NCBI GenBank assembly: GCA_944391685.1
Contig: CALXUM010000002.1
Coordinates: 62,001-126,000 of the forward strand
DNA length: 64,000 bases
Direction of reading: 5' to 3'
Source: an uncultured Alphaproteobacteria bacterium
GTDB lineage: Bacteria; Pseudomonadota; Alphaproteobacteria; RF32; CAG-239
A program made the translations under genes and the position numbers. The notes beneath the pieces are model-generated. The model did not search any database. It was not told the origin of the DNA and saw only the letters and a program-made list of their open reading frames with translations. Below are positions 1 to 64,000 of the stretch, piece after piece. Within the stretch, counting starts at the first letter, position 1, and each line of letters opens with the position of its first letter.

Positions 1-1197
1 AAAGCTTGCTGGAAGTTCTTTGAAACTTTGCCTTATGTAAAACGTACCGAAGTTACCAAAAACTTGCCCAAGACCACTCAGATGATTCAACCTTTGTTTG
101 AGTTCTCTGGTGCTTGTGCCGGTTGTGGTGAAACTCCTTATGTTAAATTGTTGACTCAATTGTTTGGTGACCGCATGGTTGTTGCCAATGCCACCGGATG
201 TTCATCAATTTACTCCGGTAACTTGCCGACCACACCTTATGCCAAAGATGAAAAAGGTCATGGACCGGCTTGGGCAAACTCTTTGTTTGAAGACAATGCC
301 GAATTTGGTCTTGGCATGAGATTTTCAATTGATCAACAAACCGGTTTTGCCAAAACCTTGCTTGAAGGCTTAAAAGATAAAATCGGTGCTGATTTGGTTG
401 AAAAAATCTTAAACAACCCGCAATCTACCGATGTTGAAATTGATGCTCAACGCGATTTGGTAAAAGAATTACGTGCCAAATTATCAGGCATCAACAGTGA
501 AGAAGCCAAACATCTTGATAAATTGGCCGACTACCTGATTAAAAAATCCGTATGGATTTTAGGTGGTGATGGCTGGGCTTATGACATTGGCTTCGGTGGT
601 CTTGACCATGCTATTGCCTCTGGCAAAAACATCAACATTTTGGTAATGGATACCGGTGTATATTCCAATACTGGTGGTCAACAATCAAAAGCAACTCCGA
701 TGGGTGCATCTGCTAAGTTTGCCACTGCCGGAAAATCCTTACCTAAGAAAGATTTGGCTATGATTGCCATGTCTTACGGCAATGTTTATGTTGCTCAAGT
801 TGCCTTTGGTGCCAACGATTCGCAAGTTATCAAAGCCATGAACGAAGCAGAAGCTTATGATGGTCCGTCCATCATTATCGCCTACTCACACTGCATTGCT
901 CAAGGTTTCAACCTTGCTGATGGTCTAAACCACCAAAAAGCAGCTGTTGAATCAGGCTCATGGCCTTTGTATCGTTACAATCCGGAAAACATCAAAGAAG
1001 GCAAAGCTCCTCTGATGTTGGATTCAAAAGCCCCGACCAAACCTTTGGCCGAATACATGGCTAATGAAACCCGCTTCCAGATTGTTAACAAGCAAAATCC
1101 TGAACGTTATGAGACCTTGGTTAACAAAGCTCAAGAAAACGTTAATGAAAAACGTTCTTTGCTTGAACACATGTCTGAATTCAAAGTTGCCGAATAA
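1..1197 (+). CDS. nifJ: pyruvate:ferredoxin (flavodoxin) oxidoreductase, C-terminal part
   Basis: This is the last ~398 residues of pyruvate:ferredoxin oxidoreductase; frame 1 is open at the first base, so the gene starts upstream of the window. The enzyme oxidises pyruvate to acetyl-CoA and CO2 in the cytoplasm and reduces ferredoxin or flavodoxin. Visible here are the proximal [4Fe-4S] ligands (CAGC near base 115, a third Cys near base 199, a fourth in SHCIAQG near base 891) and the thiamine-pyrophosphate segment GDGWAYDIGFGGLDHA with DTGVYSNTGGQ. The rest of the cofactor set lies in the missing N-terminal part. With pta-ackA at 21.6-23.8 kb it indicates anaerobic acetate fermentation. A strong terminator follows the stop. 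Confidence 0.96.
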   Translation, partial: KACWKFFETLPYVKRTEVTKNLPKTTQMIQPLFEFSGACAGCGETPYVKLLTQLFGDRMVVANATGCSSIYSGNLPTTPYAKDEKGHGPAWANSLFEDNAEFGLGMRFSIDQQTGFAKTLLEGLKDKIGADLVEKILNNPQSTDVEIDAQRDLVKELRAKLSGINSEEAKHLDKLADYLIKKSVWILGGDGWAYDIGFGGLDHAIASGKNINILVMDTGVYSNTGGQQSKATPMGASAKFATAGKSLPKKDLAMIAMSYGNVYVAQVAFGANDSQVIKAMNEAEAYDGPSIIIAYSHCIAQGFNLADGLNHQKAAVESGSWPLYRYNPENIKEGKAPLMLDSKAPTKPLAEYMANETRFQIVNKQNPERYETLVNKAQENVNEKRSLLEHMSEFKVAE

Positions 1198-1213
1198 GCA
1201 ATTCTAAAAAAGC

Positions 1214-1250
1214 AAAAAAAACACCCTGACCTAAAATCAGGGTGTTTTTT
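1214..1250 (+). terminator. rho-independent terminator after PFOR
   Basis: An inverted repeat with arms ACACCCTGA and TCAGGGTGT is preceded by an A-run and followed by a T-run, starting about 17 nt after the PFOR stop. The A/T flanks would let it work in both directions. Confidence 0.9.
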
Positions 1251-1270
1251 CATATTTAGCATATTAATTA

Positions 1271-1300
1271 TTGACAAAATTTCCCAAAACGGATTAAACT
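1271..1300 (+). promoter_or_regulatory. sigma70-type promoter for the orphan gene at 1343
   Basis: A perfect -35 box TTGACA (1271-1276) is followed after 18 nt by TAAACT (1295-1300), which lies about 43 nt before the ATG. It sits just after the PFOR terminator, so the next gene appears to be an independent transcription unit. Confidence 0.55.
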
Positions 1301-1342
1301 ACTTATCAAACAAATATTATTAACTTTTATAATCTTACTATT

Positions 1343-2053
1343 ATGCATAACCTAAAACTTTACTTGGAAACTCCTGACGATTGCGTAGCCGTCAGCAGTT
1401 CAGAGGCGGATTTTTTCCTCTCCCAAGACATCAAAAAAAATACCGAATTACCAATTCCCGGTATTTTTTATCCTAAAGACAATGACGCATATGGAATTCT
1501 AATCTGGGCAAAACTGGCAAAGAAATACAATCGATGTATCCCAATATTTAAAGATAATGCAGACAATTTACGTAACCTGCAAATCAACGGAATATTTAAA
1601 CCTCTCGGGCATGAAAATATTATCTACGCCGGCTATGATTATTACATGTTCACGAATGAACCTAGACAAGGTCTCACCATCAACAAAATAGCCATCAACG
1701 GTGATGAAAATATTGCTAAAGCAATAGCCGAAATGAGAGGATATATCAACATGGACTTTGTTATCAGTAAACTATATCTCATAGGTAGAGTAAAAAAATA
1801 CCTAACGTCTATGTGGATAGGATACGGAGAAGATCAAAAAACCGGTGAAGCTACACTATTCTTCGCCCCAATATTCCCGGAAGATGTAAAAATCTTCCAA
1901 AAATATGATGTCAATGAAATTGCCAGAGAAGGCATGGACACCGGAGACTACTTCATTCACAATGATCATCTTTGGCAAATTGCCAAAGATGAAGATGGAT
2001 TTTATATCCATCAACCGTCTCCATATATGCGGATTTCGCATAAACAAAATTAA
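1343..2053 (+). CDS. hypothetical protein, 236 aa
   Basis: I do not recognise this family. The protein is soluble, with no signal peptide or membrane segment, and is rich in aromatic and charged residues. It has its own promoter (1271-1300) and terminator (2052-2078), so it looks monocistronic. Codon use and A+T content match the host neighbours, which argues against recent transfer. The start is the first ATG after the promoter; there is no strong Shine-Dalgarno sequence. Confidence 0.7.
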   Translation: MHNLKLYLETPDDCVAVSSSEADFFLSQDIKKNTELPIPGIFYPKDNDAYGILIWAKLAKKYNRCIPIFKDNADNLRNLQINGIFKPLGHENIIYAGYDYYMFTNEPRQGLTINKIAINGDENIAKAIAEMRGYINMDFVISKLYLIGRVKKYLTSMWIGYGEDQKTGEATLFFAPIFPEDVKIFQKYDVNEIAREGMDTGDYFIHNDHLWQIAKDEDGFYIHQPSPYMRISHKQN

Positions 2054-2078
2054 AAAGGGCTTTTTAAAGCCCTTTTTT
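2052..2078. terminator. bidirectional terminator between convergent genes
   Basis: Arms AAAAAGGGCTTT and AAAGCCCTTTTTT form a hairpin with T-runs on both strands. It lies between the + gene ending at 2053 and the - gene ending at 2088, and probably serves both. Confidence 0.88.
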
Positions 2079-2087
2079 AATTTTTAC

Positions 2088-2843
2088 CTACTCCAACCAA
2101 TACTCAATTGTTGAAACAACCCTGACTTTTTTATTAATTGACTGGCTTTCTGAGACATCAGATGCTTGCTCAAGCGGCAAAATAGAAAACACTCCTTGAC
2201 TGGCACGACGAATACGCCCCACCTTGCTATCCGAACTTTTTGCAAATTCGGCTGCAGCTGCAGCGGCATTTTGTGTCGCCTCTTGCAGCATTTGCGGTTT
2301 GATTTCATTCAACTTGGTAAAAATATATGAAACCGGAGAACCATATTGGCTTTCAAGAGAAATACCTTTTGCCACCAATTCTCCGTTGTTACGCAAAGCC
2401 TTATCAACCAAATCAACATTACCGGAACGAACTTTTATGCTCTGACTGACAATAAAACGTGAAGACATATCGGTATTATTACCACGATAAGGATTCGCCA
2501 ATAAATCATTGGTTTCCACCCTGCCCTCAATAACCTCTTCTTTATTAAAACCTTGCTTGCTCAAAAACTCATAAATAATGGCTCTTTGCGAGGCTATGTT
2601 TTGTTGAGCCGTTGCCAAATTATCCGATGTTACCACAAATTTGATATTCCAAATTGCCAAATCCGCCTTAACATCTTTTTCTGCCAAACCTTTAACCGTC
2701 ACAAAATTAGAATTAACTTTTGCCTGATAATAATACCAACCGGGAAAAAAGCCGGCTGCAAACAAGCCCAAAGCCACCACAATTGCTGCGGCAAACTTAC
2801 ATTTGCAACGGCAACCACCGTTTTTATCACATTCCGTCATCAT
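2088..2843 (-). CDS. SIMPL (DUF541) domain protein, membrane-anchored
   Basis: The protein has a short Cys-rich cytoplasmic N-terminus (CDKNGGCRCKCK), one membrane segment at about residues 16-38, then a periplasmic SIMPL/DUF541 domain beginning with the family-typical VTVKGLAEKDVKADLA. Family members are periplasmic or cell-surface proteins of poorly known biochemical role, some linked to oxidative stress. I chose the ATG at 2843 because GAGGA lies 6 nt upstream; an in-frame ATG at 2888 would add 15 residues without a ribosome site. The Cys-rich N-terminus before the membrane anchor is unusual and could bind a metal. Function remains inferred from the domain only. Confidence 0.85.
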   Translation of the reverse strand: MMTECDKNGGCRCKCKFAAAIVVALGLFAAGFFPGWYYYQAKVNSNFVTVKGLAEKDVKADLAIWNIKFVVTSDNLATAQQNIASQRAIIYEFLSKQGFNKEEVIEGRVETNDLLANPYRGNNTDMSSRFIVSQSIKVRSGNVDLVDKALRNNGELVAKGISLESQYGSPVSYIFTKLNEIKPQMLQEATQNAAAAAAEFAKSSDSKVGRIRRASQGVFSILPLEQASDVSESQSINKKVRVVSTIEYWLE

Positions 2844-2904
2844 AATTTTCCTCATCTGATGTTTATGTTGTTGGTATTTTTGCATCAAAAATCAAAAATG
2901 TAAA

Positions 2905-3234
2905 TCACTTATCATCATCACTTTCGTCTTCTTCCTCATCAGATGATGAAAACAATATATGCCACAACGGTTTGCGATACATCCACAAATTAAACAATCC
3001 CAAAACAACCGACACCATTCCAAACAAAAACAAAATATAATACCAATTAATTTGGTTGGCATCCATCATCACGTCTTGCCTGCTCAAACGCACAAACCCA
3101 ATGGCTATTGAGGTCACGATAAAAGATATAATAAAAGCTGAGGTCCAAATTTTATACTGCACATTTTTTTTGAGAAAAACCGCCGTAATAATATAAAAAA
3201 GCAAAAAAGCAAAAAATAAGTAAAGTTCCATCAT
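2905..3234 (-). CDS. small membrane protein with acidic tail
   Basis: This 109-residue protein has three predicted membrane helices (about residues 4-21, 31-48 and 66-88). It ends in a very acidic tail of Ser, Glu and Asp. I do not recognise the family. It lies 62 nt upstream of the SIMPL gene on the same strand and may be co-transcribed with it. Confidence 0.6.
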   Translation of the reverse strand: MMELYLFFAFLLFYIITAVFLKKNVQYKIWTSAFIISFIVTSIAIGFVRLSRQDVMMDANQINWYYILFLFGMVSVVLGLFNLWMYRKPLWHILFSSSDEEEDESDDDK

Positions 3235-3297
3235 TCTTCCTTTCTTTGGTTATTGTTTGCTTATGATATAAACACCCAAACCAAGAAAACAAGAGCA

Positions 3298-3343
3298 TAA
3301 AAAAAGCCTGTCTTTCTTATTTTAAGAAAAACAGGCTTCTTTT
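3298..3343. terminator. terminator downstream of the membrane protein at 3342
   Basis: AAGCCTGTCTTTCTTA pairs with TAAGAAAAACAGGCTT across a four-base loop, with A- and T-runs outside. It begins inside the last codon of the minus-strand gene ending at 3342. Confidence 0.8.
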
Positions 3344-3764
3344 ATTTGCGTATGGCATTAGCACATCCGTAGGTAAAGTACCCAAACCACTTTGCAGCGG
3401 TTATAAGGATAATTCCACCTATGACGGCGGAGAATATATTTACCGTCAGCAAATGGAGAACCCAATCACCAACAAAGTAAATAATTACTCCCACCAAGGC
3501 CACGCCGGCTATCGGAGCGATGAAGCGTATAGCGACAATAAAAAAGATAATAGCCGCTACCACGCACATTGGGTAACTCTTGCTTGCTGCCAAAGCTCCT
3601 CCGATAAAAAAGAGAATAGCAACTACAAGCCCTGCTCCGATAATTATTCCTATTGTATTTAATAACAGCTTTTTAAAATCAACGATTCTAAGAGCTGCTA
3701 CCAAATAGTATGCATAAACACCGATTGCAGCGATTATGCATACAAGACATATAATATCTTTCAT
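3342..3764 (-). CDS. small multi-pass membrane protein
   Basis: About 140 residues, almost entirely hydrophobic, with roughly five membrane helices and small polar loops. No family is recognised. I chose the ATG at 3764; an in-frame TTG at 3773 would add three residues. No clear ribosome site is visible upstream of either. A terminator hairpin overlaps the stop codon. Confidence 0.6.
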   Translation of the reverse strand: MKDIICLVCIIAAIGVYAYYLVAALRIVDFKKLLLNTIGIIIGAGLVVAILFFIGGALAASKSYPMCVVAAIIFFIVAIRFIAPIAGVALVGVIIYFVGDWVLHLLTVNIFSAVIGGIILITAAKWFGYFTYGCANAIRK

Positions 3765-3831
3765 AATACACAAATTTAATTGTTTAACAGTCTGATTATA
3801 GCATATTTTTATGCTTGATTCCAGATAAAAA

Positions 3832-5583
3832 TTAATGGTTTTTCAACAGTGGCCATTTTCCGTTTGCCACCTCATTTAGAGTATTATTCTCCAAATTAAA
3901 CCTGATATTATAAATCCAATAATTGGCGGTGACTCGTTCAATATAAATTCTGGTTTCCGCTGAGGGAATAGCCTCAATAAACATCAACGGATCATCTTTA
4001 TATTTTGTTTTTTTCTGCCATTTAACCAAATTACCGGGGCCGGCGTTATAAGCAGTTATCATATAAAAAAGATTTCCCTCAATAAACGGCTTGCCTAACA
4101 GATATTCAATATATTTCTGCCCCAGCTCCAAATTATAATCAGCTCGCAGCAGTCGGCTTTTATCCCTCTTATCTCTGATATCTTTGGTGATGTGATAAGC
4201 AGTATTAGGCATCAGCTGCATCAGGCCATGAGCTCCTGCCGGACTTTTGGCATCAACTTTAAATGCCGATTCCTGCCTGACCATTCCCAAAACCAAAGCT
4301 TTATCAACTTTCCAGCCGCTTTTGGGGAACCAAACCGGAATTGGGTAGGCAAAGCTGTCATATTTATTTTGCGGAGCTGACTTTTTGTTTTGATTAATGG
4401 CGTAAATAACCAGCGAGTGCATTTGATATTGATTAGCCATAAAAATAACCGCCTCTTTTTGCTTATCGTTCATTTGCTCATAACCGTAACGCAACTCCTG
4501 CTCCGCCAATTTTTTCTGTTTGGCGTTAATTAAGATAATTGCTCTCCTGATATAAGGCGATGCAAGCAGTTCATAAACATATTCACCGGAACCGAAGTCA
4601 TTCAAATAAGCTTTGGCCTCCCAGTTATAATCAGGCTTTAGGCCTAATTTTTTGGCAGCCAAAATTCCATAAAACGTGTGCATATATTTGGCGGCATAAG
4701 TCAGCATTTGCCTTGCTTTGGCTTTATCTCCCAGTTTCATATAAGCTCTGTAAGCCCAATACCCGCCGGCAGCCACCAACCATTTATCAGAATTTGATGA
4801 CTTGCCCAATCTTGAAAAATATAATGCCGAGCTTTTATAATCTCCCAAACGCCAAGCTGACAACCCTGCCACCCATGCCGCTGTCCCTGAAGTTCTTCTG
4901 CGTGCGGCTTTAGTTGCCCACTGCCAGGCCAACTTATCATAATTGTCAACAAAATATTTTTGAGCAAGTTTGGCTGCCATATCGTCCCAATATTTATCAG
5001 GGGCTAACTTCCTAAACTTTTTCTGTTCCAAAATCAAACGTGCCCGTTTGGTCTTGCCCTGATTAATATAGCGTCTGAACTTTGCCACCTCTTTTTGCAA
5101 ATAAAGCTGATTTGCTTTGCTTAATTTAGCAATATCTTTATTATCCCAACCATAAATCAACGGAGGATCAAACTGAGAAGAAAATAACTCTTTAGCTTGT
5201 TTTTTATCTTTGCGAAGAGCTAACCTATATAATCTCTTGGCCTGCGGATGATCGGCATAATTTTGCAACCAGTCTTTAAGCTCGGCAAAGGAAGTTTTGT
5301 AATCTTTATGCAAATATTTTTCAGCCAAAACATTGCCTAAGAGAATGTTGTTTTCAAGCTTTTTTTGCAACTTTTCAGCTTTTGCAAAATCGCCGTCTTT
5401 GATTTCATTGAAAATACGCTCATAAAGCCTGACATCACTTCGGCTAACCAACAAATAATCAAGTATTTTATTATAAGATGAAGAGTTAATAACTTTGGGC
5501 AGATTTTCGGCAGCCAAGCAACTACTGCCCCAGCCTAACAATAATACCAATATTGCCAGTAGTTTTCTCAACTTTAGGCTCAC
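3832..5583 (-). CDS. slt: soluble lytic murein transglycosylase
   Basis: Lytic transglycosylases cleave the MurNAc-GlcNAc bond of peptidoglycan in the periplasm and leave 1,6-anhydroMurNAc ends. The 583-residue protein starts with a signal peptide ending near CLAAE. A long superhelical region like the Slt70 U-domain follows (about residues 30-400). The GEWL-like catalytic domain (about 430-560) has the catalytic Glu in VRQESAF, then GAHGLMQLMPNTA and ITAYNAGPGN. The length fits the Slt family. The start ATG overlaps by 4 bp the stop of the upstream secreted-protein gene, so translation is likely coupled. This places it as the last gene of a three-gene operon. Confidence 0.93.
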   Translation of the reverse strand: MSLKLRKLLAILVLLLGWGSSCLAAENLPKVINSSSYNKILDYLLVSRSDVRLYERIFNEIKDGDFAKAEKLQKKLENNILLGNVLAEKYLHKDYKTSFAELKDWLQNYADHPQAKRLYRLALRKDKKQAKELFSSQFDPPLIYGWDNKDIAKLSKANQLYLQKEVAKFRRYINQGKTKRARLILEQKKFRKLAPDKYWDDMAAKLAQKYFVDNYDKLAWQWATKAARRRTSGTAAWVAGLSAWRLGDYKSSALYFSRLGKSSNSDKWLVAAGGYWAYRAYMKLGDKAKARQMLTYAAKYMHTFYGILAAKKLGLKPDYNWEAKAYLNDFGSGEYVYELLASPYIRRAIILINAKQKKLAEQELRYGYEQMNDKQKEAVIFMANQYQMHSLVIYAINQNKKSAPQNKYDSFAYPIPVWFPKSGWKVDKALVLGMVRQESAFKVDAKSPAGAHGLMQLMPNTAYHITKDIRDKRDKSRLLRADYNLELGQKYIEYLLGKPFIEGNLFYMITAYNAGPGNLVKWQKKTKYKDDPLMFIEAIPSAETRIYIERVTANYWIYNIRFNLENNTLNEVANGKWPLLKNH

Positions 5584-6257
5584 TTTGTTTCGCTAAGCCA
5601 AACAATTCTGTTGGCACATTCAGCAGAACTAAACCCCTTTACTCGGCAACGATTAACTATAATATTCGGCATTTTATCCATGGTATAACAACCATCACCT
5701 ATGAGAGTGTAATTATAATAAGTTGGAGTATTTGGCATTACATTGGCAAAAGATATTGCCGTACTTATCTCTGGCCAAACTAATTTGGCATCAAAACTAA
5801 TCAAACGACTATCAAGCGTACTCAAAATAAAAAAGCGAACATCACAAGTCGTCAAACCATTAATTGAACGAGCAATCCGAAAATTATCATAATACAGAAA
5901 AATTTTGGCAGCTACTTTTCCTTCACCATCATTATCAACCTCAAACACGGCAGCACCACCACGTTTTGTACCATCGTTTGTTTGACGACCAAGTTTTATA
6001 ATCTCTCCCGCAGGAATAAAAAACTCCCCATCTTTTAAATCTTCTTTTGATGGCTTTTGTGTTAATAAAGCATCACTTTCTTCCTGTTTTTGTTTACTAT
6101 CTTCAGTCTTCTGAGAAAAATCACCTAAAACAGCTTTAAGAGAAGCTCCTTTATTAACTTTCATCGTCTCATTTGATCCTAAAACCTGAGCATCAACATT
6201 AAAGACAAAAATTCCTGCAACAAAAAATCCGAATAAAAAACTTTTAACAAATTTCAC
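5580..6257 (-). CDS. secreted protein of unknown function (second gene of slt operon)
   Basis: 225 residues with a type I signal peptide (hydrophobic stretch about residues 4-20, likely cleavage after VDA). The mature part begins with a charged low-complexity region rich in Lys, Gln and Glu, then a beta-rich domain with four Cys (CDVRF, DGCYT, NRCRVK, AECANR) that could form disulfides. I do not recognise the family. It overlaps slt by 4 bp and directly follows another secreted protein, so the three are probably made together and act in the periplasm. Confidence 0.7.
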   Translation of the reverse strand: MKFVKSFLFGFFVAGIFVFNVDAQVLGSNETMKVNKGASLKAVLGDFSQKTEDSKQKQEESDALLTQKPSKEDLKDGEFFIPAGEIIKLGRQTNDGTKRGGAAVFEVDNDGEGKVAAKIFLYYDNFRIARSINGLTTCDVRFFILSTLDSRLISFDAKLVWPEISTAISFANVMPNTPTYYNYTLIGDGCYTMDKMPNIIVNRCRVKGFSSAECANRIVWLSETK

Positions 6258-7004
6258 TTAATTTTGCCCCTCAACAGATTGAGTTTCTTGTAATAAATTT
6301 TCTGCAGACACATCAACATCTTCTCTTGCGGCCAAAGGAATATTTTCAATGGTTTCCATTGTTAAATTATACAAATCCAAAACTTCTTTTTTCTTTGTAT
6401 TATTAATTCCTTCTTCCTGAGCTAACATTTGATCAGGGGATATCTCCTTAAATTCGGAATAATATTCCTCAGATTTTGGAGAAACAAAAATAAATACATT
6501 ATCACAACCTATTTTGTTTAAATTTTCATCAGAAGCAATATTACCACACTTAGTTACATTTACATTAACATCGTTCAATAACAAAAAACAACGATCTGTT
6601 ACCACTTTTGCTTTTAACGATACTTGTTGATGAGCCTTAATTGGAGGCAAGCGAAGATTTAAAGTAATATCCTTTGTATTATAAGAAGCAGTATTATATC
6701 TGGGAGTGTTTCGACGAGAAGTTCTTCTGGCCTCACGGGCATTCCTTTCCTCTTGATTTATAGCCTCTGCCACAACTTCATCAGCCCAAGATAGGGTTAA
6801 AGCAGCATTCGTAAGCTCAGATTCTGTCCGATTATAAAATGTTGCCCCCAATTCACAAGAAACAACTATTCCGTCGGCATTTTTTACCGGAACAATATCA
6901 TGTATTTTAAACAATACTCCTTCATCTGCAGCAGAGGCAACTCCTATATAAGAAGCAAATCCAATCCCTAAACAACGTGCTAATATTTTCTTCGCTTTAA
7001 TCAT
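6258..7004 (-). CDS. secreted protein of unknown function (first gene of slt operon)
   Basis: 248 residues with a signal peptide likely cleaved after VASA. The mature part looks like a beta-sandwich domain (about 28-175), interrupted by an Arg/Glu-rich insert of the ERNAREARRTSRRNTPR type. It has several Cys, and a Glu/Asn-rich C-terminal tail. No family is recognised. Its stop directly adjoins the start of the next secreted-protein gene (6257/6258), and slt follows. A periplasmic role near peptidoglycan is an inference from this context only. Confidence 0.7.
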   Translation of the reverse strand: MIKAKKILARCLGIGFASYIGVASAADEGVLFKIHDIVPVKNADGIVVSCELGATFYNRTESELTNAALTLSWADEVVAEAINQEERNAREARRTSRRNTPRYNTASYNTKDITLNLRLPPIKAHQQVSLKAKVVTDRCFLLLNDVNVNVTKCGNIASDENLNKIGCDNVFIFVSPKSEEYYSEFKEISPDQMLAQEEGINNTKKKEVLDLYNLTMETIENIPLAAREDVDVSAENLLQETQSVEGQN

Positions 7005-7096
7005 CGCTATTTCCTCGATTTTAATTAACTCTCATCAAACATAATAACTTTATTTTTACAAATTACCAACAAATAGTAAATCAATTGATAACATTG

Positions 7097-7864
7097 TTAA
7101 TTTTTTTGCTCTTTTAATTTTGAGCTTAATCGCAATAAATCATTCCAAGCCTTAGATTTTTGCCCCGGAGTACGCAAAAGATACGCCGGATGAAAACTTG
7201 CCAAAACCATAGCGTTAGTTCCGTTCGATTTTTCATATTCAAACCAATGTCCTCTAAGTTTAGAAATTGTTTCCGCCGTATTCAACAATGCATTGGCAGC
7301 ACTTCCTCCCAACATAAAAATAAAATCCGGATCTATAATATCAATTTGTTTTTTCAAAAAAGGCAAACATACCGCGATCTCGGAATCAAGCGGAGTACGA
7401 TTTCCTGGAGGACGCCATGGCAAAATATTTGTAATATAACAAGAATTTCTATCCAAGCCGATTGCTGCCAGCATTTTATCCAAAAGTTGGCCGCTCCTAC
7501 CTACAAACGGCACTCCTATTCTATCTTCATCAGCACCGGGAGCTTCCCCTACTAATACAATCTTAGCATGAGGATTTCCGTCTCCAAAGACAGTATTTGC
7601 AGCTGTCATTTTCAGAGAACATCCTTCAAAAGCTTCAACTTTTGCACGAAGTTCATCCAAAGTTTTTGCCTCTGCACAAATTTCTTTGGCGTTTTGATAT
7701 GCACTTCCCGTAGCTTGTGCGAGATTAGTTGTAGCTTGTCTTTGCATCACAGACGAAATTTGTTTTTGTTCTTTTAAAGAACAATCAGCCTCAAAAGCAA
7801 CGCTACCGCAAGTTTCATCAACTCCGGTCTCTAAATACCATTCTAAAATTTCTTTTAATGACAT
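7097..7864 (-). CDS. uracil-DNA glycosylase, family 4/5-like
   Basis: The enzyme removes uracil from DNA as the first step of base-excision repair. It has GEAPGADED followed by GVPFVGRSGQLLD, and HPAYLLR near the C-terminus, as in family-4 UDGs. By eye, only two of the four Fe-S cluster Cys of the thermophile enzymes are present: one in EGCSLKMTA and one in IAVCLPFL. The other two positions are Glu/Gly and Trp (LPWRPPGNR). The ATG at 7864 is preceded by AAAGAG; an upstream ATG at 7879 is possible. It is transcribed away from the TPR lipoprotein gene. Confidence 0.88.
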   Translation of the reverse strand: MSLKEILEWYLETGVDETCGSVAFEADCSLKEQKQISSVMQRQATTNLAQATGSAYQNAKEICAEAKTLDELRAKVEAFEGCSLKMTAANTVFGDGNPHAKIVLVGEAPGADEDRIGVPFVGRSGQLLDKMLAAIGLDRNSCYITNILPWRPPGNRTPLDSEIAVCLPFLKKQIDIIDPDFIFMLGGSAANALLNTAETISKLRGHWFEYEKSNGTNAMVLASFHPAYLLRTPGQKSKAWNDLLRLSSKLKEQKN

Positions 7865-7963
7865 TATCTCTTTCATCATATTTTCAAGTTATTCCAAATA
7901 TATCTTTTTGCAAGATAAAACATTTATTTACACAAATTAATAATATATTTATTTACCTATTGT

Positions 7964-7985
7964 ATGATTTTAAAAATCATATAAT
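7964..7985 (+). promoter_or_regulatory. perfect palindrome overlapping a -10 box before the TPR gene
   Basis: ATGATTTT-A-AAAATCAT (7964-7980) is a perfect 8-bp inverted repeat with a one-base centre. Its last base is the first base of TATAAT (7980-7985), which lies about 38 nt upstream of the TPR gene start. The position fits an operator for a dimeric regulator, but no regulator is identified, and A/T-rich palindromes also arise by chance. Confidence 0.35.
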
Positions 7986-8022
7986 ATATTTCATGTTTTT
8001 ATATTAAGGATTTTATTTACCT

Positions 8023-9807
8023 ATGGCTAAGTTTGCTTTTTTTACATTTTTTTTATTTTCTATTGTTGTTTTCGGTTCATGCTCAAATTCAGTACACGAA
8101 AGCAATCACCCCTTATCACAAACGACTTCCTTACCTACGAAAGCCACATCTCAAAAAGCATACGGTTCATACTTGGCAGGACGCGTAGCCCACTTACGCA
8201 GAGACTTCAATACTGCTTCCAATTATTACATAAAAGCTTTTAAACTTGATCCGCAGAATAAAGAATTAGCCGGAAAAATATACTTACTACTAGTTTCAAA
8301 AGGCAGAATTGATGAGGCTGCACAATATGCTCAAGCTTATATTGATGCCGGTAATGACGATAATTTCGCTTATGTTGTTATTGCCATTAAACAAATGCAT
8401 GATAAAGATTACAACTCCAGTATTAAAACCCTAAATAAATTAAAGAATCCTGCCTACAAAGAATTCATATCTCCACTTATAAATGCATGGAACTACGTCG
8501 GATTAGATCAGCCAGATAATGCACTAAAACAGTTAAAACATCTTGAAAAAGAACCTGGATTTAAAAGTATTTATAACTTCCATGCCGGTATGATTAATGA
8601 TTATTTCGGACGGAACAAACAAGCTCAAGAACATTACGAAGTTATAGTTAATGAAGAAAGTTTGGAAATGTCTATGCGTTCTGTACAAGTAATTTCCAAC
8701 TTTTATATAAGAACCGGACAAGCAGAAAAAGCCCGCGACCTCCTGAGCGGGTATGGAAACGAAAAAATTCTTGCCGATATGTTGCAAAACATTAACAACA
8801 GCATAAAAGCATCTCAAAACCAAAAAATTTCTCCTTTAATAACCGACCCCAACATGGGTTCATCAGAGGCATTGTTTAGTATAGCTGCAACCTTCAGATA
8901 CGATGAAGTTATTGATGTTGCCCACATGTTCATAAGTTTAGCAATCTACCAAAATCCAAATTATGATTTAGCAAAACTCTTATTAGCTGACATTCTTGAA
9001 AACAGAGAAATGTATGCTGATGCTAATGAAATATATGAATCTATTCCTAAAAGTTCAGATGTATATTATGCAGTTCAAATAAAAAAAGCAAACAACTATA
9101 TTAAAATGAATGATTATGATAGTGCAGAACTTTTATTAAAATCTTTGGCTCTTGATTATGATAATGCTCAAATATACCTTGATTTGGGAGATGTTCTCCG
9201 AATGAAAAATCAACACGGAGAAGCTATAAAATATTATGAACAAGCAATAAAACATTATAAAGAAGATCCCAACATATGGATATTATACTATGCGCTTGGA
9301 GTTTCTTACGAACAAAACAACCAATGGAACAAAGCCGAACAAAATTTAAAAAAAGCCTTAAAATTAAGCAACAATCATTACTTAATTTTAAATTATCTTG
9401 GTTACAGTTGGCTTAAACAAGGAAAAAACGTTGATGAAGCTTTCACAATGATTGTAAGTGCCTATAATCAAGCTCCTAATGACCCTAATATTATAGACAG
9501 TCTTGGTTGGGCTCTTTACAATCTTGGTTACTATGGCATGGCTGTCGAATACATTGAAAAAGCAGCCGAAGCAGCACCTTCAAATGCTGTTATCAGTGAT
9601 CATTTGGGAGATGCATATTGGTTCAATCAACGCAAGAATGAAGCTAAATTTCAATGGCAACATGCTTTAACCATGAAAGATGAAAGCGGCGAAATAAATA
9701 AAAAGCAAATAAAAAACAAAATAGAAAACGGAATATCTAAAGAGCCTAACCTTGAATATAACAAAGATTTTATAGAACAACAAATACACCTTATAAATAA
9801 AAACTAA
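8023..9807 (+). CDS. TPR-repeat lipoprotein
   Basis: 594 residues starting with a lipoprotein signal peptide whose lipobox is VFGSC (Cys at about residue 20), so the protein is probably anchored in a membrane facing the periplasm. The rest is a continuous array of tetratricopeptide helices; clear units include those containing AYGSYLAGRVAHLRRDFNTA, AQIYLDLGDVLRMKNQHGEA and IIDSLGWALYNLGYYGMA. TPR arrays bind protein partners; none can be named here. Similar long TPR lipoproteins are common in alphaproteobacteria. The start ATG follows AAGGA at about 15 nt, which is long spacing. Confidence 0.88.
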   Translation: MAKFAFFTFFLFSIVVFGSCSNSVHESNHPLSQTTSLPTKATSQKAYGSYLAGRVAHLRRDFNTASNYYIKAFKLDPQNKELAGKIYLLLVSKGRIDEAAQYAQAYIDAGNDDNFAYVVIAIKQMHDKDYNSSIKTLNKLKNPAYKEFISPLINAWNYVGLDQPDNALKQLKHLEKEPGFKSIYNFHAGMINDYFGRNKQAQEHYEVIVNEESLEMSMRSVQVISNFYIRTGQAEKARDLLSGYGNEKILADMLQNINNSIKASQNQKISPLITDPNMGSSEALFSIAATFRYDEVIDVAHMFISLAIYQNPNYDLAKLLLADILENREMYADANEIYESIPKSSDVYYAVQIKKANNYIKMNDYDSAELLLKSLALDYDNAQIYLDLGDVLRMKNQHGEAIKYYEQAIKHYKEDPNIWILYYALGVSYEQNNQWNKAEQNLKKALKLSNNHYLILNYLGYSWLKQGKNVDEAFTMIVSAYNQAPNDPNIIDSLGWALYNLGYYGMAVEYIEKAAEAAPSNAVISDHLGDAYWFNQRKNEAKFQWQHALTMKDESGEINKKQIKNKIENGISKEPNLEYNKDFIEQQIHLINKN

Positions 9808-9823
9808 AAATATCGTTCTAAAC

Positions 9824-9852
9824 TTGACAAAAATTTGTGAAAGTATTATACA
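9824..9852 (+). promoter_or_regulatory. strong sigma70-type promoter
   Basis: TTGACA (9824-9829) is separated by exactly 17 nt from TATACA (9847-9852), 40 nt before the ATG at 9892. This is one of the best consensus promoters in the window and makes the next gene an independent transcription unit. Confidence 0.7.
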
Positions 9853-9891
9853 TCTGGTCACCAATGTATAATTATATTAAAATTCAACTTT

Positions 9892-10530
9892 ATGAATTAT
9901 TTTGTAAACAAAAGTATCATAGCCAGATACTTTAATCTGAAGGAAGACTTGCTTGGCAATTTTGTCATTGCAGAGTACAGAGGCTCAAACCAAGTCCTTA
10001 GGCATCTAGGTATTACTTTGAAAAAATCGCATAAAAGATATGCATTTATAGACCTTAATCTGGGTCAACTAACTAATACCGACAAATCTTGCAAAATATT
10101 TAAAGCTTTGGTTGGTTGCAACAATCATCACACATTAGCTGAAAATTGTGCCAACGAAGCAAGATATGTTTGGGACAATAACGAGCTTTATAAAAACTTT
10201 TTTTGGTATGACACTACTATGTCCAAAACACCTTCCCTCACAACCGAATTTGCTAGCAAAGAGTTCTTCTCTCACAAATTCAATATTCCGCTGGAACTCA
10301 TGTTTCCTGTAATAATTAAATACATTACGGGCGAATCAATCGGCTATTACATCAATGATGAAAAACATATCATTGTTGACATATTAAAAGCCCAAGCCAT
10401 AACCAACAAAGAGTGTTTGTACTTTTCTTCTTCCGAATTTTCAGTTCATGGGAACAGATTTGGAACCAAGATCAACAATATCCCTTTGGATCAATTGCGA
10501 AACATATACCAAACCAGATGGAATTTTTAA
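9892..10530 (+). CDS. hypothetical protein, 212 aa
   Basis: A soluble 212-residue protein with no signal peptide or membrane segment. I do not recognise the family. It has its own strong promoter (9824-9852) and ends at a bidirectional terminator shared with ftsZ. There is no obvious ribosome site, so translation may start close to the 5' end of a short leader. Composition is host-like. Confidence 0.65.
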   Translation: MNYFVNKSIIARYFNLKEDLLGNFVIAEYRGSNQVLRHLGITLKKSHKRYAFIDLNLGQLTNTDKSCKIFKALVGCNNHHTLAENCANEARYVWDNNELYKNFFWYDTTMSKTPSLTTEFASKEFFSHKFNIPLELMFPVIIKYITGESIGYYINDEKHIIVDILKAQAITNKECLYFSSSEFSVHGNRFGTKINNIPLDQLRNIYQTRWNF

Positions 10531-10533
10531 CCT

Positions 10534-10564
10534 AAAAAAACCTCCCCTAAGGGAGGTTTTTTTT
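10534..10564. terminator. bidirectional terminator between hypothetical gene and ftsZ
   Basis: AAAAAAACCTCCC and GGGAGGTTTTTTTT form a hairpin with A/T-runs on both sides. It lies 4 nt after the stop of the + gene and 21 nt after the stop of the minus-strand ftsZ, so it closes both units. Confidence 0.9.
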
Positions 10565-10584
10565 GGCTTATAACTCATAATAAT

Positions 10585-12270
10585 CTATTTACGACGCAAG
10601 AAGGAGGGTATCTCAAGATTTAGTCTATCTTCCTGACGAAATTCATCATCTGAAAACGACGGAGAAACCGGTTCTTGCATTCTTTCCATTTCTTTTTGTT
10701 TTTTACGATTTCTTTTGGCGATGGAAAACCCGGTGACTCTTTCAATAAAAGTGGGGGTATATTCCTCTTCGTCATCATTCACAATCAATTTTTCAACCTC
10801 ATCTTGTTTGCGAGATGATACTGCTGAAGGATTGTGGTTAGGAAATAATTCTGGCTCTTCTTCAACATTTTTAATTGAATTTTTGGCCTTAAAAACATTT
10901 TCATTTGAGGATAGAGCACTTTCCATTTGTGAGGCTTCACTCATATCATCATTTTTGTTAATAATAGCCTTAAATAATGAAGATGCATTTGGCATATCAG
11001 ACATCACTGCTGATTTTTCCAAATCATCAAAATCATTAAATTTTACACTTTCATTTACGGCCGAAGCAAAACTAACTTTATCTTCTTCCGTATTTTCATC
11101 ATTATGCAAAGAAACTACCGTTGCGGTATCAATAATTTCTTCTACCGTTTCAGGCTCATTTTCTCGCACAGCCGAAAAAGTCTCCAAATTGTTTTCAACA
11201 TCTACATTTGGAGCAGAAAGCCCGACATCAGCTTTCACAAAACTTTCCTCAATATAACTTGGAGCCGCTTGCGGAATGGCACTCTTTTTAGCCACTCCTC
11301 TGTCCTCTATACCTGTTGCCACAATAGAAACCCTTATCTTTCCGGCCAAACTTTCATCAAAACTTGATCCGAAGATAATGTTCGCATCATCGTCAACTTC
11401 ATCTTTAATTCTGCTGGCGGCCTCATCAATTTCAAACAATGTAATATCAGAACCACCGGTAATATTAATTAAGACTCCTTTTGCTCCGCGCATTGAACAA
11501 TCATCCAACAAAGGATTAGCCAAAGCCTGTTCTGCTGCTTTAACGGCTCGGTCTTCACCTTCTGCCTCGCCTGTACCCATAATGGCTTTACCTTTATCTT
11601 CCATAATCGATTTGATATCTGCAAAATCAAGATTTATAAGCCCTGGCATCATCATCAAATCGGTAATTGAGCGCACCCCGGCATACAACACATTGTCAGC
11701 CATAACAAAAGCATCAACCAATGTCGTTTTTTTATCAGCGATTCTAAATAAATTTTGATTTGGAATAACAATAATACTATCTACTTCGTTAGTAAAATTT
11801 TCTACTGCCTTTTCAGCTGTTTCCAAACGTTTTTTACCTTCGAACTGAAACGGCTTGGTAACCACACCTACGGTTAATATTCCTTTTTCCTTAGCAATCT
11901 TTGCTACAACAGGGGCAGCCCCAGAACCGGTACCACCGCCCATACCGGCGGTAATAAATACCATATTTGCTCCTTCAAGCTCTTTTTCAATTTCTTCTTT
12001 AGCTTCTTCAGCCGCCATTTTACCAACCTCTGGTCTGGCACCTGCACCTAAACCCTTGGTTGTTTGCATTCCAAGTTGGATTCTGCGACTTGCTTTAGAA
12101 TTTTCTAAAGCTTGAGCATCTGTATTAGCAACAATAAAATCAACCCCCTCAAGATTTTGGGTAATCATATTGTTAACGGCATTTCCGCCGCCGCCGCCGA
12201 CACCGATAACTGATATTCTTGGTTTTAATTGAACTGTATTATTTTCTGGAATAGCTAATTTAATTGACAT
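10585..12270 (-). CDS. ftsZ: cell division GTPase FtsZ
   Basis: FtsZ polymerises at mid-cell into the Z-ring scaffold of division. The protein shows the N-terminal nucleotide-binding stretch [16 protein letters not shown], the tubulin signature [12 protein letters not shown], and the T7-loop segment NLDFADI. After the core (to about residue 320) comes an unusually long acidic linker of about 210 residues, then the terminal membrane-protein-binding peptide [10 protein letters not shown]. Long linkers are typical of alphaproteobacteria. I chose the ATG at 12270 because [10 protein letters not shown] matches the N-terminus usual in that group; an in-frame ATG at 12303 adds 11 residues. It is the last gene of the division cluster. 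Confidence 0.97.
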
Positions 12271-12363
12271 AGTATTTCTTACTCCCAAAACCCTGGTATT
12301 CATAATTTATTCTAAGAATAAATCACAATACCTTAAGTTTTGGTTACCAAGAAAACTTTTTTA

Positions 12364-13620
12364 TCAGAAATTTTGTTTTACCCAGGAAAAAATTTTACCC
12401 CAACCACTGTTAGATCCATTTGTTGGTTTATTAATGATTTTATTAGGTTTACGTTCGGTATAATTTAATGCGAACAAAAGCATTCCTACACAGGTTGAAA
12501 AAGCCGGTCCGTATAAGCTATCCGGCAAATTAAGAATATTCTTTGGTCTGCCTAACCTAACCTGCTTATCTAAAACCATTGACGCGATTTCACGAACCCC
12601 TGAAAGCTGAGATGCCCCCCCCGTTAAAACCACTCTATGGCTTGATACATTATCCAATCCGACCTCAGCCAATTTACGATTTACCATCTCAAAAGTTTCT
12701 TCAATTCTTGGTGTTATGATACTTATAAGTTCAGCCCGAGGTATTTGTTTAATGCAACTGTCATCTTCTTCACCAACAGGATAAACATTGATAGTTTCCT
12801 CTTTATCATGAGTGGTTAAAAAAGCACATCCATGCAAAGTCTTTAACCTTTCGGCATGCGAAAAAGACGTAGTTAAACCATAAGCAATATCATTAGTAAC
12901 ATTGTTTCCGCCAACAGGTAACGATGCAAAATAAATCGGATAGCCGTGTTTAAAACTGGCAATAGAAGTTGTTCCACCTCCCATGTCTATCACTGTTGCA
13001 CCTAACTCACGTTCATCATCAACCAAACATGATAATCCAGATGCATATGGCGAAAAAGTTTTTCCTGCAATTTCCAAATGTGCGTTTTCAATAACGGTTG
13101 CCAAATTTCTGTATAAAATATCTGGCATCAAACCAAGCAGTATATCAACAGAAAGGGTTTCGCCGAAAATATTTCTAGGATCTTTGATTTCTTCTCCGCC
13201 ATCTAATCGATAATTTGTCGGCAAACAGTGTATTAACTCACAACCCTCAACATTTATCTTATGGATACCTTTTTCAATAACTTTGGCTAAATCATTTTCA
13301 TTAACCGGACGATTCTTATTAAGTGAAATTGTTGAATCTTTAATCACACTTTTTATTTTATCTCCGGAAACATTAACAATAACACGATCGATTCTCTCAT
13401 TTGCCATTTGCTCGGCAGTTTCTACGGCATTGCATACTGATAATGTTGCCTGATTAATATCAGTAACGATTCCGTTTTTAATTCCTTTAGAGGCATTATA
13501 TCCATAACCGACTACATTAATTCTTTTATCACGACTTACCTTTGCAATTATGCAACATACTTTGGAAGAACCTATATCCAAAGCTGCAATTGTTGTCTGT
13601 CGATTAAATGAATGTGCCAA
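12364..13620 (-). CDS. ftsA: cell division actin-like protein FtsA
   Basis: FtsA tethers FtsZ filaments to the inner membrane and binds later divisome proteins. The 418 residues show the actin-fold ATP motifs ALDIGSSKV (near residue 14) and VIDMGGGTTS (near 208), a second phosphate motif VVLTGGASQLSG, and a C-terminal amphipathic helix (WGKIFSWVKQNF) for membrane attachment. The gene carries an in-frame run of eight G within TGGASQ. It lies 17 nt after ftsQ and 93 nt before ftsZ. Confidence 0.96.
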   Translation of the reverse strand: MAHSFNRQTTIAALDIGSSKVCCIIAKVSRDKRINVVGYGYNASKGIKNGIVTDINQATLSVCNAVETAEQMANERIDRVIVNVSGDKIKSVIKDSTISLNKNRPVNENDLAKVIEKGIHKINVEGCELIHCLPTNYRLDGGEEIKDPRNIFGETLSVDILLGLMPDILYRNLATVIENAHLEIAGKTFSPYASGLSCLVDDERELGATVIDMGGGTTSIASFKHGYPIYFASLPVGGNNVTNDIAYGLTTSFSHAERLKTLHGCAFLTTHDKEETINVYPVGEEDDSCIKQIPRAELISIITPRIEETFEMVNRKLAEVGLDNVSSHRVVLTGGASQLSGVREIASMVLDKQVRLGRPKNILNLPDSLYGPAFSTCVGMLLFALNYTERKPNKIINKPTNGSNSGWGKIFSWVKQNF

Positions 13621-13637
13621 CTTTCATCACCCTTTTA

Positions 13638-14513
13638 TCATATATTCTGTTCTTTGCTTTTATTAAGCTTTACAACTTCATCTTTTTTTGATTTGCGGAT
13701 TTTAACCACAACCTTATGAGGTAATCTTAAATCTATTATGGTTAATTTACGTTTAAGAATACCTTTTGTCTCATTTAATTTTATTAACTTATTCCAAGCT
13801 TCAGCAATATTATCTTCAGGAAGTTTTACCGTTATTCCTTCCCGAATATCATCCAAAATAAGATTCCACCTTCTTTGTGAAATAAAGTTAGCAACTTTAA
13901 TTCGCTTCAAATAACTAGCATCTCCGCTTTTTAGACTTTCCAAAAGATTTTTCATATTATCAGGGGCCTCAGCTCCAACAATAAGCAACACCGGCTCCGT
14001 CGCCCTAAAATCAGCATCAATAATTTTACCGTCTTCATCCAAAGGATAAAACTTTTCACTTATTTGCCAAACCGCATGCACTTCTTTTTCTTTTAAATTA
14101 ATATTTATAACATTTGGGAAAAAACTACGACGAACCTCAGCCTCCTTAACCCAAGGTAATTTTTCAAGTTTTTCTTTTAGCTCTAAAAGATTTATTTTTA
14201 AAACATTATCCCCTCGTTTAAGATTAAGAGCATTTTCAATTTCCTTTAATGTGGTTTTTTCTCTTCCGGTAACCACCACATCATTTAGCACGAAACCTAT
14301 ACTGCCTACCCAATCATAAAAAGCTTCTCTGCTTTCATTTATCCGTTTATTCACCAGATCATTTTTCAATGTTAAAATAATTGCCGCCAACAAAGCAATA
14401 ACTGCCAAAACAACAATACTTCCTGCCAAACGCAAAGGCCATTCACGTTCCAAGCTAAGTACATTGTCGGACGTTTGTTTTTTATCAATATTTTTTTGCT
14501 CTGTCTTACTCAT
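13638..14513 (-). CDS. ftsQ: cell division protein FtsQ
   Basis: A bitopic inner-membrane protein that joins early and late divisome components. It has a charged cytoplasmic tail, one membrane helix at about residues 27-48, a periplasmic POTRA domain starting near GFVLNDVVVTGREKT, and then the FtsQ beta domain (WQISEKFYPLDEDGKII). The 291-residue length fits the family. It lies 3 nt from murB and 17 nt from ftsA in the same operon. Confidence 0.92.
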   Translation of the reverse strand: MSKTEQKNIDKKQTSDNVLSLEREWPLRLAGSIVVLAVIALLAAIILTLKNDLVNKRINESREAFYDWVGSIGFVLNDVVVTGREKTTLKEIENALNLKRGDNVLKINLLELKEKLEKLPWVKEAEVRRSFFPNVININLKEKEVHAVWQISEKFYPLDEDGKIIDADFRATEPVLLIVGAEAPDNMKNLLESLKSGDASYLKRIKVANFISQRRWNLILDDIREGITVKLPEDNIAEAWNKLIKLNETKGILKRKLTIIDLRLPHKVVVKIRKSKKDEVVKLNKSKEQNI

Positions 14514-14516
14514 AAT

Positions 14517-15440
14517 TTATTTATGAATTCCCATCCGTTTAATTTCCCATTCCAATGTAATGGATGTATTTTCTTTAACTTTTTGAATTATTGTCTCACC
14601 TAATGTTTCAATATCCTTTGCCGTTGCATTTCCTGTATTTATTAAAAAATTACAATGTTTTTCTGAAACTTTTGCCCCGTTTATATGTAAATCCGCACAC
14701 CCTGATTTTTTTATTAATTCCCAAGCTTTTAATCCCTCAGGATTCTTAAAAGTTGATCCTGCTGTTTTTTCATTATGCGGTTGTGACTTTATCCGATAAT
14801 TTTTTTGCTCATTAATAATTTTTAGTGTTTCTTCAGGATTTTTAGGCTCAACTTTTAAAGTTAGTGATGTAATAATCCAATCCTCGGGAAATAAACTGCT
14901 GCGATAAGAAAGCATCAAATCTGAAGCTGGAACATCTCTTATTTCACCTTCACCGTTAACAATTGTTGCCTTCACTAAAACATCTTTAATTTCTTTACCA
15001 AAACAACCTGCATTAGTCTTAATTGACCCTCCTAAATGTCCGGGAATAGAAACCAAGAACTCTAATCCTCCCAAGCGATTCTCAAGCATAATTTTTTTCA
15101 AATCGGCATTTCTCATCCCTGCACCGCAAGTTATTGTGTCTACATCAATTTTCCATTGTTTATAAAACTTGCTGTCAAGCTTTATCACCACACCGGGAAC
15201 CCCCCCGTCTCTAACCAAAAGATTAGAGCCTCCACCAATAACACAAACCGGTAAATTATACGGCTTGGTTTTTAGAAACCAACTTAAATCTTCATTATCT
15301 TCAGGAAAAAACATAACTTCAGCCGGACCGCCTACGGCAAACCACGTATGTTTAGACATCGGGACATCACACAAATAACGTCCTCTAACTTCAGGTAAAA
15401 GTTTCACCAAATCATTCTTTTTGTGAGTCCAGCTAAACAT
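14517..15440 (-). CDS. murB: UDP-N-acetylenolpyruvoylglucosamine reductase MurB
   Basis: MurB reduces UDP-GlcNAc-enolpyruvate to UDP-MurNAc with NADPH and FAD in the cytoplasm. It shows the FAD motif VIGGGSNLLVRDGG, the type-I signature SYRSSLF, the catalytic Ser in AGSTFKNPEG, and a C-terminal Glu in ITLEWEIKRMG. I chose the ATG at 15440 because AGGAG lies 7 nt upstream; the longer reading from 15482 has no ribosome site. Here murB directly follows murG, whereas many alphaproteobacteria have murC between them. Confidence 0.96.
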   Translation of the reverse strand: MFSWTHKKNDLVKLLPEVRGRYLCDVPMSKHTWFAVGGPAEVMFFPEDNEDLSWFLKTKPYNLPVCVIGGGSNLLVRDGGVPGVVIKLDSKFYKQWKIDVDTITCGAGMRNADLKKIMLENRLGGLEFLVSIPGHLGGSIKTNAGCFGKEIKDVLVKATIVNGEGEIRDVPASDLMLSYRSSLFPEDWIITSLTLKVEPKNPEETLKIINEQKNYRIKSQPHNEKTAGSTFKNPEGLKAWELIKKSGCADLHINGAKVSEKHCNFLINTGNATAKDIETLGETIIQKVKENTSITLEWEIKRMGIHK

Positions 15441-15450
15441 ATCAAATCTC

Positions 15451-16566
15451 CTATTTGACAATGATTTCTTTTTCAATTGCATCGGCTAAACGTTTTGCCG
15501 CGTCAGATATTCCTATTTTTTTTGTTTTTATAGACATTTGTTTTAATTTTGAATAATTACCGAATAACTCTTCAATAATATTTTTAACTTTATCGCTTTT
15601 AAAATCATTTTGTTTAATTACAATTCCAGCACCAGTCTCTGAAAACTCCTTAGCATTACCCGTTTGATGATCATCTGCTGCCGTTGGCAATGGTACCAGC
15701 AAAGAAGGAACGCCTGCAACTGCAATTTCTGAAACAGATGATGCTCCCGCCCTTGATATAACCAAATGAGTGTGTGAATATAAATCAGCCATATTTTCAA
15801 AAAAATGGCTAACCACCACTTCACATTTGGTGTTTTCATAAACTTTACGCAAATCATCTTCCTCATCAGCACGACATTGTTGAAAAATTTTTAATCTTTT
15901 TTGCATATTTTCATCTAACATTTTAATCGCTTCAGGAACAACCTCTCCAAATACTTTAGCTCCCTGGCTTCCTCCCAAAACTAAAATTTGCATTTTATCT
16001 TTTACCCCAAGCTCCGGATACCCTGATTTTGCCGCTTCGACAATACTTTCCCTGACAGGCATTCCACACAAAACAGTTTTCACGTTTTTAGGAGCATATT
16101 TTACTTTTTTAAAACTTTGTGCCACCAAAGATGCATATCTGCTTAAAAACCTATTGGTTCTGCTCATAACCGAATTTTGCTCATGCAAAACCAAATCAAC
16201 ACCAGATAATAGTGCCGCCATTGAGGCCGGAAACGATGCATATCCTCCAAAACCGACCACACATTCAGGCTTTTCTTTTAACAAAACCCATCCAGCTTGG
16301 ACTATTCCTATACAAGTTTTAAATAAGCTTTTAATTTTAAACAATTTAGACTTACCTACAATTCCGCCTGACCATACTGCCACATTAGGCATTTTTCCCA
16401 AACGTCCTTTATAATTATCCTTTCCTCTGGCATCGGTTATTAACATTAAACGATATCCTCGTCGTTCAAGTTCTTCGGCAAGAGCTTCTGCCGGATATAC
16501 ATGCCCCCCTGTTCCTCCGGCTGTTAAAACAATCAATTTTTTCTTATCCTTTTTAGTAGCTCTCAT
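15451..16566 (-). CDS. murG: lipid II synthase MurG
   Basis: MurG transfers GlcNAc from UDP-GlcNAc to lipid I on the inner face of the membrane, giving lipid II. It is a GT-B glycosyltransferase with the family motif TAGGTGGHVYPAEALA at the N-terminus, LVLGGSQGA in the middle, and ADDHQTGNAKEFSETGAGI near the nucleotide site. I chose the ATG at 16566 because GGAGG lies 6 nt upstream and the gene then overlaps ftsW by 14 bp, as expected for a coupled operon. An upstream ATG at 16587 is less likely. Confidence 0.96.
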   Translation of the reverse strand: MRATKKDKKKLIVLTAGGTGGHVYPAEALAEELERRGYRLMLITDARGKDNYKGRLGKMPNVAVWSGGIVGKSKLFKIKSLFKTCIGIVQAGWVLLKEKPECVVGFGGYASFPASMAALLSGVDLVLHEQNSVMSRTNRFLSRYASLVAQSFKKVKYAPKNVKTVLCGMPVRESIVEAAKSGYPELGVKDKMQILVLGGSQGAKVFGEVVPEAIKMLDENMQKRLKIFQQCRADEEDDLRKVYENTKCEVVVSHFFENMADLYSHTHLVISRAGASSVSEIAVAGVPSLLVPLPTAADDHQTGNAKEFSETGAGIVIKQNDFKSDKVKNIIEELFGNYSKLKQMSIKTKKIGISDAAKRLADAIEKEIIVK

Positions 16567-17686
16567 CTTTATCCTCCGCATGAACATTTTTTCTGGTCAA
16601 GGCTAAAAGCATTCCCACTCCTGTAGCAATGCCCAACAAAGAAGACCCGCCATAAGAAATAAACGGCAAGGTCATACCTTTAGTTGGCATAAGATGCAAA
16701 GTAGATGCCATATTTATAATTCCTTGCAAACCAAAACTTGCCGCCAATCCTGATGCCGCCAAAATAATAAAAAGATTACTGTCCTTGCAGGAAATCAACA
16801 TAGTCCTGATAACTATGGCTGCATAAAGCCCTACGATTAACAAACATAATAACATACCATATTCTTCAGCTGCCACGGCAAAAATAAAGTCGGTATGAGC
16901 ATCAGGAATATGCATTTTTACCACACCTTCTCCCGGCCCTACACCAAAAACATTTCCGTTTTCAAATGCTTCCAAAGATTTTTTTATTTGATAACTAAGA
17001 TTATTTTCTGAACTTAAAAACTGGTGAATACGAACCTGAACATGAGGAAACATAAAATATGCACCCACCATGAACACAATACCTAACATAAATAAAATTG
17101 CCACAAACACTAAAGACAATCCCGATAAGAATAATTGAAAAGCCCAAATAGCAGAAACCACCAACGACATTCCTATATCAGGCTGCAACAATAGCAGAAT
17201 CAGCGTAAAGGCATATAAACCTACAGATAAAATATCCCCAGGAAAATCCTGATATTTTTTTTGCCCCTCAAACAACCAAGCAGCCACCACCACAAACATT
17301 GGTTTTACAAATTCTGACGGCTGTAAAGAAAATCCCCCCAAACTTATCCATCGATGGGCTCCTTTAACTTCATCTCCCCAAAATAACGTTGCAATCATCA
17401 ACACCACCGTCAAAACATAACCAACAATCGCTATCCTACGAATAGTTTTAAGATTCTGCATGGATAAAAAAACAATCAACGCACAAGCAATCGGCAAGAA
17501 AAAGAACTGCCTTTTAATAAAATGAAAACTTCCCACTCCAATTCGATTAGCCACTGCCGGACTTGCTGAAAAATTTAAAAATGCCCCAATAACGATCAAA
17601 AGCCCTATCATTAATAACAGAACTTTATCAACCGTCCACCACCAGTTTGCTATTGCACTTTTACTGTTTCTGGAAAAAGCAATCAC
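16553..17686 (-). CDS. ftsW: septal peptidoglycan polymerase FtsW (SEDS family)
   Basis: A SEDS-family membrane glycosyltransferase that polymerises lipid II at the septum together with a class B penicillin-binding protein. The 377 residues contain about ten membrane helices. Family motifs include GAHRWISLGGFSLQPSEFVK (about residues 120-140) and the C-terminal GMTLPFISYGGSS. It lies between mraY and murG; murD, often found between mraY and ftsW, is not there. Confidence 0.95.
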   Translation of the reverse strand: MIAFSRNSKSAIANWWWTVDKVLLLMIGLLIVIGAFLNFSASPAVANRIGVGSFHFIKRQFFFLPIACALIVFLSMQNLKTIRRIAIVGYVLTVVLMIATLFWGDEVKGAHRWISLGGFSLQPSEFVKPMFVVVAAWLFEGQKKYQDFPGDILSVGLYAFTLILLLLQPDIGMSLVVSAIWAFQLFLSGLSLVFVAILFMLGIVFMVGAYFMFPHVQVRIHQFLSSENNLSYQIKKSLEAFENGNVFGVGPGEGVVKMHIPDAHTDFIFAVAAEEYGMLLCLLIVGLYAAIVIRTMLISCKDSNLFIILAASGLAASFGLQGIINMASTLHLMPTKGMTLPFISYGGSSLLGIATGVGMLLALTRKNVHAEDKDESY

Positions 17687-17699
17687 TTTAATACCTCAC

Positions 17700-18776
17700 T
17701 TATTTAATTTGCAAAGCAGCCAATCCCAAAACCGCCAAGATAATTGCCACAATCACAAAGCGTGAAACTACTTGTGTTTCTGGCCAGCCCAATTGTTCAA
17801 AATGATGATGTATCGGAGCCATTTTAAACAATCTTTTTCCACCGGTATGCCTAAACCAAAAGACTTGCAGCATTACCGAAACCGCCTCCATTACAAATAC
17901 ACCGCCAATAACTACCAACAAGAGCTCTTGTTTAACCATAACCGCAACCGTTCCCAAAAAAGCTCCTAAGGCTAAAGAACCGGTATCTCCCATAAAAACT
18001 TTTGCCGGATGAGAATTAAACCACAAAAATCCCAAACAAGCTCCTACAACCGCCGCACAAGCTACAGCCATTTCACCGGCATTTTTTATCGGAACAACAT
18101 AAAAATATTCTGAAGCATCTGTTCCACAAGCATAAGCTATAACCGCAAAAGCAGCAAAAGCAACAACAGAAAGCCATGATGCCAAACCATCCAAACCATC
18201 ACTTAAATTAACAGCATTTGATGTACCGGTAATAACTACCATTGCAAAAGGAATATAAAACCAAAATAAATCAATTGACCAATCAAAAACATAAGGAATA
18301 TTTAACGTGTAGCGATCACCTTCCGGCATTTCCCAAGAAATAATTGCAACAGCAGCTAGTGCCGTTACAAATTGCAACAGCAACTTCATTTTAGCTGTCA
18401 TGGCATTAGCTGTTTGTTTAGTAACTTTCATATAATCATCAGCAAAGCCAACCCCTCCATATACCAACAAGACTACCACGGCCACCCAAACAAAAGGATT
18501 TGTCAATTCGGCACACAACAAAATAGAAACTATAACACTACCCAAAATCAACAATCCACCCATTGTCGGAGTACCTTTTTTGGTCAACAAGTGAGATTTC
18601 GGTCCATCCTCGCGAATTGGCTGTCCCTTAAGTTGATGATGATGCAAAATTCCGATTACTCTTTCCCCGAAAGAAAGCACCAATATCAAACCTACAAAAA
18701 AAGCCATAAAACAACGAAAATACACCGTATTAAGATAATCAGGTGCAGACAGCACGTTAAAAATATATTGCAACAT
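17700..18776 (-). CDS. mraY: phospho-N-acetylmuramoyl-pentapeptide transferase MraY
   Basis: MraY couples UDP-MurNAc-pentapeptide to undecaprenyl phosphate to form lipid I. The polytopic protein has about ten membrane helices and the family motifs GFADDYMKV, NLSDGLDGLA and APIHHHFEQLGW. The 358-residue length is typical. It is the first gene of the cluster here; none of mraZ, rsmH, ftsL, ftsI, murE or murF lies immediately upstream. The unit begins after the terminator at 18848-18880. Confidence 0.97.
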   Translation of the reverse strand: MLQYIFNVLSAPDYLNTVYFRCFMAFFVGLILVLSFGERVIGILHHHQLKGQPIREDGPKSHLLTKKGTPTMGGLLILGSVIVSILLCAELTNPFVWVAVVVLLVYGGVGFADDYMKVTKQTANAMTAKMKLLLQFVTALAAVAIISWEMPEGDRYTLNIPYVFDWSIDLFWFYIPFAMVVITGTSNAVNLSDGLDGLASWLSVVAFAAFAVIAYACGTDASEYFYVVPIKNAGEMAVACAAVVGACLGFLWFNSHPAKVFMGDTGSLALGAFLGTVAVMVKQELLLVVIGGVFVMEAVSVMLQVFWFRHTGGKRLFKMAPIHHHFEQLGWPETQVVSRFVIVAIILAVLGLAALQIK

Positions 18777-18847
18777 TTCTCAAATCCTCAAAAAATAAAA
18801 TTTAGCTTATTTTACCCCGTAAAAGCTAAATAAGTCTTAAAGAAACC

Positions 18848-18880
18848 AAAAAAGCATCTATTTTTATCTATAGATGCTCT
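18848..18880 (-). terminator. terminator after the AI-2E-family transporter gene
   Basis: On the minus strand AGCATCTATA and TAGATGCT form a hairpin followed by a run of T. It lies 21-53 nt beyond the stop at 18901 and separates that transcript from mraY. Confidence 0.8.
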
Positions 18881-18900
18881 TCTCCTAAAATTTATATAAA

Positions 18901-19974
18901 TTAACTATCTTTATACAAAGAACTTTGCTTATAATTAATTATGGCATGACGTACTAAAACACCTATAATCGCCGCCACCGGTACGGCAATCATCAAACCT
19001 AAAAAGCCTAACAACACTCCACCGGCCAGTAATGCAAACATCACCCAAACCGGATGCAATCCTATTGAATCGCCAACCAAATTCGGCGTTAGGAAATTTC
19101 CTTCAATAAATTGCCCGACCATAAACACTCCAATCACTTGCAAAATCGGCATCATGGTATCAAACTGAGCAAATGCTATAGCCAAACTAACCACAAAACC
19201 AAAAATACTTCCCACATAAGGAATAAAAGAAATCACCCCGGCAATAAACCCGACCAATACACCTAAATCTAGTCCGACAAAATACAACCCTACGGCATAA
19301 AAAGTACCAAGCAACACACAAACTGAAAGCTGTCCGCGAATAAATGAAGCTAAAATTTTATCAATTTCCTTTGCCTGATTTTCAATTGATTTCTTTGATT
19401 GTTTAGGCAACAGATCATCAACTTTTTTCACAAACTTATCCCAGTCACGCAACATATAAAAAGCCACCACCGGAGTAATAAGCAATAATGAAATTATATT
19501 AACTAAAGCAAAACCGCTGGTTACCAGTTTTCTAAAAACATTTCCGGCAACTTTCAACGTATTAGCCATGTTACCACGCAGATATTCTCTAATTTTTTCA
19601 GATTCCAAACTGGGAAAACGTTCCTGCAACCCCGCAATCAAAGGCTCTATTTTTTTTGAAAACGAAGTTAAATATTCCGGAACTACGCTAATAAAATACC
19701 CCACCTGATTATCTATCACGCTAAATAAAGCAATTAACGCCGGCACCAAAACCAAAATGACCAAAAACATCACCAAAATAGTAGCCAGAGTTCGATTTAA
19801 TCCCCATTTTTCAAATTTAGAAGCCCACGGATCAAGTAAATAACCGATAATAATTCCGGTAACAAACGGCAACAAAACCGAACGCAACACATAAACCGCA
19901 GCACAAAAAAGAATAAAGATTGTCAGCCAAATCATCCAATTACGATTGTTAATTCTGCGTGCACCGGCAACCAT
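18901..19974 (-). CDS. AI-2E family (PerM-like) membrane transporter
   Basis: 357 residues with about seven or eight membrane helices and a cytoplasmic coiled segment of the type KSIENQAKEIDKILASFIRGQ. The C-terminal part with FIEGNFLTPNLVGDSIGLHP and the following glycine-rich helix is the family signature. Members have been proposed to export autoinducer-2 or act as Na+/H+ antiporters; the substrate here cannot be told. It lies 10 nt downstream of the DUF2066 gene and is probably in its operon. Confidence 0.9.
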   Translation of the reverse strand: MVAGARRINNRNWMIWLTIFILFCAAVYVLRSVLLPFVTGIIIGYLLDPWASKFEKWGLNRTLATILVMFLVILVLVPALIALFSVIDNQVGYFISVVPEYLTSFSKKIEPLIAGLQERFPSLESEKIREYLRGNMANTLKVAGNVFRKLVTSGFALVNIISLLLITPVVAFYMLRDWDKFVKKVDDLLPKQSKKSIENQAKEIDKILASFIRGQLSVCVLLGTFYAVGLYFVGLDLGVLVGFIAGVISFIPYVGSIFGFVVSLAIAFAQFDTMMPILQVIGVFMVGQFIEGNFLTPNLVGDSIGLHPVWVMFALLAGGVLLGFLGLMIAVPVAAIIGVLVRHAIINYKQSSLYKDS

Positions 19975-19984
19975 TATTTTCTCC

Positions 19985-21031
19985 TTAATATTTTTCTAAA
20001 AGATAATAACCATCACGTTCAATCAAACGCAACGTTCTGGTTCTTAAACCTTGAAGTAACTTCTCAAATGATCCGACAAAACTCAATTTAAATTGTACCT
20101 TGTTCGTTCCCATCGCTTGCATTTCAATATTACTTACAACCGGAACACTACGCAATAATTTTTCTGTTTGAACCCAGTCACTTAAATTTTCAAAATTATA
20201 AACAACGACCTCTGTCGTTTCCAAAGAATTTTCGCTTAAACTTTGTTCTGCTAACTTTCCTTCCAACTGTGCCTTAACCATATTAACCGCAGAATTAAAC
20301 AACTCCATACCGGAACTTCTTGATCCTGAAACTCTTATAGTCCTCTTATCTCCGCTATAAGAAGTAGCCTGCACGATCAAACCGTCAATTCCGTCATATG
20401 TAGCATCTAAAACATATACATCATCAGCACCGTTAACTTGCATTAATTTTGCCAAAGCCTCTCCATCAATACTCTCGGCTTTTTGGGCATCTATAATTGA
20501 AAAGTTAGTACCGGTTGCCGGCACAACGACAAAGTTAACACTTCCGTCATTATCCCAAGCCTGTTTCCATAAATTATTGCTCTCCCACAGCATTGGTTTA
20601 TCACTGCTGAACTCTCTGAACAATGGCACCACCAAAATTTTGCTGCTGCTTTGAATCAATACCGGAATACCTCTTTCACGCATATATTCCTTTAGCATTT
20701 CTTCATTTAAAACCACCCGCAAATTAGCAATATAACGCACAGCCGAACTTTTTTCATCAGCCACTGAAATTTCTTTCACGAAATTAATCAACTGAGCATC
20801 AGACATGGTTGATAATTTTACAGCTCCGTCAACGGTTGTAATTCTTTTTGCCACAGCACCGATTGCAGCTCGATAAGCTTCGCTCATGGCTCTTTCTCTG
20901 GCTTTTGAAGCATCAGTATCTGTAACATCAACATTAACCTCAACCGTAAAACGTTCATCGGCAGCCTGTACCAGGCTTACCAAAAAAACAGTCAACAATA
21001 AAGCTATGCAAATAGTTTTTAAACGTAGCAC
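19985..21031 (-). CDS. DUF2066 exported protein
   Basis: 348 residues with a signal peptide (cleavage likely after VQA, near residue 23), so it is periplasmic. The mature part begins FTVEVNVDVTDTDASKARER and contains RGIPVLIQSSSKILVVPLF, which I recognise as DUF2066. The biochemical role of the family is unknown. It lies 12 nt downstream of ndk and 10 nt upstream of the AI-2E-family transporter gene. Confidence 0.8.
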   Translation of the reverse strand: MLRLKTICIALLLTVFLVSLVQAADERFTVEVNVDVTDTDASKARERAMSEAYRAAIGAVAKRITTVDGAVKLSTMSDAQLINFVKEISVADEKSSAVRYIANLRVVLNEEMLKEYMRERGIPVLIQSSSKILVVPLFREFSSDKPMLWESNNLWKQAWDNDGSVNFVVVPATGTNFSIIDAQKAESIDGEALAKLMQVNGADDVYVLDATYDGIDGLIVQATSYSGDKRTIRVSGSRSSGMELFNSAVNMVKAQLEGKLAEQSLSENSLETTEVVVYNFENLSDWVQTEKLLRSVPVVSNIEMQAMGTNKVQFKLSFVGSFEKLLQGLRTRTLRLIERDGYYLLEKY

Positions 21032-21043
21032 AATAACCGCCTT

Positions 21044-21460
21044 TTATTCAAAAATTTCCACTTCACTAAAGAAAAAAGCAACTTCACGTTTGGCACTTTC
21101 AGGTGAATCAGAGCCATGTACGGTATTTTTATCAATAGAAAGTGCAAAAGTTTTGCGAATTGTTCCTTCTTCAGCCACAGCCGGATTCGTAGCCCCCATT
21201 ACTTTACGATAACGTGCAATCGCATCCTCACCTTCCAAAACCTGTACCACTACCGGAGCAGAGGTCATAAAATCAACTAAATTGGTAAAGAATGCCTTAT
21301 CCTTATGTTCGGCATAAAATTCTTCCGCCTGCGTTTCTGTCAAATGAATACGCTTTTGTGCCACGATTCTCAAACCGGATTCTTCAATCATGGCATTAAC
21401 TTTTCCGGTAATATTTCTGGTTGTTGCATCAGGTTTAATTATAGATAAGGTTCTCTCCAT
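21044..21460 (-). CDS. ndk: nucleoside-diphosphate kinase
   Basis: Ndk transfers the gamma phosphate of ATP to other nucleoside diphosphates through a phosphohistidine. It has the N-terminal [11 protein letters not shown], the nucleotide-binding region [16 protein letters not shown], and the active-site His in [12 protein letters not shown]. From the ATG at 21460, which has GGAG 8 nt upstream, the protein is 138 residues, the normal length. The open frame extends to 21523 but those extra residues match nothing in the family. Confidence 0.97.
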
Positions 21461-21595
21461 ATTTTTTCTCCGCAAACTACATAAAATTTTTCTTAACATA
21501 TAATACTTTATCCAAATAATCAAAAGATATTTTGACTTTTCAATAATTAGAGAGTAAAGATTGAAAAAACATTAATTTATCTTAAGGAAACAATC

Positions 21596-22603
21596 ATGCA
21601 AATCAGTCCCTACATTCAAAGTTTAATTGCCAAAGCTCAAAAGCTTGGCAAAACCATTGTCTTACCTGAAGGCGAAGATGAACGTGTTTTAGAAGCTGCC
21701 CATGTTGCCGCCTCAGAAAAGATTGCTAAAATCATTATTCTTGGCAACGAAGAAGAAATAAAATCTTACTTTGCCGGCAAAAATTGGAGCTTAGATGGTA
21801 TTGAAATTATTAATCCGCAAACATCTCCCAAGCTTGGCGAATACACTGAGCTTTTGTACAATCTTCGCAAAGAAAAAGGCTTAAACAAGGACGATGCTGC
21901 AAAATTAGCTCTCAATGCCAACTATTTTGGAACACTGATGATAAAATCGGGTGACGCTGACGGCATGGTATCAGGAGCCAATCATTCCACGGCTGACACT
22001 GTTCGCCCTGCCCTGCAAATCATCAAATCTTCTCGCAAAGACAGAGTTGTATCATCATTGTTTATCATGTCCTCTAAAGATGGAAAAACTTATTACCTGT
22101 CTGACTGTGCCATCAACATTGCCCCAACGGCCAAAGAACTTTCTGATATTGCTTTAAGCAGTGCTGAAAGTGTTATTCAATTTGGTGACACCCCACGTAT
22201 AGCCATGCTGTCTTACTCCACATATGGTTCCGGCAAAGGTGAAGGGGTTGACAAAGTAAAAGAAGCTACTCGTTTGGCTAAAGAGGCTCTTACTTCAGAA
22301 GAATATGCCAACAAAGATATAACCCTTGATGGAGAACTCCAAGCCGACGCGGCATTAGATATGGTTGTAGCCAAAAAGAAAGCCCCCGGTTCAAACGTTG
22401 CCGGCAAGGCCAATGTCTTGATTTTCCCTAGCATTGAAGCCGGAAACATCGGCTACAAATTATTGCAACGCCTCGGTGGTGCTGAAATGTATGGCCCTAT
22501 GTTGCAAGGATTAAACGCTCCTATTAACGACTTATCTCGCGGTTGCTCTGCCGCTGATATTGTCGGTTTAATAGCTATCACTGTTTTACAAACTCAAAAA
22601 TAA
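21596..22603 (+). CDS. pta: phosphate acetyltransferase
   Basis: Pta converts acetyl-CoA and phosphate to acetyl phosphate and CoA. The 335-residue protein is the short, single-domain form. It starts QISPYIQSLIAKAQ, has VLPEGEDERVLEAA, the substrate segment DGMVSGANHSTADTVRPA, and the terminal GLNAPINDLSRGCSAADIVG. The start ATG follows TAAGGAAACAATC. It lies 12 nt before ackA and is transcribed divergently from ndk. With ackA and PFOR it completes an acetate-forming, ATP-yielding pathway. Confidence 0.97.
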   Translation: MQISPYIQSLIAKAQKLGKTIVLPEGEDERVLEAAHVAASEKIAKIIILGNEEEIKSYFAGKNWSLDGIEIINPQTSPKLGEYTELLYNLRKEKGLNKDDAAKLALNANYFGTLMIKSGDADGMVSGANHSTADTVRPALQIIKSSRKDRVVSSLFIMSSKDGKTYYLSDCAINIAPTAKELSDIALSSAESVIQFGDTPRIAMLSYSTYGSGKGEGVDKVKEATRLAKEALTSEEYANKDITLDGELQADAALDMVVAKKKAPGSNVAGKANVLIFPSIEAGNIGYKLLQRLGGAEMYGPMLQGLNAPINDLSRGCSAADIVGLIAITVLQTQK

Positions 22604-22615
22604 AAAGGTCTTAAC

Positions 22616-23791
22616 ATGAAAATTTTAGTACTTAATGCGGGTTCATCAACCTTAAAATATCAATTGTTTAATGTAGAAGGTGAAAAATATACTGTAGTCG
22701 CCAAAGGCAATGCCGAACGCATCGGCCGTGATGCCTCTTTTGTCGGCATCAAATATGCTGACGGTAGCAAAAAAGAAGTCAAAGTTAACCTTCCTGATCA
22801 TAACACTGCCTTTAATGAGGTTATGAAATTATTGCTAGACGGCGTCATCGGCAGCTTATCCGAAATCCACGCCATTGGCCACCGTATTGTTCAAGGTGGT
22901 TCCATTTTCAAACATTCTGTTTTAATAGACAGTAAAGTTATTGAGCAAATTGAAGAACTCTCAACATTGGCCCCTCTTCATAATCCGGCTGCGGCATTGG
23001 TTATTCGTGCCGTATTCAAAGAATTGCCAAATGTTAAACAAGTTGCCGTTTTTGACACGGCTTTTCACCAAACCATGCCGGTTGAAGCTTATACTTATGC
23101 TTTGCCTGAAAAACAACGTACTGAATACAAGATTCGCCGCTATGGTGCTCACGGCACTTCACATAAGTTTGTTGCCGAAGAAGCCGCTAAAATCATTGGT
23201 CAAAACAGCAAAATAATCACCTGCCACATTGGTAGCGGAGCTTCAATCACTGCGGTTAAAAACGGTCGCTGCATAGACACTTCCATGGGGATGACTCCTC
23301 TTGCCGGCATTGTTATGGATACCCGCTGCGGCGATATCGATCCATACATTCCGCTTTATATCATGAAGACACAAAACTTAAGTGTTGATGAAGTAAATGA
23401 AATGCTCAACAAACAAAGCGGCAAAACCGGTCTCACCGGCTATAGCGATTCCCGTGATTTTGAAGCAGCTTACAACCGTGGAGAACCAGCCGTACTGGAT
23501 GCCATGAAATGCTATACTTACAGCATTGCCAAATTTATCGGCTCATACATCGTAGCTTTAGGCGGAGTTGATGCCATTATCTTCACCGCCGGAGTTGGCG
23601 AGAACTCTCCTTTGGTCCGCCAATTGGTGCTGGAACGTTTGAGCTTTATGGGCATCAAAGTAGATAACGAAAAGAACAAAGTTCGTGGTGACTTTGCTGA
23701 AATCACAACACCTGATTCCAAAGTAAAAGCGTTTGTTATTCCTACTAATGAGGAATTGGCAATTGCTCAAGACACCGTAGCTCTAAGCTAA
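22616..23791 (+). CDS. ackA: acetate kinase
   Basis: AckA makes ATP and acetate from acetyl phosphate and ADP. The 391 residues show the family start KILVLNAGSSTLKYQLF, AIGHRIVQGG, the acetate-site DTAFHQTMP, CHIGSGASITAVKNGRCIDT and FTAGVGENSPLVR, all in the order of the ASKHA fold. It forms a two-gene operon with pta and is followed by a strong terminator. Confidence 0.98.
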   Translation: MKILVLNAGSSTLKYQLFNVEGEKYTVVAKGNAERIGRDASFVGIKYADGSKKEVKVNLPDHNTAFNEVMKLLLDGVIGSLSEIHAIGHRIVQGGSIFKHSVLIDSKVIEQIEELSTLAPLHNPAAALVIRAVFKELPNVKQVAVFDTAFHQTMPVEAYTYALPEKQRTEYKIRRYGAHGTSHKFVAEEAAKIIGQNSKIITCHIGSGASITAVKNGRCIDTSMGMTPLAGIVMDTRCGDIDPYIPLYIMKTQNLSVDEVNEMLNKQSGKTGLTGYSDSRDFEAAYNRGEPAVLDAMKCYTYSIAKFIGSYIVALGGVDAIIFTAGVGENSPLVRQLVLERLSFMGIKVDNEKNKVRGDFAEITTPDSKVKAFVIPTNEELAIAQDTVALS

Positions 23792-23805
23792 AACAAAAAC
23801 ATTTA

Positions 23806-23841
23806 TAAAAAAGCCCCTTTATCCAAAGGGGCTTTTTTTTT
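23806..23841. terminator. terminator after ackA
   Basis: AAAAAAGCCCCTTT and AAAGGGGCTTTTTTTTT form a hairpin with runs on both sides, 15 nt after the ackA stop. It is placed to stop the minus-strand flagellar operon ending at 23861 as well. Confidence 0.92.
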
Positions 23842-23860
23842 GTTGAAAATTCAACAAGAC

Positions 23861-24181
23861 CTAAATCGGCATTTGCATAATTGTGTTATAAGCTTTAATC
23901 GCCGTATCACGCACGGCAACCACCGTTTCCAAAGCCATCTCGGCATTAGAAACCGCCAAAACCACATCTTGAATATCCGCTTTTCCCTGAATACCGGCAA
24001 GAGTTGTCTGCTCGGCAATTTTATGCTGTGTTACGGTATCTTCCACCGCAGCTTTAACCATATCACCAAATCCGGCTTGCTTAATTTCTTCTGCCTCAAG
24101 ATTAGTTTTCTGAGCTTGAGCATTAATACGTCCCAAAGCCTGCTGATAAGCATTCAAAGCACTAGAAATATTACTAACCAT
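23861..24181 (-). CDS. fliE: flagellar hook-basal body protein FliE
   Basis: FliE joins the MS ring to the rod of the flagellar basal body. The 106-residue protein ends in the helical FliE domain, containing GKADIQDVVLAVSNAEMALETVVAVRDTAIKAYN as its best-known stretch (about residues 66-100). It is the third gene of a minus-strand flgB-flgC-fliE operon. Confidence 0.93.
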   Translation of the reverse strand: MVSNISSALNAYQQALGRINAQAQKTNLEAEEIKQAGFGDMVKAAVEDTVTQHKIAEQTTLAGIQGKADIQDVVLAVSNAEMALETVVAVRDTAIKAYNTIMQMPI

Positions 24182-24206
24182 AGAATTTTTCCCCTTTTAT
24201 TCTTCC

Positions 24207-24620
24207 TTATTTCAAAATATCCAAAACACTTGAATTCATTTCTCTTGCCGTTTTCATCATATTCATATTAGCATCATAAGCCCGCTGAGCTTCTTTCATA
24301 TCCATCATTTCAATTAACGGATTAACATTCGGCAACGAAACATAACCTTGAGCATCAGCCCCCGGATGCCCGGGAGCATATTTTTTATCAAACGGCGACA
24401 TATCATTAACAATTTTATCAACCTTAACCATTTGAGCACCGGTTTCCTTGTCAAGATAATTCTCAAAACTTACAACCTGCCTGCGATAAGGTTCACCGCC
24501 CGGAGTTGTTGAAACGGAGTCGGCATTAGCCATGTTTTGAGCAATCACCTTCAAACGTTCAGCCTGCACACGCATCCCTGAGGTTGCAATATCCGCACTA
24601 ACTGATAAATTACCGGCCAT
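24207..24620 (-). CDS. flgC: flagellar basal-body rod protein FlgC
   Basis: FlgC is a proximal rod subunit of the flagellum, exported by the flagellar type III system. The N-terminal SADIATSGMRVQAERLKVIAQNMANADS carries the rod signature, and the C-terminus has GYVSLPNVNPLIEMMDMKEAQRAYDANMN. The length of 137 residues is typical. It lies 11 nt after flgB. Confidence 0.95.
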   Translation of the reverse strand: MAGNLSVSADIATSGMRVQAERLKVIAQNMANADSVSTTPGGEPYRRQVVSFENYLDKETGAQMVKVDKIVNDMSPFDKKYAPGHPGADAQGYVSLPNVNPLIEMMDMKEAQRAYDANMNMMKTAREMNSSVLDILK

Positions 24621-24631
24621 ATTTTTCCCCT

Positions 24632-25030
24632 TTAAGCATTAATTTTCGTGTTTGCCATCTGCAACATTGATTTATACTTGTTATAGATGGTAATCATACG
24701 TTTATATTCGCTGCTGGCCTTGCTGGCTTCGTTCATCTGCTCTTCCAAAATAACTCCGTTACCATCAATGGTAAGAGCCTCTTTCGGCTGCGGAGTATAC
24801 ACATTATAAGCGGAAGAACTTTTGGAGCTGCTCAAATGTTTTGGATTCGTGGTTTTTAGAGCCATTCCGGCAACAAGCTCTTCACCAAACGTCGGTTTCT
24901 CAACATCTCTGGCCAAATATCCCGGTGTAGAGGCATTGGCAATATTTTCGGCAATAACTTTCTCTTTTGCCGTCAGATACTGCATATTCTGATGTGCCAT
25001 ATTAAAAACCGAAAGATTTTTAAAATCCAT
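24632..25030 (-). CDS. flgB: flagellar basal-body rod protein FlgB
   Basis: FlgB is a proximal rod subunit. It has the N-terminal rod motif MQYLTAKEKVIAENIANAST with PGYLARDV and a C-terminal helix SSEYKRMITIYNKYKSMLQM. I chose the ATG at 25030, which has AGGGGA upstream and gives the normal length of 132 residues. The longer reading from 25147 adds an unrelated hydrophobic stretch. Confidence 0.94.
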   Translation of the reverse strand: MDFKNLSVFNMAHQNMQYLTAKEKVIAENIANASTPGYLARDVEKPTFGEELVAGMALKTTNPKHLSSSKSSSAYNVYTPQPKEALTIDGNGVILEEQMNEASKASSEYKRMITIYNKYKSMLQMANTKINA

Positions 25031-25171
25031 TTTAACAGTTCCCCTAAAAAAGTTGTATGTCCCCACATACAACAGACATGCAAGATTTATGCCAAACAAA
25101 ACATCTTGCCAACACCCGCAAAAACTCGTAAACTTAAATAACATCAAGCAACAAACAAACGGATGCTTCCT

Positions 25172-25492
25172 ATGTCTGATACAAATAATAGCTCAAAACC
25201 GCAAAAAAACAACGACACAGATACTTTGTCCACAGGTTATGCCGTTGCCCTCGGTTATGACAAAGAAAAACACGACGCTCCGATTGTTTTGGCCAAAGGA
25301 CAAGGCGAAATTGCTCAAAAAATTATCCAACTTGCCTTAGATAACAACATTGAAATTCATCAAGATGCTGACCTGCTTCAAATTCTAAAAGCCGTAGACA
25401 TTAATGAAGAAATTCCGGTTGAAGCTTTTGCCGCCGTAGCTGAAATAATTTCTTATATATACCGCCAAAACGGCAAAACCATTGAGCCTTAA
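25172..25492 (+). CDS. FlhB C-terminal-domain-like protein (FhlB/YlqH type)
   Basis: About 106 residues resembling only the cytoplasmic domain of FlhB/EscU export switches: GYAVALGYDKEKHDAPIVLAKGQGEIAQKII then an EEIPVEAFAAVAEIISYIYR-type helix. It has no membrane helices. The self-cleaving NPTH motif of FlhB is absent. Such stand-alone copies occur in flagellated bacteria and are thought to act with the flagellar export gate. It is divergent from flgB, which supports a flagellar link. I chose the ATG at 25172; one at 25163 is possible. Confidence 0.8.
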   Translation: MSDTNNSSKPQKNNDTDTLSTGYAVALGYDKEKHDAPIVLAKGQGEIAQKIIQLALDNNIEIHQDADLLQILKAVDINEEIPVEAFAAVAEIISYIYRQNGKTIEP

Positions 25493-25496
25493 AGAA

Positions 25497-26711
25497 TTAA
25501 CTTTTCTTTTCCATAACGGCAATAAAAAATCCGTCAGTTCCTGTTGATAGAGGAGACATTTTAAGATATTTTTCTAAATAATAAGGATATGGAATTTGCA
25601 ACAACTTATCCCAAAGTTCTTTCAAATTAACCGGAGCAAATTCATCATGTTTTTGCAAAAATTTATCTATTTGTTCTTCATCTTCTTCAGGTAAAATCGA
25701 ACAAGTAATATAAATTATTTTTCCCCCGATTTTTACTTTATTTGCCGCTAATTCCAAAAGAGTTTCTTGTGTATGTTTCAACCCTTCCAATTTCTCCAAA
25801 GTTAGCCTGAATTTATTATCCGGAGAACGTCGCCATGTCCCTGTTCCCGAACATGGAGCATCAATAATAAACCTATCAAAATCTTTATCACTGTCGGCAA
25901 CAATATCGGTTAGTTCAATATTTTTTACTCCTAACCGTTCCATTCTTGGCTTAATTGCATTCAATCTCTTGGATGATATATCATGAGCCAAAATATGCCC
26001 CTTGTTCTGCAAAATATGAGCCAAAGCCAAACTTTTTCCCCCCGCCCCGCAACAATAATCAATAATTTTGTGTTCAGGTTTCACATCACATAAAATCGCG
26101 GCCAATTGTGAAGCCTCGTCTTGCACTTCCAGCCAACCTTCCTGATAAGAAGCACAATTTGCCAAATTTATTCGTTCATTACAACGCAACCCATATGGAG
26201 AATAAGCGGTTTCTTGCATAAAAATACCCTCACTCTCCAACCGACGCAAAACCTCCCCTCGCTCATGTCCGTGAACTCTGAAATCCGCTTTTGCCGCCAC
26301 ATTAAGAGCTTTACACAAATCCATGTCTTTGATTTTTGCAAACAACCATTTCGGACACTCGGCTTCCACATAATCGGGATATTGATTTTCTGCCAAATTT
26401 TTCAGCCAATCTTTTTCTTCCTCACTCAAAGGTTCAAGCCCGTATTTACTCTCATCAAAAACATCTACCAATTTATCTTTGGCATAAACAAGTAGCATCT
26501 TACGAGGATTGTTACTTTCGGCCTCAAACTCCAGTCTCATGCGATTCCTGATAATATCCCAAACCACATCGGTTATAAACCGACGATCCTTTGAGCCTAT
26601 ATATTTTCTTGCCCGTAAATACTCATTAATAATCAAATCAGCTGGTTTTTCACCCTTAAACACCTCAGAAATTAGTTCTAAAACAGCCTTATAACGAGCT
26701 CCGCTTTGCAT
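25497..26711 (-). CDS. RsmB-like RNA (cytosine-5) methyltransferase
   Basis: Members use S-adenosylmethionine to methylate cytosine C5 in RNA, usually 16S rRNA. An N-terminal NusB-like helical region (about 1-130) is followed by a Rossmann methylase domain with the SAM motif IIDYCCGAGGKSLALA, the catalytic-site Cys in DAPCSGTGTWRR, and the second Cys in YITCSILPEEDE. The 404-residue length fits RsmB-type enzymes of alphaproteobacteria. Which base is the target cannot be told. It ends 4 nt from the FlhB-like gene on the other strand. Confidence 0.9.
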   Translation of the reverse strand: MQSGARYKAVLELISEVFKGEKPADLIINEYLRARKYIGSKDRRFITDVVWDIIRNRMRLEFEAESNNPRKMLLVYAKDKLVDVFDESKYGLEPLSEEEKDWLKNLAENQYPDYVEAECPKWLFAKIKDMDLCKALNVAAKADFRVHGHERGEVLRRLESEGIFMQETAYSPYGLRCNERINLANCASYQEGWLEVQDEASQLAAILCDVKPEHKIIDYCCGAGGKSLALAHILQNKGHILAHDISSKRLNAIKPRMERLGVKNIELTDIVADSDKDFDRFIIDAPCSGTGTWRRSPDNKFRLTLEKLEGLKHTQETLLELAANKVKIGGKIIYITCSILPEEDEEQIDKFLQKHDEFAPVNLKELWDKLLQIPYPYYLEKYLKMSPLSTGTDGFFIAVMEKKS

Positions 26712-26727
26712 CGATTTTTCCTACCTC

Positions 26728-27429
26728 TTATTGCTTGGCTGATTTTTTATAACCAACCGCTACCAAATAAGTTTCCGGCGAACTTGGACGGCTGGCGTCA
26801 GGCTTAAAATGTCCTACTTTTTTAAAATTTTTCTTCACATCGGCCAAAAGTTCTCCTTCCGCTCCGCCTTGAAAAACTTTTGCTATAAAGATTCCTCCTT
26901 CGGCCAAAACTTCCTTAGCAAATTCATAAGCTGTCTCAACCAAAGCAATTGTCCTTAAATGATCTGTCTGTTGATGCCCTGTGGTATTAGCCGCCATATC
27001 ACTCATCACAATATCAGCCTCGCCTTGCAACAATTCTTTCAATTTATCGGCAGCTTCCGGCTCTGTAAAATCCTGGCAAATAAGTGTTGCTCCTTTAATC
27101 GGCTCAGTTTCTAAAATATCGATTCCCACAACCTGTCCGCTGCCTTTGTTGCGTTCCACCGCTATCTGTGTCCACCCGCCGGGAGCACAACCCAAATCAA
27201 CTATCGTCTTTCCTTTACCCAAAAATTTATATTTTTCATCCAATTGAATAAGTTTAAACGCCGCTCTCGAACGATATCCCAAACGTTTTGACTCCGCCAC
27301 ATACGGATCATTTAACTGTCTTGCCAACCACTGATTAGATGATTTCTTTCTAAACTTAGCGGTCTTGACTCGAACCGACAGACTGTGTCGCCCGGTAATC
27401 TCACGCGCTGATTTGGTCAGTTTTCCCAT
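26728..27429 (-). CDS. rlmE: 23S rRNA (uridine-2'-O) methyltransferase RlmE
   Basis: RlmE (FtsJ/RrmJ) methylates the 2'-O of a conserved uridine in the 23S rRNA A-loop. The family tetrad K-D-K-E is visible: Lys in RSRAAFKLIQ, Asp in VMSDMAANTTG, Lys in FIAKVFQGG, and Glu in SSPETYLVA. The SAM motif is VDLGCAPGGWTQ. An N-terminal basic extension of about 30 residues precedes the core. The gene overlaps the upstream Ppx/GppA gene by 29 bp, so translation is probably coupled. Confidence 0.94.
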   Translation of the reverse strand: MGKLTKSAREITGRHSLSVRVKTAKFRKKSSNQWLARQLNDPYVAESKRLGYRSRAAFKLIQLDEKYKFLGKGKTIVDLGCAPGGWTQIAVERNKGSGQVVGIDILETEPIKGATLICQDFTEPEAADKLKELLQGEADIVMSDMAANTTGHQQTDHLRTIALVETAYEFAKEVLAEGGIFIAKVFQGGAEGELLADVKKNFKKVGHFKPDASRPSSPETYLVAVGYKKSAKQ

Positions 27430-28369
27430 TTTTTTTGTCTTTCTCTATCAATTCTTCTACGATGCCGTCAATGGCAGCTTTTAAAGATACCGTAAGTTCT
27501 TTTGCCCCCAAACCGTCATATATAGTCTTAAAAATAACACATCCGGCAATGAATATATATGAACGTTTATCCCCGATATAGGGATTGTCCGCCATTTCGG
27601 CTCTGGTTGAATGCAAAATTTTATCTACAACTTTATCCATATCCTCTTTATATAAAATTTTGCCGTCAGCCTTTTCCCTATCATAAACGCCCATATCTTC
27701 AACCATAGATACCAAACGCAACGGAGTGCTTGAGGTTGCCACAAAACAAACATCCTTAATATAATTTTCCAAATAAGATTTTTTTACAAAACTCTCCACT
27801 CTGGCCTTTATATCTTGACGCAACCTGGCAGCATTTTCTTCTCTGTACTCCACCAAATTAAAAGCCTCTGAAGCATTACGTGCTCCCCAGGGAATGGAAA
27901 CTGTGTGTAAAATATGTGGATTCGGCGTATTGGTTGCCAAAGTAATTTCCGTAGAACCTCCGCCCAAATCATATAAAACTACAAACTTGGTTTTCCCGCA
28001 AACATGACTTAAAGCACCTTTCAAGTTAAGCCTTGCTTCTTCATAACCGTTAATTACTTCAACCTTAATCCCCGATTCGGCATAAACATTTTTTAAAAAT
28101 TCATCGCTGTTTTCGGCCATTCTGCAAGCAGCCGTAGCCACGGCTCTGGTTTCAACCACATTATATTTATCCATAATCTGCCGATAATCAAAAAAACACT
28201 TCAAGCCGCGTTCCATAGCGTCATGTGTAAAACGATTACCTTTATACAACCCCTCACCCAACCTGACTGAACGAGCCTCTTTATGTATCTGTTTTCCTTT
28301 TTCATCACAAATCAGCAATTTGCAAGAATTAGTCCCCAAATCAATAGCGGCAAAACACTTTTCAGCCAT
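27401..28369 (-). CDS. Ppx/GppA family phosphatase, copy 2
   Basis: This ASKHA-fold family hydrolyses polyphosphate and/or the 5' phosphate of pppGpp. Motifs are AAIDLGTNSCKLLI at the N-terminus, VVLYDLGGGSTEITLA in the middle, and FIAGCVIFKTIYDGLG near the C-terminus. At 322 residues it has only the two catalytic subdomains and lacks the helical C-terminal domains of E. coli Ppx and GppA. It overlaps a paralogue upstream by 8 bp and rlmE downstream by 29 bp. Which substrate it prefers cannot be read from the sequence. Confidence 0.9.
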   Translation of the reverse strand: MAEKCFAAIDLGTNSCKLLICDEKGKQIHKEARSVRLGEGLYKGNRFTHDAMERGLKCFFDYRQIMDKYNVVETRAVATAACRMAENSDEFLKNVYAESGIKVEVINGYEEARLNLKGALSHVCGKTKFVVLYDLGGGSTEITLATNTPNPHILHTVSIPWGARNASEAFNLVEYREENAARLRQDIKARVESFVKKSYLENYIKDVCFVATSSTPLRLVSMVEDMGVYDREKADGKILYKEDMDKVVDKILHSTRAEMADNPYIGDKRSYIFIAGCVIFKTIYDGLGAKELTVSLKAAIDGIVEELIEKDKKNGKTDQISA

Positions 28370-29480
28370 TGTTTTTTTCTCCTTTGTGATGATTGTTAAA
28401 ATTATTATTTCTTTTACGCTTAAACGGATAACGAGGTTTAAATCTGCGTTTGCGTTGTGTGTGCATCATATCAAGCAAAATTCCCTCTCTGATACCTCTG
28501 TCTGCCACCGTAATTTCAGAAATCGGCCAAAAAGACATCAAAGCCTCAATAATTGCACATCCTGCCATTGTCAAATCAGCTTTTTGAGCTCCGATACATG
28601 GGTGTTTTTTTCTCCCCTCATCTCCCAAGCGTTTAATCTTGGCAATCGTTCTCTCAACATCTTGCTTGCTCATGGCAATTCCATCCACTGCCGAGCGATT
28701 ATACCTGGGCAAATTCAAATGCACTGCTCCCAAAACCGTAACTGTTCCAGAAGTCCCTATAATTTGGATTTCCTGATTGGAAATTGCCTCTTTTATATGA
28801 TGTCTTTCTTCAAATTCACTCAAAATCTTATGTGTACGTTCAATAATCGTATCATAAGCCAATTTAGTCATGTCTTGTGAAGGAAATGCCTCAGAAATCG
28901 TAACCACCCCATATGGCAAAGAAATGTATCCTTCAATAAAAGTATTGCCGCTGTTGGTAGTCCTTGCCAAAGATATTTCGGTTGAACCCCCGCCAATATC
29001 AAAAACAAGAACACGCTTAATGTTGCGGCTTAAAAGGGGAATACATCCTACCACAGCTAACCGCGATTCTTCCTTAGAAGAAATAATTTCAATATTAAGA
29101 CCGGTTTCTCTTTTCACCAACTCAAGAAAAGGTTTGCAATTTAAAGCCCGCCTGCAAGCTGCCGTTGCCACATATCGTGACTTGCAAATCGGAGCATATT
29201 CAGCCAACACTCCGGCACACACTTTCAAAGCAGCCACAGTTCTTTTTATTGCCGCTTTAGAAAGCTCATTATTATTAATAATACCCTCGCCCAACCTGGT
29301 TATCTTGGAAAAGGTCTCCACGATTCTGAACGAACTCGGTGTTGGTGTAGCAATCACCAACCTGCAAGAATTTGTTCCCAAGTCAATAGCTGCATAGTTA
29401 GGCTGCGTTACAGGTTCTGCATTTACTTTTCCACCAACCCGCGGCGAAGGCGTCATCGTTTTCTTACGCCATTTATGCAT
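28362..29480 (-). CDS. Ppx/GppA family phosphatase, copy 1
   Basis: A paralogue of the next gene, with AAIDLGTNSCRLVIATPTP, VLVFDIGGGSTEISLAR and TMAGCAIIEALMSFWP. It has a 30-residue N-terminal extension and a basic C-terminal tail (RKRRFKPRYPFKRKRNNN) absent from the partner, which may bind RNA or ribosomes (inference). Two adjacent Ppx/GppA genes upstream of rlmE suggest that the pair works as two subunits or splits the substrates. The start at 29480 lacks a clear ribosome site; an ATG at 29456 is an alternative. Confidence 0.9.
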   Translation of the reverse strand: MHKWRKKTMTPSPRVGGKVNAEPVTQPNYAAIDLGTNSCRLVIATPTPSSFRIVETFSKITRLGEGIINNNELSKAAIKRTVAALKVCAGVLAEYAPICKSRYVATAACRRALNCKPFLELVKRETGLNIEIISSKEESRLAVVGCIPLLSRNIKRVLVFDIGGGSTEISLARTTNSGNTFIEGYISLPYGVVTISEAFPSQDMTKLAYDTIIERTHKILSEFEERHHIKEAISNQEIQIIGTSGTVTVLGAVHLNLPRYNRSAVDGIAMSKQDVERTIAKIKRLGDEGRKKHPCIGAQKADLTMAGCAIIEALMSFWPISEITVADRGIREGILLDMMHTQRKRRFKPRYPFKRKRNNNFNNHHKGEKNNG

Positions 29481-29598
29481 TTTATATATTCAATCTTTTC
29501 AAAATTATTCTAAATTATCTAATTTATAACGCATAAATAAACTCAGCACAATAATTTTATTATTGTGTCATAAAAAAATATCAAAAATTTTAACTTAA

Positions 29599-30720
<1,122 letters not shown>

Positions 30721-30783
30721 TCAATGTCATCAGTATGGGTGATATTTGGTTATAAATTTATTAACAAGCATAAAATTTAAACC

Positions 30784-30822
30784 AAAAACACCGTAGTCAT
30801 CTGAAACTACGGTGTTTTTTTT
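30784..30822. terminator. terminator after rnhB
   Basis: AAACACCGTAGT and ACTACGGTGTTT form a strong hairpin with A- and T-runs on both sides. It lies just beyond the rnhB stop (30837) on the minus strand and separates it from ccrM. Confidence 0.9.
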
Positions 30823-30836
30823 CATATTCATTTAAA

Positions 30837-31469
30837 TCACGCAGCTTTAGACTTAATAAATACTTGTATTGGTTTATATGACTTGCGATGTTCGGGAGTT
30901 ACACCATATTTTTGCAAACCTTCAATATGCAATTTGGTTCCGTAACCGGCATTTTTCTCAAAACCATAAAACGGATATTTTTGTGCCAACTCACTCATCA
31001 AACGATCACGATAAACTTTAGCAATAATTGATGCCGCCGCTATTGAATAACAACGAGCATCCCCTTTTATCACCGTATAACTTTGGCACGGAAAAACCTT
31101 AGGATTCTGATTTCCGTCAATTAAAGCTGCTTTCGGCTCTAATTTAAGAGCCGTAACTGCTCGCCTCATAGCCATAAAAGTTGCCTGCAAAATATTGCTC
31201 TCATCTATTTCATGAGCCGAAGCTTCACCGATTCCGATAAGTAGTTTTCCCTGCTTTTCTTCTTCAAATAACTTATCATAAAGCTGTTCTCTTCTTTTTG
31301 CGGTCAACTTTTTGGAATCATTCAAACAATCCAACAAAAACTCATCCAAATTCTTATCCAAAATCATCACCGCACCGGCCACTACCGGTCCGGCCCAAGG
31401 TCCTCTACCAGCCTCATCAACGCCGACAACCAATTCTCCCAGCTTGTTTTCAAATTCAAAATCAGGCAT
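30837..31469 (-). CDS. rnhB: ribonuclease HII
   Basis: RNase HII cuts RNA in RNA-DNA hybrids, including single ribonucleotides left in DNA. It has the family's metal-binding acidic residues in VGVDEAGRGPWAGPVV and LIDGNQ, the NDSKKLTAKRREQLY motif, and GDARCYSIAAASIIAKVYRD. The 210-residue length is normal. It lies 1 nt from the S66 peptidase gene upstream and is likely in its operon. Confidence 0.96.
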   Translation of the reverse strand: MPDFEFENKLGELVVGVDEAGRGPWAGPVVAGAVMILDKNLDEFLLDCLNDSKKLTAKRREQLYDKLFEEEKQGKLLIGIGEASAHEIDESNILQATFMAMRRAVTALKLEPKAALIDGNQNPKVFPCQSYTVIKGDARCYSIAAASIIAKVYRDRLMSELAQKYPFYGFEKNAGYGTKLHIEGLQKYGVTPEHRKSYKPIQVFIKSKAA

Positions 31470-31470
31470 T

Positions 31471-32457
31471 TTAAATCTCTACCAAAATCTCTTTTGATGA
31501 TACTCTGCATTTTCCGCCAATCGGCAAAGTCAGATTCGGTGTAGTGTGTCCCAAATCAAGATTCGCAATAACCGGTATTCCTTTCAGTTGCGGAATTGAG
31601 CTCACAATATACTGCAAAGCCTCGCGTGAAACTTCTGATGCTTTTTGAAAACGCCCGATTAAAACCGCCTTAACATTTTTAAAATCATCTTGATACGCCA
31701 CCGCTTGCAGGTTACGCAAAAATGCCTTGGCATCTCCGCCTGAAGTATAACAATCTTCAGCCAGCAAAATTGTATCTTTTTCAAAAACAGGGCGATAACC
31801 GGTTCCGTTTAACAACACAAAAGTACCGACATTTCCGCCGATAAGCGTACCTTCGGCCTCGCCTTCTTGCAACACCCACCAACCTTCATTTTTAATAAAG
31901 TTGCGTTTTTGTTGGTCAATAAACCACAAATCATCACTCCATTCCGCAGATGGTTTTATAAAATTTCTTCCACCTTCTAACATCATCTTACGCATTGCCT
32001 GCCAAGAATAATCAAAACCTTGCATCATTCCGAAAGAACTGTAATGCGGCCCCAAAAATGTAACCAATCCGGTTTTGGCATAAATCCCGTTAACCAAAGC
32101 CGTAATATCTGAAAATCCGCAAAAAATCTTAGGATTATTATGAATGAGATCATAATCCAAAAATGGTAATAATTGGTTTGAATTAAAACCGCCGATAATT
32201 GTAAATATAGCCTTAACATTTTTATCGGCAAAAGCTTCTTCTATATCGGCACCTCTTTTTTCAATTGAAGATGTTCCCATCAAATCAAAGTTATCATCTA
32301 TTGTATTTTTCCCGAAAGAAACTTTTAATCCCATTTCCTCAAAACGTTTTTTAGCCGTATCACGACTGTCTGCCCCGATAATTTTTATACCAGTAGACGG
32401 AGCAACCACTCTTATTTCATCACCTTGCTCAAGTTGCATCGGAATAATTTTTTGCAT
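31471..32457 (-). CDS. S66-family peptidase (LD-carboxypeptidase/MccF-like)
   Basis: S66 peptidases are Ser-Glu-His hydrolases: LdcA trims the D-Ala from murein tetrapeptides in recycling, and MccF inactivates microcin C-like compounds. Here the nucleophile Ser is in IFCGFSDITALV, a Glu lies in TILLAEDCYTSGGDA, and the His in LDLGHTTPNLTLP. The 328 residues and the GFSD-type loop resemble the MccF side of the family, but the substrate is not decided by sequence alone. A GAGG ribosome site lies 8 nt before the ATG. It is followed directly by rnhB. Confidence 0.9.
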   Translation of the reverse strand: MQKIIPMQLEQGDEIRVVAPSTGIKIIGADSRDTAKKRFEEMGLKVSFGKNTIDDNFDLMGTSSIEKRGADIEEAFADKNVKAIFTIIGGFNSNQLLPFLDYDLIHNNPKIFCGFSDITALVNGIYAKTGLVTFLGPHYSSFGMMQGFDYSWQAMRKMMLEGGRNFIKPSAEWSDDLWFIDQQKRNFIKNEGWWVLQEGEAEGTLIGGNVGTFVLLNGTGYRPVFEKDTILLAEDCYTSGGDAKAFLRNLQAVAYQDDFKNVKAVLIGRFQKASEVSREALQYIVSSIPQLKGIPVIANLDLGHTTPNLTLPIGGKCRVSSKEILVEI

Positions 32458-32623
32458 GACTCAATCCTCCAATAACATAATATTTCAGTTATTATAATTA
32501 AATTTTTGCCATTTGCCAGAACCATCTTGCTTTTTTGTGCAGAATTTTAGCAATTATTTTTTAATTATTATCATTTAAAATTTTTCTCAAAATTATATAT
32601 CAGTACCTATAAGGATTAATTTT

Positions 32624-33841
32624 ATGAATCTTGATATTTATATTGCCGTTGCCGGTTTCCTTTTACTGCTTTGCGTTTTTGCCAACAAACTATCAGACCG
32701 TTTTGGCATCCCGTCTTTATTGTTATTTCTTGCCCTTGGAATGCTTGCTGGTGTTGACGGTTTGGGACGCATCAGCTTTCAAGACAGCCGTTTAACCAAC
32801 TATGTCGGCACCGTTGCCTTAATTTTCATATTATTTAACGGCGGACTAATAACCAATTGGAACAATGTCAAAAATGAAATCATTCGTGGTTCAATATTAT
32901 CAACTTTTGGTGTTTTTTTAACCGCAATGTTTTTATTTGTTGGAGCATATTTTATTATTGGTTTATCTTTTGAAGTATCTTTGCTCTTAAGTGCAATCGT
33001 ATCTTCAACCGATGCTCCGGCCGTATTTTCCGCCATGCGTAGTGCAAATTTACAACTAAGTCCTAAATTAAAATCATTACTTGAATTTGAATCTGCAAGT
33101 AATGACCCTATGGCCGTATTTTTATCTGTAGCCGCAATATCTTACATCAACAACCCTCAAATCGGCGTTACAAATCTGAGCCTAATTTTTGTTAACCAAA
33201 TTTTATTGGGAACACTGCTTGGCTTCATTTTTGGACGTATCGCTACCTATATACTGCAAAATGCTCGTTTACCATATCCCGGGCTATATCCGGTTTATGG
33301 CACCAGCATAGCTTTTCTTATTTACAGTTTAACCCAATTATTAGGCGGCAGCGGATTTTTAGCTGTTTACATTGCCGGAATTATAATCGGCAATAGCATT
33401 TTTCTTTATCGTCGACACTTAATTCGTTTTAACGATTCTCTTGCTTGGATAATGCAAATAAGCATGTTTTTAATTTTAGGACTTTTGGTTAATCCTCACG
33501 AGTTAATAGCCGTAATGCCGGTCGGCTTTGCCTGCACAATCTTTTTAATTTTTATTGCCAGACCTTTAGCCGTATTTATTTGTCTCCATCGCGGTAATTT
33601 TAACTATAAAGAACAACTCCTTATCAGTTGGGCCGGGCTTAAAGGGGCCGTACCTATTATTCTGGCAACCTATCCTCTGATTGAAAAGATACCGAATGCT
33701 CAATACCTGTTTAACCTTATTTTCTTTCTTGTAATAATTTCGGTTTTATTCCAAAGCAAAACTTTTCCCACCTTAATAGAAAAGCTTGGACTTTCCGAAA
33801 ATAAACCATCAAAAGACAAGAAGTCCTGGTTTTCAAAATAA
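32624..33841 (+). CDS. cation/proton antiporter (CPA1, NhaP2/CvrA-like, lacking the RCK tail)
   Basis: A 405-residue membrane protein with about twelve helices. The CPA1 core residues appear in ILFNGGLITNW, in AIVSSTDAPAVFSAMRS (Asp of the transport site), and in LLEFESASNDPMAVFLSV. The order and the KEQLLISWAGLKGAVPIILA segment match K+(Na+)/H+ antiporters of the CvrA/NhaP2 type. Those are about 570 residues because they have a C-terminal nucleotide-sensing domain; here the protein ends soon after the membrane part, so that control is absent. AAGGA precedes the ATG. Confidence 0.9.
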   Translation: MNLDIYIAVAGFLLLLCVFANKLSDRFGIPSLLLFLALGMLAGVDGLGRISFQDSRLTNYVGTVALIFILFNGGLITNWNNVKNEIIRGSILSTFGVFLTAMFLFVGAYFIIGLSFEVSLLLSAIVSSTDAPAVFSAMRSANLQLSPKLKSLLEFESASNDPMAVFLSVAAISYINNPQIGVTNLSLIFVNQILLGTLLGFIFGRIATYILQNARLPYPGLYPVYGTSIAFLIYSLTQLLGGSGFLAVYIAGIIIGNSIFLYRRHLIRFNDSLAWIMQISMFLILGLLVNPHELIAVMPVGFACTIFLIFIARPLAVFICLHRGNFNYKEQLLISWAGLKGAVPIILATYPLIEKIPNAQYLFNLIFFLVIISVLFQSKTFPTLIEKLGLSENKPSKDKKSWFSK

Positions 33842-33845
33842 AAAC

Positions 33846-33885
33846 AATCCGGATTTCCAACCATAAGAAATCCGGATTATATAAA
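33846..33885 (-). terminator. terminator after the rubredoxin-fusion gene
   Basis: AATCCGGATTTC (33846-33857) and GAAATCCGGATT (33867-33878) form a perfect 12-bp stem. On the minus strand it is followed by a T-rich run, and it lies 13 nt beyond the stop at 33891. It may also stop the + strand antiporter gene. Confidence 0.8.
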
Positions 33886-33890
33886 AAAGA

Positions 33891-34541
33891 TTATTGGAGT
33901 TCAAAAAGATCTTTTCCAACTCCGCACAACGGACAAACCCAATCATCTGGCAAATCCTCAAACGGGACATCTCCATCATAAACATATCCGCACACCGTGC
34001 AAACCCATTTTTTACCTTCGTTACTCATTTCTTTTCCTTTCTTTGGTTGTATAAATTTTTGAAAACTTTCCATCACATCTTTTTTAAAATATGATCTATA
34101 ATCTAAATAAGTCAAGGGATTGTCATTTTTTCCATTATCCGCTGAAATCACTTCTGCCACATATAAAGTATTGCTTTCTAATGGATATTTATATAAAACC
34201 TTACAAATAAAACTGGCCAAACTATCTTTAACAACTGGCAAATTATCACACACCGAATATTCTACATTTTCCCATTTATTAACATTTTTGCTGCTCTGAA
34301 AACCAAAATTTGCCACCACAAAAGGATCAACTTTTTTACACAATACTGAAAGCGAAAATTCCTTTGTTTTATCAATACATGACTTGGTATAACTTGTATT
34401 TGAACATGAAAGAGCAATTGCTACCGGCTTATTGGCAACCTGCATCACCGCATCAACAATACTTCCCACCAAACGCTCACCGTCTTTAGCCCCCAACACA
34501 TACAAACCGTGTGTCAGTTTATACATTGCATCTAAATCCAT
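33891..34541 (-). CDS. flavin reductase-like/rubredoxin fusion (high-molecular-weight rubredoxin)
   Basis: Residues about 1-155 form an FMN-binding flavin reductase-like domain ([23 protein letters not shown]-type core, [10 protein letters not shown]). Residues about 172-216 are a complete rubredoxin with both Cys pairs, [10 protein letters not shown] and [13 protein letters not shown]. This architecture is known from anaerobes (high-molecular-weight rubredoxin, Hrb), where it passes electrons from NAD(P)H to flavodiiron proteins that reduce NO or O2. No flavodiiron gene is visible in the window. AGGAG lies 7 nt before the ATG. Confidence 0.9.
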
Positions 34542-34605
34542 TTTAGCTCCTTTTGTAATTTCCCTTTAATATAATCAACATTATTATTTCTGCAATGGAT
34601 AAAAT

Positions 34606-34809
34606 TTAATAATGCGGCGGTGGCGTTTCTTCACTCTGAGGTTTAACCGCTCCTTCATCAACTCTACTTAAAAGATATTGGTTTTGTTTCAACAATTTAT
34701 CAATAACTTTTCCTTGTTCAATAATTACTTGATTCAGATCATCTAACATCTTTTCTTGTTCGGCTAAAGCTATTTCAATATTAATCAATCGTTCTTCATT
34801 TTGTTGCAT
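34606..34809 (-). CDS. slyX: SlyX family protein
   Basis: A 67-residue coiled-coil protein (INIEIALAEQEKMLDDLNQVI) with a proline-rich end, PPPHY, that is the SlyX signature. The function of SlyX is unknown. It is divergent from the Pif1-like helicase gene and 64 nt upstream of the rubredoxin fusion on the same strand. Confidence 0.9.
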   Translation of the reverse strand: MQQNEERLINIEIALAEQEKMLDDLNQVIIEQGKVIDKLLKQNQYLLSRVDEGAVKPQSEETPPPHY

Positions 34810-34881
34810 ATTTGCAAATTCCTCTTGTTGAACTCTTAAAATATGTTATCATTTATTTATGATTTTACAACAATAAAAACC

Positions 34882-36402
34882 ATGCCTCAACAATTAGACA
34901 TAAACCCTGAATTTGCCCTAGCTTTTGATCTGCTGCAAAATAGCGATAAACATCTCTTTATTACCGGAAAAGCAGGTTCCGGCAAATCAACCTTACTCAA
35001 ATATTGTGTTGATAACTGTAATAAAAACATTATTGTCTTGGCACCCACCGGTATAGCTGCACTAAATGTCAAAGGACAAACCATCCACCGCTTTTTTAAC
35101 TTTCCGATTAATGTTACTCCGGAACAAATCATTAATTATAAAATCACTCCCAGAGTAAAACGCATATACAAACTGATTGATACTATTATTATTGATGAAG
35201 TATCCATGCTCCGTGCCGATATACTAGATTGTATTGATGTATTTTTACGCATTTACGGTCCTCAAAATGACCAACCGTTTGGCGGTATTCAAATGGTATT
35301 TATCGGTGATTTATACCAACTCCCTCCGGTCATTTCTTCCCAAGAACAATCCTCCTTTTACAATCGTTATCAAACCCCATATTTTTTTAGTGCCGAAGTT
35401 TTTCCCCAAATAAAACTAACCAACATTGAGCTGACTAAAATATACCGCCAAAAAGACTCTCGGTTTATTGAATTATTAGGGCGGATTCGCAACAATACGG
35501 CAACTGATGAAGATATTTTAACCCTAAACACCAGACTAAATATTACTCCACAGCAAGATGCTTTTGTAATTTCTTTAGCCACCACCAATAAACTTGCCGA
35601 ACAAATAAATCAAAAAAAACTCCTTGAAATTAATGACCGTTCTTATATTTCTCAAGCCGTTATAGATGGAGATTTTAATAAAGAATATTTTCCCACCACG
35701 GAAATACTGGAGCTAAAACCAGGAGCTCAAATCATGTTTTTAAATAATGACAACAAAAAACGGTGGGTCAACGGATCATTAGGTAAAATTGAAGATATAA
35801 AAACTAATGATGAAAAGATAAGATATTTACGTATCAGACTTGCAGAAAACAAAAAAATTGTAGATGTTTTTCCCTATACCTGGGAAATTTATAAATACTC
35901 TATAATAGGTAAAGAAATCACCTCGGAAGTTATCGGTTCATTTACTCAATATCCTTTACGTTTAGCATGGGCAGTTACTATTCACAAAAGTCAAGGACAA
36001 ACTTTTGATAATATATATATTGATATCGGCAATGGCACTTTTGCCAACGGGCAGCTTTATGTAGCTTTAAGCCGTTGTACATCTTTGCAAGGAATACACT
36101 TAAAAAAAACACTGCTAAAAAAACATATCTTAACAGATCCTCGTATTAATTATTTTATGGACTTACATCTTAAACAAAACATTTTACCGGAAGATAAAAT
36201 ATCTCTCCTTGAAAAAGCTGCCGCCAAACATCAAAAAATTGAAATCAAATACCAAAAATCAAATAACGAAATTTCACAACGAATTATTATTCCCATCCGC
36301 ATAAAAGAAGATATTCTTTTGGCTTTTTGCCTGCAAAGAGGAGAACAACGCAGTTTTAAATTAAAAAATATATTACAAATTTCCCCTTTTTATGAATTGT
36401 AA
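34882..36402 (+). CDS. Pif1-like DNA helicase with C-terminal WYL-like domain
   Basis: A superfamily 1B 5'-3' helicase. Motifs: Walker A ITGKAGSGKSTLL (near residue 30), GIAALNVKGQTIHRFF, Walker B IIIDEVSMLRADILD, FIGDLYQLPPV, IYRQKD, and the C-terminal AVTIHKSQGQTFDN with YVALSRC. The last ~65 residues (IEIKYQKSNN..RIIIPIRI..FCLQRGEQRSFKLKNI) look like a WYL domain, a combination described in several bacterial Pif1 enzymes, where it modulates DNA binding. I chose the ATG at 34882 because it gives the family-like N-terminus; 34843 is an alternative. No strong ribosome site is seen. Confidence 0.9.
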   Translation: MPQQLDINPEFALAFDLLQNSDKHLFITGKAGSGKSTLLKYCVDNCNKNIIVLAPTGIAALNVKGQTIHRFFNFPINVTPEQIINYKITPRVKRIYKLIDTIIIDEVSMLRADILDCIDVFLRIYGPQNDQPFGGIQMVFIGDLYQLPPVISSQEQSSFYNRYQTPYFFSAEVFPQIKLTNIELTKIYRQKDSRFIELLGRIRNNTATDEDILTLNTRLNITPQQDAFVISLATTNKLAEQINQKKLLEINDRSYISQAVIDGDFNKEYFPTTEILELKPGAQIMFLNNDNKKRWVNGSLGKIEDIKTNDEKIRYLRIRLAENKKIVDVFPYTWEIYKYSIIGKEITSEVIGSFTQYPLRLAWAVTIHKSQGQTFDNIYIDIGNGTFANGQLYVALSRCTSLQGIHLKKTLLKKHILTDPRINYFMDLHLKQNILPEDKISLLEKAAAKHQKIEIKYQKSNNEISQRIIIPIRIKEDILLAFCLQRGEQRSFKLKNILQISPFYEL

Positions 36403-36463
36403 ATATTTTTTTACCTTTTAAAAGTATAATTAACACAATATCTTACAGAATAAGGTTAAAAAC

Positions 36464-37315
36464 ATGACAGAACATTTTACTCCGATAGTAACTTTTTTTT
36501 CTAATATTGTTGAAATAATAGAGCTGATATTTTCTGATGAAACAATATACCTCTATATTGGCTATGCTGCAGGAATTGCTACTATTGCAGCATTTGCAAT
36601 TCAAGCAATTCGCATTTTAAAAACTAAAACCATAAGCGGTTTATCAAGTTATATGTATATTTTATATAGCTTGAGTCTTATTTGTTGGTTCACTTATGGT
36701 GTATATATTGATTCTTGGATTCTAGCCATTGCAAACTTAATAACATTTTTATTCACCTTCACAATTTTGGCTCAAATTTTATATTATGATGAAGAAGATA
36801 AAATTGAACGTTATCGTCGCGATCCGCTAACCTATGTTTTCAATAAAAACTATTATGAAGAATTTGTTCCTCAAAAAATTATTGAATCAACAATCAACAA
36901 ACAACCATTTTCTATCATCTCCGGAAAAATATATAATCTGGAAACCATCCGCGAAAAAATGGGAAATAAATATCGTAACAGAGCAGTCAAACACACTGCA
37001 AAAATTTTAGAAAAAGCCCTTAGAGACAGCGACTTTATCGCTCGTGTAGAAGATAATTTATTTATGATATATCTATCAAATACAGACGTTAGAACCGCAA
37101 AAAAAGTCTTAGAAAGAGTCTTAGACAGCACAAACAAAATTGAAATCAAAAAAGGTTCTAAAGAAAAGATAAATATTCAAATGCTTTTTGGAATATGCTC
37201 ATCAAATGAAGGAACCAATCTTAAAGAATTAAGCGAGAAAGCCTGTAAAGCTCTTTCAAATACCTCTCTTAAAAAGAATTATCAAATAAAGACGTATAAA
37301 GCAGAAAAATCCTAA
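36464..37315 (+). CDS. PQ-loop (SemiSWEET-like) membrane domain fused to a degenerate GGDEF domain
   Basis: Residues about 28-108 form three membrane helices that read like a SemiSWEET/PQ-loop unit: GIATIAAFAIQAIRILKTKT then SGLSSYMYILYSLSLICWFTYG and IANLITFLFTF. The PQ pair is IQ here. Residues about 118-280 look like a GGDEF domain: DPLTYVFNKNYYEEF replaces DxLTGLxNRRxF, and ARVEDNLFMIY replaces the GGDEF loop, so cyclase activity is unlikely. SemiSWEETs transport sugars; GGDEF-type domains make or sense cyclic nucleotides. A sensor or ligand-gated role for the fusion is inference. Confidence 0.8.
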   Translation: MTEHFTPIVTFFSNIVEIIELIFSDETIYLYIGYAAGIATIAAFAIQAIRILKTKTISGLSSYMYILYSLSLICWFTYGVYIDSWILAIANLITFLFTFTILAQILYYDEEDKIERYRRDPLTYVFNKNYYEEFVPQKIIESTINKQPFSIISGKIYNLETIREKMGNKYRNRAVKHTAKILEKALRDSDFIARVEDNLFMIYLSNTDVRTAKKVLERVLDSTNKIEIKKGSKEKINIQMLFGICSSNEGTNLKELSEKACKALSNTSLKKNYQIKTYKAEKS

Positions 37316-37320
37316 AAAAT

Positions 37321-37352
37321 AGAAAACCGCCTGAAAAGGCGGTTTTCTATTT
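37321..37352. terminator. terminator between PQ-loop gene and tRNA-Pro
   Basis: AGAAAACCGCCT and AGGCGGTTTTCT form a perfect hairpin followed by TATTTT, 5 nt after the stop. It lies 2 nt from the 3' end of the minus-strand tRNA-Pro and may end that transcript as well. Confidence 0.88.
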
Positions 37353-37354
37353 TA

Positions 37355-37431
37355 TGGTCGAAATGACTGGACTCGAACCAGCGACCTCTTCGTCCCGAAC
37401 GAAGCGTTCTACCAGGCTGAACTACATTTCG
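37355..37431 (-). tRNA. tRNA-Pro (anticodon CGG)
   Basis: On the minus strand the 77-nt gene folds as a full cloverleaf. The acceptor stem is CGAAATG/CATTTCG with discriminator A and an encoded CCA. The anticodon stem CTTCG/CGAAG closes the loop TTCGGGA, giving anticodon CGG, and the T arm is CTGG-TTCGAGT-CCAG. It reads Pro codon CCG. Confidence 0.97.
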
Positions 37432-37579
37432 TTAAATTGCGAATACTCTTTTATCACAAAAAAATTTTTTCACAAGCTTTTTTTACTAAAAAATTATCTC
37501 AACATTTAAATCTAGACAAATAATTAAAATTATGTTAACAATTTGTCAAATTAATAATCAACCAAAATGGAATACTACC

Positions 37580-38251
37580 ATGGAATTACGAGATATCATT
37601 CCAGATATTAAACAAATGATACCTTACGAATATAATGTTATTGCCTTGGAAGAATACAACGCCATCATCAATAAATACCTAAATGTTGACGCCCGAGAAA
37701 ATAACCCACGTCTTTTTCATCTATGTGGTATTCCAGGTGCTGGTAAAACAACATTTTATCATACACATAAATGGCCCAAACATGTTTTTATCGGTTTTGA
37801 CGATATCATGGAAAGTATAAAACAATATCAAAAAGACACAGTTAATCTTGGTCCTGTGATTGCTTTTAAAAAATGGGAAATTCCGGCTCGTATCATAGGT
37901 TATGAACTTTTCCGCCGTGCCATCTCTGAAAAAAAGACAATATTTTTTGATAATGGTGCCCTTTCCCAAACCCATCTTAATCTTTTAAAAAATATAAAAA
38001 GACTTGGCTATCAAACCACCATGTACTATATTCAATGTGATCTTTTAATAGCAATCAAGAGAGCTGAACAACGTCAAAAAGAAACCCTTCGCCACATTCC
38101 GGTTGAAGTCATAGAAAAAAGAGCTGTTATTGAACAGCAAATTGTTCCTCAATATAAAAAAATTGCCGATGAATTCTATGCATACAACAATAACAAAAAA
38201 AGCTTCCGATTAATCGAAAGCTTTTTAAGGACGAACTCAGAAGCCGTTTAG
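37580..38251 (+). CDS. zeta-toxin-like P-loop kinase
   Basis: About 223 residues with a P-loop CGIPGAGKTTFYHTH near residue 57, followed by VFIGFDDIMESIKQYQ and an Arg-rich lid (RAEQRQKETLRHIPVEVIEKR). This matches the zeta-toxin/AAA kinase family, whose toxins phosphorylate UDP-GlcNAc. There is no small antitoxin gene beside it, so it may be a housekeeping kinase of this fold and not a toxin. The ATG at 37580 has GGAA upstream; 37532 is an alternative start. Its last codons contain the terminator of the convergent ugd gene, and the two stops overlap by 4 bp. Confidence 0.75.
   Translation: MELRDIIPDIKQMIPYEYNVIALEEYNAIINKYLNVDARENNPRLFHLCGIPGAGKTTFYHTHKWPKHVFIGFDDIMESIKQYQKDTVNLGPVIAFKKWEIPARIIGYELFRRAISEKKTIFFDNGALSQTHLNLLKNIKRLGYQTTMYYIQCDLLIAIKRAEQRQKETLRHIPVEVIEKRAVIEQQIVPQYKKIADEFYAYNNNKKSFRLIESFLRTNSEAV
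38196..38226 (-). terminator. ugd terminator lying inside the 3' end of the zeta-like gene
   Basis: AAAAGCTT-C-CGAT and ATCG-A-AAGCTTTT form a hairpin that on the minus strand is followed by a run of T. It lies 22 nt beyond the ugd stop (38248) but is entirely within the last codons of the convergent zeta-like gene. Confidence 0.7.
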
Positions 38252-39549
38252 ATGCTACCGATGCATTGATAATTAAATCCTTTTTCTCTGGCTTCATCAG
38301 GATTTAACATATTTCGCAAATCAACAATATTTGGTGTATGCATAACTTTTTTAACTTCATCTAAATCAACCTTGGCAAAATCATGCCATTCAGTCAAAAT
38401 AGCCAATACATCAGCCCCTTTTGCAGCCTCTAAAGTATTACCTGCATAATAAATCTTATCACCAAAAATCTTACGGGCGTTTTCCATCGCTTTAGGATCA
38501 AAAGCCTTTATTTTAACATTATTTTTAATTAACTCTGCAACAATCTGCACGGCCGGAGATTCTCTGCAGTCATCTGTTCCGTTTTTAAAAGCCAATCCCC
38601 AAACAGCAATTTTAGCATCAGGGATATTCTTCACTGTTTCCAATATTCTTCCCGCCATTTCGACCTTACGAGCATCATTACCTTTTATTGCCGCTTCAAT
38701 TAAAGACAAATTAACCCCGTTGGTTCTTCCCATATAAGCCATTGCATTAGTATCTTTTGGGAAACAGGAGCCGCCATAACCAGGACCTGGATTCAAAAAC
38801 TTATTTCCAATACGACTATCAAGCCCCATTCCCTGTGCAACTTCATAAACATCAGCCCCTGCTTTTTCGCAAAAATTAGCCATTTCATTAATATAATGAA
38901 TTTTAATCGCTAAGAAAGCATTTGAAGCATACTTAATCGTCTCCGAAGAACGTCTTTTAACAAACAACATTTTAGTCTTGCCTTCAAATGGTTTGTATAA
39001 TTCTCTAATTAAATCGGCAGCTCTTTTAGTATTTGCTCCGACAACAACTCTATCAGGACTAAAGAAATCATGCACGGCAAAACCTTCACGTAAAAATTCC
39101 GGCAACGATACGACATCAAAATCAGCCGTTGGATTTTTTTTACGAATTAGCCCTTCCACAACATCTCCTGTTCCAACCGGAACCGTAGACTTATTTGCTA
39201 CTACCGTATAACCATGCAAATATTCAGCCAATTCCGTGGCCGCAGCGTGAATATATTTCATATCAGCTTCTTTTGTAACCGGATGAGGAGGCGTTCCCAC
39301 TGCAATAATAACTAAATCAGCGGTTTCTACACCTTCTTTCATTGATGTAGTAAATTTTAATTTTCCTGATGCAACATTTTTTTTAAATAAATCCTCAAGA
39401 CCATCTTCAAAAATAGTAAGTCTTCCTGCTCTTAAAGCCTCTATTTTAGAAACCTCACGATCAATACATGTAACATCATTTCCAAGTTCAGCTAAACCAA
39501 CTCCTGTAGGTAATCCGACATACCCTGTTCCGATAATAGCAACCTTCAT
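38248..39549 (-). CDS. ugd: UDP-glucose 6-dehydrogenase
   Basis: Ugd oxidises UDP-glucose twice with NAD+ to UDP-glucuronate, a precursor of capsule and LPS sugars. It has the N-terminal Rossmann motif VAIIGTGYVGLPTGVGLA, VGTPPHPV, and the catalytic Cys in GPGYGGSCFPKDTNA. The C-terminal UDP-binding domain has LAFKNGTDDCRESPAV. I chose the ATG at 39549, which has GAGGA 5 nt upstream; the frame opens at 39564. It is divergent from the polysaccharide genes that start at 39723, which fits a shared surface-glycan pathway. Confidence 0.96.
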   Translation of the reverse strand: MKVAIIGTGYVGLPTGVGLAELGNDVTCIDREVSKIEALRAGRLTIFEDGLEDLFKKNVASGKLKFTTSMKEGVETADLVIIAVGTPPHPVTKEADMKYIHAAATELAEYLHGYTVVANKSTVPVGTGDVVEGLIRKKNPTADFDVVSLPEFLREGFAVHDFFSPDRVVVGANTKRAADLIRELYKPFEGKTKMLFVKRRSSETIKYASNAFLAIKIHYINEMANFCEKAGADVYEVAQGMGLDSRIGNKFLNPGPGYGGSCFPKDTNAMAYMGRTNGVNLSLIEAAIKGNDARKVEMAGRILETVKNIPDAKIAVWGLAFKNGTDDCRESPAVQIVAELIKNNVKIKAFDPKAMENARKIFGDKIYYAGNTLEAAKGADVLAILTEWHDFAKVDLDEVKKVMHTPNIVDLRNMLNPDEAREKGFNYQCIGSI

Positions 39550-39722
39550 GAAGTCCTCTAACAAAAATTATAACTGAAAAACTATTAACAAAATAAAGTT
39601 AACATTGCAAGCCATTAATATTTTGTACACCACTAAAAATTTCCCCAACATGTTTTTTTACTTGCAAATATAACATCTTTATAATAGCCTGCAACTCTAG
39701 TAAGATTCTATAAAGTGTAACA

Positions 39723-40574
39723 ATGTCAAAAGTAGCTGTACATATACACATATTCTATCCCAATATGTGGCCCAAAATAAAAAAATACTTATCTAACCTT
39801 AATGGAATAGATAATGATATTTACATTACATTGACAGAGAAAAATGATTATTTGGAAAATGAAATAAAAATTTCTTTTCCTAATGTAATAATCTGGATTG
39901 TTCCAAACAAAGGGTATGATATAGGCCCATTTTTCTATTTTTTAAAAAAAATAGATTTAAATAAATATGATTATATTCTCAAGCTTCACAGTAAAAATGA
40001 GAACCGCTACTGCATTACCAAAGTAAACGGTTTACACCTAACACGAGAAATGTGGAATAACCTTTTATACAAATCTCTACTGGGATCATCAAAAATAATT
40101 AAACAAAATTTAAAAGCTATGGATACAGATCCTGGGATTGGAATGATTGGTTCTCGTTACCTAATTACCAACTCACATCGTTATTACAAAGAGCACGAAA
40201 AGACAATAAAGCAAATATTATCAAAACTAAATCTACCCAACACACCTATAAGTTTTGTCGCAGGTACAATGTTTTTAATACGTAGTAGAATACTAAAGCC
40301 GTTGCTTGATGCAGGATATGACATTAATAGCTTTTCAACATCTGATTCATCAATACATGAAGGCACATTAGCCCATACCATGGAAAGAGTATTTGGTGTT
40401 TTAACTACTGCTCAAAAATATCGCATTTGTGGGTTTGATAACTACAAATTTATAAAACTAAACTCAATATTTCATAAATTTTTACGCTTTATTTTCCAAA
40501 AAAAGATTTCCCAAAATAACTGTTTAACTATAAAAATTTTAAGAATACCAATTTATCACAAGAAAATATCTTAA
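39723..40574 (+). CDS. rhamnan synthesis protein F-like glycosyltransferase
   Basis: 283 residues matching the RgpF/rhamnan-synthesis family: AVHIHIFYPNMWPKI at the N-terminus, VPNKGYDIGPFFYFL, YDYILKLHSKNE, then GMIGSRYLI and FVAGTMFLIRSRIL. Members help build rhamnose- or other hexose-containing surface polymers. No signal peptide is present, so it is cytoplasmic. The ribosome site is weak. It begins a + strand group of surface-glycan genes opposite ugd. Confidence 0.85.
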   Translation: MSKVAVHIHIFYPNMWPKIKKYLSNLNGIDNDIYITLTEKNDYLENEIKISFPNVIIWIVPNKGYDIGPFFYFLKKIDLNKYDYILKLHSKNENRYCITKVNGLHLTREMWNNLLYKSLLGSSKIIKQNLKAMDTDPGIGMIGSRYLITNSHRYYKEHEKTIKQILSKLNLPNTPISFVAGTMFLIRSRILKPLLDAGYDINSFSTSDSSIHEGTLAHTMERVFGVLTTAQKYRICGFDNYKFIKLNSIFHKFLRFIFQKKISQNNCLTIKILRIPIYHKKIS

Positions 40575-40638
40575 TGCTTGCCAAATGAGCAAAAACAAAT
40601 TAGCATATCCCTTTGATTACAATATTTTGGAATAAATA

Positions 40639-42402
40639 ATGTTTGGTAGTATAAAAAATAAAATAAAAAATTCATATATGATAAAAAATTATTCCAAGAT
40701 TTACCCTTATGTAAAACCATACACATTCAGGGCTTTAGTCGCTGTACTTATAACGATTCCGATTGGAGCCATGGATGCCGTAATTGCTGCATCATTAAAA
40801 CCATATATGGATGTAGTAATGGTTGAAAAGAGCACATCATCAACAAGCTACATTCCTTTATTAATAATAATCTTTAGTATCCTACAAAGTTTGTTAAATT
40901 ACACTGCCACCTACATGAATACTTGGGTTGGACGCAAGATTGCTAACGATGTAAAAATGGACTTATTTAAAAAACTTATGCACTATGATGCCAGTTTTTT
41001 TGATCGAAAAAATTCAGGTGACATCCAATTGCAATTCAACAATCAAGTCGACATGGCTTGTAATGGACTACTTTCAAATTTAAAACTATTTACCACTAGA
41101 GTCTTTTCTTCTCTTTCTTTAATTGCTGTTTTGTTTTATAACTCTTGGCAATTAGCTATTGTTGCGGTTATCATACTTTTAGGAGCCCTTTATCCTCTAA
41201 CAACGATTCGCCGCAAAATAAAAGCATTGTTTGATAAAAATATTTTTTCAAGCTCGGTTGTAATGACCCATTATAACGAAACATTTAATGGTAATCGAAT
41301 AATTGCGTCTTATAACCTCTATGATTACCAATTTGCACGCTTCAAAGAGACACTCCATTCTGTATTCAAAATCGGTATAAAAATGATTCAAAGAACAGGC
41401 ATGATATCGCCATTCATGCATTTTGTTGTATCATTAGGAATAGCCTTAATTATTTGGCTTGGAAGTTATCTCATCGTAACTCACCAAATCACAGCCGGAA
41501 ACTTTGTTTCTTTTATTGCTGCTCTAATTATGCTTTACAACCCTATAAAAAGCATTGGCAATAACTTTAACTCTGTACAAATGTCTCTAATTGCTATGGA
41601 AGCTGTATTTAATACTCTTGAAGCTACTCCCAAAATTACTGATCGTCCTAATGCAAAACCACTAAAAGAGATAAAACATGAAATAGAATATAAAAACGTA
41701 TGCTTTGAATATGTAAAAGGTAAACCGGTTCTAAAGAACATAAACTTAAAAATAAAACCTGGTGAAACCATAGCTTTTGTAGGCAACTCCGGTGGCGGCA
41801 AAACAACCATGGTCAATCTTTTACCACGTTTTTATGATGTAAAAAGTGGTCAAATAACTATTGATGGAACGGATATAAGAGATTTTACCTTAGACTCTCT
41901 GCGAGATAAAATATCTGTCGTTTTTCAAGATAACTTTCTCTTTGCCGGCACCATCCGAGATAATATCCTTTTAGGCAAAGAAAACGCCACACAAAAAGAA
42001 CTGGATAATGCTGTTAAAGCAGCCTGTTTGGAAGAATTTATATCCTCACTTGACAACGGACTTGATACTCAAATAGGTGAGCGAGGTGTTCTGCTCTCTG
42101 GCGGTCAAAAACAACGTATAGCTATTGCTCGTGCGTTTATCAAAAATGCCCCTATTGTCATTCTTGATGAAGCAACATCAGCTCTTGATAACAAATCAGA
42201 AGCAGTCGTTCAATCTGCCATAGACAACCTTATGAAAGACCGCACTGTATTTATCATTGCCCACCGACTATCAACAGTACGCAATGCTGATAAAATCGTT
42301 GTAGTAAATTACGGAGAATTGGTTGAAAGCGGCACCCATGATGAGCTATTAGCCAAAGAAGGCAGTATTTATGCATCTTTATATAAGACGCAAATCAAAT
42401 AA
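40639..42402 (+). CDS. MsbA-like ABC transporter (lipid/polysaccharide exporter)
   Basis: A half-transporter with six membrane helices (about residues 25-320) and a C-terminal ATPase domain. The ATPase shows Walker A VGNSGGGKTTMVNL, the signature LLSGGQKQRIAIARA, Walker B IVILDEATSALD, and the switch His in IAHRLSTVRNADK. The membrane part and FFDRKNSGDIQLQFNNQVD resemble MsbA and related lipid A or lipid-linked glycan flippases. It is the second gene of a surface-glycan group; a glycosyltransferase follows after 16 nt. Export of lipid A core or a related glycolipid is the likely task. Confidence 0.88.
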   Translation: MFGSIKNKIKNSYMIKNYSKIYPYVKPYTFRALVAVLITIPIGAMDAVIAASLKPYMDVVMVEKSTSSTSYIPLLIIIFSILQSLLNYTATYMNTWVGRKIANDVKMDLFKKLMHYDASFFDRKNSGDIQLQFNNQVDMACNGLLSNLKLFTTRVFSSLSLIAVLFYNSWQLAIVAVIILLGALYPLTTIRRKIKALFDKNIFSSSVVMTHYNETFNGNRIIASYNLYDYQFARFKETLHSVFKIGIKMIQRTGMISPFMHFVVSLGIALIIWLGSYLIVTHQITAGNFVSFIAALIMLYNPIKSIGNNFNSVQMSLIAMEAVFNTLEATPKITDRPNAKPLKEIKHEIEYKNVCFEYVKGKPVLKNINLKIKPGETIAFVGNSGGGKTTMVNLLPRFYDVKSGQITIDGTDIRDFTLDSLRDKISVVFQDNFLFAGTIRDNILLGKENATQKELDNAVKAACLEEFISSLDNGLDTQIGERGVLLSGGQKQRIAIARAFIKNAPIVILDEATSALDNKSEAVVQSAIDNLMKDRTVFIIAHRLSTVRNADKIVVVNYGELVESGTHDELLAKEGSIYASLYKTQIK

Positions 42403-42418
42403 AACTTGGAGCCCTTAA

Positions 42419-43375
42419 ATGAACTCTGACAACTTAAAAGAAAAAATAGTCTCATTTGTCATAAAAATTTCTTCATCATTAATACCTAATCGCAGAATTC
42501 GCCACAAACTACGTCAAAAATGGTGGTATAAATATATAATATTGCCACGCATTGCTTCCAACAAACTAAAAACTGGTATAAATACAAAGCCACGGGAAAA
42601 AGAATTAATTGTATCTCTAACATCTTATCCTGCCCGTATTAACGAATTACATGCTTGTATATTCTCCTTACTTGACCAAAGTTGCAAAGCCGACCGTGTG
42701 ATTTTATACTTGGCAAAATCACAATTTCCAAACTTAGAACAAGATTTACCGCAATCTCTTCTAAATTTACAGAAATTAGGGCTTACAATATCATGGTATG
42801 ATGAAGACATTAGATCTTATAAAAAACTAATTCCAACTCTACAACAATATCCTGAAGCAGTAATTATCACTGCCGATGATGATTTTTATTATCCTAAAGA
42901 CTATATTAAAACTTTATACGAAGCCTACCGGCAAAACCCAAACTGCCTTCACTGCCATCGAGCCCATTACATAGAATTTAACTCCGATGGTAATATCGCT
43001 CCGTATTTATCTTGGAAAAAGAGAGTAAAAACTACCAAAGCAGAATTTTCAAACTTTTGCACCACCGGTGCCGGTGTTATATTTCCTCCACATATTTTGC
43101 ATAAAGATGTAACCAATAAACAACTATTTTTAAAATTAGCTCCTACTGCAGATGATATCTGGTTTTGGGCTATGGCAGTCGCCAATAATGTAAAAATAAA
43201 CAAACTTCCCTTTTTCCTTATGGAAAAACGTTGCACACTACCATGTCAGTCAGATAACGAAAAACCTCTTAATGCCGTAAACTGTGCTCAGGGACAAAAT
43301 GATGTTCAACTTGCTGCAGTATTAAAACAATATCCTCAAATTTTGCAAAGACTGCACACTGAAAGGAATTTATAA
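42419..43375 (+). CDS. glycosyltransferase, surface glycan biosynthesis
   Basis: 318 residues with the start of a GT-A-like fold, ELIVSLTSYPARINELHACIFSLLDQS, and a metal-binding acidic motif VIITADDDFYYPKDYI around residue 160. A Cys/His-rich stretch CLHCHRAHYI follows. The exact sugar is unknown. TGGAG lies 8 nt before the ATG. The gene is sandwiched between the MsbA-like transporter and the PIG-L deacetylase with no gap downstream (43375/43376), which suggests a single operon. Confidence 0.82.
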   Translation: MNSDNLKEKIVSFVIKISSSLIPNRRIRHKLRQKWWYKYIILPRIASNKLKTGINTKPREKELIVSLTSYPARINELHACIFSLLDQSCKADRVILYLAKSQFPNLEQDLPQSLLNLQKLGLTISWYDEDIRSYKKLIPTLQQYPEAVIITADDDFYYPKDYIKTLYEAYRQNPNCLHCHRAHYIEFNSDGNIAPYLSWKKRVKTTKAEFSNFCTTGAGVIFPPHILHKDVTNKQLFLKLAPTADDIWFWAMAVANNVKINKLPFFLMEKRCTLPCQSDNEKPLNAVNCAQGQNDVQLAAVLKQYPQILQRLHTERNL

Positions 43376-44212
43376 ATGAAAAATTTTTTAATCACTTTGA
43401 TATCATTGTTTATTCCCTGCAAAAAAAAACGTCGCAATGTAAGAGATTATCTGCGAGCCCGTTTCAATGTCATCAGCAATCGTAACCCTATGATGATAAA
43501 AAAATACCCTTGTTTTCCTAACGCACTTATCAAAAAAAATCATCGTTGTTTAATTGTTGCCCCACACCCTGATGATGAATGCATAGGTTGCGGAGGAATT
43601 ATCTCTAAATATGCCTCTAACATTGATGTCCTTATAATCAATAGTTCTGGCGTCGCCCGCAACAAAAAAGAATTAAATGCCGAACATATGGCTGATATTA
43701 GAATAAAAGAATTTAATCAGTGCATGAATAAAGCTAAAATAAAAAATCGTTGGATTTTCAGAATTTTCGGCACACCACCCATGTTTGAAGATATAGAAAA
43801 ACATTTTGATGAATATCTTAAAACAGTTGATTTCAAATCATATGACCGCATTTTTATGCCGCATATTTCTGACGGACATAAAGAACACCGTTACGTTAGT
43901 ACTTGTTTACTGCCTCGTCTGCTTGAAAAGAGTGGTTTCAAAAAAGCATCTCTGGCCGTTTTTTATGAAGTATGGTCAACAATTGATGATCCCAACTATT
44001 TTGAAGACATTTCATCTGTTGTCAAAAACAAATCCAAACTTCTGTCAATATACAAAAGCCAAGGCGGAGATAACTATGCCAAACGCATTTTAGGCTTAAA
44101 CCAATACCGCGGCCTGGTATCCAGATATGAATATGCCGAAGCTTTCAAAATAGTTCCTATGACAGATTTCTTAGAACTAGCAAAAAAAGAAAATTCAGAC
44201 TTTCCCATCTAA
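43376..44212 (+). CDS. PIG-L family deacetylase
   Basis: PIG-L/LmbE enzymes are zinc-dependent amidohydrolases that remove acetyl groups from N-acetylglucosamine-type sugars. The metal motif is IVAPHPDDECIGCGG (near residue 60) and the distal His is in SDGHKEHRYVSTCL (about residue 165). The position directly after a glycosyltransferase suggests that it deacetylates an amino sugar in the same glycan. This is inferred from neighbourhood. Confidence 0.9.
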   Translation: MKNFLITLISLFIPCKKKRRNVRDYLRARFNVISNRNPMMIKKYPCFPNALIKKNHRCLIVAPHPDDECIGCGGIISKYASNIDVLIINSSGVARNKKELNAEHMADIRIKEFNQCMNKAKIKNRWIFRIFGTPPMFEDIEKHFDEYLKTVDFKSYDRIFMPHISDGHKEHRYVSTCLLPRLLEKSGFKKASLAVFYEVWSTIDDPNYFEDISSVVKNKSKLLSIYKSQGGDNYAKRILGLNQYRGLVSRYEYAEAFKIVPMTDFLELAKKENSDFPI

Positions 44213-44216
44213 AATA

Positions 44217-44741
44217 CTATTTCCTGTAAGGTGTCAGCCGTGGAATAAAACGAGGAACATTGTTTTTATATTCCTCATATTCTTTGCCATAACGTTTAAG
44301 CAAGCCTTTTTCTTCTGAAAGAGGAAAGTAAATAGCATTAATTACAACAAAAATCAGCCAATAAATCAATAATGCCTTGCTTTGAAACAATATAACTTCA
44401 CCTAACAAAAACAAAAATACTCCCAATAACATCGGGTTACGCACATAAGCATAAGGCCCGCTTATAATAAGTTTGTTTATCGGGTTCCATGGAGCCAAAG
44501 ATCCTTTGCCGACAGCTGCAAACATCCTCATTGTCCAAACCATCAAAAATAAACCTAAAGCAAAAGCCACAGTCATCAAAAATAACATTATTGATAATTT
44601 AAATGACACAAACTCAAACCCGCAAAAGAATAAAATAATTGCAGGGATTGTCAGCAAAACGTTCACAGGCAAGATCAAAATAGCTTTCAGCACTTCATTC
44701 TCCATAAATAATGATGACTTTAATAATAAATAATCCCTCAC
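44217..44741 (-). CDS. isoprenylcysteine carboxyl methyltransferase (ICMT)-family membrane protein
   Basis: 174 residues with about four membrane helices and the family motif GPYAYVRNPMLLGVFLFLLGEV, then EEKGLLKRYGKEYEEYKNNVPRFIP at the C-terminus. These features are typical of the ICMT/phospholipid-methyltransferase-like family; the substrate in bacteria is usually unknown. It ends 5 nt from the PIG-L stop on the opposite strand and its upstream side is the tRNA-derived repeat region. Confidence 0.85.
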   Translation of the reverse strand: MRDYLLLKSSLFMENEVLKAILILPVNVLLTIPAIILFFCGFEFVSFKLSIMLFLMTVAFALGLFLMVWTMRMFAAVGKGSLAPWNPINKLIISGPYAYVRNPMLLGVFLFLLGEVILFQSKALLIYWLIFVVINAIYFPLSEEKGLLKRYGKEYEEYKNNVPRFIPRLTPYRK

Positions 44742-44762
44742 TTAAAACAAGCTAAAAAATTA

Positions 44763-45215
44763 GCCCGCCTGAGGTTGGTAGTGAACCTACTTATCTCGTA
44801 GGTTCAAATCTGGCCGCGCCATATAAAAATAAAAAAGGCCAACCTAGTGGTTAGCCTTTTTTCTTTTTGGTTGCGGGGGCAGGATTTACTAAAGTTGCCT
44901 CTACACCTCTGAGCCAAGGCTCACCGGCGTTCTCACGCCCGCCTGAGGTTTGTAGTGAACCTACTTATCTCGTAGGTTCAAATCTGGCCGCGCCATATAA
45001 AAATAAAAAAGGCCAACCTAGTGGTTAGCCTTTTTTCTTTTTGGTTGCGGGGGCAGGATTTACTAAAGTTGCCTCTACACCTCTGAGCCAAGGCTCACCG
45101 GCGTTCTCACGCCCGCCTGAGGTTTGTAGTGAACCTACTTATCTCGTAGGTTCAAATCTGGCCGCGCCATACAAAAATAAAAAAGGCCGTCATTAAAAGA
45201 CGGCTTTTATATTTT
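44763..45215. repeat. 174-bp tandem repeat with initiator-tRNA 3'-end fragments
   Basis: Two full units (44763-44936 and 44937-45110) and most of a third (from 45111) repeat with a period of exactly 174. Each holds: a hairpin GAACCTAC-TTATCTC-GTAGGTTC (first copy 44783-44805), a CCGCGCCA end, a terminator-like hairpin, then on the minus strand AAATCCTGCCCCCGCAACCA (44868-44887, 45042-45061). That 20-mer equals the 3' end usual for alphaproteobacterial initiator tRNA. The third unit's hairpin has diverged, and its tRNA part continues into the longer fragment at 45216-45272. No gene is seen in this stretch. Confidence 0.9.
44831..44866. terminator. terminator-like hairpin in repeat unit 1
   Basis: AAAAAAGGCCAACC and GGTTAGCCTTTTTT form a stem with flanking A- and T-runs. 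The same element recurs at 45005-45040. In the third unit (45180-45209) the stem is replaced by AAAAGGCCGTC/GACGGCTTTT, so the structure but not the sequence is kept. Confidence 0.65.
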
Positions 45216-45272
45216 TGGTTGCGGGGGGAGGATTTGAACCTCCGACCTTCAGGTTATGAGCCTGACGAGCTA
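45216..45272 (-). pseudogene. truncated initiator tRNA (fMet, CAU): phage attachment-site remnant
   Basis: On the minus strand the 57 nt read as the 3' three-quarters of an initiator tRNA: D-stem end TAGCTC, anticodon arm TCAGG-CTCATAA-CCTGA, T arm GGAGG-TTCAAAT-CCTCC, acceptor CCCCGCA and encoded ACCA. The 5' acceptor and D-arm halves are missing; upstream sequence is A-rich and unrelated. A 3' tRNA piece beside phage genes is the hallmark of tRNA-directed integration. The intact tRNA should lie at the far prophage end, outside the window. Confidence 0.8.
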
Positions 45273-45324
45273 AAAACAAAACACTAAGAAAACAGCCGGT
45301 TTCCGGCAATGTTATAAAACCCGT

Positions 45325-45342
45325 CTAGCAAATGCCTAGCAA
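45325..45342. repeat. direct repeat near the attachment end
   Basis: CTAGCAA occurs twice (45325-45331 and 45336-45342) with an 11-bp period, about 55 bp inside the prophage end. Helically phased short repeats at this place resemble arm-type integrase sites, but with two copies this is tentative. The rest of 45273-45358 shows no gene. Confidence 0.3.
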
Positions 45343-45358
45343 CGCCCGATTTTTGACA

Positions 45359-45401
45359 TAAAAAAACGACAGTCAAAACTGACGAAGTGACTGCCGTTTT
45401 G
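45359..45401 (-). terminator. terminator of the leftward prophage operon
   Basis: On the minus strand AAACGGCAGTCA and TGACTGTCGTTT pair and are followed by seven T. The hairpin lies 14-56 nt beyond the stop of the last leftward gene (45415). Confidence 0.85.
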
Positions 45402-45414
45402 CTACTTTCTTATT

Positions 45415-46029
45415 TTACCACCAGAAAAAGCCGTTTTGCAGCCAAAAACAGCCGCCAAATACCAGCCCGCCGACAAGTTTCTCGGCCAAATTGGTGGCGC
45501 TGCCGACAAACGGGATTCTGCCGTCGAATATCCACGGATCGCGTTCGGCCAAGGTATGGCACAGAGCGTAGATCGGGCTGACCGCCGCTCCGATCAGGAT
45601 GTAGCGCCAGTCAAGCAACATCATCGGGATCATCGGACAGGTATAGCGCAAGCCCATATAAACAAAGTCATACATAAAACCGTATTTACTGTCCGGAACT
45701 TTGAAGGCCTTGTCAAACAGCCAGTCAACCGGGTAATGATACCAGCGCTCATTGTAGCGTCGGATGGTTTCCTCGCTGGGTGTCCCCCGGCCGATATCAA
45801 AGCAGGCGCCATGTCCGCGGCTCCAGAACTGGAATTGCAGCCAGCAACTGACGATAGCGGCACCGAGCCAGTTTTGCCAGCTCGACCAGTCAAACAGATA
45901 AATACTCATAAAAACTGCCAGCATGCAAACCGTTTGCACACCGCGGTTGCGCAAAATTTTATATGCTTCCAGGCATCCGCCGTACCAGCGGCGCAGGAAA
46001 GCGCCAAGCAAAAAATAAAAAATTGTCAT
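45415..46029 (-). CDS. prophage membrane protein of unknown function
   Basis: 204 residues, very rich in Trp, Tyr and Phe, with about five membrane helices and a central polar loop (DIGRGTPSEETIRRYNERWYHYP). I do not recognise it. The position as the last gene before the attachment site is where lysogenic-conversion genes often sit, so a role in surface change or superinfection exclusion is possible, but that is only a guess from position. AGGAG precedes the ATG. The opposite-strand open frame over this gene is a shadow. Confidence 0.7.
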   Translation of the reverse strand: MTIFYFLLGAFLRRWYGGCLEAYKILRNRGVQTVCMLAVFMSIYLFDWSSWQNWLGAAIVSCWLQFQFWSRGHGACFDIGRGTPSEETIRRYNERWYHYPVDWLFDKAFKVPDSKYGFMYDFVYMGLRYTCPMIPMMLLDWRYILIGAAVSPIYALCHTLAERDPWIFDGRIPFVGSATNLAEKLVGGLVFGGCFWLQNGFFWW

Positions 46030-46047
46030 TGTTCTCTCCTTATTTAG

Positions 46048-46380
46048 TTAGTTAAGATATTCGCCGCGCGGGGATAACCGGCGGCCGAGTTTGATGGCAT
46101 AGACAGGCTCGTCAATAGCCAAATCTGTGCCCTTGCCATTAACGACGGAAATATCGTCAATGACAAAAGTCATCGTCCGGCCGCCATAGCCGAGCGAGAA
46201 TTTGACTTCGTCGTATATTTCGCCAGGCGTTCCATACACATCAGCCCCGTGAAAATACTGCTCCGTCCGCTTAAGCCTGCGGATCCAGTAGCCCTTAAAT
46301 TCTCGGTATTCGACGGTCTTCTCGCCGGATTCGATTTTTTCAAACCATTCTTTTTTTAACGGCAGATAAAGCGTGTTCAT
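46048..46380 (-). CDS. ASCH/PUA-like domain phage protein
   Basis: 110 residues starting MNTLYLPLKKEWFEKIESG and continuing EKTVEYREFKGYWIRRL. This is the ASCH-type pattern of short phage proteins, a PUA-like fold that binds RNA or modified nucleotides. The ATG at 46380 has GAGG 6 nt upstream; the frame opens at 46392 without a site. It overlaps nothing and follows the SSB-tailed gene by 8 nt. Confidence 0.72.
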   Translation of the reverse strand: MNTLYLPLKKEWFEKIESGEKTVEYREFKGYWIRRLKRTEQYFHGADVYGTPGEIYDEVKFSLGYGGRTMTFVIDDISVVNGKGTDLAIDEPVYAIKLGRRLSPRGEYLN

Positions 46381-46388
46381 GGCAAGCC

Positions 46389-46661
46389 TCAAAACGGAAT
46401 TTCATCGTCAACAGAGGCAGATGGCGCAGACGCTCCGGCCTCTGGTTGTGCCGCAGGTGTTCCGGCATTGTTTTGGCCTTGGGTATCCTTAAAAGCCAAA
46501 CTCATATATTTTTGTCCGCTTTGCGACACAGTTATCCATGCAGAAACATAAAACTTTTTGCCAAAAATAGTCGCGCTTCCGGTATAATCCGGACGCTTTT
46601 CATTTCCTTGTTTATCATTTTTGAACAGGGCGCCTTGCCCGGCTCTTTGATTGTCTGACAT
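46389..46661 (-). CDS. SSB-tailed (DUF736-like) phage protein
   Basis: 90 residues: GALFKNDKQGNEKRPDYTGSA, then a short beta region (FYVSAWITVSQSGQKYMSLAFK), then an Ala/Pro/Ser linker and the acidic end DDEIPF. The terminal peptide is the SSB-type tail that recruits recombination and repair proteins. The core resembles small DUF736-type proteins. In this operon with RecT and nucleases, binding to ssDNA or to replisome partners is likely. AGGAGG precedes the ATG. Confidence 0.72.
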   Translation of the reverse strand: MSDNQRAGQGALFKNDKQGNEKRPDYTGSATIFGKKFYVSAWITVSQSGQKYMSLAFKDTQGQNNAGTPAAQPEAGASAPSASVDDEIPF

Positions 46662-46670
46662 TTTAACCTC

Positions 46671-46874
46671 CTATGCGATAATATCCGGAATGTCGTCCGG
46701 CTGTGGTTTTTCCAAGACCAGCGTCAGAACAGCCCGGCGCTCATCCTCTTGTTTAAGCTCGGCTGAGACGTAGCGATAGCCGTCCTCGTCGTGCATTTTG
46801 CGGCAAACGCCCAAAAGCGTGATGACCGCGTTTAAGTTCTCTTTTTTATTCGGAAATTCGATGACATCAGCCAT
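46671..46874 (-). CDS. small hypothetical phage protein, 67 aa
   Basis: An acidic 67-residue protein with no recognised family, no membrane segment and no Cys. AAAGGAGG lies upstream of the ATG, and the spacing to both neighbours is about 10 nt, so it is a regular operon member. Confidence 0.6.
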   Translation of the reverse strand: MADVIEFPNKKENLNAVITLLGVCRKMHDEDGYRYVSAELKQEDERRAVLTLVLEKPQPDDIPDIIA

Positions 46875-46886
46875 ATTGTCCTCCTT

Positions 46887-48060
46887 TCAATTAAACAAAG
46901 CTCTGGCAATAGCCTCAGGGACCGGCACACTCACGGCATTGCCCAGCGCTTTATATCTGACGCTGTCCGACATCCTTTTGCCGTCGGCACCATATTCGGT
47001 CCAGCCGTCAGAGAAACCCTGTAAACGCTCGCACTCAAGCGGCGTCAGCTTTCTGACCAGGCGCCCGTCATATATGCCGGGGCTTTCCCGCGCCGTCAGA
47101 GTAAATGAAGGATCGCCGTCGTCTTTTATCAGGCGACCGTTTTGTTTTTTTCGGTGTCGGCCTGGCGTCACGACCGGACAAACCATAATATTTTGTTGAA
47201 ATGAATTGGCGGTTATGGTCGGGCAGGATCCGTCGCGCAATCCTCCCGGGTTTTTGCCGCGCGGATAGACGAGAATTTTGGGCTCAAGGTTTCCTCCCGG
47301 CAACGAGTTTAGGCACGGAGCCGATCCGTCTGTCGAATAGACGCGATCCTGCTGGTGGTTTTTAGGCGTACGATTTATTTGTTTGACTTTTTGTAACCGT
47401 TTACTTTCAACAACATACGATCCGTTGCCGACGTTGTCGCCGTAGGTGGCTGTAATGCATAGAGCCTGCTCGTTTGATATGACAGCAGGCGACAGGTTGC
47501 GGCCTCCGAGAGGAAATATTTGGCGGCCGGCGAAGGCTCCAGAACATCCGACAAAATATACCCGCTCGCGATTTTGGGGTAAAAACCAGTCAGTATCGAC
47601 AAGTTGCCATTGGCAGTCATAATCCCCAAGGTCGGCAATCTCTTGCAAAAATCGGACAAAGTCGCGTCCTCCGTGACTTGTAAACAATCCTTTGACGTTT
47701 TCAAAGATAAAAACATCAGGTCGCAGCTCTCTAATGCACCGGATTGCCTCAAAGAACAAGCCGCTGCGCTCGCCGTCAAGACCTCGCCTTTTGCCAGCAA
47801 TGGACAAATCTTGGCAAGGAAATCCCGCAGTAATGACAAGCGGTACCCCCCCCCTGTCGCTGTTTAATTCCGGAAAAATCTCTAATTGCTGTGACATCCC
47901 CCAACTCCTCCGCGTTTTGAAAATGTTTTTTATAAATCGAAATCGGACCAGGAGCGACCTCGGCAAAATAATGTGCCGCAAATTCAACCCCGGCACGCCG
48001 GAATCCTTCGGCAAAGCCGCCTATGCCCGAAAAAAGGTCAACCAGCACAATCTTTGTCAT
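46887..48060 (-). pseudogene. cytosine-C5 DNA methyltransferase, interrupted at a run of nine G (frameshift; possibly phase-variable)
   Basis: The N-terminal part (48060 to ~47855) carries the SAM motif LVDLFSGIGGFAEGF. The rest, in the next frame (~47845 to 46887), carries the catalytic GFPCQDLSIAG, FENVKGL, PQNRERVYFVG and the terminal KALGNAVSVPVPEAIA. All C5-methylase motifs are thus present but split. The break is at nine G (complement of 47846-47854); eight G would restore one frame of about 390 residues. It begins with a 4-bp overlap of the preceding gene. Slippage, a dead gene or a sequencing error are the options. Confidence 0.85.
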
Positions 48061-48686
48061 AGCCTGTCCCTTCCGTTAAATATCCGGCTGACAATGGCCA
48101 GTGCTTTCATCATTGACGATGTGCCGGCCTCAAACAGGCGGTTGACCCGCACCTGATGCGCAATCAGCGACGACAAGGCCATGAGCTGATCGTTTGAAAC
48201 AAGGTGCATACCGCGCGCCTCAAACCGAAAAGCCGGATCCTGCATCCGTTTGGCAATGCCGGCAATCAAACCCCAGTCCGGATCCTCGCGGTCGCGCAAC
48301 GGCGCTTGTTTGACGACAGACATCCCCTGAGTGTATTCGTCGGCCAGAATGCCAAGGTCAAACTCCACCAAGCCTGCCCACTCGGGAATATCGGCCGGAT
48401 CAATCAGACCTTTTGGGGTGGCGTAGTAAAAGAAGTTTGAAAACTGCCGCGCCTTGCGATGTTTCCCAAACTCAGCCATATCCCGGCGAAAATCCCATCG
48501 GTCGACCTTGACCTCGTAGGTTATGGAAAAATAAGGCGGCCGCGGCTGGATAAAGAACGCATCCGCGCGTCTGGAGCCGGCCAGTCCGGCGCACCAGCGA
48601 AACTCGGGGAAATTGATGTCGTTTTTATGCTCCGGCACCAAACGCAGGCGGCGCAAAATCTCGGCGGTCGTCTCTTTATCGTTCAT
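48057..48686 (-). CDS. MmcB-like / PD-(D/E)XK-type DNA repair protein
   Basis: About 209 residues. The central segment ITYEVKVDRWDFRRDMAEFGKHRKAR with FFYYATPKGLI looks like the nuclease-fold core of MmcB-type proteins of alphaproteobacteria. I chose the ATG at 48686 because GGGAG lies 8 nt upstream; the longer frame from 48746 is less likely. It overlaps the methyltransferase by 4 bp and the small gene upstream by 11 bp. Family assignment is by pattern and moderate. Confidence 0.65.
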   Translation of the reverse strand: MNDKETTAEILRRLRLVPEHKNDINFPEFRWCAGLAGSRRADAFFIQPRPPYFSITYEVKVDRWDFRRDMAEFGKHRKARQFSNFFYYATPKGLIDPADIPEWAGLVEFDLGILADEYTQGMSVVKQAPLRDREDPDWGLIAGIAKRMQDPAFRFEARGMHLVSNDQLMALSSLIAHQVRVNRLFEAGTSSMMKALAIVSRIFNGRDRL

Positions 48687-48843
48687 CGCGGCGCTCCCTG
48701 AAACTTTGACATTTCGGGCAATAATCAATAAAAACCGTGCCCTCAATCGGATAAACGCCCCGGCGGGTTGTGATCTCGCCGCCGATTTTTAAGATATTTA
48801 TCCAAAAATGACGGCAAAAAAGCCTACGCAACAGTCTGAACAT
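48676..48843 (-). CDS. small Cys-containing phage protein, 55 aa
   Basis: A 55-residue reading frame starting MFRLLRRLFCRHFW and ending with IDYCPKCQSFRERRDER, so it carries one CPKC pair plus an N-terminal Cys and His that could complete a zinc site. AGGAGG lies 9 nt before the ATG, and it overlaps the genes on both sides, as phage operon members do. No family is recognised. Confidence 0.6.
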   Translation of the reverse strand: MFRLLRRLFCRHFWINILKIGGEITTRRGVYPIEGTVFIDYCPKCQSFRERRDER

Positions 48844-49225
48844 GGGAAAAGGCCTCCTTTTTTAATTCTTTAGCCAGGCGATACGCTCGGCAAGCCTCGT
48901 CATAGCTTTCGATATCACGCGTCCGGTATGCCCGCTCATGGCCGTACATCAAACCGGCCATGCGGTACAAAACCTCGGCCTTTGTCATTTTTTTCTGGCG
49001 CCACAGCAGATCCAGAACGCCGTCAATATAATTGTAGCCGCGGCGGAGCCGGAAATCAGGGATAACCTTATACGGCGGCTCATCTTTTGCGGCGAATTCG
49101 CCATAATTGCCGCAACGCGGACAGCGCGCGTACAAAGCGTCTTTGAAGGCAAAGCGCGGCCCGTAGATATCCGCTCCCGTGACCGTTTCCGGCTCGACAT
49201 CTGTCTGGCAGTTAACGCAGAACAT
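48824..49225 (-). CDS. zinc-finger phage protein (DUF3268-like)
   Basis: About 133 residues starting MFCVNCQTDVEPETVTG and continuing to ARCPRCGNYGEF, so two CxxC pairs form a zinc ribbon. The middle (LLWRQKKMTKAEVLYRMAGLM) is helical. This resembles small zinc-finger phage proteins of the DUF3268 kind. I chose the ATG at 49225, which has GAGG 6 nt upstream, over an upstream ATG at 49273. Confidence 0.65.
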   Translation of the reverse strand: MFCVNCQTDVEPETVTGADIYGPRFAFKDALYARCPRCGNYGEFAAKDEPPYKVIPDFRLRRGYNYIDGVLDLLWRQKKMTKAEVLYRMAGLMYGHERAYRTRDIESYDEACRAYRLAKELKKEAFSHVQTVA

Positions 49226-49370
49226 CGGCAGCCTCTTGTTTGAGTTTCTCGCCCTCCGCCTTAAGCTCGGCAATCATCGCCTCAAGCGTATCCGGATTGT
49301 GGTTCGCCAAGGCCGCGTATTTCGCAACCTGGACCGATTTGTCAACAAAAGCCTCGATTTTTTCCAGCAT
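49212..49370 (-). CDS. small helical phage protein, 52 aa
   Basis: A 52-residue frame starting MLEKIEAFVDKSVQVAKYAA with a strong AGGAGG site 5 nt upstream and a 14-bp overlap with the next gene. It is fully helical and acidic with no Cys. It is supported by ribosome site, spacing and strand; the function is unknown. Confidence 0.6.
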   Translation of the reverse strand: MLEKIEAFVDKSVQVAKYAALANHNPDTLEAMIAELKAEGEKLKQEAADVLR

Positions 49371-49379
49371 GGCAGCCTC

Positions 49380-49586
49380 CTATTCGTTGTGTGATTTCAA
49401 ATCCTTTTCAAGGGCGACAATTTCGCTCAAAGGATAGCGCGGTGATTTTTTCTTGACCGGGTCGGCAAAGAAAAACCGCGGACCACGGCCGACCTGCCGC
49501 CAGTAGGAAAGCGTTTTGACGCTGACCTTCAGCCTTTCGGCCGCCTCAGTCGGCGTCAAATTAACCTCGTTTGTCAAATCATCCAT
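49380..49586 (-). CDS. excisionase/AlpA-like winged-helix DNA-binding protein
   Basis: 68 residues with a clear MerR/excisionase-type helix-turn-helix: LTPTEAAERLKVSVKTLSYW then RQVGRGPRFFFADPVKKKSPRYPLSEI. Such proteins act as excisionases or small regulators. GGAGG lies 6 nt before the ATG at 49586. It overlaps the ATPase gene by 8 bp. Without the integrase in view I cannot say whether it is the excisionase of this phage. Confidence 0.8.
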   Translation of the reverse strand: MDDLTNEVNLTPTEAAERLKVSVKTLSYWRQVGRGPRFFFADPVKKKSPRYPLSEIVALEKDLKSHNE

Positions 49587-51228
49587 TGTAAACCTCCTCG
49601 CAATTTCCGGCCTCAACCCAGTATTTGCGGCCGATGCCGAGTTTTTTGAGATCCGGCGCCGCCGACGGTTTGGCCGCCATCATGCCGACAAAAGAGCAAT
49701 AGCTTTGCCCGGCCAGCAATTTAAGCAATCCGGCGCGGCCTTTGTTGTCCAGAATATCCGCGGCGTCAACGACCAGCGCATGCGAGCCGTCATATTCGGC
49801 AATGGCCGCCTGCAGCGTAACCTTGGCGCGAAACTTCTCGCTTTCTGAGCAAAGGACAAACGGCCGGTCGTTGTAACTGACCGACATGTCGCCGTCAACC
49901 TTGACGCAAGCCCACCCGGCAACATAGCAGAGATATTCCAGGCGACCGTTGAAATCGGAAAGCCCTTTTTCAAGGGACCGGCGGCGGATACCCTCAGGCT
50001 CAAGAACATTGATGATTGCCTGATTTTCCAAAATATTGCGATGCACGCGCAAAGCCTCATTGTAGCGATTGAACGACTGCAGGCGCGTCTCGGCTTTGCG
50101 GACGGCGTTGCGCGCCTCGTCAACCTCGGCCGGTTGAATGGTTTTGCCCTGTTTGGCCTCAAGCTCTTCTTTGGCCTTTTTAATTGCCTGCAGGGCACTG
50201 TCGGCCAAAATGAAATTATGCTTTGCAGCGTTCAGCTCACGCTCGGCCTTGCTGACGGCGTTGTCGGCGTCGAGGATCTGCTGTTCGAGTTTTTCGCGCT
50301 CCTCGGCAGATAGCGACTGTTTGACCGCCTCAAGTTTGCCGAATTGGTAAACGACCGGCTTGCCACAATGCGGGCAGACAAGATCGTAGTTCGGCAGTTT
50401 GGGCAGTTTTTCACGCGCCGCGCGCGCCTCTTTCAAGGCCTTTTGCGCCTCGGTGACTTTTCCGGCCGCATCGTCGCATTTTTTTTCCGTCTCGGCCAGC
50501 CCGTCGGCTTTTTCCTGCAGCCGCGCAAGTTCATCGGCACTGATGGCCTGGTTGGCGATTTTGTCCTCCAGGTCAGCCCGCGCCAAAGACACGTCAGCTT
50601 CAAGAGCCTCGGTCGAGGTTGTCTCAAGGTCGTTTTCCCAGCCTTGCGGAAACCATGACGCGGCTTTTTTCTCGCCGTAGGTCTCGCCGGCGATAAGCGC
50701 CCATTGCGATTTAAGACTGCGGCCTTTTTCTTTGGCACGGTCAAGAGAGGCGTCCCATCCTTCGGCCTCGATATTATGCCAGACGGCCTCCTGCACTTTT
50801 TCCGAAAGACCGGCGTCAGCCAAGGCCTCGCAAAGCTCCTGTTTGACCGGATCAGCCTTGAGAATATCACGCAACAGTTCGACTTTGTCTTTGTCTGCCA
50901 TGGCCGGGAAAGCCACCGCACCCACTGCAATGTCGGATGCTTCAGGGGCGGAAACCCCCTCGGAGCGGCGCTCGCACTTTGGCCAAAATACCTCTACCTT
51001 TGCGCCGTCTTCCTCCAACACGACGGAGGCCGCGCCGGCGCCGGTCTTGACCAGCATGCCGGCTTTGGTCTTTTGCAAGCCGAGCGGAACGCCGCCGCGC
51101 AAAGCCGCGGCAATCGGCAACAAAGTGCTCGTCTTTCCCTGGCCGTTAAGCCCCAAAATCAAAGCAATCTTTGAGGCTTCAACCTCGGCCGCCGCGCAAC
51201 CCATAAAGTTTTTAATTGTGGCTTTCAT
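49579..51228 (-). CDS. SbcC/Rad50-like AAA ATPase with zinc hook
   Basis: 549 residues: Walker A LILGLNGQGKTSTLLP near residue 30, two long coiled-coil arms (about 200-260 and 310-400) around a CPHCGKPV zinc-hook-like turn, and Walker B HALVVDAADILD near residue 480. This is the SMC/SbcC/RecF-like layout. With RecT and a PD-(D/E)XK nuclease in the same operon, it likely works on DNA ends in phage recombination. It lies 3 nt from recT. Confidence 0.85.
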   Translation of the reverse strand: MKATIKNFMGCAAAEVEASKIALILGLNGQGKTSTLLPIAAALRGGVPLGLQKTKAGMLVKTGAGAASVVLEEDGAKVEVFWPKCERRSEGVSAPEASDIAVGAVAFPAMADKDKVELLRDILKADPVKQELCEALADAGLSEKVQEAVWHNIEAEGWDASLDRAKEKGRSLKSQWALIAGETYGEKKAASWFPQGWENDLETTSTEALEADVSLARADLEDKIANQAISADELARLQEKADGLAETEKKCDDAAGKVTEAQKALKEARAAREKLPKLPNYDLVCPHCGKPVVYQFGKLEAVKQSLSAEEREKLEQQILDADNAVSKAERELNAAKHNFILADSALQAIKKAKEELEAKQGKTIQPAEVDEARNAVRKAETRLQSFNRYNEALRVHRNILENQAIINVLEPEGIRRRSLEKGLSDFNGRLEYLCYVAGWACVKVDGDMSVSYNDRPFVLCSESEKFRAKVTLQAAIAEYDGSHALVVDAADILDNKGRAGLLKLLAGQSYCSFVGMMAAKPSAAPDLKKLGIGRKYWVEAGNCEEVYNG

Positions 51229-51231
51229 GGA

Positions 51232-52083
51232 TTATTCTCCCCAGTTGTCCCATTCCTCGCTGTCATCAGCCTGCGGCATGGCAACCGGCGCCGGTTTTTC
51301 TTCGGCAACGTCTTCGAAGTCGGCGTCAATAACCGGAGCTTCTTCCGCCGGGGATTCTTCCGCGGCGGGTTCAGCCGGCTTTTTGGCCTCGGCTTTTTTG
51401 GCGCGTTTGGGCTTTGCCGGTGCTTCTTCTGCCGGTTTGACCATCTCGCCGGACTGGACAACCTCGGCCGGACGTGTCACCGGCTCAGCCGACACGGACG
51501 AATTGTCATCCAGATCGCCGCCGATGGACAGCTCGGGATAAAACACGCTGGCAAAAAAGGTGGCGGCGCGGTAGCGGATCATCATCTCCGGCATGGTCTT
51601 CCATTTGCTGCCGTCTTTGCTGTACCAGCCCTCGGCAACTGCCATTTTCATATCAACCCACGGCCCGATGCGCTCCTCGCCGTTTTTTTTGTCGGTGGCA
51701 ATGGCGCGGCAGGCAAGGTTTTCAATGCTTGTTTTGCCGCCAAAACCCTGAACCTGCACCGTTCCGTTTGACGCCATTTCATAATGCAGATTATCAACGC
51801 GGCTGGTGGTCAGCGCGGCGATGATGTATTTTGACGACCAGGTCGGGCGGCCTTTAATCACATTCAGGTTTTGCATCACCACAATCGGCGACAACCGGTT
51901 GCGCGCGGCGATTTCCATCGCCACAATCACGTTCGGCAGGTTATTATAATAAGCCTGCGGCACGATCTGCGACTGCGTCAACAGCTTGCCGATCCGCTGG
52001 GCGTTTTCAAAAGCGGCGGCGTCGGACAGAATATCGGTTGAAACGGCGCTCGTCTCATTTTTAACAACGACGTCATTCACCAT
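51232..52083 (-). CDS. recT: RecT-family single-strand annealing protein
   Basis: 283 residues with the RecT-type core: VPQAYYNNLPNVIVAMEIAA, LSPIVVMQNLNVIKGRPTW, WVDMKMAVAEGWYSKDGSKW, and EMMIRYRAATFFASVFYPEL. After about residue 185 comes a low-complexity Ala/Pro/Glu/Lys tail ending in acidic residues, which could recruit SSB-like partners. RecT proteins anneal complementary ssDNA in phage recombination. AGGAGG precedes the ATG. A nuclease gene lies two small genes upstream. Confidence 0.88.
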   Translation of the reverse strand: MVNDVVVKNETSAVSTDILSDAAAFENAQRIGKLLTQSQIVPQAYYNNLPNVIVAMEIAARNRLSPIVVMQNLNVIKGRPTWSSKYIIAALTTSRVDNLHYEMASNGTVQVQGFGGKTSIENLACRAIATDKKNGEERIGPWVDMKMAVAEGWYSKDGSKWKTMPEMMIRYRAATFFASVFYPELSIGGDLDDNSSVSAEPVTRPAEVVQSGEMVKPAEEAPAKPKRAKKAEAKKPAEPAAEESPAEEAPVIDADFEDVAEEKPAPVAMPQADDSEEWDNWGE

Positions 52084-52087
52084 GGCT

Positions 52088-52318
52088 TTAATCCTCCTTA
52101 AAAGATTTGGTCAAAGTTTCTTCCAGCTCGTCGACCGAAATGTAGGGCACGCCCTCGTTTTTCAGGTCGTCAATCAGTTTGACAATGGCGCGCATGGCTT
52201 TGGGCATGGCATCGTGATAGCAGCCGGCGTTTTTGATTGCCTCAAAATCAAGGCACGGATTAACCGGCTCGGTTTCCTGTTCTTCCAGTTTCTCAGTTTC
52301 AATTTGTTTATTTGACAT
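52088..52318 (-). CDS. small acidic phage protein, paralogue of the next upstream gene
   Basis: 76 residues, no recognised family. The C-terminal part AMRAIVKLIDDLKNEGVPYISVDELEETLTKSF lines up with AMNAECEIIKLIENEERRGGVAVPIEALRKAIAESF of the gene at 52329, so the two are probably duplicates. AGGAG lies 7 nt before the ATG at 52318. Confidence 0.65.
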   Translation of the reverse strand: MSNKQIETEKLEEQETEPVNPCLDFEAIKNAGCYHDAMPKAMRAIVKLIDDLKNEGVPYISVDELEETLTKSFKED

Positions 52319-52328
52319 TTTGTTTCTC

Positions 52329-52550
52329 CTAAAAAGTATCGTTAAGCTCATTCATGAAAGATTCAGCTATTGCCTTACGCAATGCCTCGATTGGCACAGC
52401 TACCCCCCCCCGGCGCTCTTCATTTTCAATAAGTTTTATAATCTCACACTCAGCATTCATGGCGCTGAACATCATGGCTTTATGAATTCCAAGCAATGGA
52501 TTGCGTTTTATTTCTGCGCTTAATTTTTCTTCGATTCTGTTTTCAGACAT
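52329..52550 (-). CDS. small phage protein containing an in-frame run of nine G
   Basis: 73 residues, helical, no recognised family. The codons for RRGGV contain nine G in a row. With this length the frame continues to LRKAIAESFMNELNDTF, which matches its paralogue, so this is the full-length state. One-base slippage would truncate or change the C-terminal third. AAAGGAG precedes the ATG; it overlaps the nuclease gene by 8 bp. Confidence 0.65.
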   Translation of the reverse strand: MSENRIEEKLSAEIKRNPLLGIHKAMMFSAMNAECEIIKLIENEERRGGVAVPIEALRKAIAESFMNELNDTF

Positions 52551-53364
52551 TTTTGGTCTCCTTTGTTTTACATTTACAAAATTTTGTGCCGTATGCCGGG
52601 CAATAATGCGGCGAGCACATCATTGAATTCGGGTTCGGCAGCCAAACCCACGGGCTCCCGGATTTACGGAAAGCCTGCAGATCTGATTTGATTTTTTTAA
52701 TAATGGCATAGGCGAAGTTTTCGGCCATCGCCGGATCATAATCCTGGACAATGGGCGCCGGCTGGGCTTTGGTCTTGCCGACACGCTTGACGTATATCTC
52801 GCGCAGCAGGTCAACCTTTTGCCCGGCGGTGCGGACCAGGAGCGAATATCCGCCGTATTGCGGAATGTTCACCCGTTTGACCGTCCCGGACTTAAAGTCC
52901 TGGATGGTGTGTTTTTGTCCCTCGCGGCCGCGGATGTCGATATGTCCGGAAAGGACAAAGTCATCGCCGAGATCGGCGGTGAACTCGCCCTCAATGGCAA
53001 TCTCGTCCAGCTCGGGGAAAACGTCCAGAATGGCATGCGCCTGACGGACGGCCTGCAGAACGCCGGCCGATTTGTCAAAAGTCGTGTCATCCCAGATGAT
53101 TCCCTCGCGGGCGCTTTCGATAATCGAGGCCTCGGCAACCTTTTTGATTTCCTCGGCATACGGCTGACCTTTTGAACGCAAAACGATCGCCGCCTCAAGC
53201 GATTTGTGCATGGCGGTGCCGACGGCGGCGCCGGCCGATGTTTTGGTTGGCGTCAGGTCAAAACCGTATTCTTCGGAAAGTTCGTTAAAAAACATTTTTG
53301 CCGCCGAGCGGCGCGGGCAATCCGTATAATGTGAAAGCGATGAACATCTTATAATTGTTGCCAT
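52543..53364 (-). CDS. PD-(D/E)XK nuclease (Cas4/RecB-like) with Cys cluster
   Basis: 273 residues. The nuclease core reads VLSGHIDIRGREGQ then TIQDFKSGTVKRVNIPQYGGY, giving the D and (D/E)XK residues. One Cys in HYTDCPRRSAA near the N-terminus and three or more near the C-terminus (MMCSPHYCPAYGTKFCKCK) suggest an iron-sulfur cluster as in Cas4 and AddB. It is the first gene of the leftward operon, and with RecT it could be the exonuclease partner. The ATG at 53364 is used; the frame opens at a TTG two codons earlier. Confidence 0.85.
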   Translation of the reverse strand: MATIIRCSSLSHYTDCPRRSAAKMFFNELSEEYGFDLTPTKTSAGAAVGTAMHKSLEAAIVLRSKGQPYAEEIKKVAEASIIESAREGIIWDDTTFDKSAGVLQAVRQAHAILDVFPELDEIAIEGEFTADLGDDFVLSGHIDIRGREGQKHTIQDFKSGTVKRVNIPQYGGYSLLVRTAGQKVDLLREIYVKRVGKTKAQPAPIVQDYDPAMAENFAYAIIKKIKSDLQAFRKSGSPWVWLPNPNSMMCSPHYCPAYGTKFCKCKTKETKNV

Positions 53365-53390
53365 TTCCAATAACCCTGCGTTAAAAAAAA

Positions 53391-53431
53391 AGTATAAAAA
53401 TGACTTTTATAGTCAAAAATGACTTTATAGG
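53391..53431 (-). promoter_or_regulatory. promoter/operator of the leftward operon
   Basis: On the minus strand TATACT (complement of 53391-53396) is a -10 box about 27 nt before the nuclease ATG. Upstream lies the palindrome TGACTTTTATAGTCA (53401-53415) and a related half-site TGACTTTATAG (53420-53430). The TTGACT arm of the palindrome is a poor -35 at 14-nt spacing, so promoter strength is uncertain. The same palindrome type recurs at 63703-63719, which supports a repressor-binding role. Confidence 0.55.
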
Positions 53432-53443
53432 AAGAAAAAAAGA

Positions 53444-53506
53444 AAAGCAAGAAAAAAATGCCGTTTTTAGAAAAAAAGTCTAAAAACGGCGAAATTGCTT
53501 GCTTTT
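53444..53506 (-). terminator. repressor terminator, nested inverted repeat
   Basis: GCCGTTTTTAGA and TCTAAAAACGGC (53460-53490) form a perfect 12-bp stem followed on the minus strand by a run of seven T. It lies 37 nt beyond the repressor stop (53527). An outer repeat AAAAGCAAG/CTTGCTTTT (53444-53452 and 53498-53506) encloses it. It insulates the leftward operon from repressor transcription. Confidence 0.85.
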
Positions 53507-53526
53507 AAGCTGTTTGAAACAAAATA

Positions 53527-54078
53527 TCAGATGCGCTGGAAAATGCCGATAACCCGGCCGATGATTTTTAAGTTATCCACCGGGACTTCCTCCGCATAAG
53601 CATACGACCGGTTATCCACATAAACCTTGGCCAAACCGGTCAGAATATCCGGCGCCATACGGCGAAAAGCATAGGAATCGGTTGTGCCGATAAGATAGAC
53701 GCCGGCTTCTTTAACCTGTTTTACGCCGGCATCAACCAAAACCTTGTCACCCGATTTGAAGGTCGGCGCCATTTCATCCGAGCGCACCTCGTACCAGCAA
53801 GGCTCGGCCGCGCCGGGAACCAGATTGCCGGTGTAGATGGATTCGCCGTCGCCCGCAGCATAGAGTTCCTGAACCGTTGTATGCAAACACTTGGCAACCT
53901 TTTCCAGATCGGCATACGGCAGGCTTTGCGTATAACCGCCGCACAACCGGCGGACGGAATCCGGCCTGACACCGGACGCCTTTTCAAAATCTTTGATATA
54001 ATTAAAGTTGGCCGCGCGGATCATGGCATAGATTTTTTTGCCGAGCGCGCTGACCGGCTTTTTGACGGATTTTCCCAT
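53527..54078 (-). CDS. phage repressor, HTH plus S24/LexA-like domain lacking catalytic residues
   Basis: 183 residues: an N-terminal XRE-type helix-turn-helix (FEKASGVRPDSVRRLCGG, about 30-60) and a C-terminal S24 fold ending in NLKIIGRVIGIFQRI. In the site that is usually GDSMxPT the sequence is SDEMAPTF, so the catalytic Ser is Glu. The Lys position reads FRRM, so it is Arg. Self-cleavage is therefore unlikely. The ATG at 54078 has AGGAG 7 nt upstream; an ATG at 54084 is too close to that site. It separates the two divergent phage operons. Confidence 0.85.
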   Translation of the reverse strand: MGKSVKKPVSALGKKIYAMIRAANFNYIKDFEKASGVRPDSVRRLCGGYTQSLPYADLEKVAKCLHTTVQELYAAGDGESIYTGNLVPGAAEPCWYEVRSDEMAPTFKSGDKVLVDAGVKQVKEAGVYLIGTTDSYAFRRMAPDILTGLAKVYVDNRSYAYAEEVPVDNLKIIGRVIGIFQRI

Positions 54079-54170
54079 TTTCATACTCCTTTAACGCTAA
54101 CAACATCATATATTAAAAAAGTCAATTTTGCAATAAAAAACGGCAAAAACGTCAATAAAAATGATTTTTT

Positions 54171-54250
54171 TTGACTTTTTAACACCCCTGTAATACGCAG
54201 AAAGTCAACAAAAGTATAAAAAAGTATAATAAAGTATAAAAAAGTTGTTG
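54171..54250. repeat. repressor-region repeats: half-site and three 10-bp direct repeats
   Basis: TTGACTTTTTAA (54171-54182) is an operator half-site. Blocks of the form AAAGTATAAW repeat three times with an exact 10-bp period (54211-54240), with AAAGTTG continuing the phase. One block recurs near 53389 and one near 63528. On the minus strand each holds a TATACT, so these may be alternative -10 boxes for the repressor promoter, or helically phased binding sites. The stretch 54079-54386 has no gene. Confidence 0.6.
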
Positions 54251-54253
54251 CAA

Positions 54254-54273
54254 AAGTCAAAAAATACTATTAT
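54254..54273 (+). promoter_or_regulatory. promoter element of the rightward operon
   Basis: AAGTCAAAAAATACTATTAT contains a TACTAT -10 box. The 20-mer recurs with one change at 63713-63732, again in front of a rightward gene, so it is probably a shared phage promoter/operator element. No good -35 is seen here, so activation or a weak promoter is possible. Confidence 0.55.
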
Positions 54274-54285
54274 GGTTAAAAACAC

Positions 54286-54386
54286 GAGGGCGGAATGCGT
54301 CAGATCAACGCAGCTAAAACACAATAACCCTGTGCCGCCCTCCCGCATAACATAAAAGACAGGGTTAAAAAAAGACAGGGGTTATT
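54286..54386 (+). promoter_or_regulatory. structured leader before the helicase gene
   Basis: GAGGGCGG (54286-54293) pairs with CCGCCCTC (54335-54342), with a small TGCGT/ACGCA hairpin inside. AATAACCCTGT (54323-54333) can pair either with ACAGGGTT (54359-54366) or with ACAGGGGTTATT (54375-54386), and the second pairing hides the ribosome site of the gene at 54387. Mutually exclusive pairing suggests translational control, but this is from inspection only. Confidence 0.45.
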
Positions 54387-55835
54387 ATGATTGAGTTACG
54401 CGACTATCAGCAAAAAGCAGTAAATGACCTGCGCGAGGCATACCGACAAGGTTTCAAGGCGCCATTTTTGACAGCGCCGACCGGAGCCGGAAAAACCGTC
54501 ATCCTTTCCGAAATATGTTCAAACGCCAACGCCAGAGGCACCAACACCGTCCTTCTGGTTCACCGCCAGGAGCTGGTTGTCCAGACCGCCAAGACCTTTG
54601 CCCGATTTGGCATTCCCCATTCCATCGTTGCGCCGGCAAAAGTTGTGCAAAATGCCATCAAGATACAGCTTGAGGAATTCAACAAGAGCTGGTTTCGCGA
54701 CGAAAGCCGTATTTACATTGCCACCATTCAAACCCTTATCCGCCGCATGGCCGATTTGCCGAAATTCGAACTGATTTTGATTGACGAGGCGCATCACGGC
54801 GTCGCCGGTACCTATCTTAAAATTGTTAAAAGCTATCCCGGCGCGCTCATCCTGGGCGTTTCCGCCACACCGGAGCGTTTGGACGGGCAAGGCCTCGGCG
54901 TCCATTGCGGCGGCATTTTTGACAAGCTGGTTTTGGGCCCGTCGGTCAAAAGTCTGATCGAGCGCGGATTTTTAACCAGACCGCGCGTATATTGCCCGCC
55001 GATTGAGGTCGACTTCAGCGACTTAAAAACCATTGCCGGCGATTTTGACCGCAAACAGCAGCAGGAAAAACTGCACAAGCCGCGCATTATCGGCAACGTC
55101 ATCGCCCACTATCGTAAATACTGCGACGGCGTCCCGGCGATAGCCTTCTGCCCGACGGTTGAATATGCCCAGTATGTGGCCGACAACTTCAACGCTGCCG
55201 GATATCGCGCCGCCAGTATTGACGGCAAAATGAACGACTACCAGCGCAACAAGACCATTAATGACCTAGGCGCCGGTCGGCTGGACGTTCTGACCAGCTG
55301 TGAAATCGTGTCCGAAGGGACAGACATTCCTGTCGTCGGTGCGGCCATCCTTTTACGCAAGACCAAATCGCTCGGACTTTATCTGCAACAGGTCGGCCGC
55401 GCGTTGCGCCCTTATCCGGGAAAATCCGAAACCATCATCCTTGATCATGTCGGCAACTGCAACACCCACGGCCTGCCAGACGATGACCACGAATGGACGC
55501 TTGACGGTCGTATCCGCCGCAACCGTTCCGGATCATCGGGAAGTCTGGCCTGCCGCCAATGCCTGAACTGCTACGCGGTATATCCCAGCACGGTGAATGT
55601 TTGCCCGATTTGCGGCACGCCTGCCAGCAAGACCAAAACCGAGATTGAGGAGGTCGAGGGCGAACTGGTCGAATTTACCCGCCGTGCCGAGAGGGCAGAA
55701 CAAGGACGCGCCTCAACACTTGAGGATCTTGTCGAGCTCGGACGCAAACGAGGCTACGGACCGCGAGCCGAGGCCTGGGCGCGATATGTTTACAACGGCC
55801 GGAAAGCAAAGGAGGCAAAGAGGAATATCGCATGA
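54387..55835 (+). CDS. RadD-like SF2 DNA helicase
   Basis: 482 residues. Motifs in order: LRDYQQKAVNDL, Walker A LTAPTGAGKTVIL, VLLVHRQEL, DEAH box LILIDEAHHG, GVSATPERLDG, VSEGTDIPVV and QQVGRALRPYPGKS. A zinc ribbon with CRQCLNCY and CPICG sits at about residues 390-415. This layout matches RadD and related phage helicases used in repair or replication restart. It is the first gene of the rightward operon. Confidence 0.9.
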   Translation: MIELRDYQQKAVNDLREAYRQGFKAPFLTAPTGAGKTVILSEICSNANARGTNTVLLVHRQELVVQTAKTFARFGIPHSIVAPAKVVQNAIKIQLEEFNKSWFRDESRIYIATIQTLIRRMADLPKFELILIDEAHHGVAGTYLKIVKSYPGALILGVSATPERLDGQGLGVHCGGIFDKLVLGPSVKSLIERGFLTRPRVYCPPIEVDFSDLKTIAGDFDRKQQQEKLHKPRIIGNVIAHYRKYCDGVPAIAFCPTVEYAQYVADNFNAAGYRAASIDGKMNDYQRNKTINDLGAGRLDVLTSCEIVSEGTDIPVVGAAILLRKTKSLGLYLQQVGRALRPYPGKSETIILDHVGNCNTHGLPDDDHEWTLDGRIRRNRSGSSGSLACRQCLNCYAVYPSTVNVCPICGTPASKTKTEIEEVEGELVEFTRRAERAEQGRASTLEDLVELGRKRGYGPRAEAWARYVYNGRKAKEAKRNIA

Positions 55836-56209
55836 CCAAGCATCGCCGACATCGGACACATCTTCCTGAGCGCTTCCTGCTCGCGGAGCCGGAGGACAAT
55901 CTGATAGCGGCGGTCATCAGGCAGGCATGGTGCGACGCTTTTGCCGGCCGCGTAAAAGATTTTTATGCCGAAAAACATCGGGACGACGACAAGCGCAACG
56001 CCCGCCGGATGTTCGAGGCAGACGAAACGGATGAATGGCGCCTGTCGTTGCGCGACCTGGCGCAGGCCATCCAGATAGACGACAAAAGCCTCGTGATCGG
56101 CTACTCGAGGTATAAAGCCCGGGTTTTATCGGGCAAAAAAAAAGTAAGAGCCGGGGTCGCTTTCGACCTGTTATTAAAAACACTCGCAAACGGAGGTAGA
56201 CTGAAATGA
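55832..56209 (+). CDS. hypothetical phage protein, 125 aa
   Basis: A basic, helical 125-residue protein with no recognised family. It overlaps the helicase gene by 4 bp (ATGA) and the GapR-like gene by 4 bp, so it is translated in a coupled series. Its composition (RRHRTHLPERFLLAEPEDN at the start, KKKVRAG near the end) would fit nucleic-acid binding, but that is weak evidence. Confidence 0.65.
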   Translation: MTKHRRHRTHLPERFLLAEPEDNLIAAVIRQAWCDAFAGRVKDFYAEKHRDDDKRNARRMFEADETDEWRLSLRDLAQAIQIDDKSLVIGYSRYKARVLSGKKKVRAGVAFDLLLKTLANGGRLK

Positions 56210-56454
56210 GTGACACGGAAGTTGGCGGAATTGCCACAGACAGGCTGCGGAGCCTTATTGAGCGCATCGAGCGGCTCGAAGAAGAAAAAAAAGGAATTCA
56301 ATCTGATATTCGCGATATTTTTGCCGAGGCCAAATCCGCCGGATTTGACGTAAAAATAATGCGTATCGTCTTGAAGTTGCGCAAAATGAACGCTGCGGAC
56401 AGGGATGAGCAGGAATTCCTGACCGAAACCTACCGCAAAGCGTTAGATATTTGA
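56206..56454 (+). CDS. GapR-like DUF2312 protein
   Basis: 82 residues matching DUF2312: DRLRSLIERIERLEEEKKGI, then FAEAKSAGFDVKIMRIVLKLRK. GapR is an alphaproteobacterial nucleoid protein that binds overtwisted A/T-rich DNA ahead of replication and transcription machinery. A copy in a phage replication operon suggests use on phage DNA or interference with the host protein. GGAGG lies 9 nt before the ATG. Confidence 0.88.
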   Translation: MSDTEVGGIATDRLRSLIERIERLEEEKKGIQSDIRDIFAEAKSAGFDVKIMRIVLKLRKMNAADRDEQEFLTETYRKALDI

Positions 56455-56467
56455 AAGGAAAATAAAA

Positions 56468-56809
56468 ATGGAAAAAATAAAACCTGAAATTTTAGTTGAA
56501 AAACTCCCCGGCGACATTGCCTCGGAAGGCCTGAAAAAAGACGATTACGTTATAACCCGCCCGGCTGACTTCTACAGCGGCGCCGGCATCTATGTGCTGA
56601 AAACAGGAGGCAGCTCCATGGTGGCCAGATGTATTGAAAAAACCGACGGCAGTATCCACGTTGCCGACGTCTCAAGCGCCAGCTGCACCGACATGAAGGT
56701 CAAATCATTTTGCGCGGCGGTCGACCGCAAAGTGCTTGCCCGCGTGATTGTCGATGACAATCTGCCGGCCGGAGCCCTCGAACTCCTGGATCAGTTGTTA
56801 AGGGGGTAA
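56468..56809 (+). CDS. S24-like fold protein without DNA-binding domain
   Basis: 113 residues. After a short N-terminus, GDIASEGLKKDDYVITRP lines up with GDSMEPTLKxGDYVLVDP of S24 proteins, and YSGAGIYVLKTGGSSMVARCIE with the following strands. The Ser position is Ile and the Lys position Ala, so it is not a protease. There is no helix-turn-helix. A partner for the repressor, such as an anti-repressor acting by mixed dimer formation, is an inference. AAGGA precedes the ATG. Confidence 0.6.
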   Translation: MEKIKPEILVEKLPGDIASEGLKKDDYVITRPADFYSGAGIYVLKTGGSSMVARCIEKTDGSIHVADVSSASCTDMKVKSFCAAVDRKVLARVIVDDNLPAGALELLDQLLRG

Positions 56810-56812
56810 GCC

Positions 56813-57241
56813 ATGTCAGAAACCGAAACCCTCAAAAAAGTCATGATTAAGCTCGGCGCCAAAGACTGGATTAAAATCTGGCGCAACAATACCGGCCAGG
56901 CCTGGCAGGGAAAACGTTTCGGCTTAAAGCGCGGCACGAGGGTTGTTGACGAGATGGGCAGACACATCACGATTGAGCCTGGCGATATTCTGCTCCGCGG
57001 TGCTCATCCCGTCAACTTCGGTTTAATCGGCTCCGGCGATATTGCCGGCATAATCGCGCCCAAAGGCACGGTTATCTACATAGAAACAAAATTCGGACGC
57101 TACAAGCAAACCGAGCAACAGAAACGCTTTGCCAAGATGATCCAGGACATGGGCGGAATTTATATTGTCGCCCGCGATCCGGAGTTGGTTGAAAGCCAGA
57201 TTATTGACGAAATGAGGTTGCGCTATGGCTGGAATGGTTAA
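56813..57241 (+). CDS. VRR-NUC domain nuclease
   Basis: 142 residues with the VRR-NUC pattern: NTGQAWQGKRFGLKRG, GSGDIAGIIAPKGT, and VIYIETKFGRYKQTEQQKRF, giving the D and ExK of a PD-(D/E)XK nuclease. Phage members act as structure-specific nucleases, often beside primases and helicases as here. GGGGG lies upstream of the ATG; it overlaps the primase gene by 17 bp. Confidence 0.88.
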   Translation: MSETETLKKVMIKLGAKDWIKIWRNNTGQAWQGKRFGLKRGTRVVDEMGRHITIEPGDILLRGAHPVNFGLIGSGDIAGIIAPKGTVIYIETKFGRYKQTEQQKRFAKMIQDMGGIYIVARDPELVESQIIDEMRLRYGWNG

Positions 57242-59720
57242 TTTTGACGAAGTAAACGCGGTAGCTCTCGCCAACCTTGAAGGTCTTGTCCGCGACTGGT
57301 TGCCAAACGGCCGCCGCAACGGCAATGAATGGCAGTGCGGCGATTGGAACGGCAATCCCGGGAAAAGCCTGCTCATCAACCTAAAAACCGGTAAAGGCTC
57401 GGATTTTTCGGCAGACGAAGCCGTCGGCGACCCAATCGGCATCTGCGCTAAAGTTTTCCGCCTCGACCGGGTTGAGGCCGCACGCAAGCTGGCCGGAATA
57501 TTCGGGCTTGAGGGTGGTGAGGCAAACGAGCGTACCGAAAAGTACAACCGGCCGCCGGTAAGCACAGAAACACAACAAAAAGAACAAGACGACTATGACC
57601 AGGAAAAACAGGCTAAACTCGACCAGATATTGGCAGAACTTGTCGATTTGCGAGGTACCCCGGCGCAGGCATATCTCAAAAGCCGCGGCATTACCGGTGC
57701 TCCTGCTTCACAATTCAAATGGCGGCCGAATAAAAGTAACAGCGGCGGCAGCCTGGTTTGCATCGCCAGAGATAGTGCCGGTGTCGTCAAGGCCGTTCAA
57801 AGTGTCTATCTTGATGCCAACGGCAAAAAAGCTAACTTTGCAGTCAAAAAAAGAACCAACGGCTTCCCGTCGGGCAACCCGTTAAAAATTAAAGGCGATC
57901 CGAACGGTCCCGTTTTGCTGACTGAGGGACCGGAAGACGCGCTGACGCTTGCCCAGACAACGCATTTTGAAGTCTGGTGCGCCATGGGGCTGAATTTTAT
58001 CGGCAAAATCGAAGAACCGCAAGGCCGGACGCTGATTGTTGTCCGCGACAACGACGAGGAAGGCTCCAAGCCTGACGAAACCATGAACAAAATACTGGCA
58101 TCGTTTCTTGACCGCGGTTTTAAAAATTTAATGTGTGCCAGACCTCCGCGCTCGATAAAAGATAGTAACCAGCTTTTGCAGGAACTTGGCGCCGACGAGG
58201 TTGTCAAAATGATAAATGACGCCCAACCCGTCAAAGATGGACGTTTTGATGAAATTGAGCCTCCGGCTGAATATTACCAAAGCACTCCGCCTGATTATCC
58301 GGAGCCTGAAGATTCTATATTTGCACAGCTTGCTTACCGGCCACGCACCGATGTTGGAAATTCCCAGCGCATAGTGGCTCGTTGGGGAAAGATCGTCAAA
58401 TATGCTCCCGGCATGGGCTGGATCATCTATTCTCACGGATTGTGGGATAATAAACATGCAGACCTACGCGTCATCAACATGGCCAAACGCACAGCTCTTG
58501 ATATTGCCAAAGAAGCCGACTACGTAGAAGAACACCAAAAATCAGGAATTAAAAATTGGTGCAAAAAAAGCCAGGAAGGCGGGCGTATCAATTATGCGCT
58601 GAAACTTGCCCAGCCTGACCTCTACATCGATATTGAACGTCTTGATGCCGACCGCCTATATTTTAACGCTGCCAACGGCATGATTGACTTGACTACCGGA
58701 AAATTGATGAAACACAGTCCGGATTTTCACTCCACAAAGCAATCAACCGTGGAATTTAACCCAAGAGCCAAATGCCCAGCATGGAACAAATTCCTTCGCG
58801 AGATTTTGTGTGAAGACGACGAAATGATCAGCTTCGTCCAACGCGCCATCGGCTACAGTCTGACCGGTGACACCCGTGAGCAATGTATGTTTGTGTTGCA
58901 CGGCAAAGGCTCAAACGGCAAATCAACCTTTCTTGACACAATCCAGGCGCTGATGTGCGGCTACCATGTCAAAACCAAGGCCGACGCCTTCATGGAAACC
59001 GGCAAGGTAACCGACGCCAACCCGTTTTTGGCCATGCTGCGCTCGGCGCGATTTGTGACCGCGTCCGAAACCAAGGCCGACCGGGCGTTGGACGAAAGCC
59101 TGATCAAAGAGGCCACCGGCGACAGCACCATCACAGCCCGCAACCTGCACCAGAACCCGTTCCAGTTCAGCCCGCAGTTTAAACTGTGGCTGGCAACTAA
59201 CCACAAGCCGGAAATCCGCGGCACCGACGACGGCATCTGGCGTCGTCTGCTCCTGATACCGTTTGCCGCCCAGTTTTATGACAAATCAGATCCGGATGCG
59301 CCGGTCAACGGGCCGTTCAAAGACAAATTGCTGATTACCCGCTTAAAAAGCGAGCTGCCCGGCATTTTGGCCTGGGCGGTGCGCGGCTGCCTCGACTGGC
59401 AGAAACAGGGGCTGAACCCGCCGGATGCCGTCCGCGAGGCAACCCAGGAATATCGTTCCGAAATGGACGTGCTTGGCAGTTATCTGGAGGAAAACACCAT
59501 AAAATCGGCCGGAAACACAATATCTTGTGCCAGCCTTTATGAAAACTACAAGAAGTGGTGCCAGGACAACGGACACAGCCCCTACAGCAAAAACAAATTC
59601 GGCCGCCGACTTTACGAGCGCCACATAACCAAAGGCACCACGCCGCGCGGCGAAAAAGCCTATGTCGGCGTCAAACTGCGCCAAGAAGAAACCTGGGCGG
59701 AATTCAACAGGGGGTGGTGA
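57225..59720 (+). CDS. phage primase-helicase (Toprim plus D5/P4-type SF3 helicase)
   Basis: 831 residues. The N-terminal part (about 1-90) resembles a CHC2-like region without an obvious zinc site. A Toprim-like domain follows with VLLTEGPEDALTLA and LIVVRDNDEEG (about 225-280). The C-terminal half is a D5_N plus SF3 helicase with Walker A FVLHGKGSNGKSTFLDT (near 560) and LWLATNHKPEIRGTDDGIWRR. This is the P4 alpha-like fusion that primes and unwinds phage DNA. It overlaps the nuclease gene upstream and shares its stop base with the next start. Confidence 0.92.
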   Translation: MAGMVNFDEVNAVALANLEGLVRDWLPNGRRNGNEWQCGDWNGNPGKSLLINLKTGKGSDFSADEAVGDPIGICAKVFRLDRVEAARKLAGIFGLEGGEANERTEKYNRPPVSTETQQKEQDDYDQEKQAKLDQILAELVDLRGTPAQAYLKSRGITGAPASQFKWRPNKSNSGGSLVCIARDSAGVVKAVQSVYLDANGKKANFAVKKRTNGFPSGNPLKIKGDPNGPVLLTEGPEDALTLAQTTHFEVWCAMGLNFIGKIEEPQGRTLIVVRDNDEEGSKPDETMNKILASFLDRGFKNLMCARPPRSIKDSNQLLQELGADEVVKMINDAQPVKDGRFDEIEPPAEYYQSTPPDYPEPEDSIFAQLAYRPRTDVGNSQRIVARWGKIVKYAPGMGWIIYSHGLWDNKHADLRVINMAKRTALDIAKEADYVEEHQKSGIKNWCKKSQEGGRINYALKLAQPDLYIDIERLDADRLYFNAANGMIDLTTGKLMKHSPDFHSTKQSTVEFNPRAKCPAWNKFLREILCEDDEMISFVQRAIGYSLTGDTREQCMFVLHGKGSNGKSTFLDTIQALMCGYHVKTKADAFMETGKVTDANPFLAMLRSARFVTASETKADRALDESLIKEATGDSTITARNLHQNPFQFSPQFKLWLATNHKPEIRGTDDGIWRRLLLIPFAAQFYDKSDPDAPVNGPFKDKLLITRLKSELPGILAWAVRGCLDWQKQGLNPPDAVREATQEYRSEMDVLGSYLEENTIKSAGNTISCASLYENYKKWCQDNGHSPYSKNKFGRRLYERHITKGTTPRGEKAYVGVKLRQEETWAEFNRGW

Positions 59721-59935
59721 TGATGATGCGCATATATGTTTCCGGTTCGCAGTATCTGGCGACAGAGGTAGACGAGAAAGAGGCGCAGCGAATTATGTCG
59801 GCTTTTGACAACCGCGAAACCGACCGCATCACCGTCAAGCAGGACGGTGAAATCTGGAACCTGGCCAAAGCGCATATTGTAGCCATCGCTTTTGAACAAA
59901 AACCGGTCATGCCGGCAAAGGTAACATTAAACTAA
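59720..59935 (+). CDS. small hypothetical phage protein, ~70 aa
   Basis: Three in-frame ATGs (59720, 59723, 59726) follow GGGGTGG; the last gives the best spacing. The protein reads MRIYVSGSQYLATEVDEKEA and ends AFEQKPVMPAKVTLN, a small beta-rich fold with no recognised family. It starts within the primase stop codon, so translation is coupled. Confidence 0.62.
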   Translation: MMMRIYVSGSQYLATEVDEKEAQRIMSAFDNRETDRITVKQDGEIWNLAKAHIVAIAFEQKPVMPAKVTLN

Positions 59936-59945
59936 GGAGGGATAT

Positions 59946-60686
59946 ATGGCTCAGACGATTAAACAAAAATGCGACGCCATCGGCATATCTTTGCCGACTT
60001 ATTATTTAAGGCTCAAAAACGGCATGACGCCTGAAGAAGCTCTGTCTACGCCAAACAAGCGCCGCACCTCAAAATTGAAACCGACGCCGAAACCGGTGCC
60101 TGCGCCGATGCCTGAACCTGAGGACCAGGAGCCGCGCGCGCCGCTGATGGTCGGTGCCTCCTGCGTTTTTGAAAGCGACCACCAAAACCGCCGGCGCAAA
60201 TTCAACCAAAACCGCACCAAACAATCTGCCAAAGCCGCCGGCGCTACACCTCTTGAGTGTCAGGAAAAACTGCAGCACCGTAATTATGTCGAAGAATTAG
60301 GCAGCCGTTACCGTATAACTCCAAATAAGACCCCTCTGCCGGCGCTGGCTGCCTCGCCGGTTGAGGATAAAGAAACTGAAGAAGTCGACAACTTCGGACA
60401 TGTTAACCTCAAACCACTGCGCTATGGGCCGAAACGTTATGGCGTGGCGAAAGAGCCGCGGCCGGATCCGTGGAATGCGGCAGATGAAACCAAGTTTAAC
60501 AATGCCTGCGGTGGTTATACGGCCGTTATTTTGAACCACGCCAAAGACGGCGAGTTCAAATATCAGATCTATTCGACCAAGAGCAGAAACAAACTCTACA
60601 CCGACGATGTCGTCAGGTTTATCAACGCCATCATTAAAATTTGCGATCCGGAGGGAAAGACCCCGTTTCGCGTGATTGCGAGGTAG
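59946..60686 (+). CDS. hypothetical phage protein with N-terminal HTH-like segment
   Basis: 246 residues. The first ~35 residues (IKQKCDAIGISLPTYYLRLK then GMTPEEAL) look like the small helix-turn-helix used by phage regulators that recognise DNA repeats. A Pro/Lys-rich linker (about 40-65), a basic middle, and a distinct C-terminal domain (about 170-246, ACGGYTAVILNHAKDGEFKY) follow. The function is unknown. AAGGAGGG precedes the ATG. Confidence 0.65.
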   Translation: MAQTIKQKCDAIGISLPTYYLRLKNGMTPEEALSTPNKRRTSKLKPTPKPVPAPMPEPEDQEPRAPLMVGASCVFESDHQNRRRKFNQNRTKQSAKAAGATPLECQEKLQHRNYVEELGSRYRITPNKTPLPALAASPVEDKETEEVDNFGHVNLKPLRYGPKRYGVAKEPRPDPWNAADETKFNNACGGYTAVILNHAKDGEFKYQIYSTKSRNKLYTDDVVRFINAIIKICDPEGKTPFRVIAR

Positions 60687-60689
60687 GAC

Positions 60690-61358
60690 GTGGAATTAAA
60701 CAAAATCATTAACGCCGACTGTCTTGATGTCATGCGCCAGATGCCGGACAAAAGTGTTGACCTGGTCCTGACTGACCCACCGTATGGCATAGGTTCAAGG
60801 TTTAAGTCAAAATTCGGAATGCAGATTGAAAAGAAAAAATGGGAAGATTTCAGTTGGAATGACAAAATCCCATCCAAAGAAGTTTTTGACGAAATTATGC
60901 GGGTTTCTAAAAACCAAATCATATTCGGCGGCAATTATTTCACGCAATATTTGAGGCCGACAAATGCCTGGCTGGTTTGGGACAAAATCGGTCAATACGA
61001 CCTTAAAAACCCGTTTTCGGACTGCGAGCTGGCTTGGACAAGTTTTTCCTGCACCGTCAAAAAATACACTTTTGTCAATATGGGTTTTATTGCCGGCAAA
61101 GATGAAAAGGGCAAAAGAATTCATCCGACGCAAAAACCGCTTCAGTTGTTTCAAGCCATTTTGCAGGATTTTTCAAAACCCGGTGACATCGTGTTTGACC
61201 CGTTTTCCGGCTCCGGAACCACCGCCGTCGCAGCCTACAAACTCGGCCGACAATTTATCTGCACCGAAAAAGATCCGGTGTACTGGCAAAAATCCTGCGC
61301 CAGACTGGCCGAGGAAACCAAACAATTACTTTTATTCGGGGGGGGTAAATGCAAATAG
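60690..61358 (+). CDS. beta-class DNA (adenine-N6 or cytosine-N4) methyltransferase
   Basis: 222 residues. The catalytic motif VLTDPPYGIGSRF lies at the N-terminus and IHPTQKPLQLFQ with the SAM motif VFDPFSGSGTTAVAAYKLG at the C-terminus, the same motif order as CcrM but without the CcrM tail. The specificity is unknown. It starts at GTG with GAGG 6 nt upstream. A run of eight G lies at the codons for the last residues and doubles as the ribosome site for the next small gene. Confidence 0.9.
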   Translation: MELNKIINADCLDVMRQMPDKSVDLVLTDPPYGIGSRFKSKFGMQIEKKKWEDFSWNDKIPSKEVFDEIMRVSKNQIIFGGNYFTQYLRPTNAWLVWDKIGQYDLKNPFSDCELAWTSFSCTVKKYTFVNMGFIAGKDEKGKRIHPTQKPLQLFQAILQDFSKPGDIVFDPFSGSGTTAVAAYKLGRQFICTEKDPVYWQKSCARLAEETKQLLLFGGGKCK

Positions 61359-61528
61359 ATTACGGAAAATCATACTTTGATGCCTTAAAGCGCTATGTGC
61401 GCCTGCAAAAGGAATTTGACGAATACCAGCGACGCAGCCGGATGCGCTTCGTCGCCATGATCGCCATCTGCTGGGGAACCTGCGTGGCGCATCTTATTAT
61501 TTTTATTTTGAATTTAATTTTTAACTGA
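61349..61528 (+). CDS. small membrane protein, 59 aa
   Basis: A 59-residue frame starting MQIDYGKSYFDALKRYVRLQ with one C-terminal membrane helix (MIAICWGTCVAHLIIFILNLI). The ATG overlaps the methyltransferase end, and the run of eight G just upstream can pair with the ribosome. No family is recognised. Confidence 0.6.
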   Translation: MQIDYGKSYFDALKRYVRLQKEFDEYQRRSRMRFVAMIAICWGTCVAHLIIFILNLIFN

Positions 61529-61539
61529 CGGAGGAAAGC

Positions 61540-61779
61540 ATGGATGATTTTGCAATAATTCGCGCCAAAATCGCTGAAAAAGCCAAAGAAAACAATCTGG
61601 AACTAACCGACAAGGCTGACGCCGTGGCCAGAGCCAAAAGCCGGTTTTTCGGCGCCAAATACTGGATGAGGTGCCCCTGTGACCCTGGAAGTGACCGCGC
61701 TTGCATTTCCGGTCATTGCTGGGCAGATATCGCCAAAAACGGCGTTTGTCACTGCAACCTTTATCGGAGGGCAGCCTGA
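61540..61779 (+). CDS. Cys-rich small protein resembling ferredoxin:thioredoxin reductase catalytic chain
   Basis: 79 residues. After a helical start, the Cys pattern is CPC-x7-C-x4-C-x9-CHC. The catalytic chain of ferredoxin:thioredoxin reductase has CPC, a second Cys pair, and CHC around a [4Fe-4S] cluster and a redox disulfide. The spacing here is similar but not identical, so homology is probable and not certain. GGAGG precedes the ATG. A redox role in phage nucleotide or thiol metabolism would be an inference. Confidence 0.6.
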   Translation: MDDFAIIRAKIAEKAKENNLELTDKADAVARAKSRFFGAKYWMRCPCDPGSDRACISGHCWADIAKNGVCHCNLYRRAA

Positions 61780-61976
61780 TGGAAAAAAATCTTGTTTTGG
61801 GATATAGGGCTCTTTTTCTGGCGCTGTGGGTGCTGTTATGTCTCGGCTTTTGGGTCGCGGCGGGCATTACCGTTGTTTTGCTGGCTTTCCCTGTGGCGTG
61901 GTTTAGGCCTGTCAGCTATCCGCTCGGCAAAGCCCTGGAATACATCGGTGATAAAATTGAAGAATTCTTTTGGTAA
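61779..61976 (+). CDS. small membrane protein, 65 aa
   Basis: The ATG overlaps the preceding stop and has GGAGG 8 nt upstream. The protein starts MEKNLVLGYRALFLALWVLL and has two membrane helices (about 7-22 and 25-42), then an acidic end. The function is unknown. Confidence 0.62.
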   Translation: MEKNLVLGYRALFLALWVLLCLGFWVAAGITVVLLAFPVAWFRPVSYPLGKALEYIGDKIEEFFW

Positions 61977-61987
61977 GGAGTTTTTTT

Positions 61988-62335
61988 ATGAGCAACCAAT
62001 ACGAAATTGAACTTATCCACGCCGCCAATAAGGAATGTGACCGCCTGCAAGCCAAAATTGACGAGCTGGATAAAAAGAACAAAGCTCAAGCCTACCAACT
62101 TGGCAATCAGAGATACCGCATCCATAACCAGCGCCACGAAATAAGCAACCGGCTGAAGGAAAACAAAAGGCTCCGGGCATTATTGGAAGAGTGCTGGTAT
62201 AGGATTCCGCAAATTCCGATAAACCTCAAACTTTTGGAAAAAATCCAGGAAACGCTTGCCGTTGCTAAAATACAAGCTACCCCGGCAGCTGATATTAAGA
62301 TACAAGAAAGCGAGGCTCGGAATGAAACTTGTTGA
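61988..62335 (+). CDS. coiled-coil phage protein
   Basis: 115 residues, a coiled coil over about residues 5-65 (IELIHAANKECDRLQAKIDE, NRLKENKRLRALLEEC). AAGGAG lies 8 nt before the ATG at 61988, which I prefer to one at 61970. No family is recognised. It overlaps the next gene by 14 bp. Confidence 0.62.
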   Translation: MSNQYEIELIHAANKECDRLQAKIDELDKKNKAQAYQLGNQRYRIHNQRHEISNRLKENKRLRALLEECWYRIPQIPINLKLLEKIQETLAVAKIQATPAADIKIQESEARNETC

Positions 62336-62810
62336 AATTAACGATGTCCGTGCTGGGCAGGTGTTAGAGCGCAACTGCTGCATTTTCGTAATTGAAGAAA
62401 GAACCGGTGCGCACAACTTTGCCGTCACTCTCTATTGCCACAATCACAAACCCGTGCCAAACGATGCTTATGAGGCATCGGCGACGCGCGAAAGAAATAT
62501 TGCGGCATTTGATGATTGCAAAATTATCGGTAAAATCGGCATTACCCACCGCATTGAGGGCAATAGGCTCGTCGAGATTCCCCGTTTTGTCGGATTTCAA
62601 ACCGATGATGTCGTCAAATTCAAATGGGATCCGCGGCTGTATGTGATTAACCGTGAAATCGACTTCGGCATCAAAGAAACCCACCCGAACAACTCATGTT
62701 TTGAAGCCACCAACGACCTGTATGGCAGCCGCCAATTGGTGGATTTTGAACTTAAACGCGTCGGCATCCTGGGCGTAACCCACGAATTTGTAAACGATAA
62801 AGAGGCCTGA
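62322..62810 (+). CDS. hypothetical phage protein, 162 aa
   Basis: A soluble 162-residue protein starting MKLVEINDVRAGQVLERNCC, likely all-beta in the first half (VIEERTGAHNFAVTLYCHNH). I do not recognise it. The ATG at 62322 has GAGG 6 nt upstream; the open frame upstream (from 62256) is the other gene's shadow. Confidence 0.62.
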   Translation: MKLVEINDVRAGQVLERNCCIFVIEERTGAHNFAVTLYCHNHKPVPNDAYEASATRERNIAAFDDCKIIGKIGITHRIEGNRLVEIPRFVGFQTDDVVKFKWDPRLYVINREIDFGIKETHPNNSCFEATNDLYGSRQLVDFELKRVGILGVTHEFVNDKEA

Positions 62811-62811
62811 A

Positions 62812-63027
62812 ATGAAATTTGAGGAAGCAATGCAAGAGATGCGGGAAGGCAAAATAGCCTATGTCAAACCTTTCCCGGATAAAGATTTCGAGGTTGACTA
62901 TTGGATAAGCAACGGCGGCAGGGGCGATAAAATACTGAGTTCAGTATTTATGGGGCAAGTTCCAGCAATCCAAACCTACGCAATTATGTCGAACTCTTGG
63001 CGCATCGAAAGCAAAACCCCGGAATAA
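62812..63027 (+). CDS. small phage protein, weakly DUF2829-like
   Basis: 71 residues: MKFEEAMQEMREGKIAYVKP at the start and YAIMSNSWRIES at the end. The FEEA..M..GK opening and a terminal W-containing motif recall DUF2829 proteins, a family that includes the anti-Thoeris protein Tad2, but the middle does not match convincingly. It is the last gene of the rightward replication operon and its stop lies inside a terminator. Confidence 0.5.
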   Translation: MKFEEAMQEMREGKIAYVKPFPDKDFEVDYWISNGGRGDKILSSVFMGQVPAIQTYAIMSNSWRIESKTPE

Positions 63028-63043
63028 TCCGGGGCTTTCTTTT
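63012..63043. terminator. bidirectional terminator at the end of the rightward operon
   Basis: CCCCGGA and TCCGGGG form a hairpin with an AAAA run before and TTTCTTTT after. It spans the stop of the gene ending at 63027 and lies next to the stop of the convergent gene at 63042. Confidence 0.88.
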
Positions 63044-63278
63044 AATCAGCACGCCCGATGCAGAAAGAAGCATCCGCCAGAGATTTAAGCGCATCAATAT
63101 GCACCTGAACCCCTGACAAGCCGCCCAGCGCAGAATTGACACGCCGTTCGTCATTGTCGGCGTCTTGCCATTCAAGGCCTTCCTTGGCGGCCTTGATACG
63201 TTCGTGTATATCTTTGAGAATAGCCTCCATTGCAGCAACATTCCCGGAAACAATCGTTAATTTAGTTTTGTTATCCAT
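63042..63278 (-). CDS. hypothetical phage protein, 78 aa
   Basis: A helical 78-residue protein (AAMEAILKDIHERIKAAKEG) on the minus strand between two rightward blocks. Isolated opposite-strand genes of this kind are often expressed in the lysogen, but its role is unknown. AAGGA lies upstream of the ATG. Confidence 0.55.
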   Translation of the reverse strand: MDNKTKLTIVSGNVAAMEAILKDIHERIKAAKEGLEWQDADNDERRVNSALGGLSGVQVHIDALKSLADASFCIGRAD

Positions 63279-63462
63279 AACAGCATCCTTAAAATATGTC
63301 CATACAGTGGATTGATAATATTTAACCTTGTTTAATATCGGTTTTACCTGAGATAAACCTGATTTTTAAGAAGATAACCTCCTATTTATATGTTCATTGA
63401 CGCTCTTGTCGGGCGTAAAGTCAAGTCATTTTTGCGTCATTTTTGACTTTTTATGAATTTTC

Positions 63463-63674
63463 ATTTTACCGATTTGACCGATTTGACCGATTTTTTAACT
63501 TTATTTTTCAAAATCGCACTATGGCAAAAGTATAAAAATACTGTAAGCTTTTGAATTTGCGAAATTTTACCATTTTAACCAATTTAACCCATTTTTTCGG
63601 TTTTTTCAGTATTATTTTTTTGAAATTATAGAAGAAAACCCAAAAAATGAGAAAAACGGTAAAATCGGTAAAAT
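63463..63674. repeat. three arrays of a 9-bp A/T-rich repeat (iteron-like)
   Basis: ATTTTACCG-ATTTGACCG-ATTTGACCG fills 63463-63489. A looser set ATTTTACC-ATTTTAACC-AATTTAACC fills 63564-63590. The same 9-mer occurs inverted twice at 63657-63674 (CGGTAAAAT). The whole stretch 63279-63750 is A/T-rich and has no gene. Such arrays are typical of replication origins or partition/repressor sites. Confidence 0.7.
63529..63542. promoter_or_regulatory. small palindrome between iteron arrays
   Basis: AGTAT-AAAA-ATACT is a perfect inverted repeat. It shares AAAGTATAAA with the blocks at 54211-54240 and 53389-53398, so it may bind the same regulator or hold a leftward -10 (TATACT). Confidence 0.35.
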
Positions 63675-63702
63675 AGGGCAAAGTCAAGAAAAATAAAATT
63701 TA

Positions 63703-63732
63703 TTGACTTTTTAAGTCAAAAAATACTATCAT
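63703..63732 (+). promoter_or_regulatory. operator/promoter before the first structural gene
   Basis: TTGACTTTTTAAGTCAA (63703-63719) is a perfect inverted repeat with a 3-bp centre. Its second half begins the 20-mer (63713-63732) shared with 54254-54273 and ends in TACTAT. The palindrome overlaps the -35 region, so a bound dimer would block the promoter. Confidence 0.6.
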
Positions 63733-63750
63733 TTGAAAAAAGGAGGTCGG

Positions 63751-64000
63751 ATGACTGACGTCAAATTAAAAGATTTGGAATACTATCTCGACGACATCGC
63801 CGAGAAACAACTGCCTTTTGCCTGCGCCATGGCTTTAACCCGTACATCCGCCAAAATCGGCGATGATTTGGCCAAGAAAGCAGCTCACCAATTCCACACC
63901 TTAACGCCATTCTCACGCACCCACCGCACAGCACGCATCGGCGCGGCTCCGTCTCCTGGAAGTTCGTTCGCCACGCTGCCGGCAGATAAAAGTCACGGAA
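63751..64000 (+). CDS. probable phage structural protein, N-terminal part
   Basis: The frame is open to the window end (83 residues visible). It starts MTDVKLKDLEYYLDDIAEKQ and continues LPFACAMALTRTSAKIGDDL and TPFSRTHRTARIGAA, a pattern seen in phage head-tail module proteins in which a helix of the type QLPFAxxxALTxTA opens the protein. AGGAGG lies 4 nt before the ATG. Assignment to the late module is by pattern and position. Confidence 0.6.
   Translation, partial: MTDVKLKDLEYYLDDIAEKQLPFACAMALTRTSAKIGDDLAKKAAHQFHTLTPFSRTHRTARIGAAPSPGSSFATLPADKSHG

Follow-up and report, generated by a model that had tools for sequence, protein, structure and literature searches.

The sequence analysed here (the window) is a stretch of 64,000 nt from an uncultured alphaproteobacterium, G000:C2:62001-126000, in a genome of 1.57 Mb. 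It should be noted that all genomes in our sample are drafts except that of E. coli, and that most are metagenome-derived. Between 44763 and 45272 of the window lies an array that, read along the minus strand, begins with a truncated initiator tRNA gene (tRNA-iMet, 45272-45216) and continues with a terminator, unit A, a terminator, unit B, a terminator and the partial unit C. Tandem Repeats Finder reports a period of 174 and 2.4 copies at 44763-45188 with 99% matches and a score of 838, by a wide margin the top tandem repeat of the window; the repeat is real and far above chance. A separate repeat search matched 44763-44936 with 44937-45110 at 99%, and a third in-register stretch at 68%. The original prediction, made from the sequence of the window, described three units at a spacing of 174; two full copies exist, but the third is a terminator followed by the truncated tRNA and not a full copy. 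The 20-mer that it placed on the minus strand at 44868 and 45042 is indeed there, as are the terminator-like hairpins and the 8-bp hairpin GAACCTAC/GTAGGTTC, followed by CCGCGCCA.

The interval between tRNA-iMet and unit A is occupied by a terminator usable on either strand (45186-45208). Unit A, like all the units on the minus strand, starts with an inverted copy of the tRNA T-arm (45144-45169) in which the part T5* (45146-45153) is preserved and the acceptor part has diverged. Next comes the T-arm 5' half in direct orientation (GTAGGTTCA, 45130-45138), which forms an 8-bp hairpin with T5*. A conserved structured core then occupies the position of the T-loop (45062-45129); it is included in alignment A1 and in the covariation test described below, and is matched by our model of the units with an E value of 7.6e-16. 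The unit closes with 20 nt copied from the 3' end of tRNA-iMet (AAATCCTGCCCCCGCAACCA, 45042-45061), with the same letters as an intact tRNA-iMet on another contig, C16. Beyond a second terminator (45005-45036), unit B (44868-44995) is 99% identical to unit A, with the same model E value (7.6e-16) and the same order of parts: inverted block 44970-44995, 5' half of the T-arm 44956-44964, core 44888-44955 and tRNA 3'-end copy 44868-44887. A third terminator lies 3' of unit B (44831-44862), and unit C (44763-44821) ends inside its core at 44763. On both strands the units fold far better than shuffled sequences (z -4.8 and -4.9). When the array and 20 related loci were searched with Rfam at the curated cut-offs, only tRNAs were matched. 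MicX and other low-scoring Rfam matches proved to be terminators, and a derivation from tmRNA was discarded, the units having no match to alpha_tmRNA (RF01849) and the tmRNA of this genome lying at C8:9591.

The truncated tRNA at 45216-45272 (minus strand) scores 32.2 bits against the Rfam tRNA model. All of its 57 nt recur without change in the intact tRNA-Met(cat) at G000:C2:154541, and the identity stops sharply at both ends, with no extra matching base. Approximately 47.3 kb separate the two, and the genes in the interval include those for a CI-like repressor, RecT, an exonuclease, a primase, an endolysin and a tyrosine integrase, the last adjoining the intact gene. The identical 57 nt at both ends, with prophage genes between them, identify 45216-45272 as attL, the 3' part of a tRNA-iMet whose 5' side was removed by the prophage, and the far copy as attR. 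The predicted role of the fragment, as an attachment site in an initiator tRNA, is thus borne out (57/57 matches), and the intact gene for which the prediction proposed a search is at the other end of the prophage, with the integrase alongside. At the end of contig C16 lies another intact tRNA-iMet, which has the same terminator as the window array (identical to 45186-45208) and is followed by no unit. The sequence common to the two loci runs from the terminator through TATGGC, and they diverge just inside the inverted block of unit A, which places the unit border at the TGG of the inverted tRNA copy. Since the genome has this second intact gene, the remark that initiator tRNA is a rarer integration target because it is essential carries little weight. 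Contigs C2 and C16 each end 47 nt past the tRNA-iMet match, in the same sequence, so that the two genes must have a common 5' flank, which broke the assembly. Towards the integrase end the prophage also encodes an RVT_1 reverse transcriptase (L362 626-1666; G000:C2 149125-150165), possibly part of a diversity-generating retroelement.

Units of this kind share one build. In the direction of the tRNA, the order is terminator, inverted T-arm copy, purine-rich spacer, 5' half of the T-arm, core, 3' half of the T-arm with acceptor strand and CCA, and terminator; the core, of 68-85 nt, sits in the position of the T-loop. The ends of a unit follow the local tRNA. The 3' end agrees with its own tRNA at a mean of 87% and with other types at 56%; the own tRNA outscores all others in 72 of 85 copies. 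The last four positions of the inverted copy follow the tRNA in 94-99% of cases, against 31-69% for shuffled partners, and the T5*:T5 stem reaches at least 7 bp in 72/85 copies (7/85 when shuffled); the part of the inverted copy that faces the acceptor strand has drifted to chance level. In G012, some units (L108, L129) have an extra structured insert of approximately 80 nt within the core.

The core shows strong compensatory change. Helices were picked by eye on a MAFFT alignment of 44 diverse copies, so that counts are biased towards those helices, a bias on which the slid and shuffled controls bear: double-changed cells in the named helices number 126, against 44 in shuffled data and 13-29 in the slid controls. 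The corresponding covariation score is 0.281, against 0.102 (shuffled) and 0.027-0.084 (slid partners). Part of the double changes come from the T-stem and are inherited from the tRNA; the core helices alone have double changes at 13 pairs. In the stem enclosing the core, 28 copies have G.A next to A.G at two adjacent positions where 15-16 have standard pairs, and the second hairpin makes the same exchange between Watson-Crick and tandem G.A/A.G pairs. Most copies cap the first hairpin with a GNRA-like loop, whose closing C-G pair is invariant.

The original prediction proposed a search for the 174-bp unit elsewhere in the host genome and a comparison with related genomes lacking the prophage; the same kind of unit is present in most genomes of the genus. 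A core motif was found in 26/35 of these, with a reversed-motif control near zero, and the model of the units extends the family to 31/35, at 0-20 copies each. Outside the genus, model matches were obtained in one further genus of the family and in three more families of the class. An independent motif scan of 84,980 species genomes placed almost all matches in gut alphaproteobacteria akin to the host; four loci (Xanthobacteraceae, Byssovorax, Actinomadura) were discarded as chance matches. No match appeared in 397 other sampled genomes of the phylum (E 0.001, strict filters), and the case for a spread outside the alphaproteobacteria therefore comes from RtT, an RNA of E. coli considered below. 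Among 143 motif matches, which include a few chance ones, 106 have a tRNA on the same strand within 1 kb upstream, with 23 anticodons represented. The usual distance from tRNA to motif is 73-88 nt, and others lie one or two units beyond; several copies with no tRNA are at contig ends. Units recur at approximately 150-215 nt, and they stand behind tRNAs for about a dozen amino acids (among them Ser, Arg, Lys, Pro, Trp, Gly, Met, Glu, Val, Ala, Asn, Gln, Leu). The units are a large, previously unrecognized family of structured repeats behind many bacterial tRNA genes. Our search of the literature on RtT and on repeats behind tRNA genes, which covered few of the older papers, found little.

Most of the arrays have neither a prophage alongside nor a cargo gene, and clustering of the ORFs around all copies revealed no recurrent mobility gene, only the usual neighbours of a tRNA type or scattered unrelated proteins. 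Two loci contain genes. In one (L232, CASFTO010000010.1, 1748-3425), a MunI-type restriction-modification set, comprising an MT-A70 methyltransferase, an HTH controller and a MunI-family endonuclease, is flanked by two units behind tRNA-Pro(tgg). In the other, which belongs to the genome of the window (L127 853-1485; G000:C9 about 4152-4784), the gene for a 210-aa protein with no confident Pfam match separates tRNA-Trp from its unit, which consequently lies approximately 1 kb from the tRNA. Other alphaproteobacterial families have diverged units of the same build, in L285 (family f69, tRNA-Glu), where they are in tandem, and in L286 (family f40, tRNA-Pro).

Orthologous sites differ in whether they have a unit. 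Behind rpmB, a tRNA-Arg(ccg) gene could be followed in 29 genomes; a unit is present in about ten, and others have none. At least five of the 29 have in this slot a different core, of approximately 203-208 nt, with inverted and direct T-arm copies. This second core type (TTCTCAGGCATCTAAATTCG...) was seen in L341, L347, L354 and L356, together with an inverted tRNA 3' end that is almost complete, and L342 has both types side by side behind tRNA-Arg(ccg). A comparison anchored on dsbD yielded no unit-free sites, because its tRNA neighbour is not conserved. Cores group by tRNA type (56 changes, against 82 when shuffled) as well as by genome (96 against 121), and cores within 12% of each other account for 16.7% of pairs from the same genome and different tRNA types, against 1.7% of pairs from different genomes and different types. 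We take this to mean that cores are inherited in place and are also exchanged or moved between tRNA loci; transposition and gene conversion both fit the clustering data.

One alternative is that the unit is itself mobile but non-autonomous: it would insert at the T-loop of tRNA 3' ends, be moved in trans (e.g. by a reverse transcriptase or recombinase) and adopt the ends of each new target. Evidence for this includes the nearly fixed position of insertion, the similarity of cores across tRNA types within a genome, the 0-20 copies per genome, the filled and unit-free tRNA-Arg(ccg) sites with a second core in the same slot, and the unit-free tRNA-iMet paralogue with its sharp boundary at TGG. 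However, no mobility gene is recurrently linked to the units, no transposition event was seen directly and gene conversion among old copies also gives similarity of cores within a genome, and we regard this explanation as possible but somewhat unlikely. A broader proposal, to which we give slightly less credence, is that RtT itself belongs to a widespread class of mobile structured RNAs in the T-loop niche of tRNA 3' ends, which would rewrite their own ends according to each tRNA, perhaps via RNA copied back into DNA. Alternatively, selection might act on a single-stranded DNA structure that serves as a recombination site, similar to attC or REP, the genes in two arrays being its cargo. The MunI-type set between the tRNA-Pro units and the 210-aa gene between tRNA-Trp and its unit could be read in this way. 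Cargo is absent from most arrays, however, the loops of the first hairpin are mostly GNRA with an invariant C-G closing pair, and RtT, which has the same build, is an annotated RNA; the proposal is improbable.

It was originally suggested that the 174-bp repeat arose by sequential integration and excision of elements at tRNA-iMet, or by tandem duplication of an old attachment site. A true attachment site does adjoin the array, and the repeat does contain tRNA 3' ends. An identical att core at both prophage ends, a restored tRNA and an adjacent integrase, the marks of a prophage attachment site, are nevertheless found for 45216-45272 only and not for the 174-bp units. Kindred units stand behind tRNAs for about a dozen amino acids, mostly with no prophage and with no recurrent mobile-element gene, their ends match their own tRNA, and the structured, covarying core that they have in common has no counterpart in the attachment site of an integrase. 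Prophage-free arrays with the same core contradict such an origin, which we consider very unlikely for the repeat: the prophage entered later, splitting the array from tRNA-iMet, and did not make it. That the units are decoys diverting integrating elements from the tRNA gene is scarcely credible either, for although each ends in a tRNA 3' end, the usual target of integrases, the prophage here used the true tRNA and not a decoy, and integration at an attachment site restores the tRNA in any case.

In our judgement the array is probably two complete units and one partial unit of RtT-like tRNA-tail repeats, a new and much larger branch of a known kind; we extend this judgement to the explanation as a whole, including the steps that follow. 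What is seen directly is how the units are built, that their structure covaries, that each copy matches its own tRNA and that many tRNA types have them; one orthologous tRNA has a unit in some genomes and not in others, and RtT has the same build. Read-through of the tRNA terminator would give a tailed transcript, and cutting after each CCA would release one small RNA per unit; by analogy with the annotated ends of E. coli RttR, the units are probably excised as RNA from such read-through transcripts. New copies would arise by local duplication, and cores may pass between tRNA loci by gene conversion or transposition. At the present locus, entry of the tyrosine-integrase prophage into tRNA-iMet would have carried the promoter-bearing tRNA approximately 47 kb away, so that the window array is probably no longer transcribed from it; units A and B are currently unattached to any intact tRNA. 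Against this explanation we count the terminator between tRNA and unit, the scores below the Rfam cut-off for RtT in all 35 genomes, the part that tRNA-derived ends may play in the score shared with RtT, and the separation of the window units from an intact tRNA.

The many relatives behind many tRNA types offer a comparative basis for RtT, a little-understood RNA: the core is conserved, the ends follow the tRNA, sister species differ in copy number (0 to 20), and filled as well as unit-free sites exist in nature. Direct tests of the role of RtT-type RNAs, and of how a sequence that always matches its host tRNA spreads, are now feasible. The locus is also a warning: the mere repetition of tRNA 3' ends does not point to old prophages.

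The closest known system is RtT (RF00391), described from a single tRNA operon in enterobacteria; the older literature links it to the stringent response. E. coli K-12 has four RtT matches at tyrT/tyrV. Our model, built from alphaproteobacterial units with no RtT sequence in it, found exactly these four copies at tyrT/tyrV, at 22.8-24.9 bits; the next match scored 5.1 and the tRNA-Tyr genes 4.8, and a 50-kb control region of K-12, containing seven other tRNAs, gave no more than 10.4 bits. In the reverse direction, the Rfam RtT model reached its curated gathering cut-off of 45 bits in none of 35 genus genomes (best 27.2), with E. coli recovered as a control; at least 14 of its 20 best matches in the genus, all below threshold, coincide with units. 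The sequences of the RtT and unit cores are alike in part only. With the core alone, one RtT copy scores above shuffles (1 and 0 of 300) and another does not (42 and 92 of 300); tRNA-derived ends may contribute much of the common score. The proposal that units are cut out as RNAs starts from the annotation of RttR, whose end falls at the CCA of the first tRNA copy.

The traits of RtT recur in the units: an exact or near-exact local tRNA 3' end including CCA, a T-arm half, an inverted T-arm, tandem units of similar length and tandem G.A pairs in the core, the last being a motif described in RtT (PMC7657543). Like the units, the tyrT repeats are in tandem (178 bp) behind a tRNA. Each has the first half of the T-arm and, joined to it at the T-loop, a GC-rich structured core that is followed by AATCC... 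to the tRNA CCA; the T-arm also occurs inverted, as GAACCTTCGACTAAGGTTCGA in the repeat that lies between tyrT and tyrV. The G.A motif is tandem in both, and the models match both ways. RtT as catalogued is bound to tRNA-Tyr, whereas the tRNA type of the units varies and their ends vary with it; the units also differ in the extra GGCG...CGCC hairpin of the core, in scoring below the Rfam cut-off and in the intrinsic terminators between them, in contrast to tyrT, where none is known between the tRNA and the repeat. Prophage attachment sites in tRNA genes are likewise direct repeats of the tRNA 3' end, to which the units add a conserved core and an inverted T-arm copy, and the units occur where there is no prophage. 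REP/BIME elements and integron attC sites are also short, structured and repeated, some in arrays with genes between copies; unlike these, the units, with which no linked transposase or integrase was found, are tied and matched to tRNA genes.
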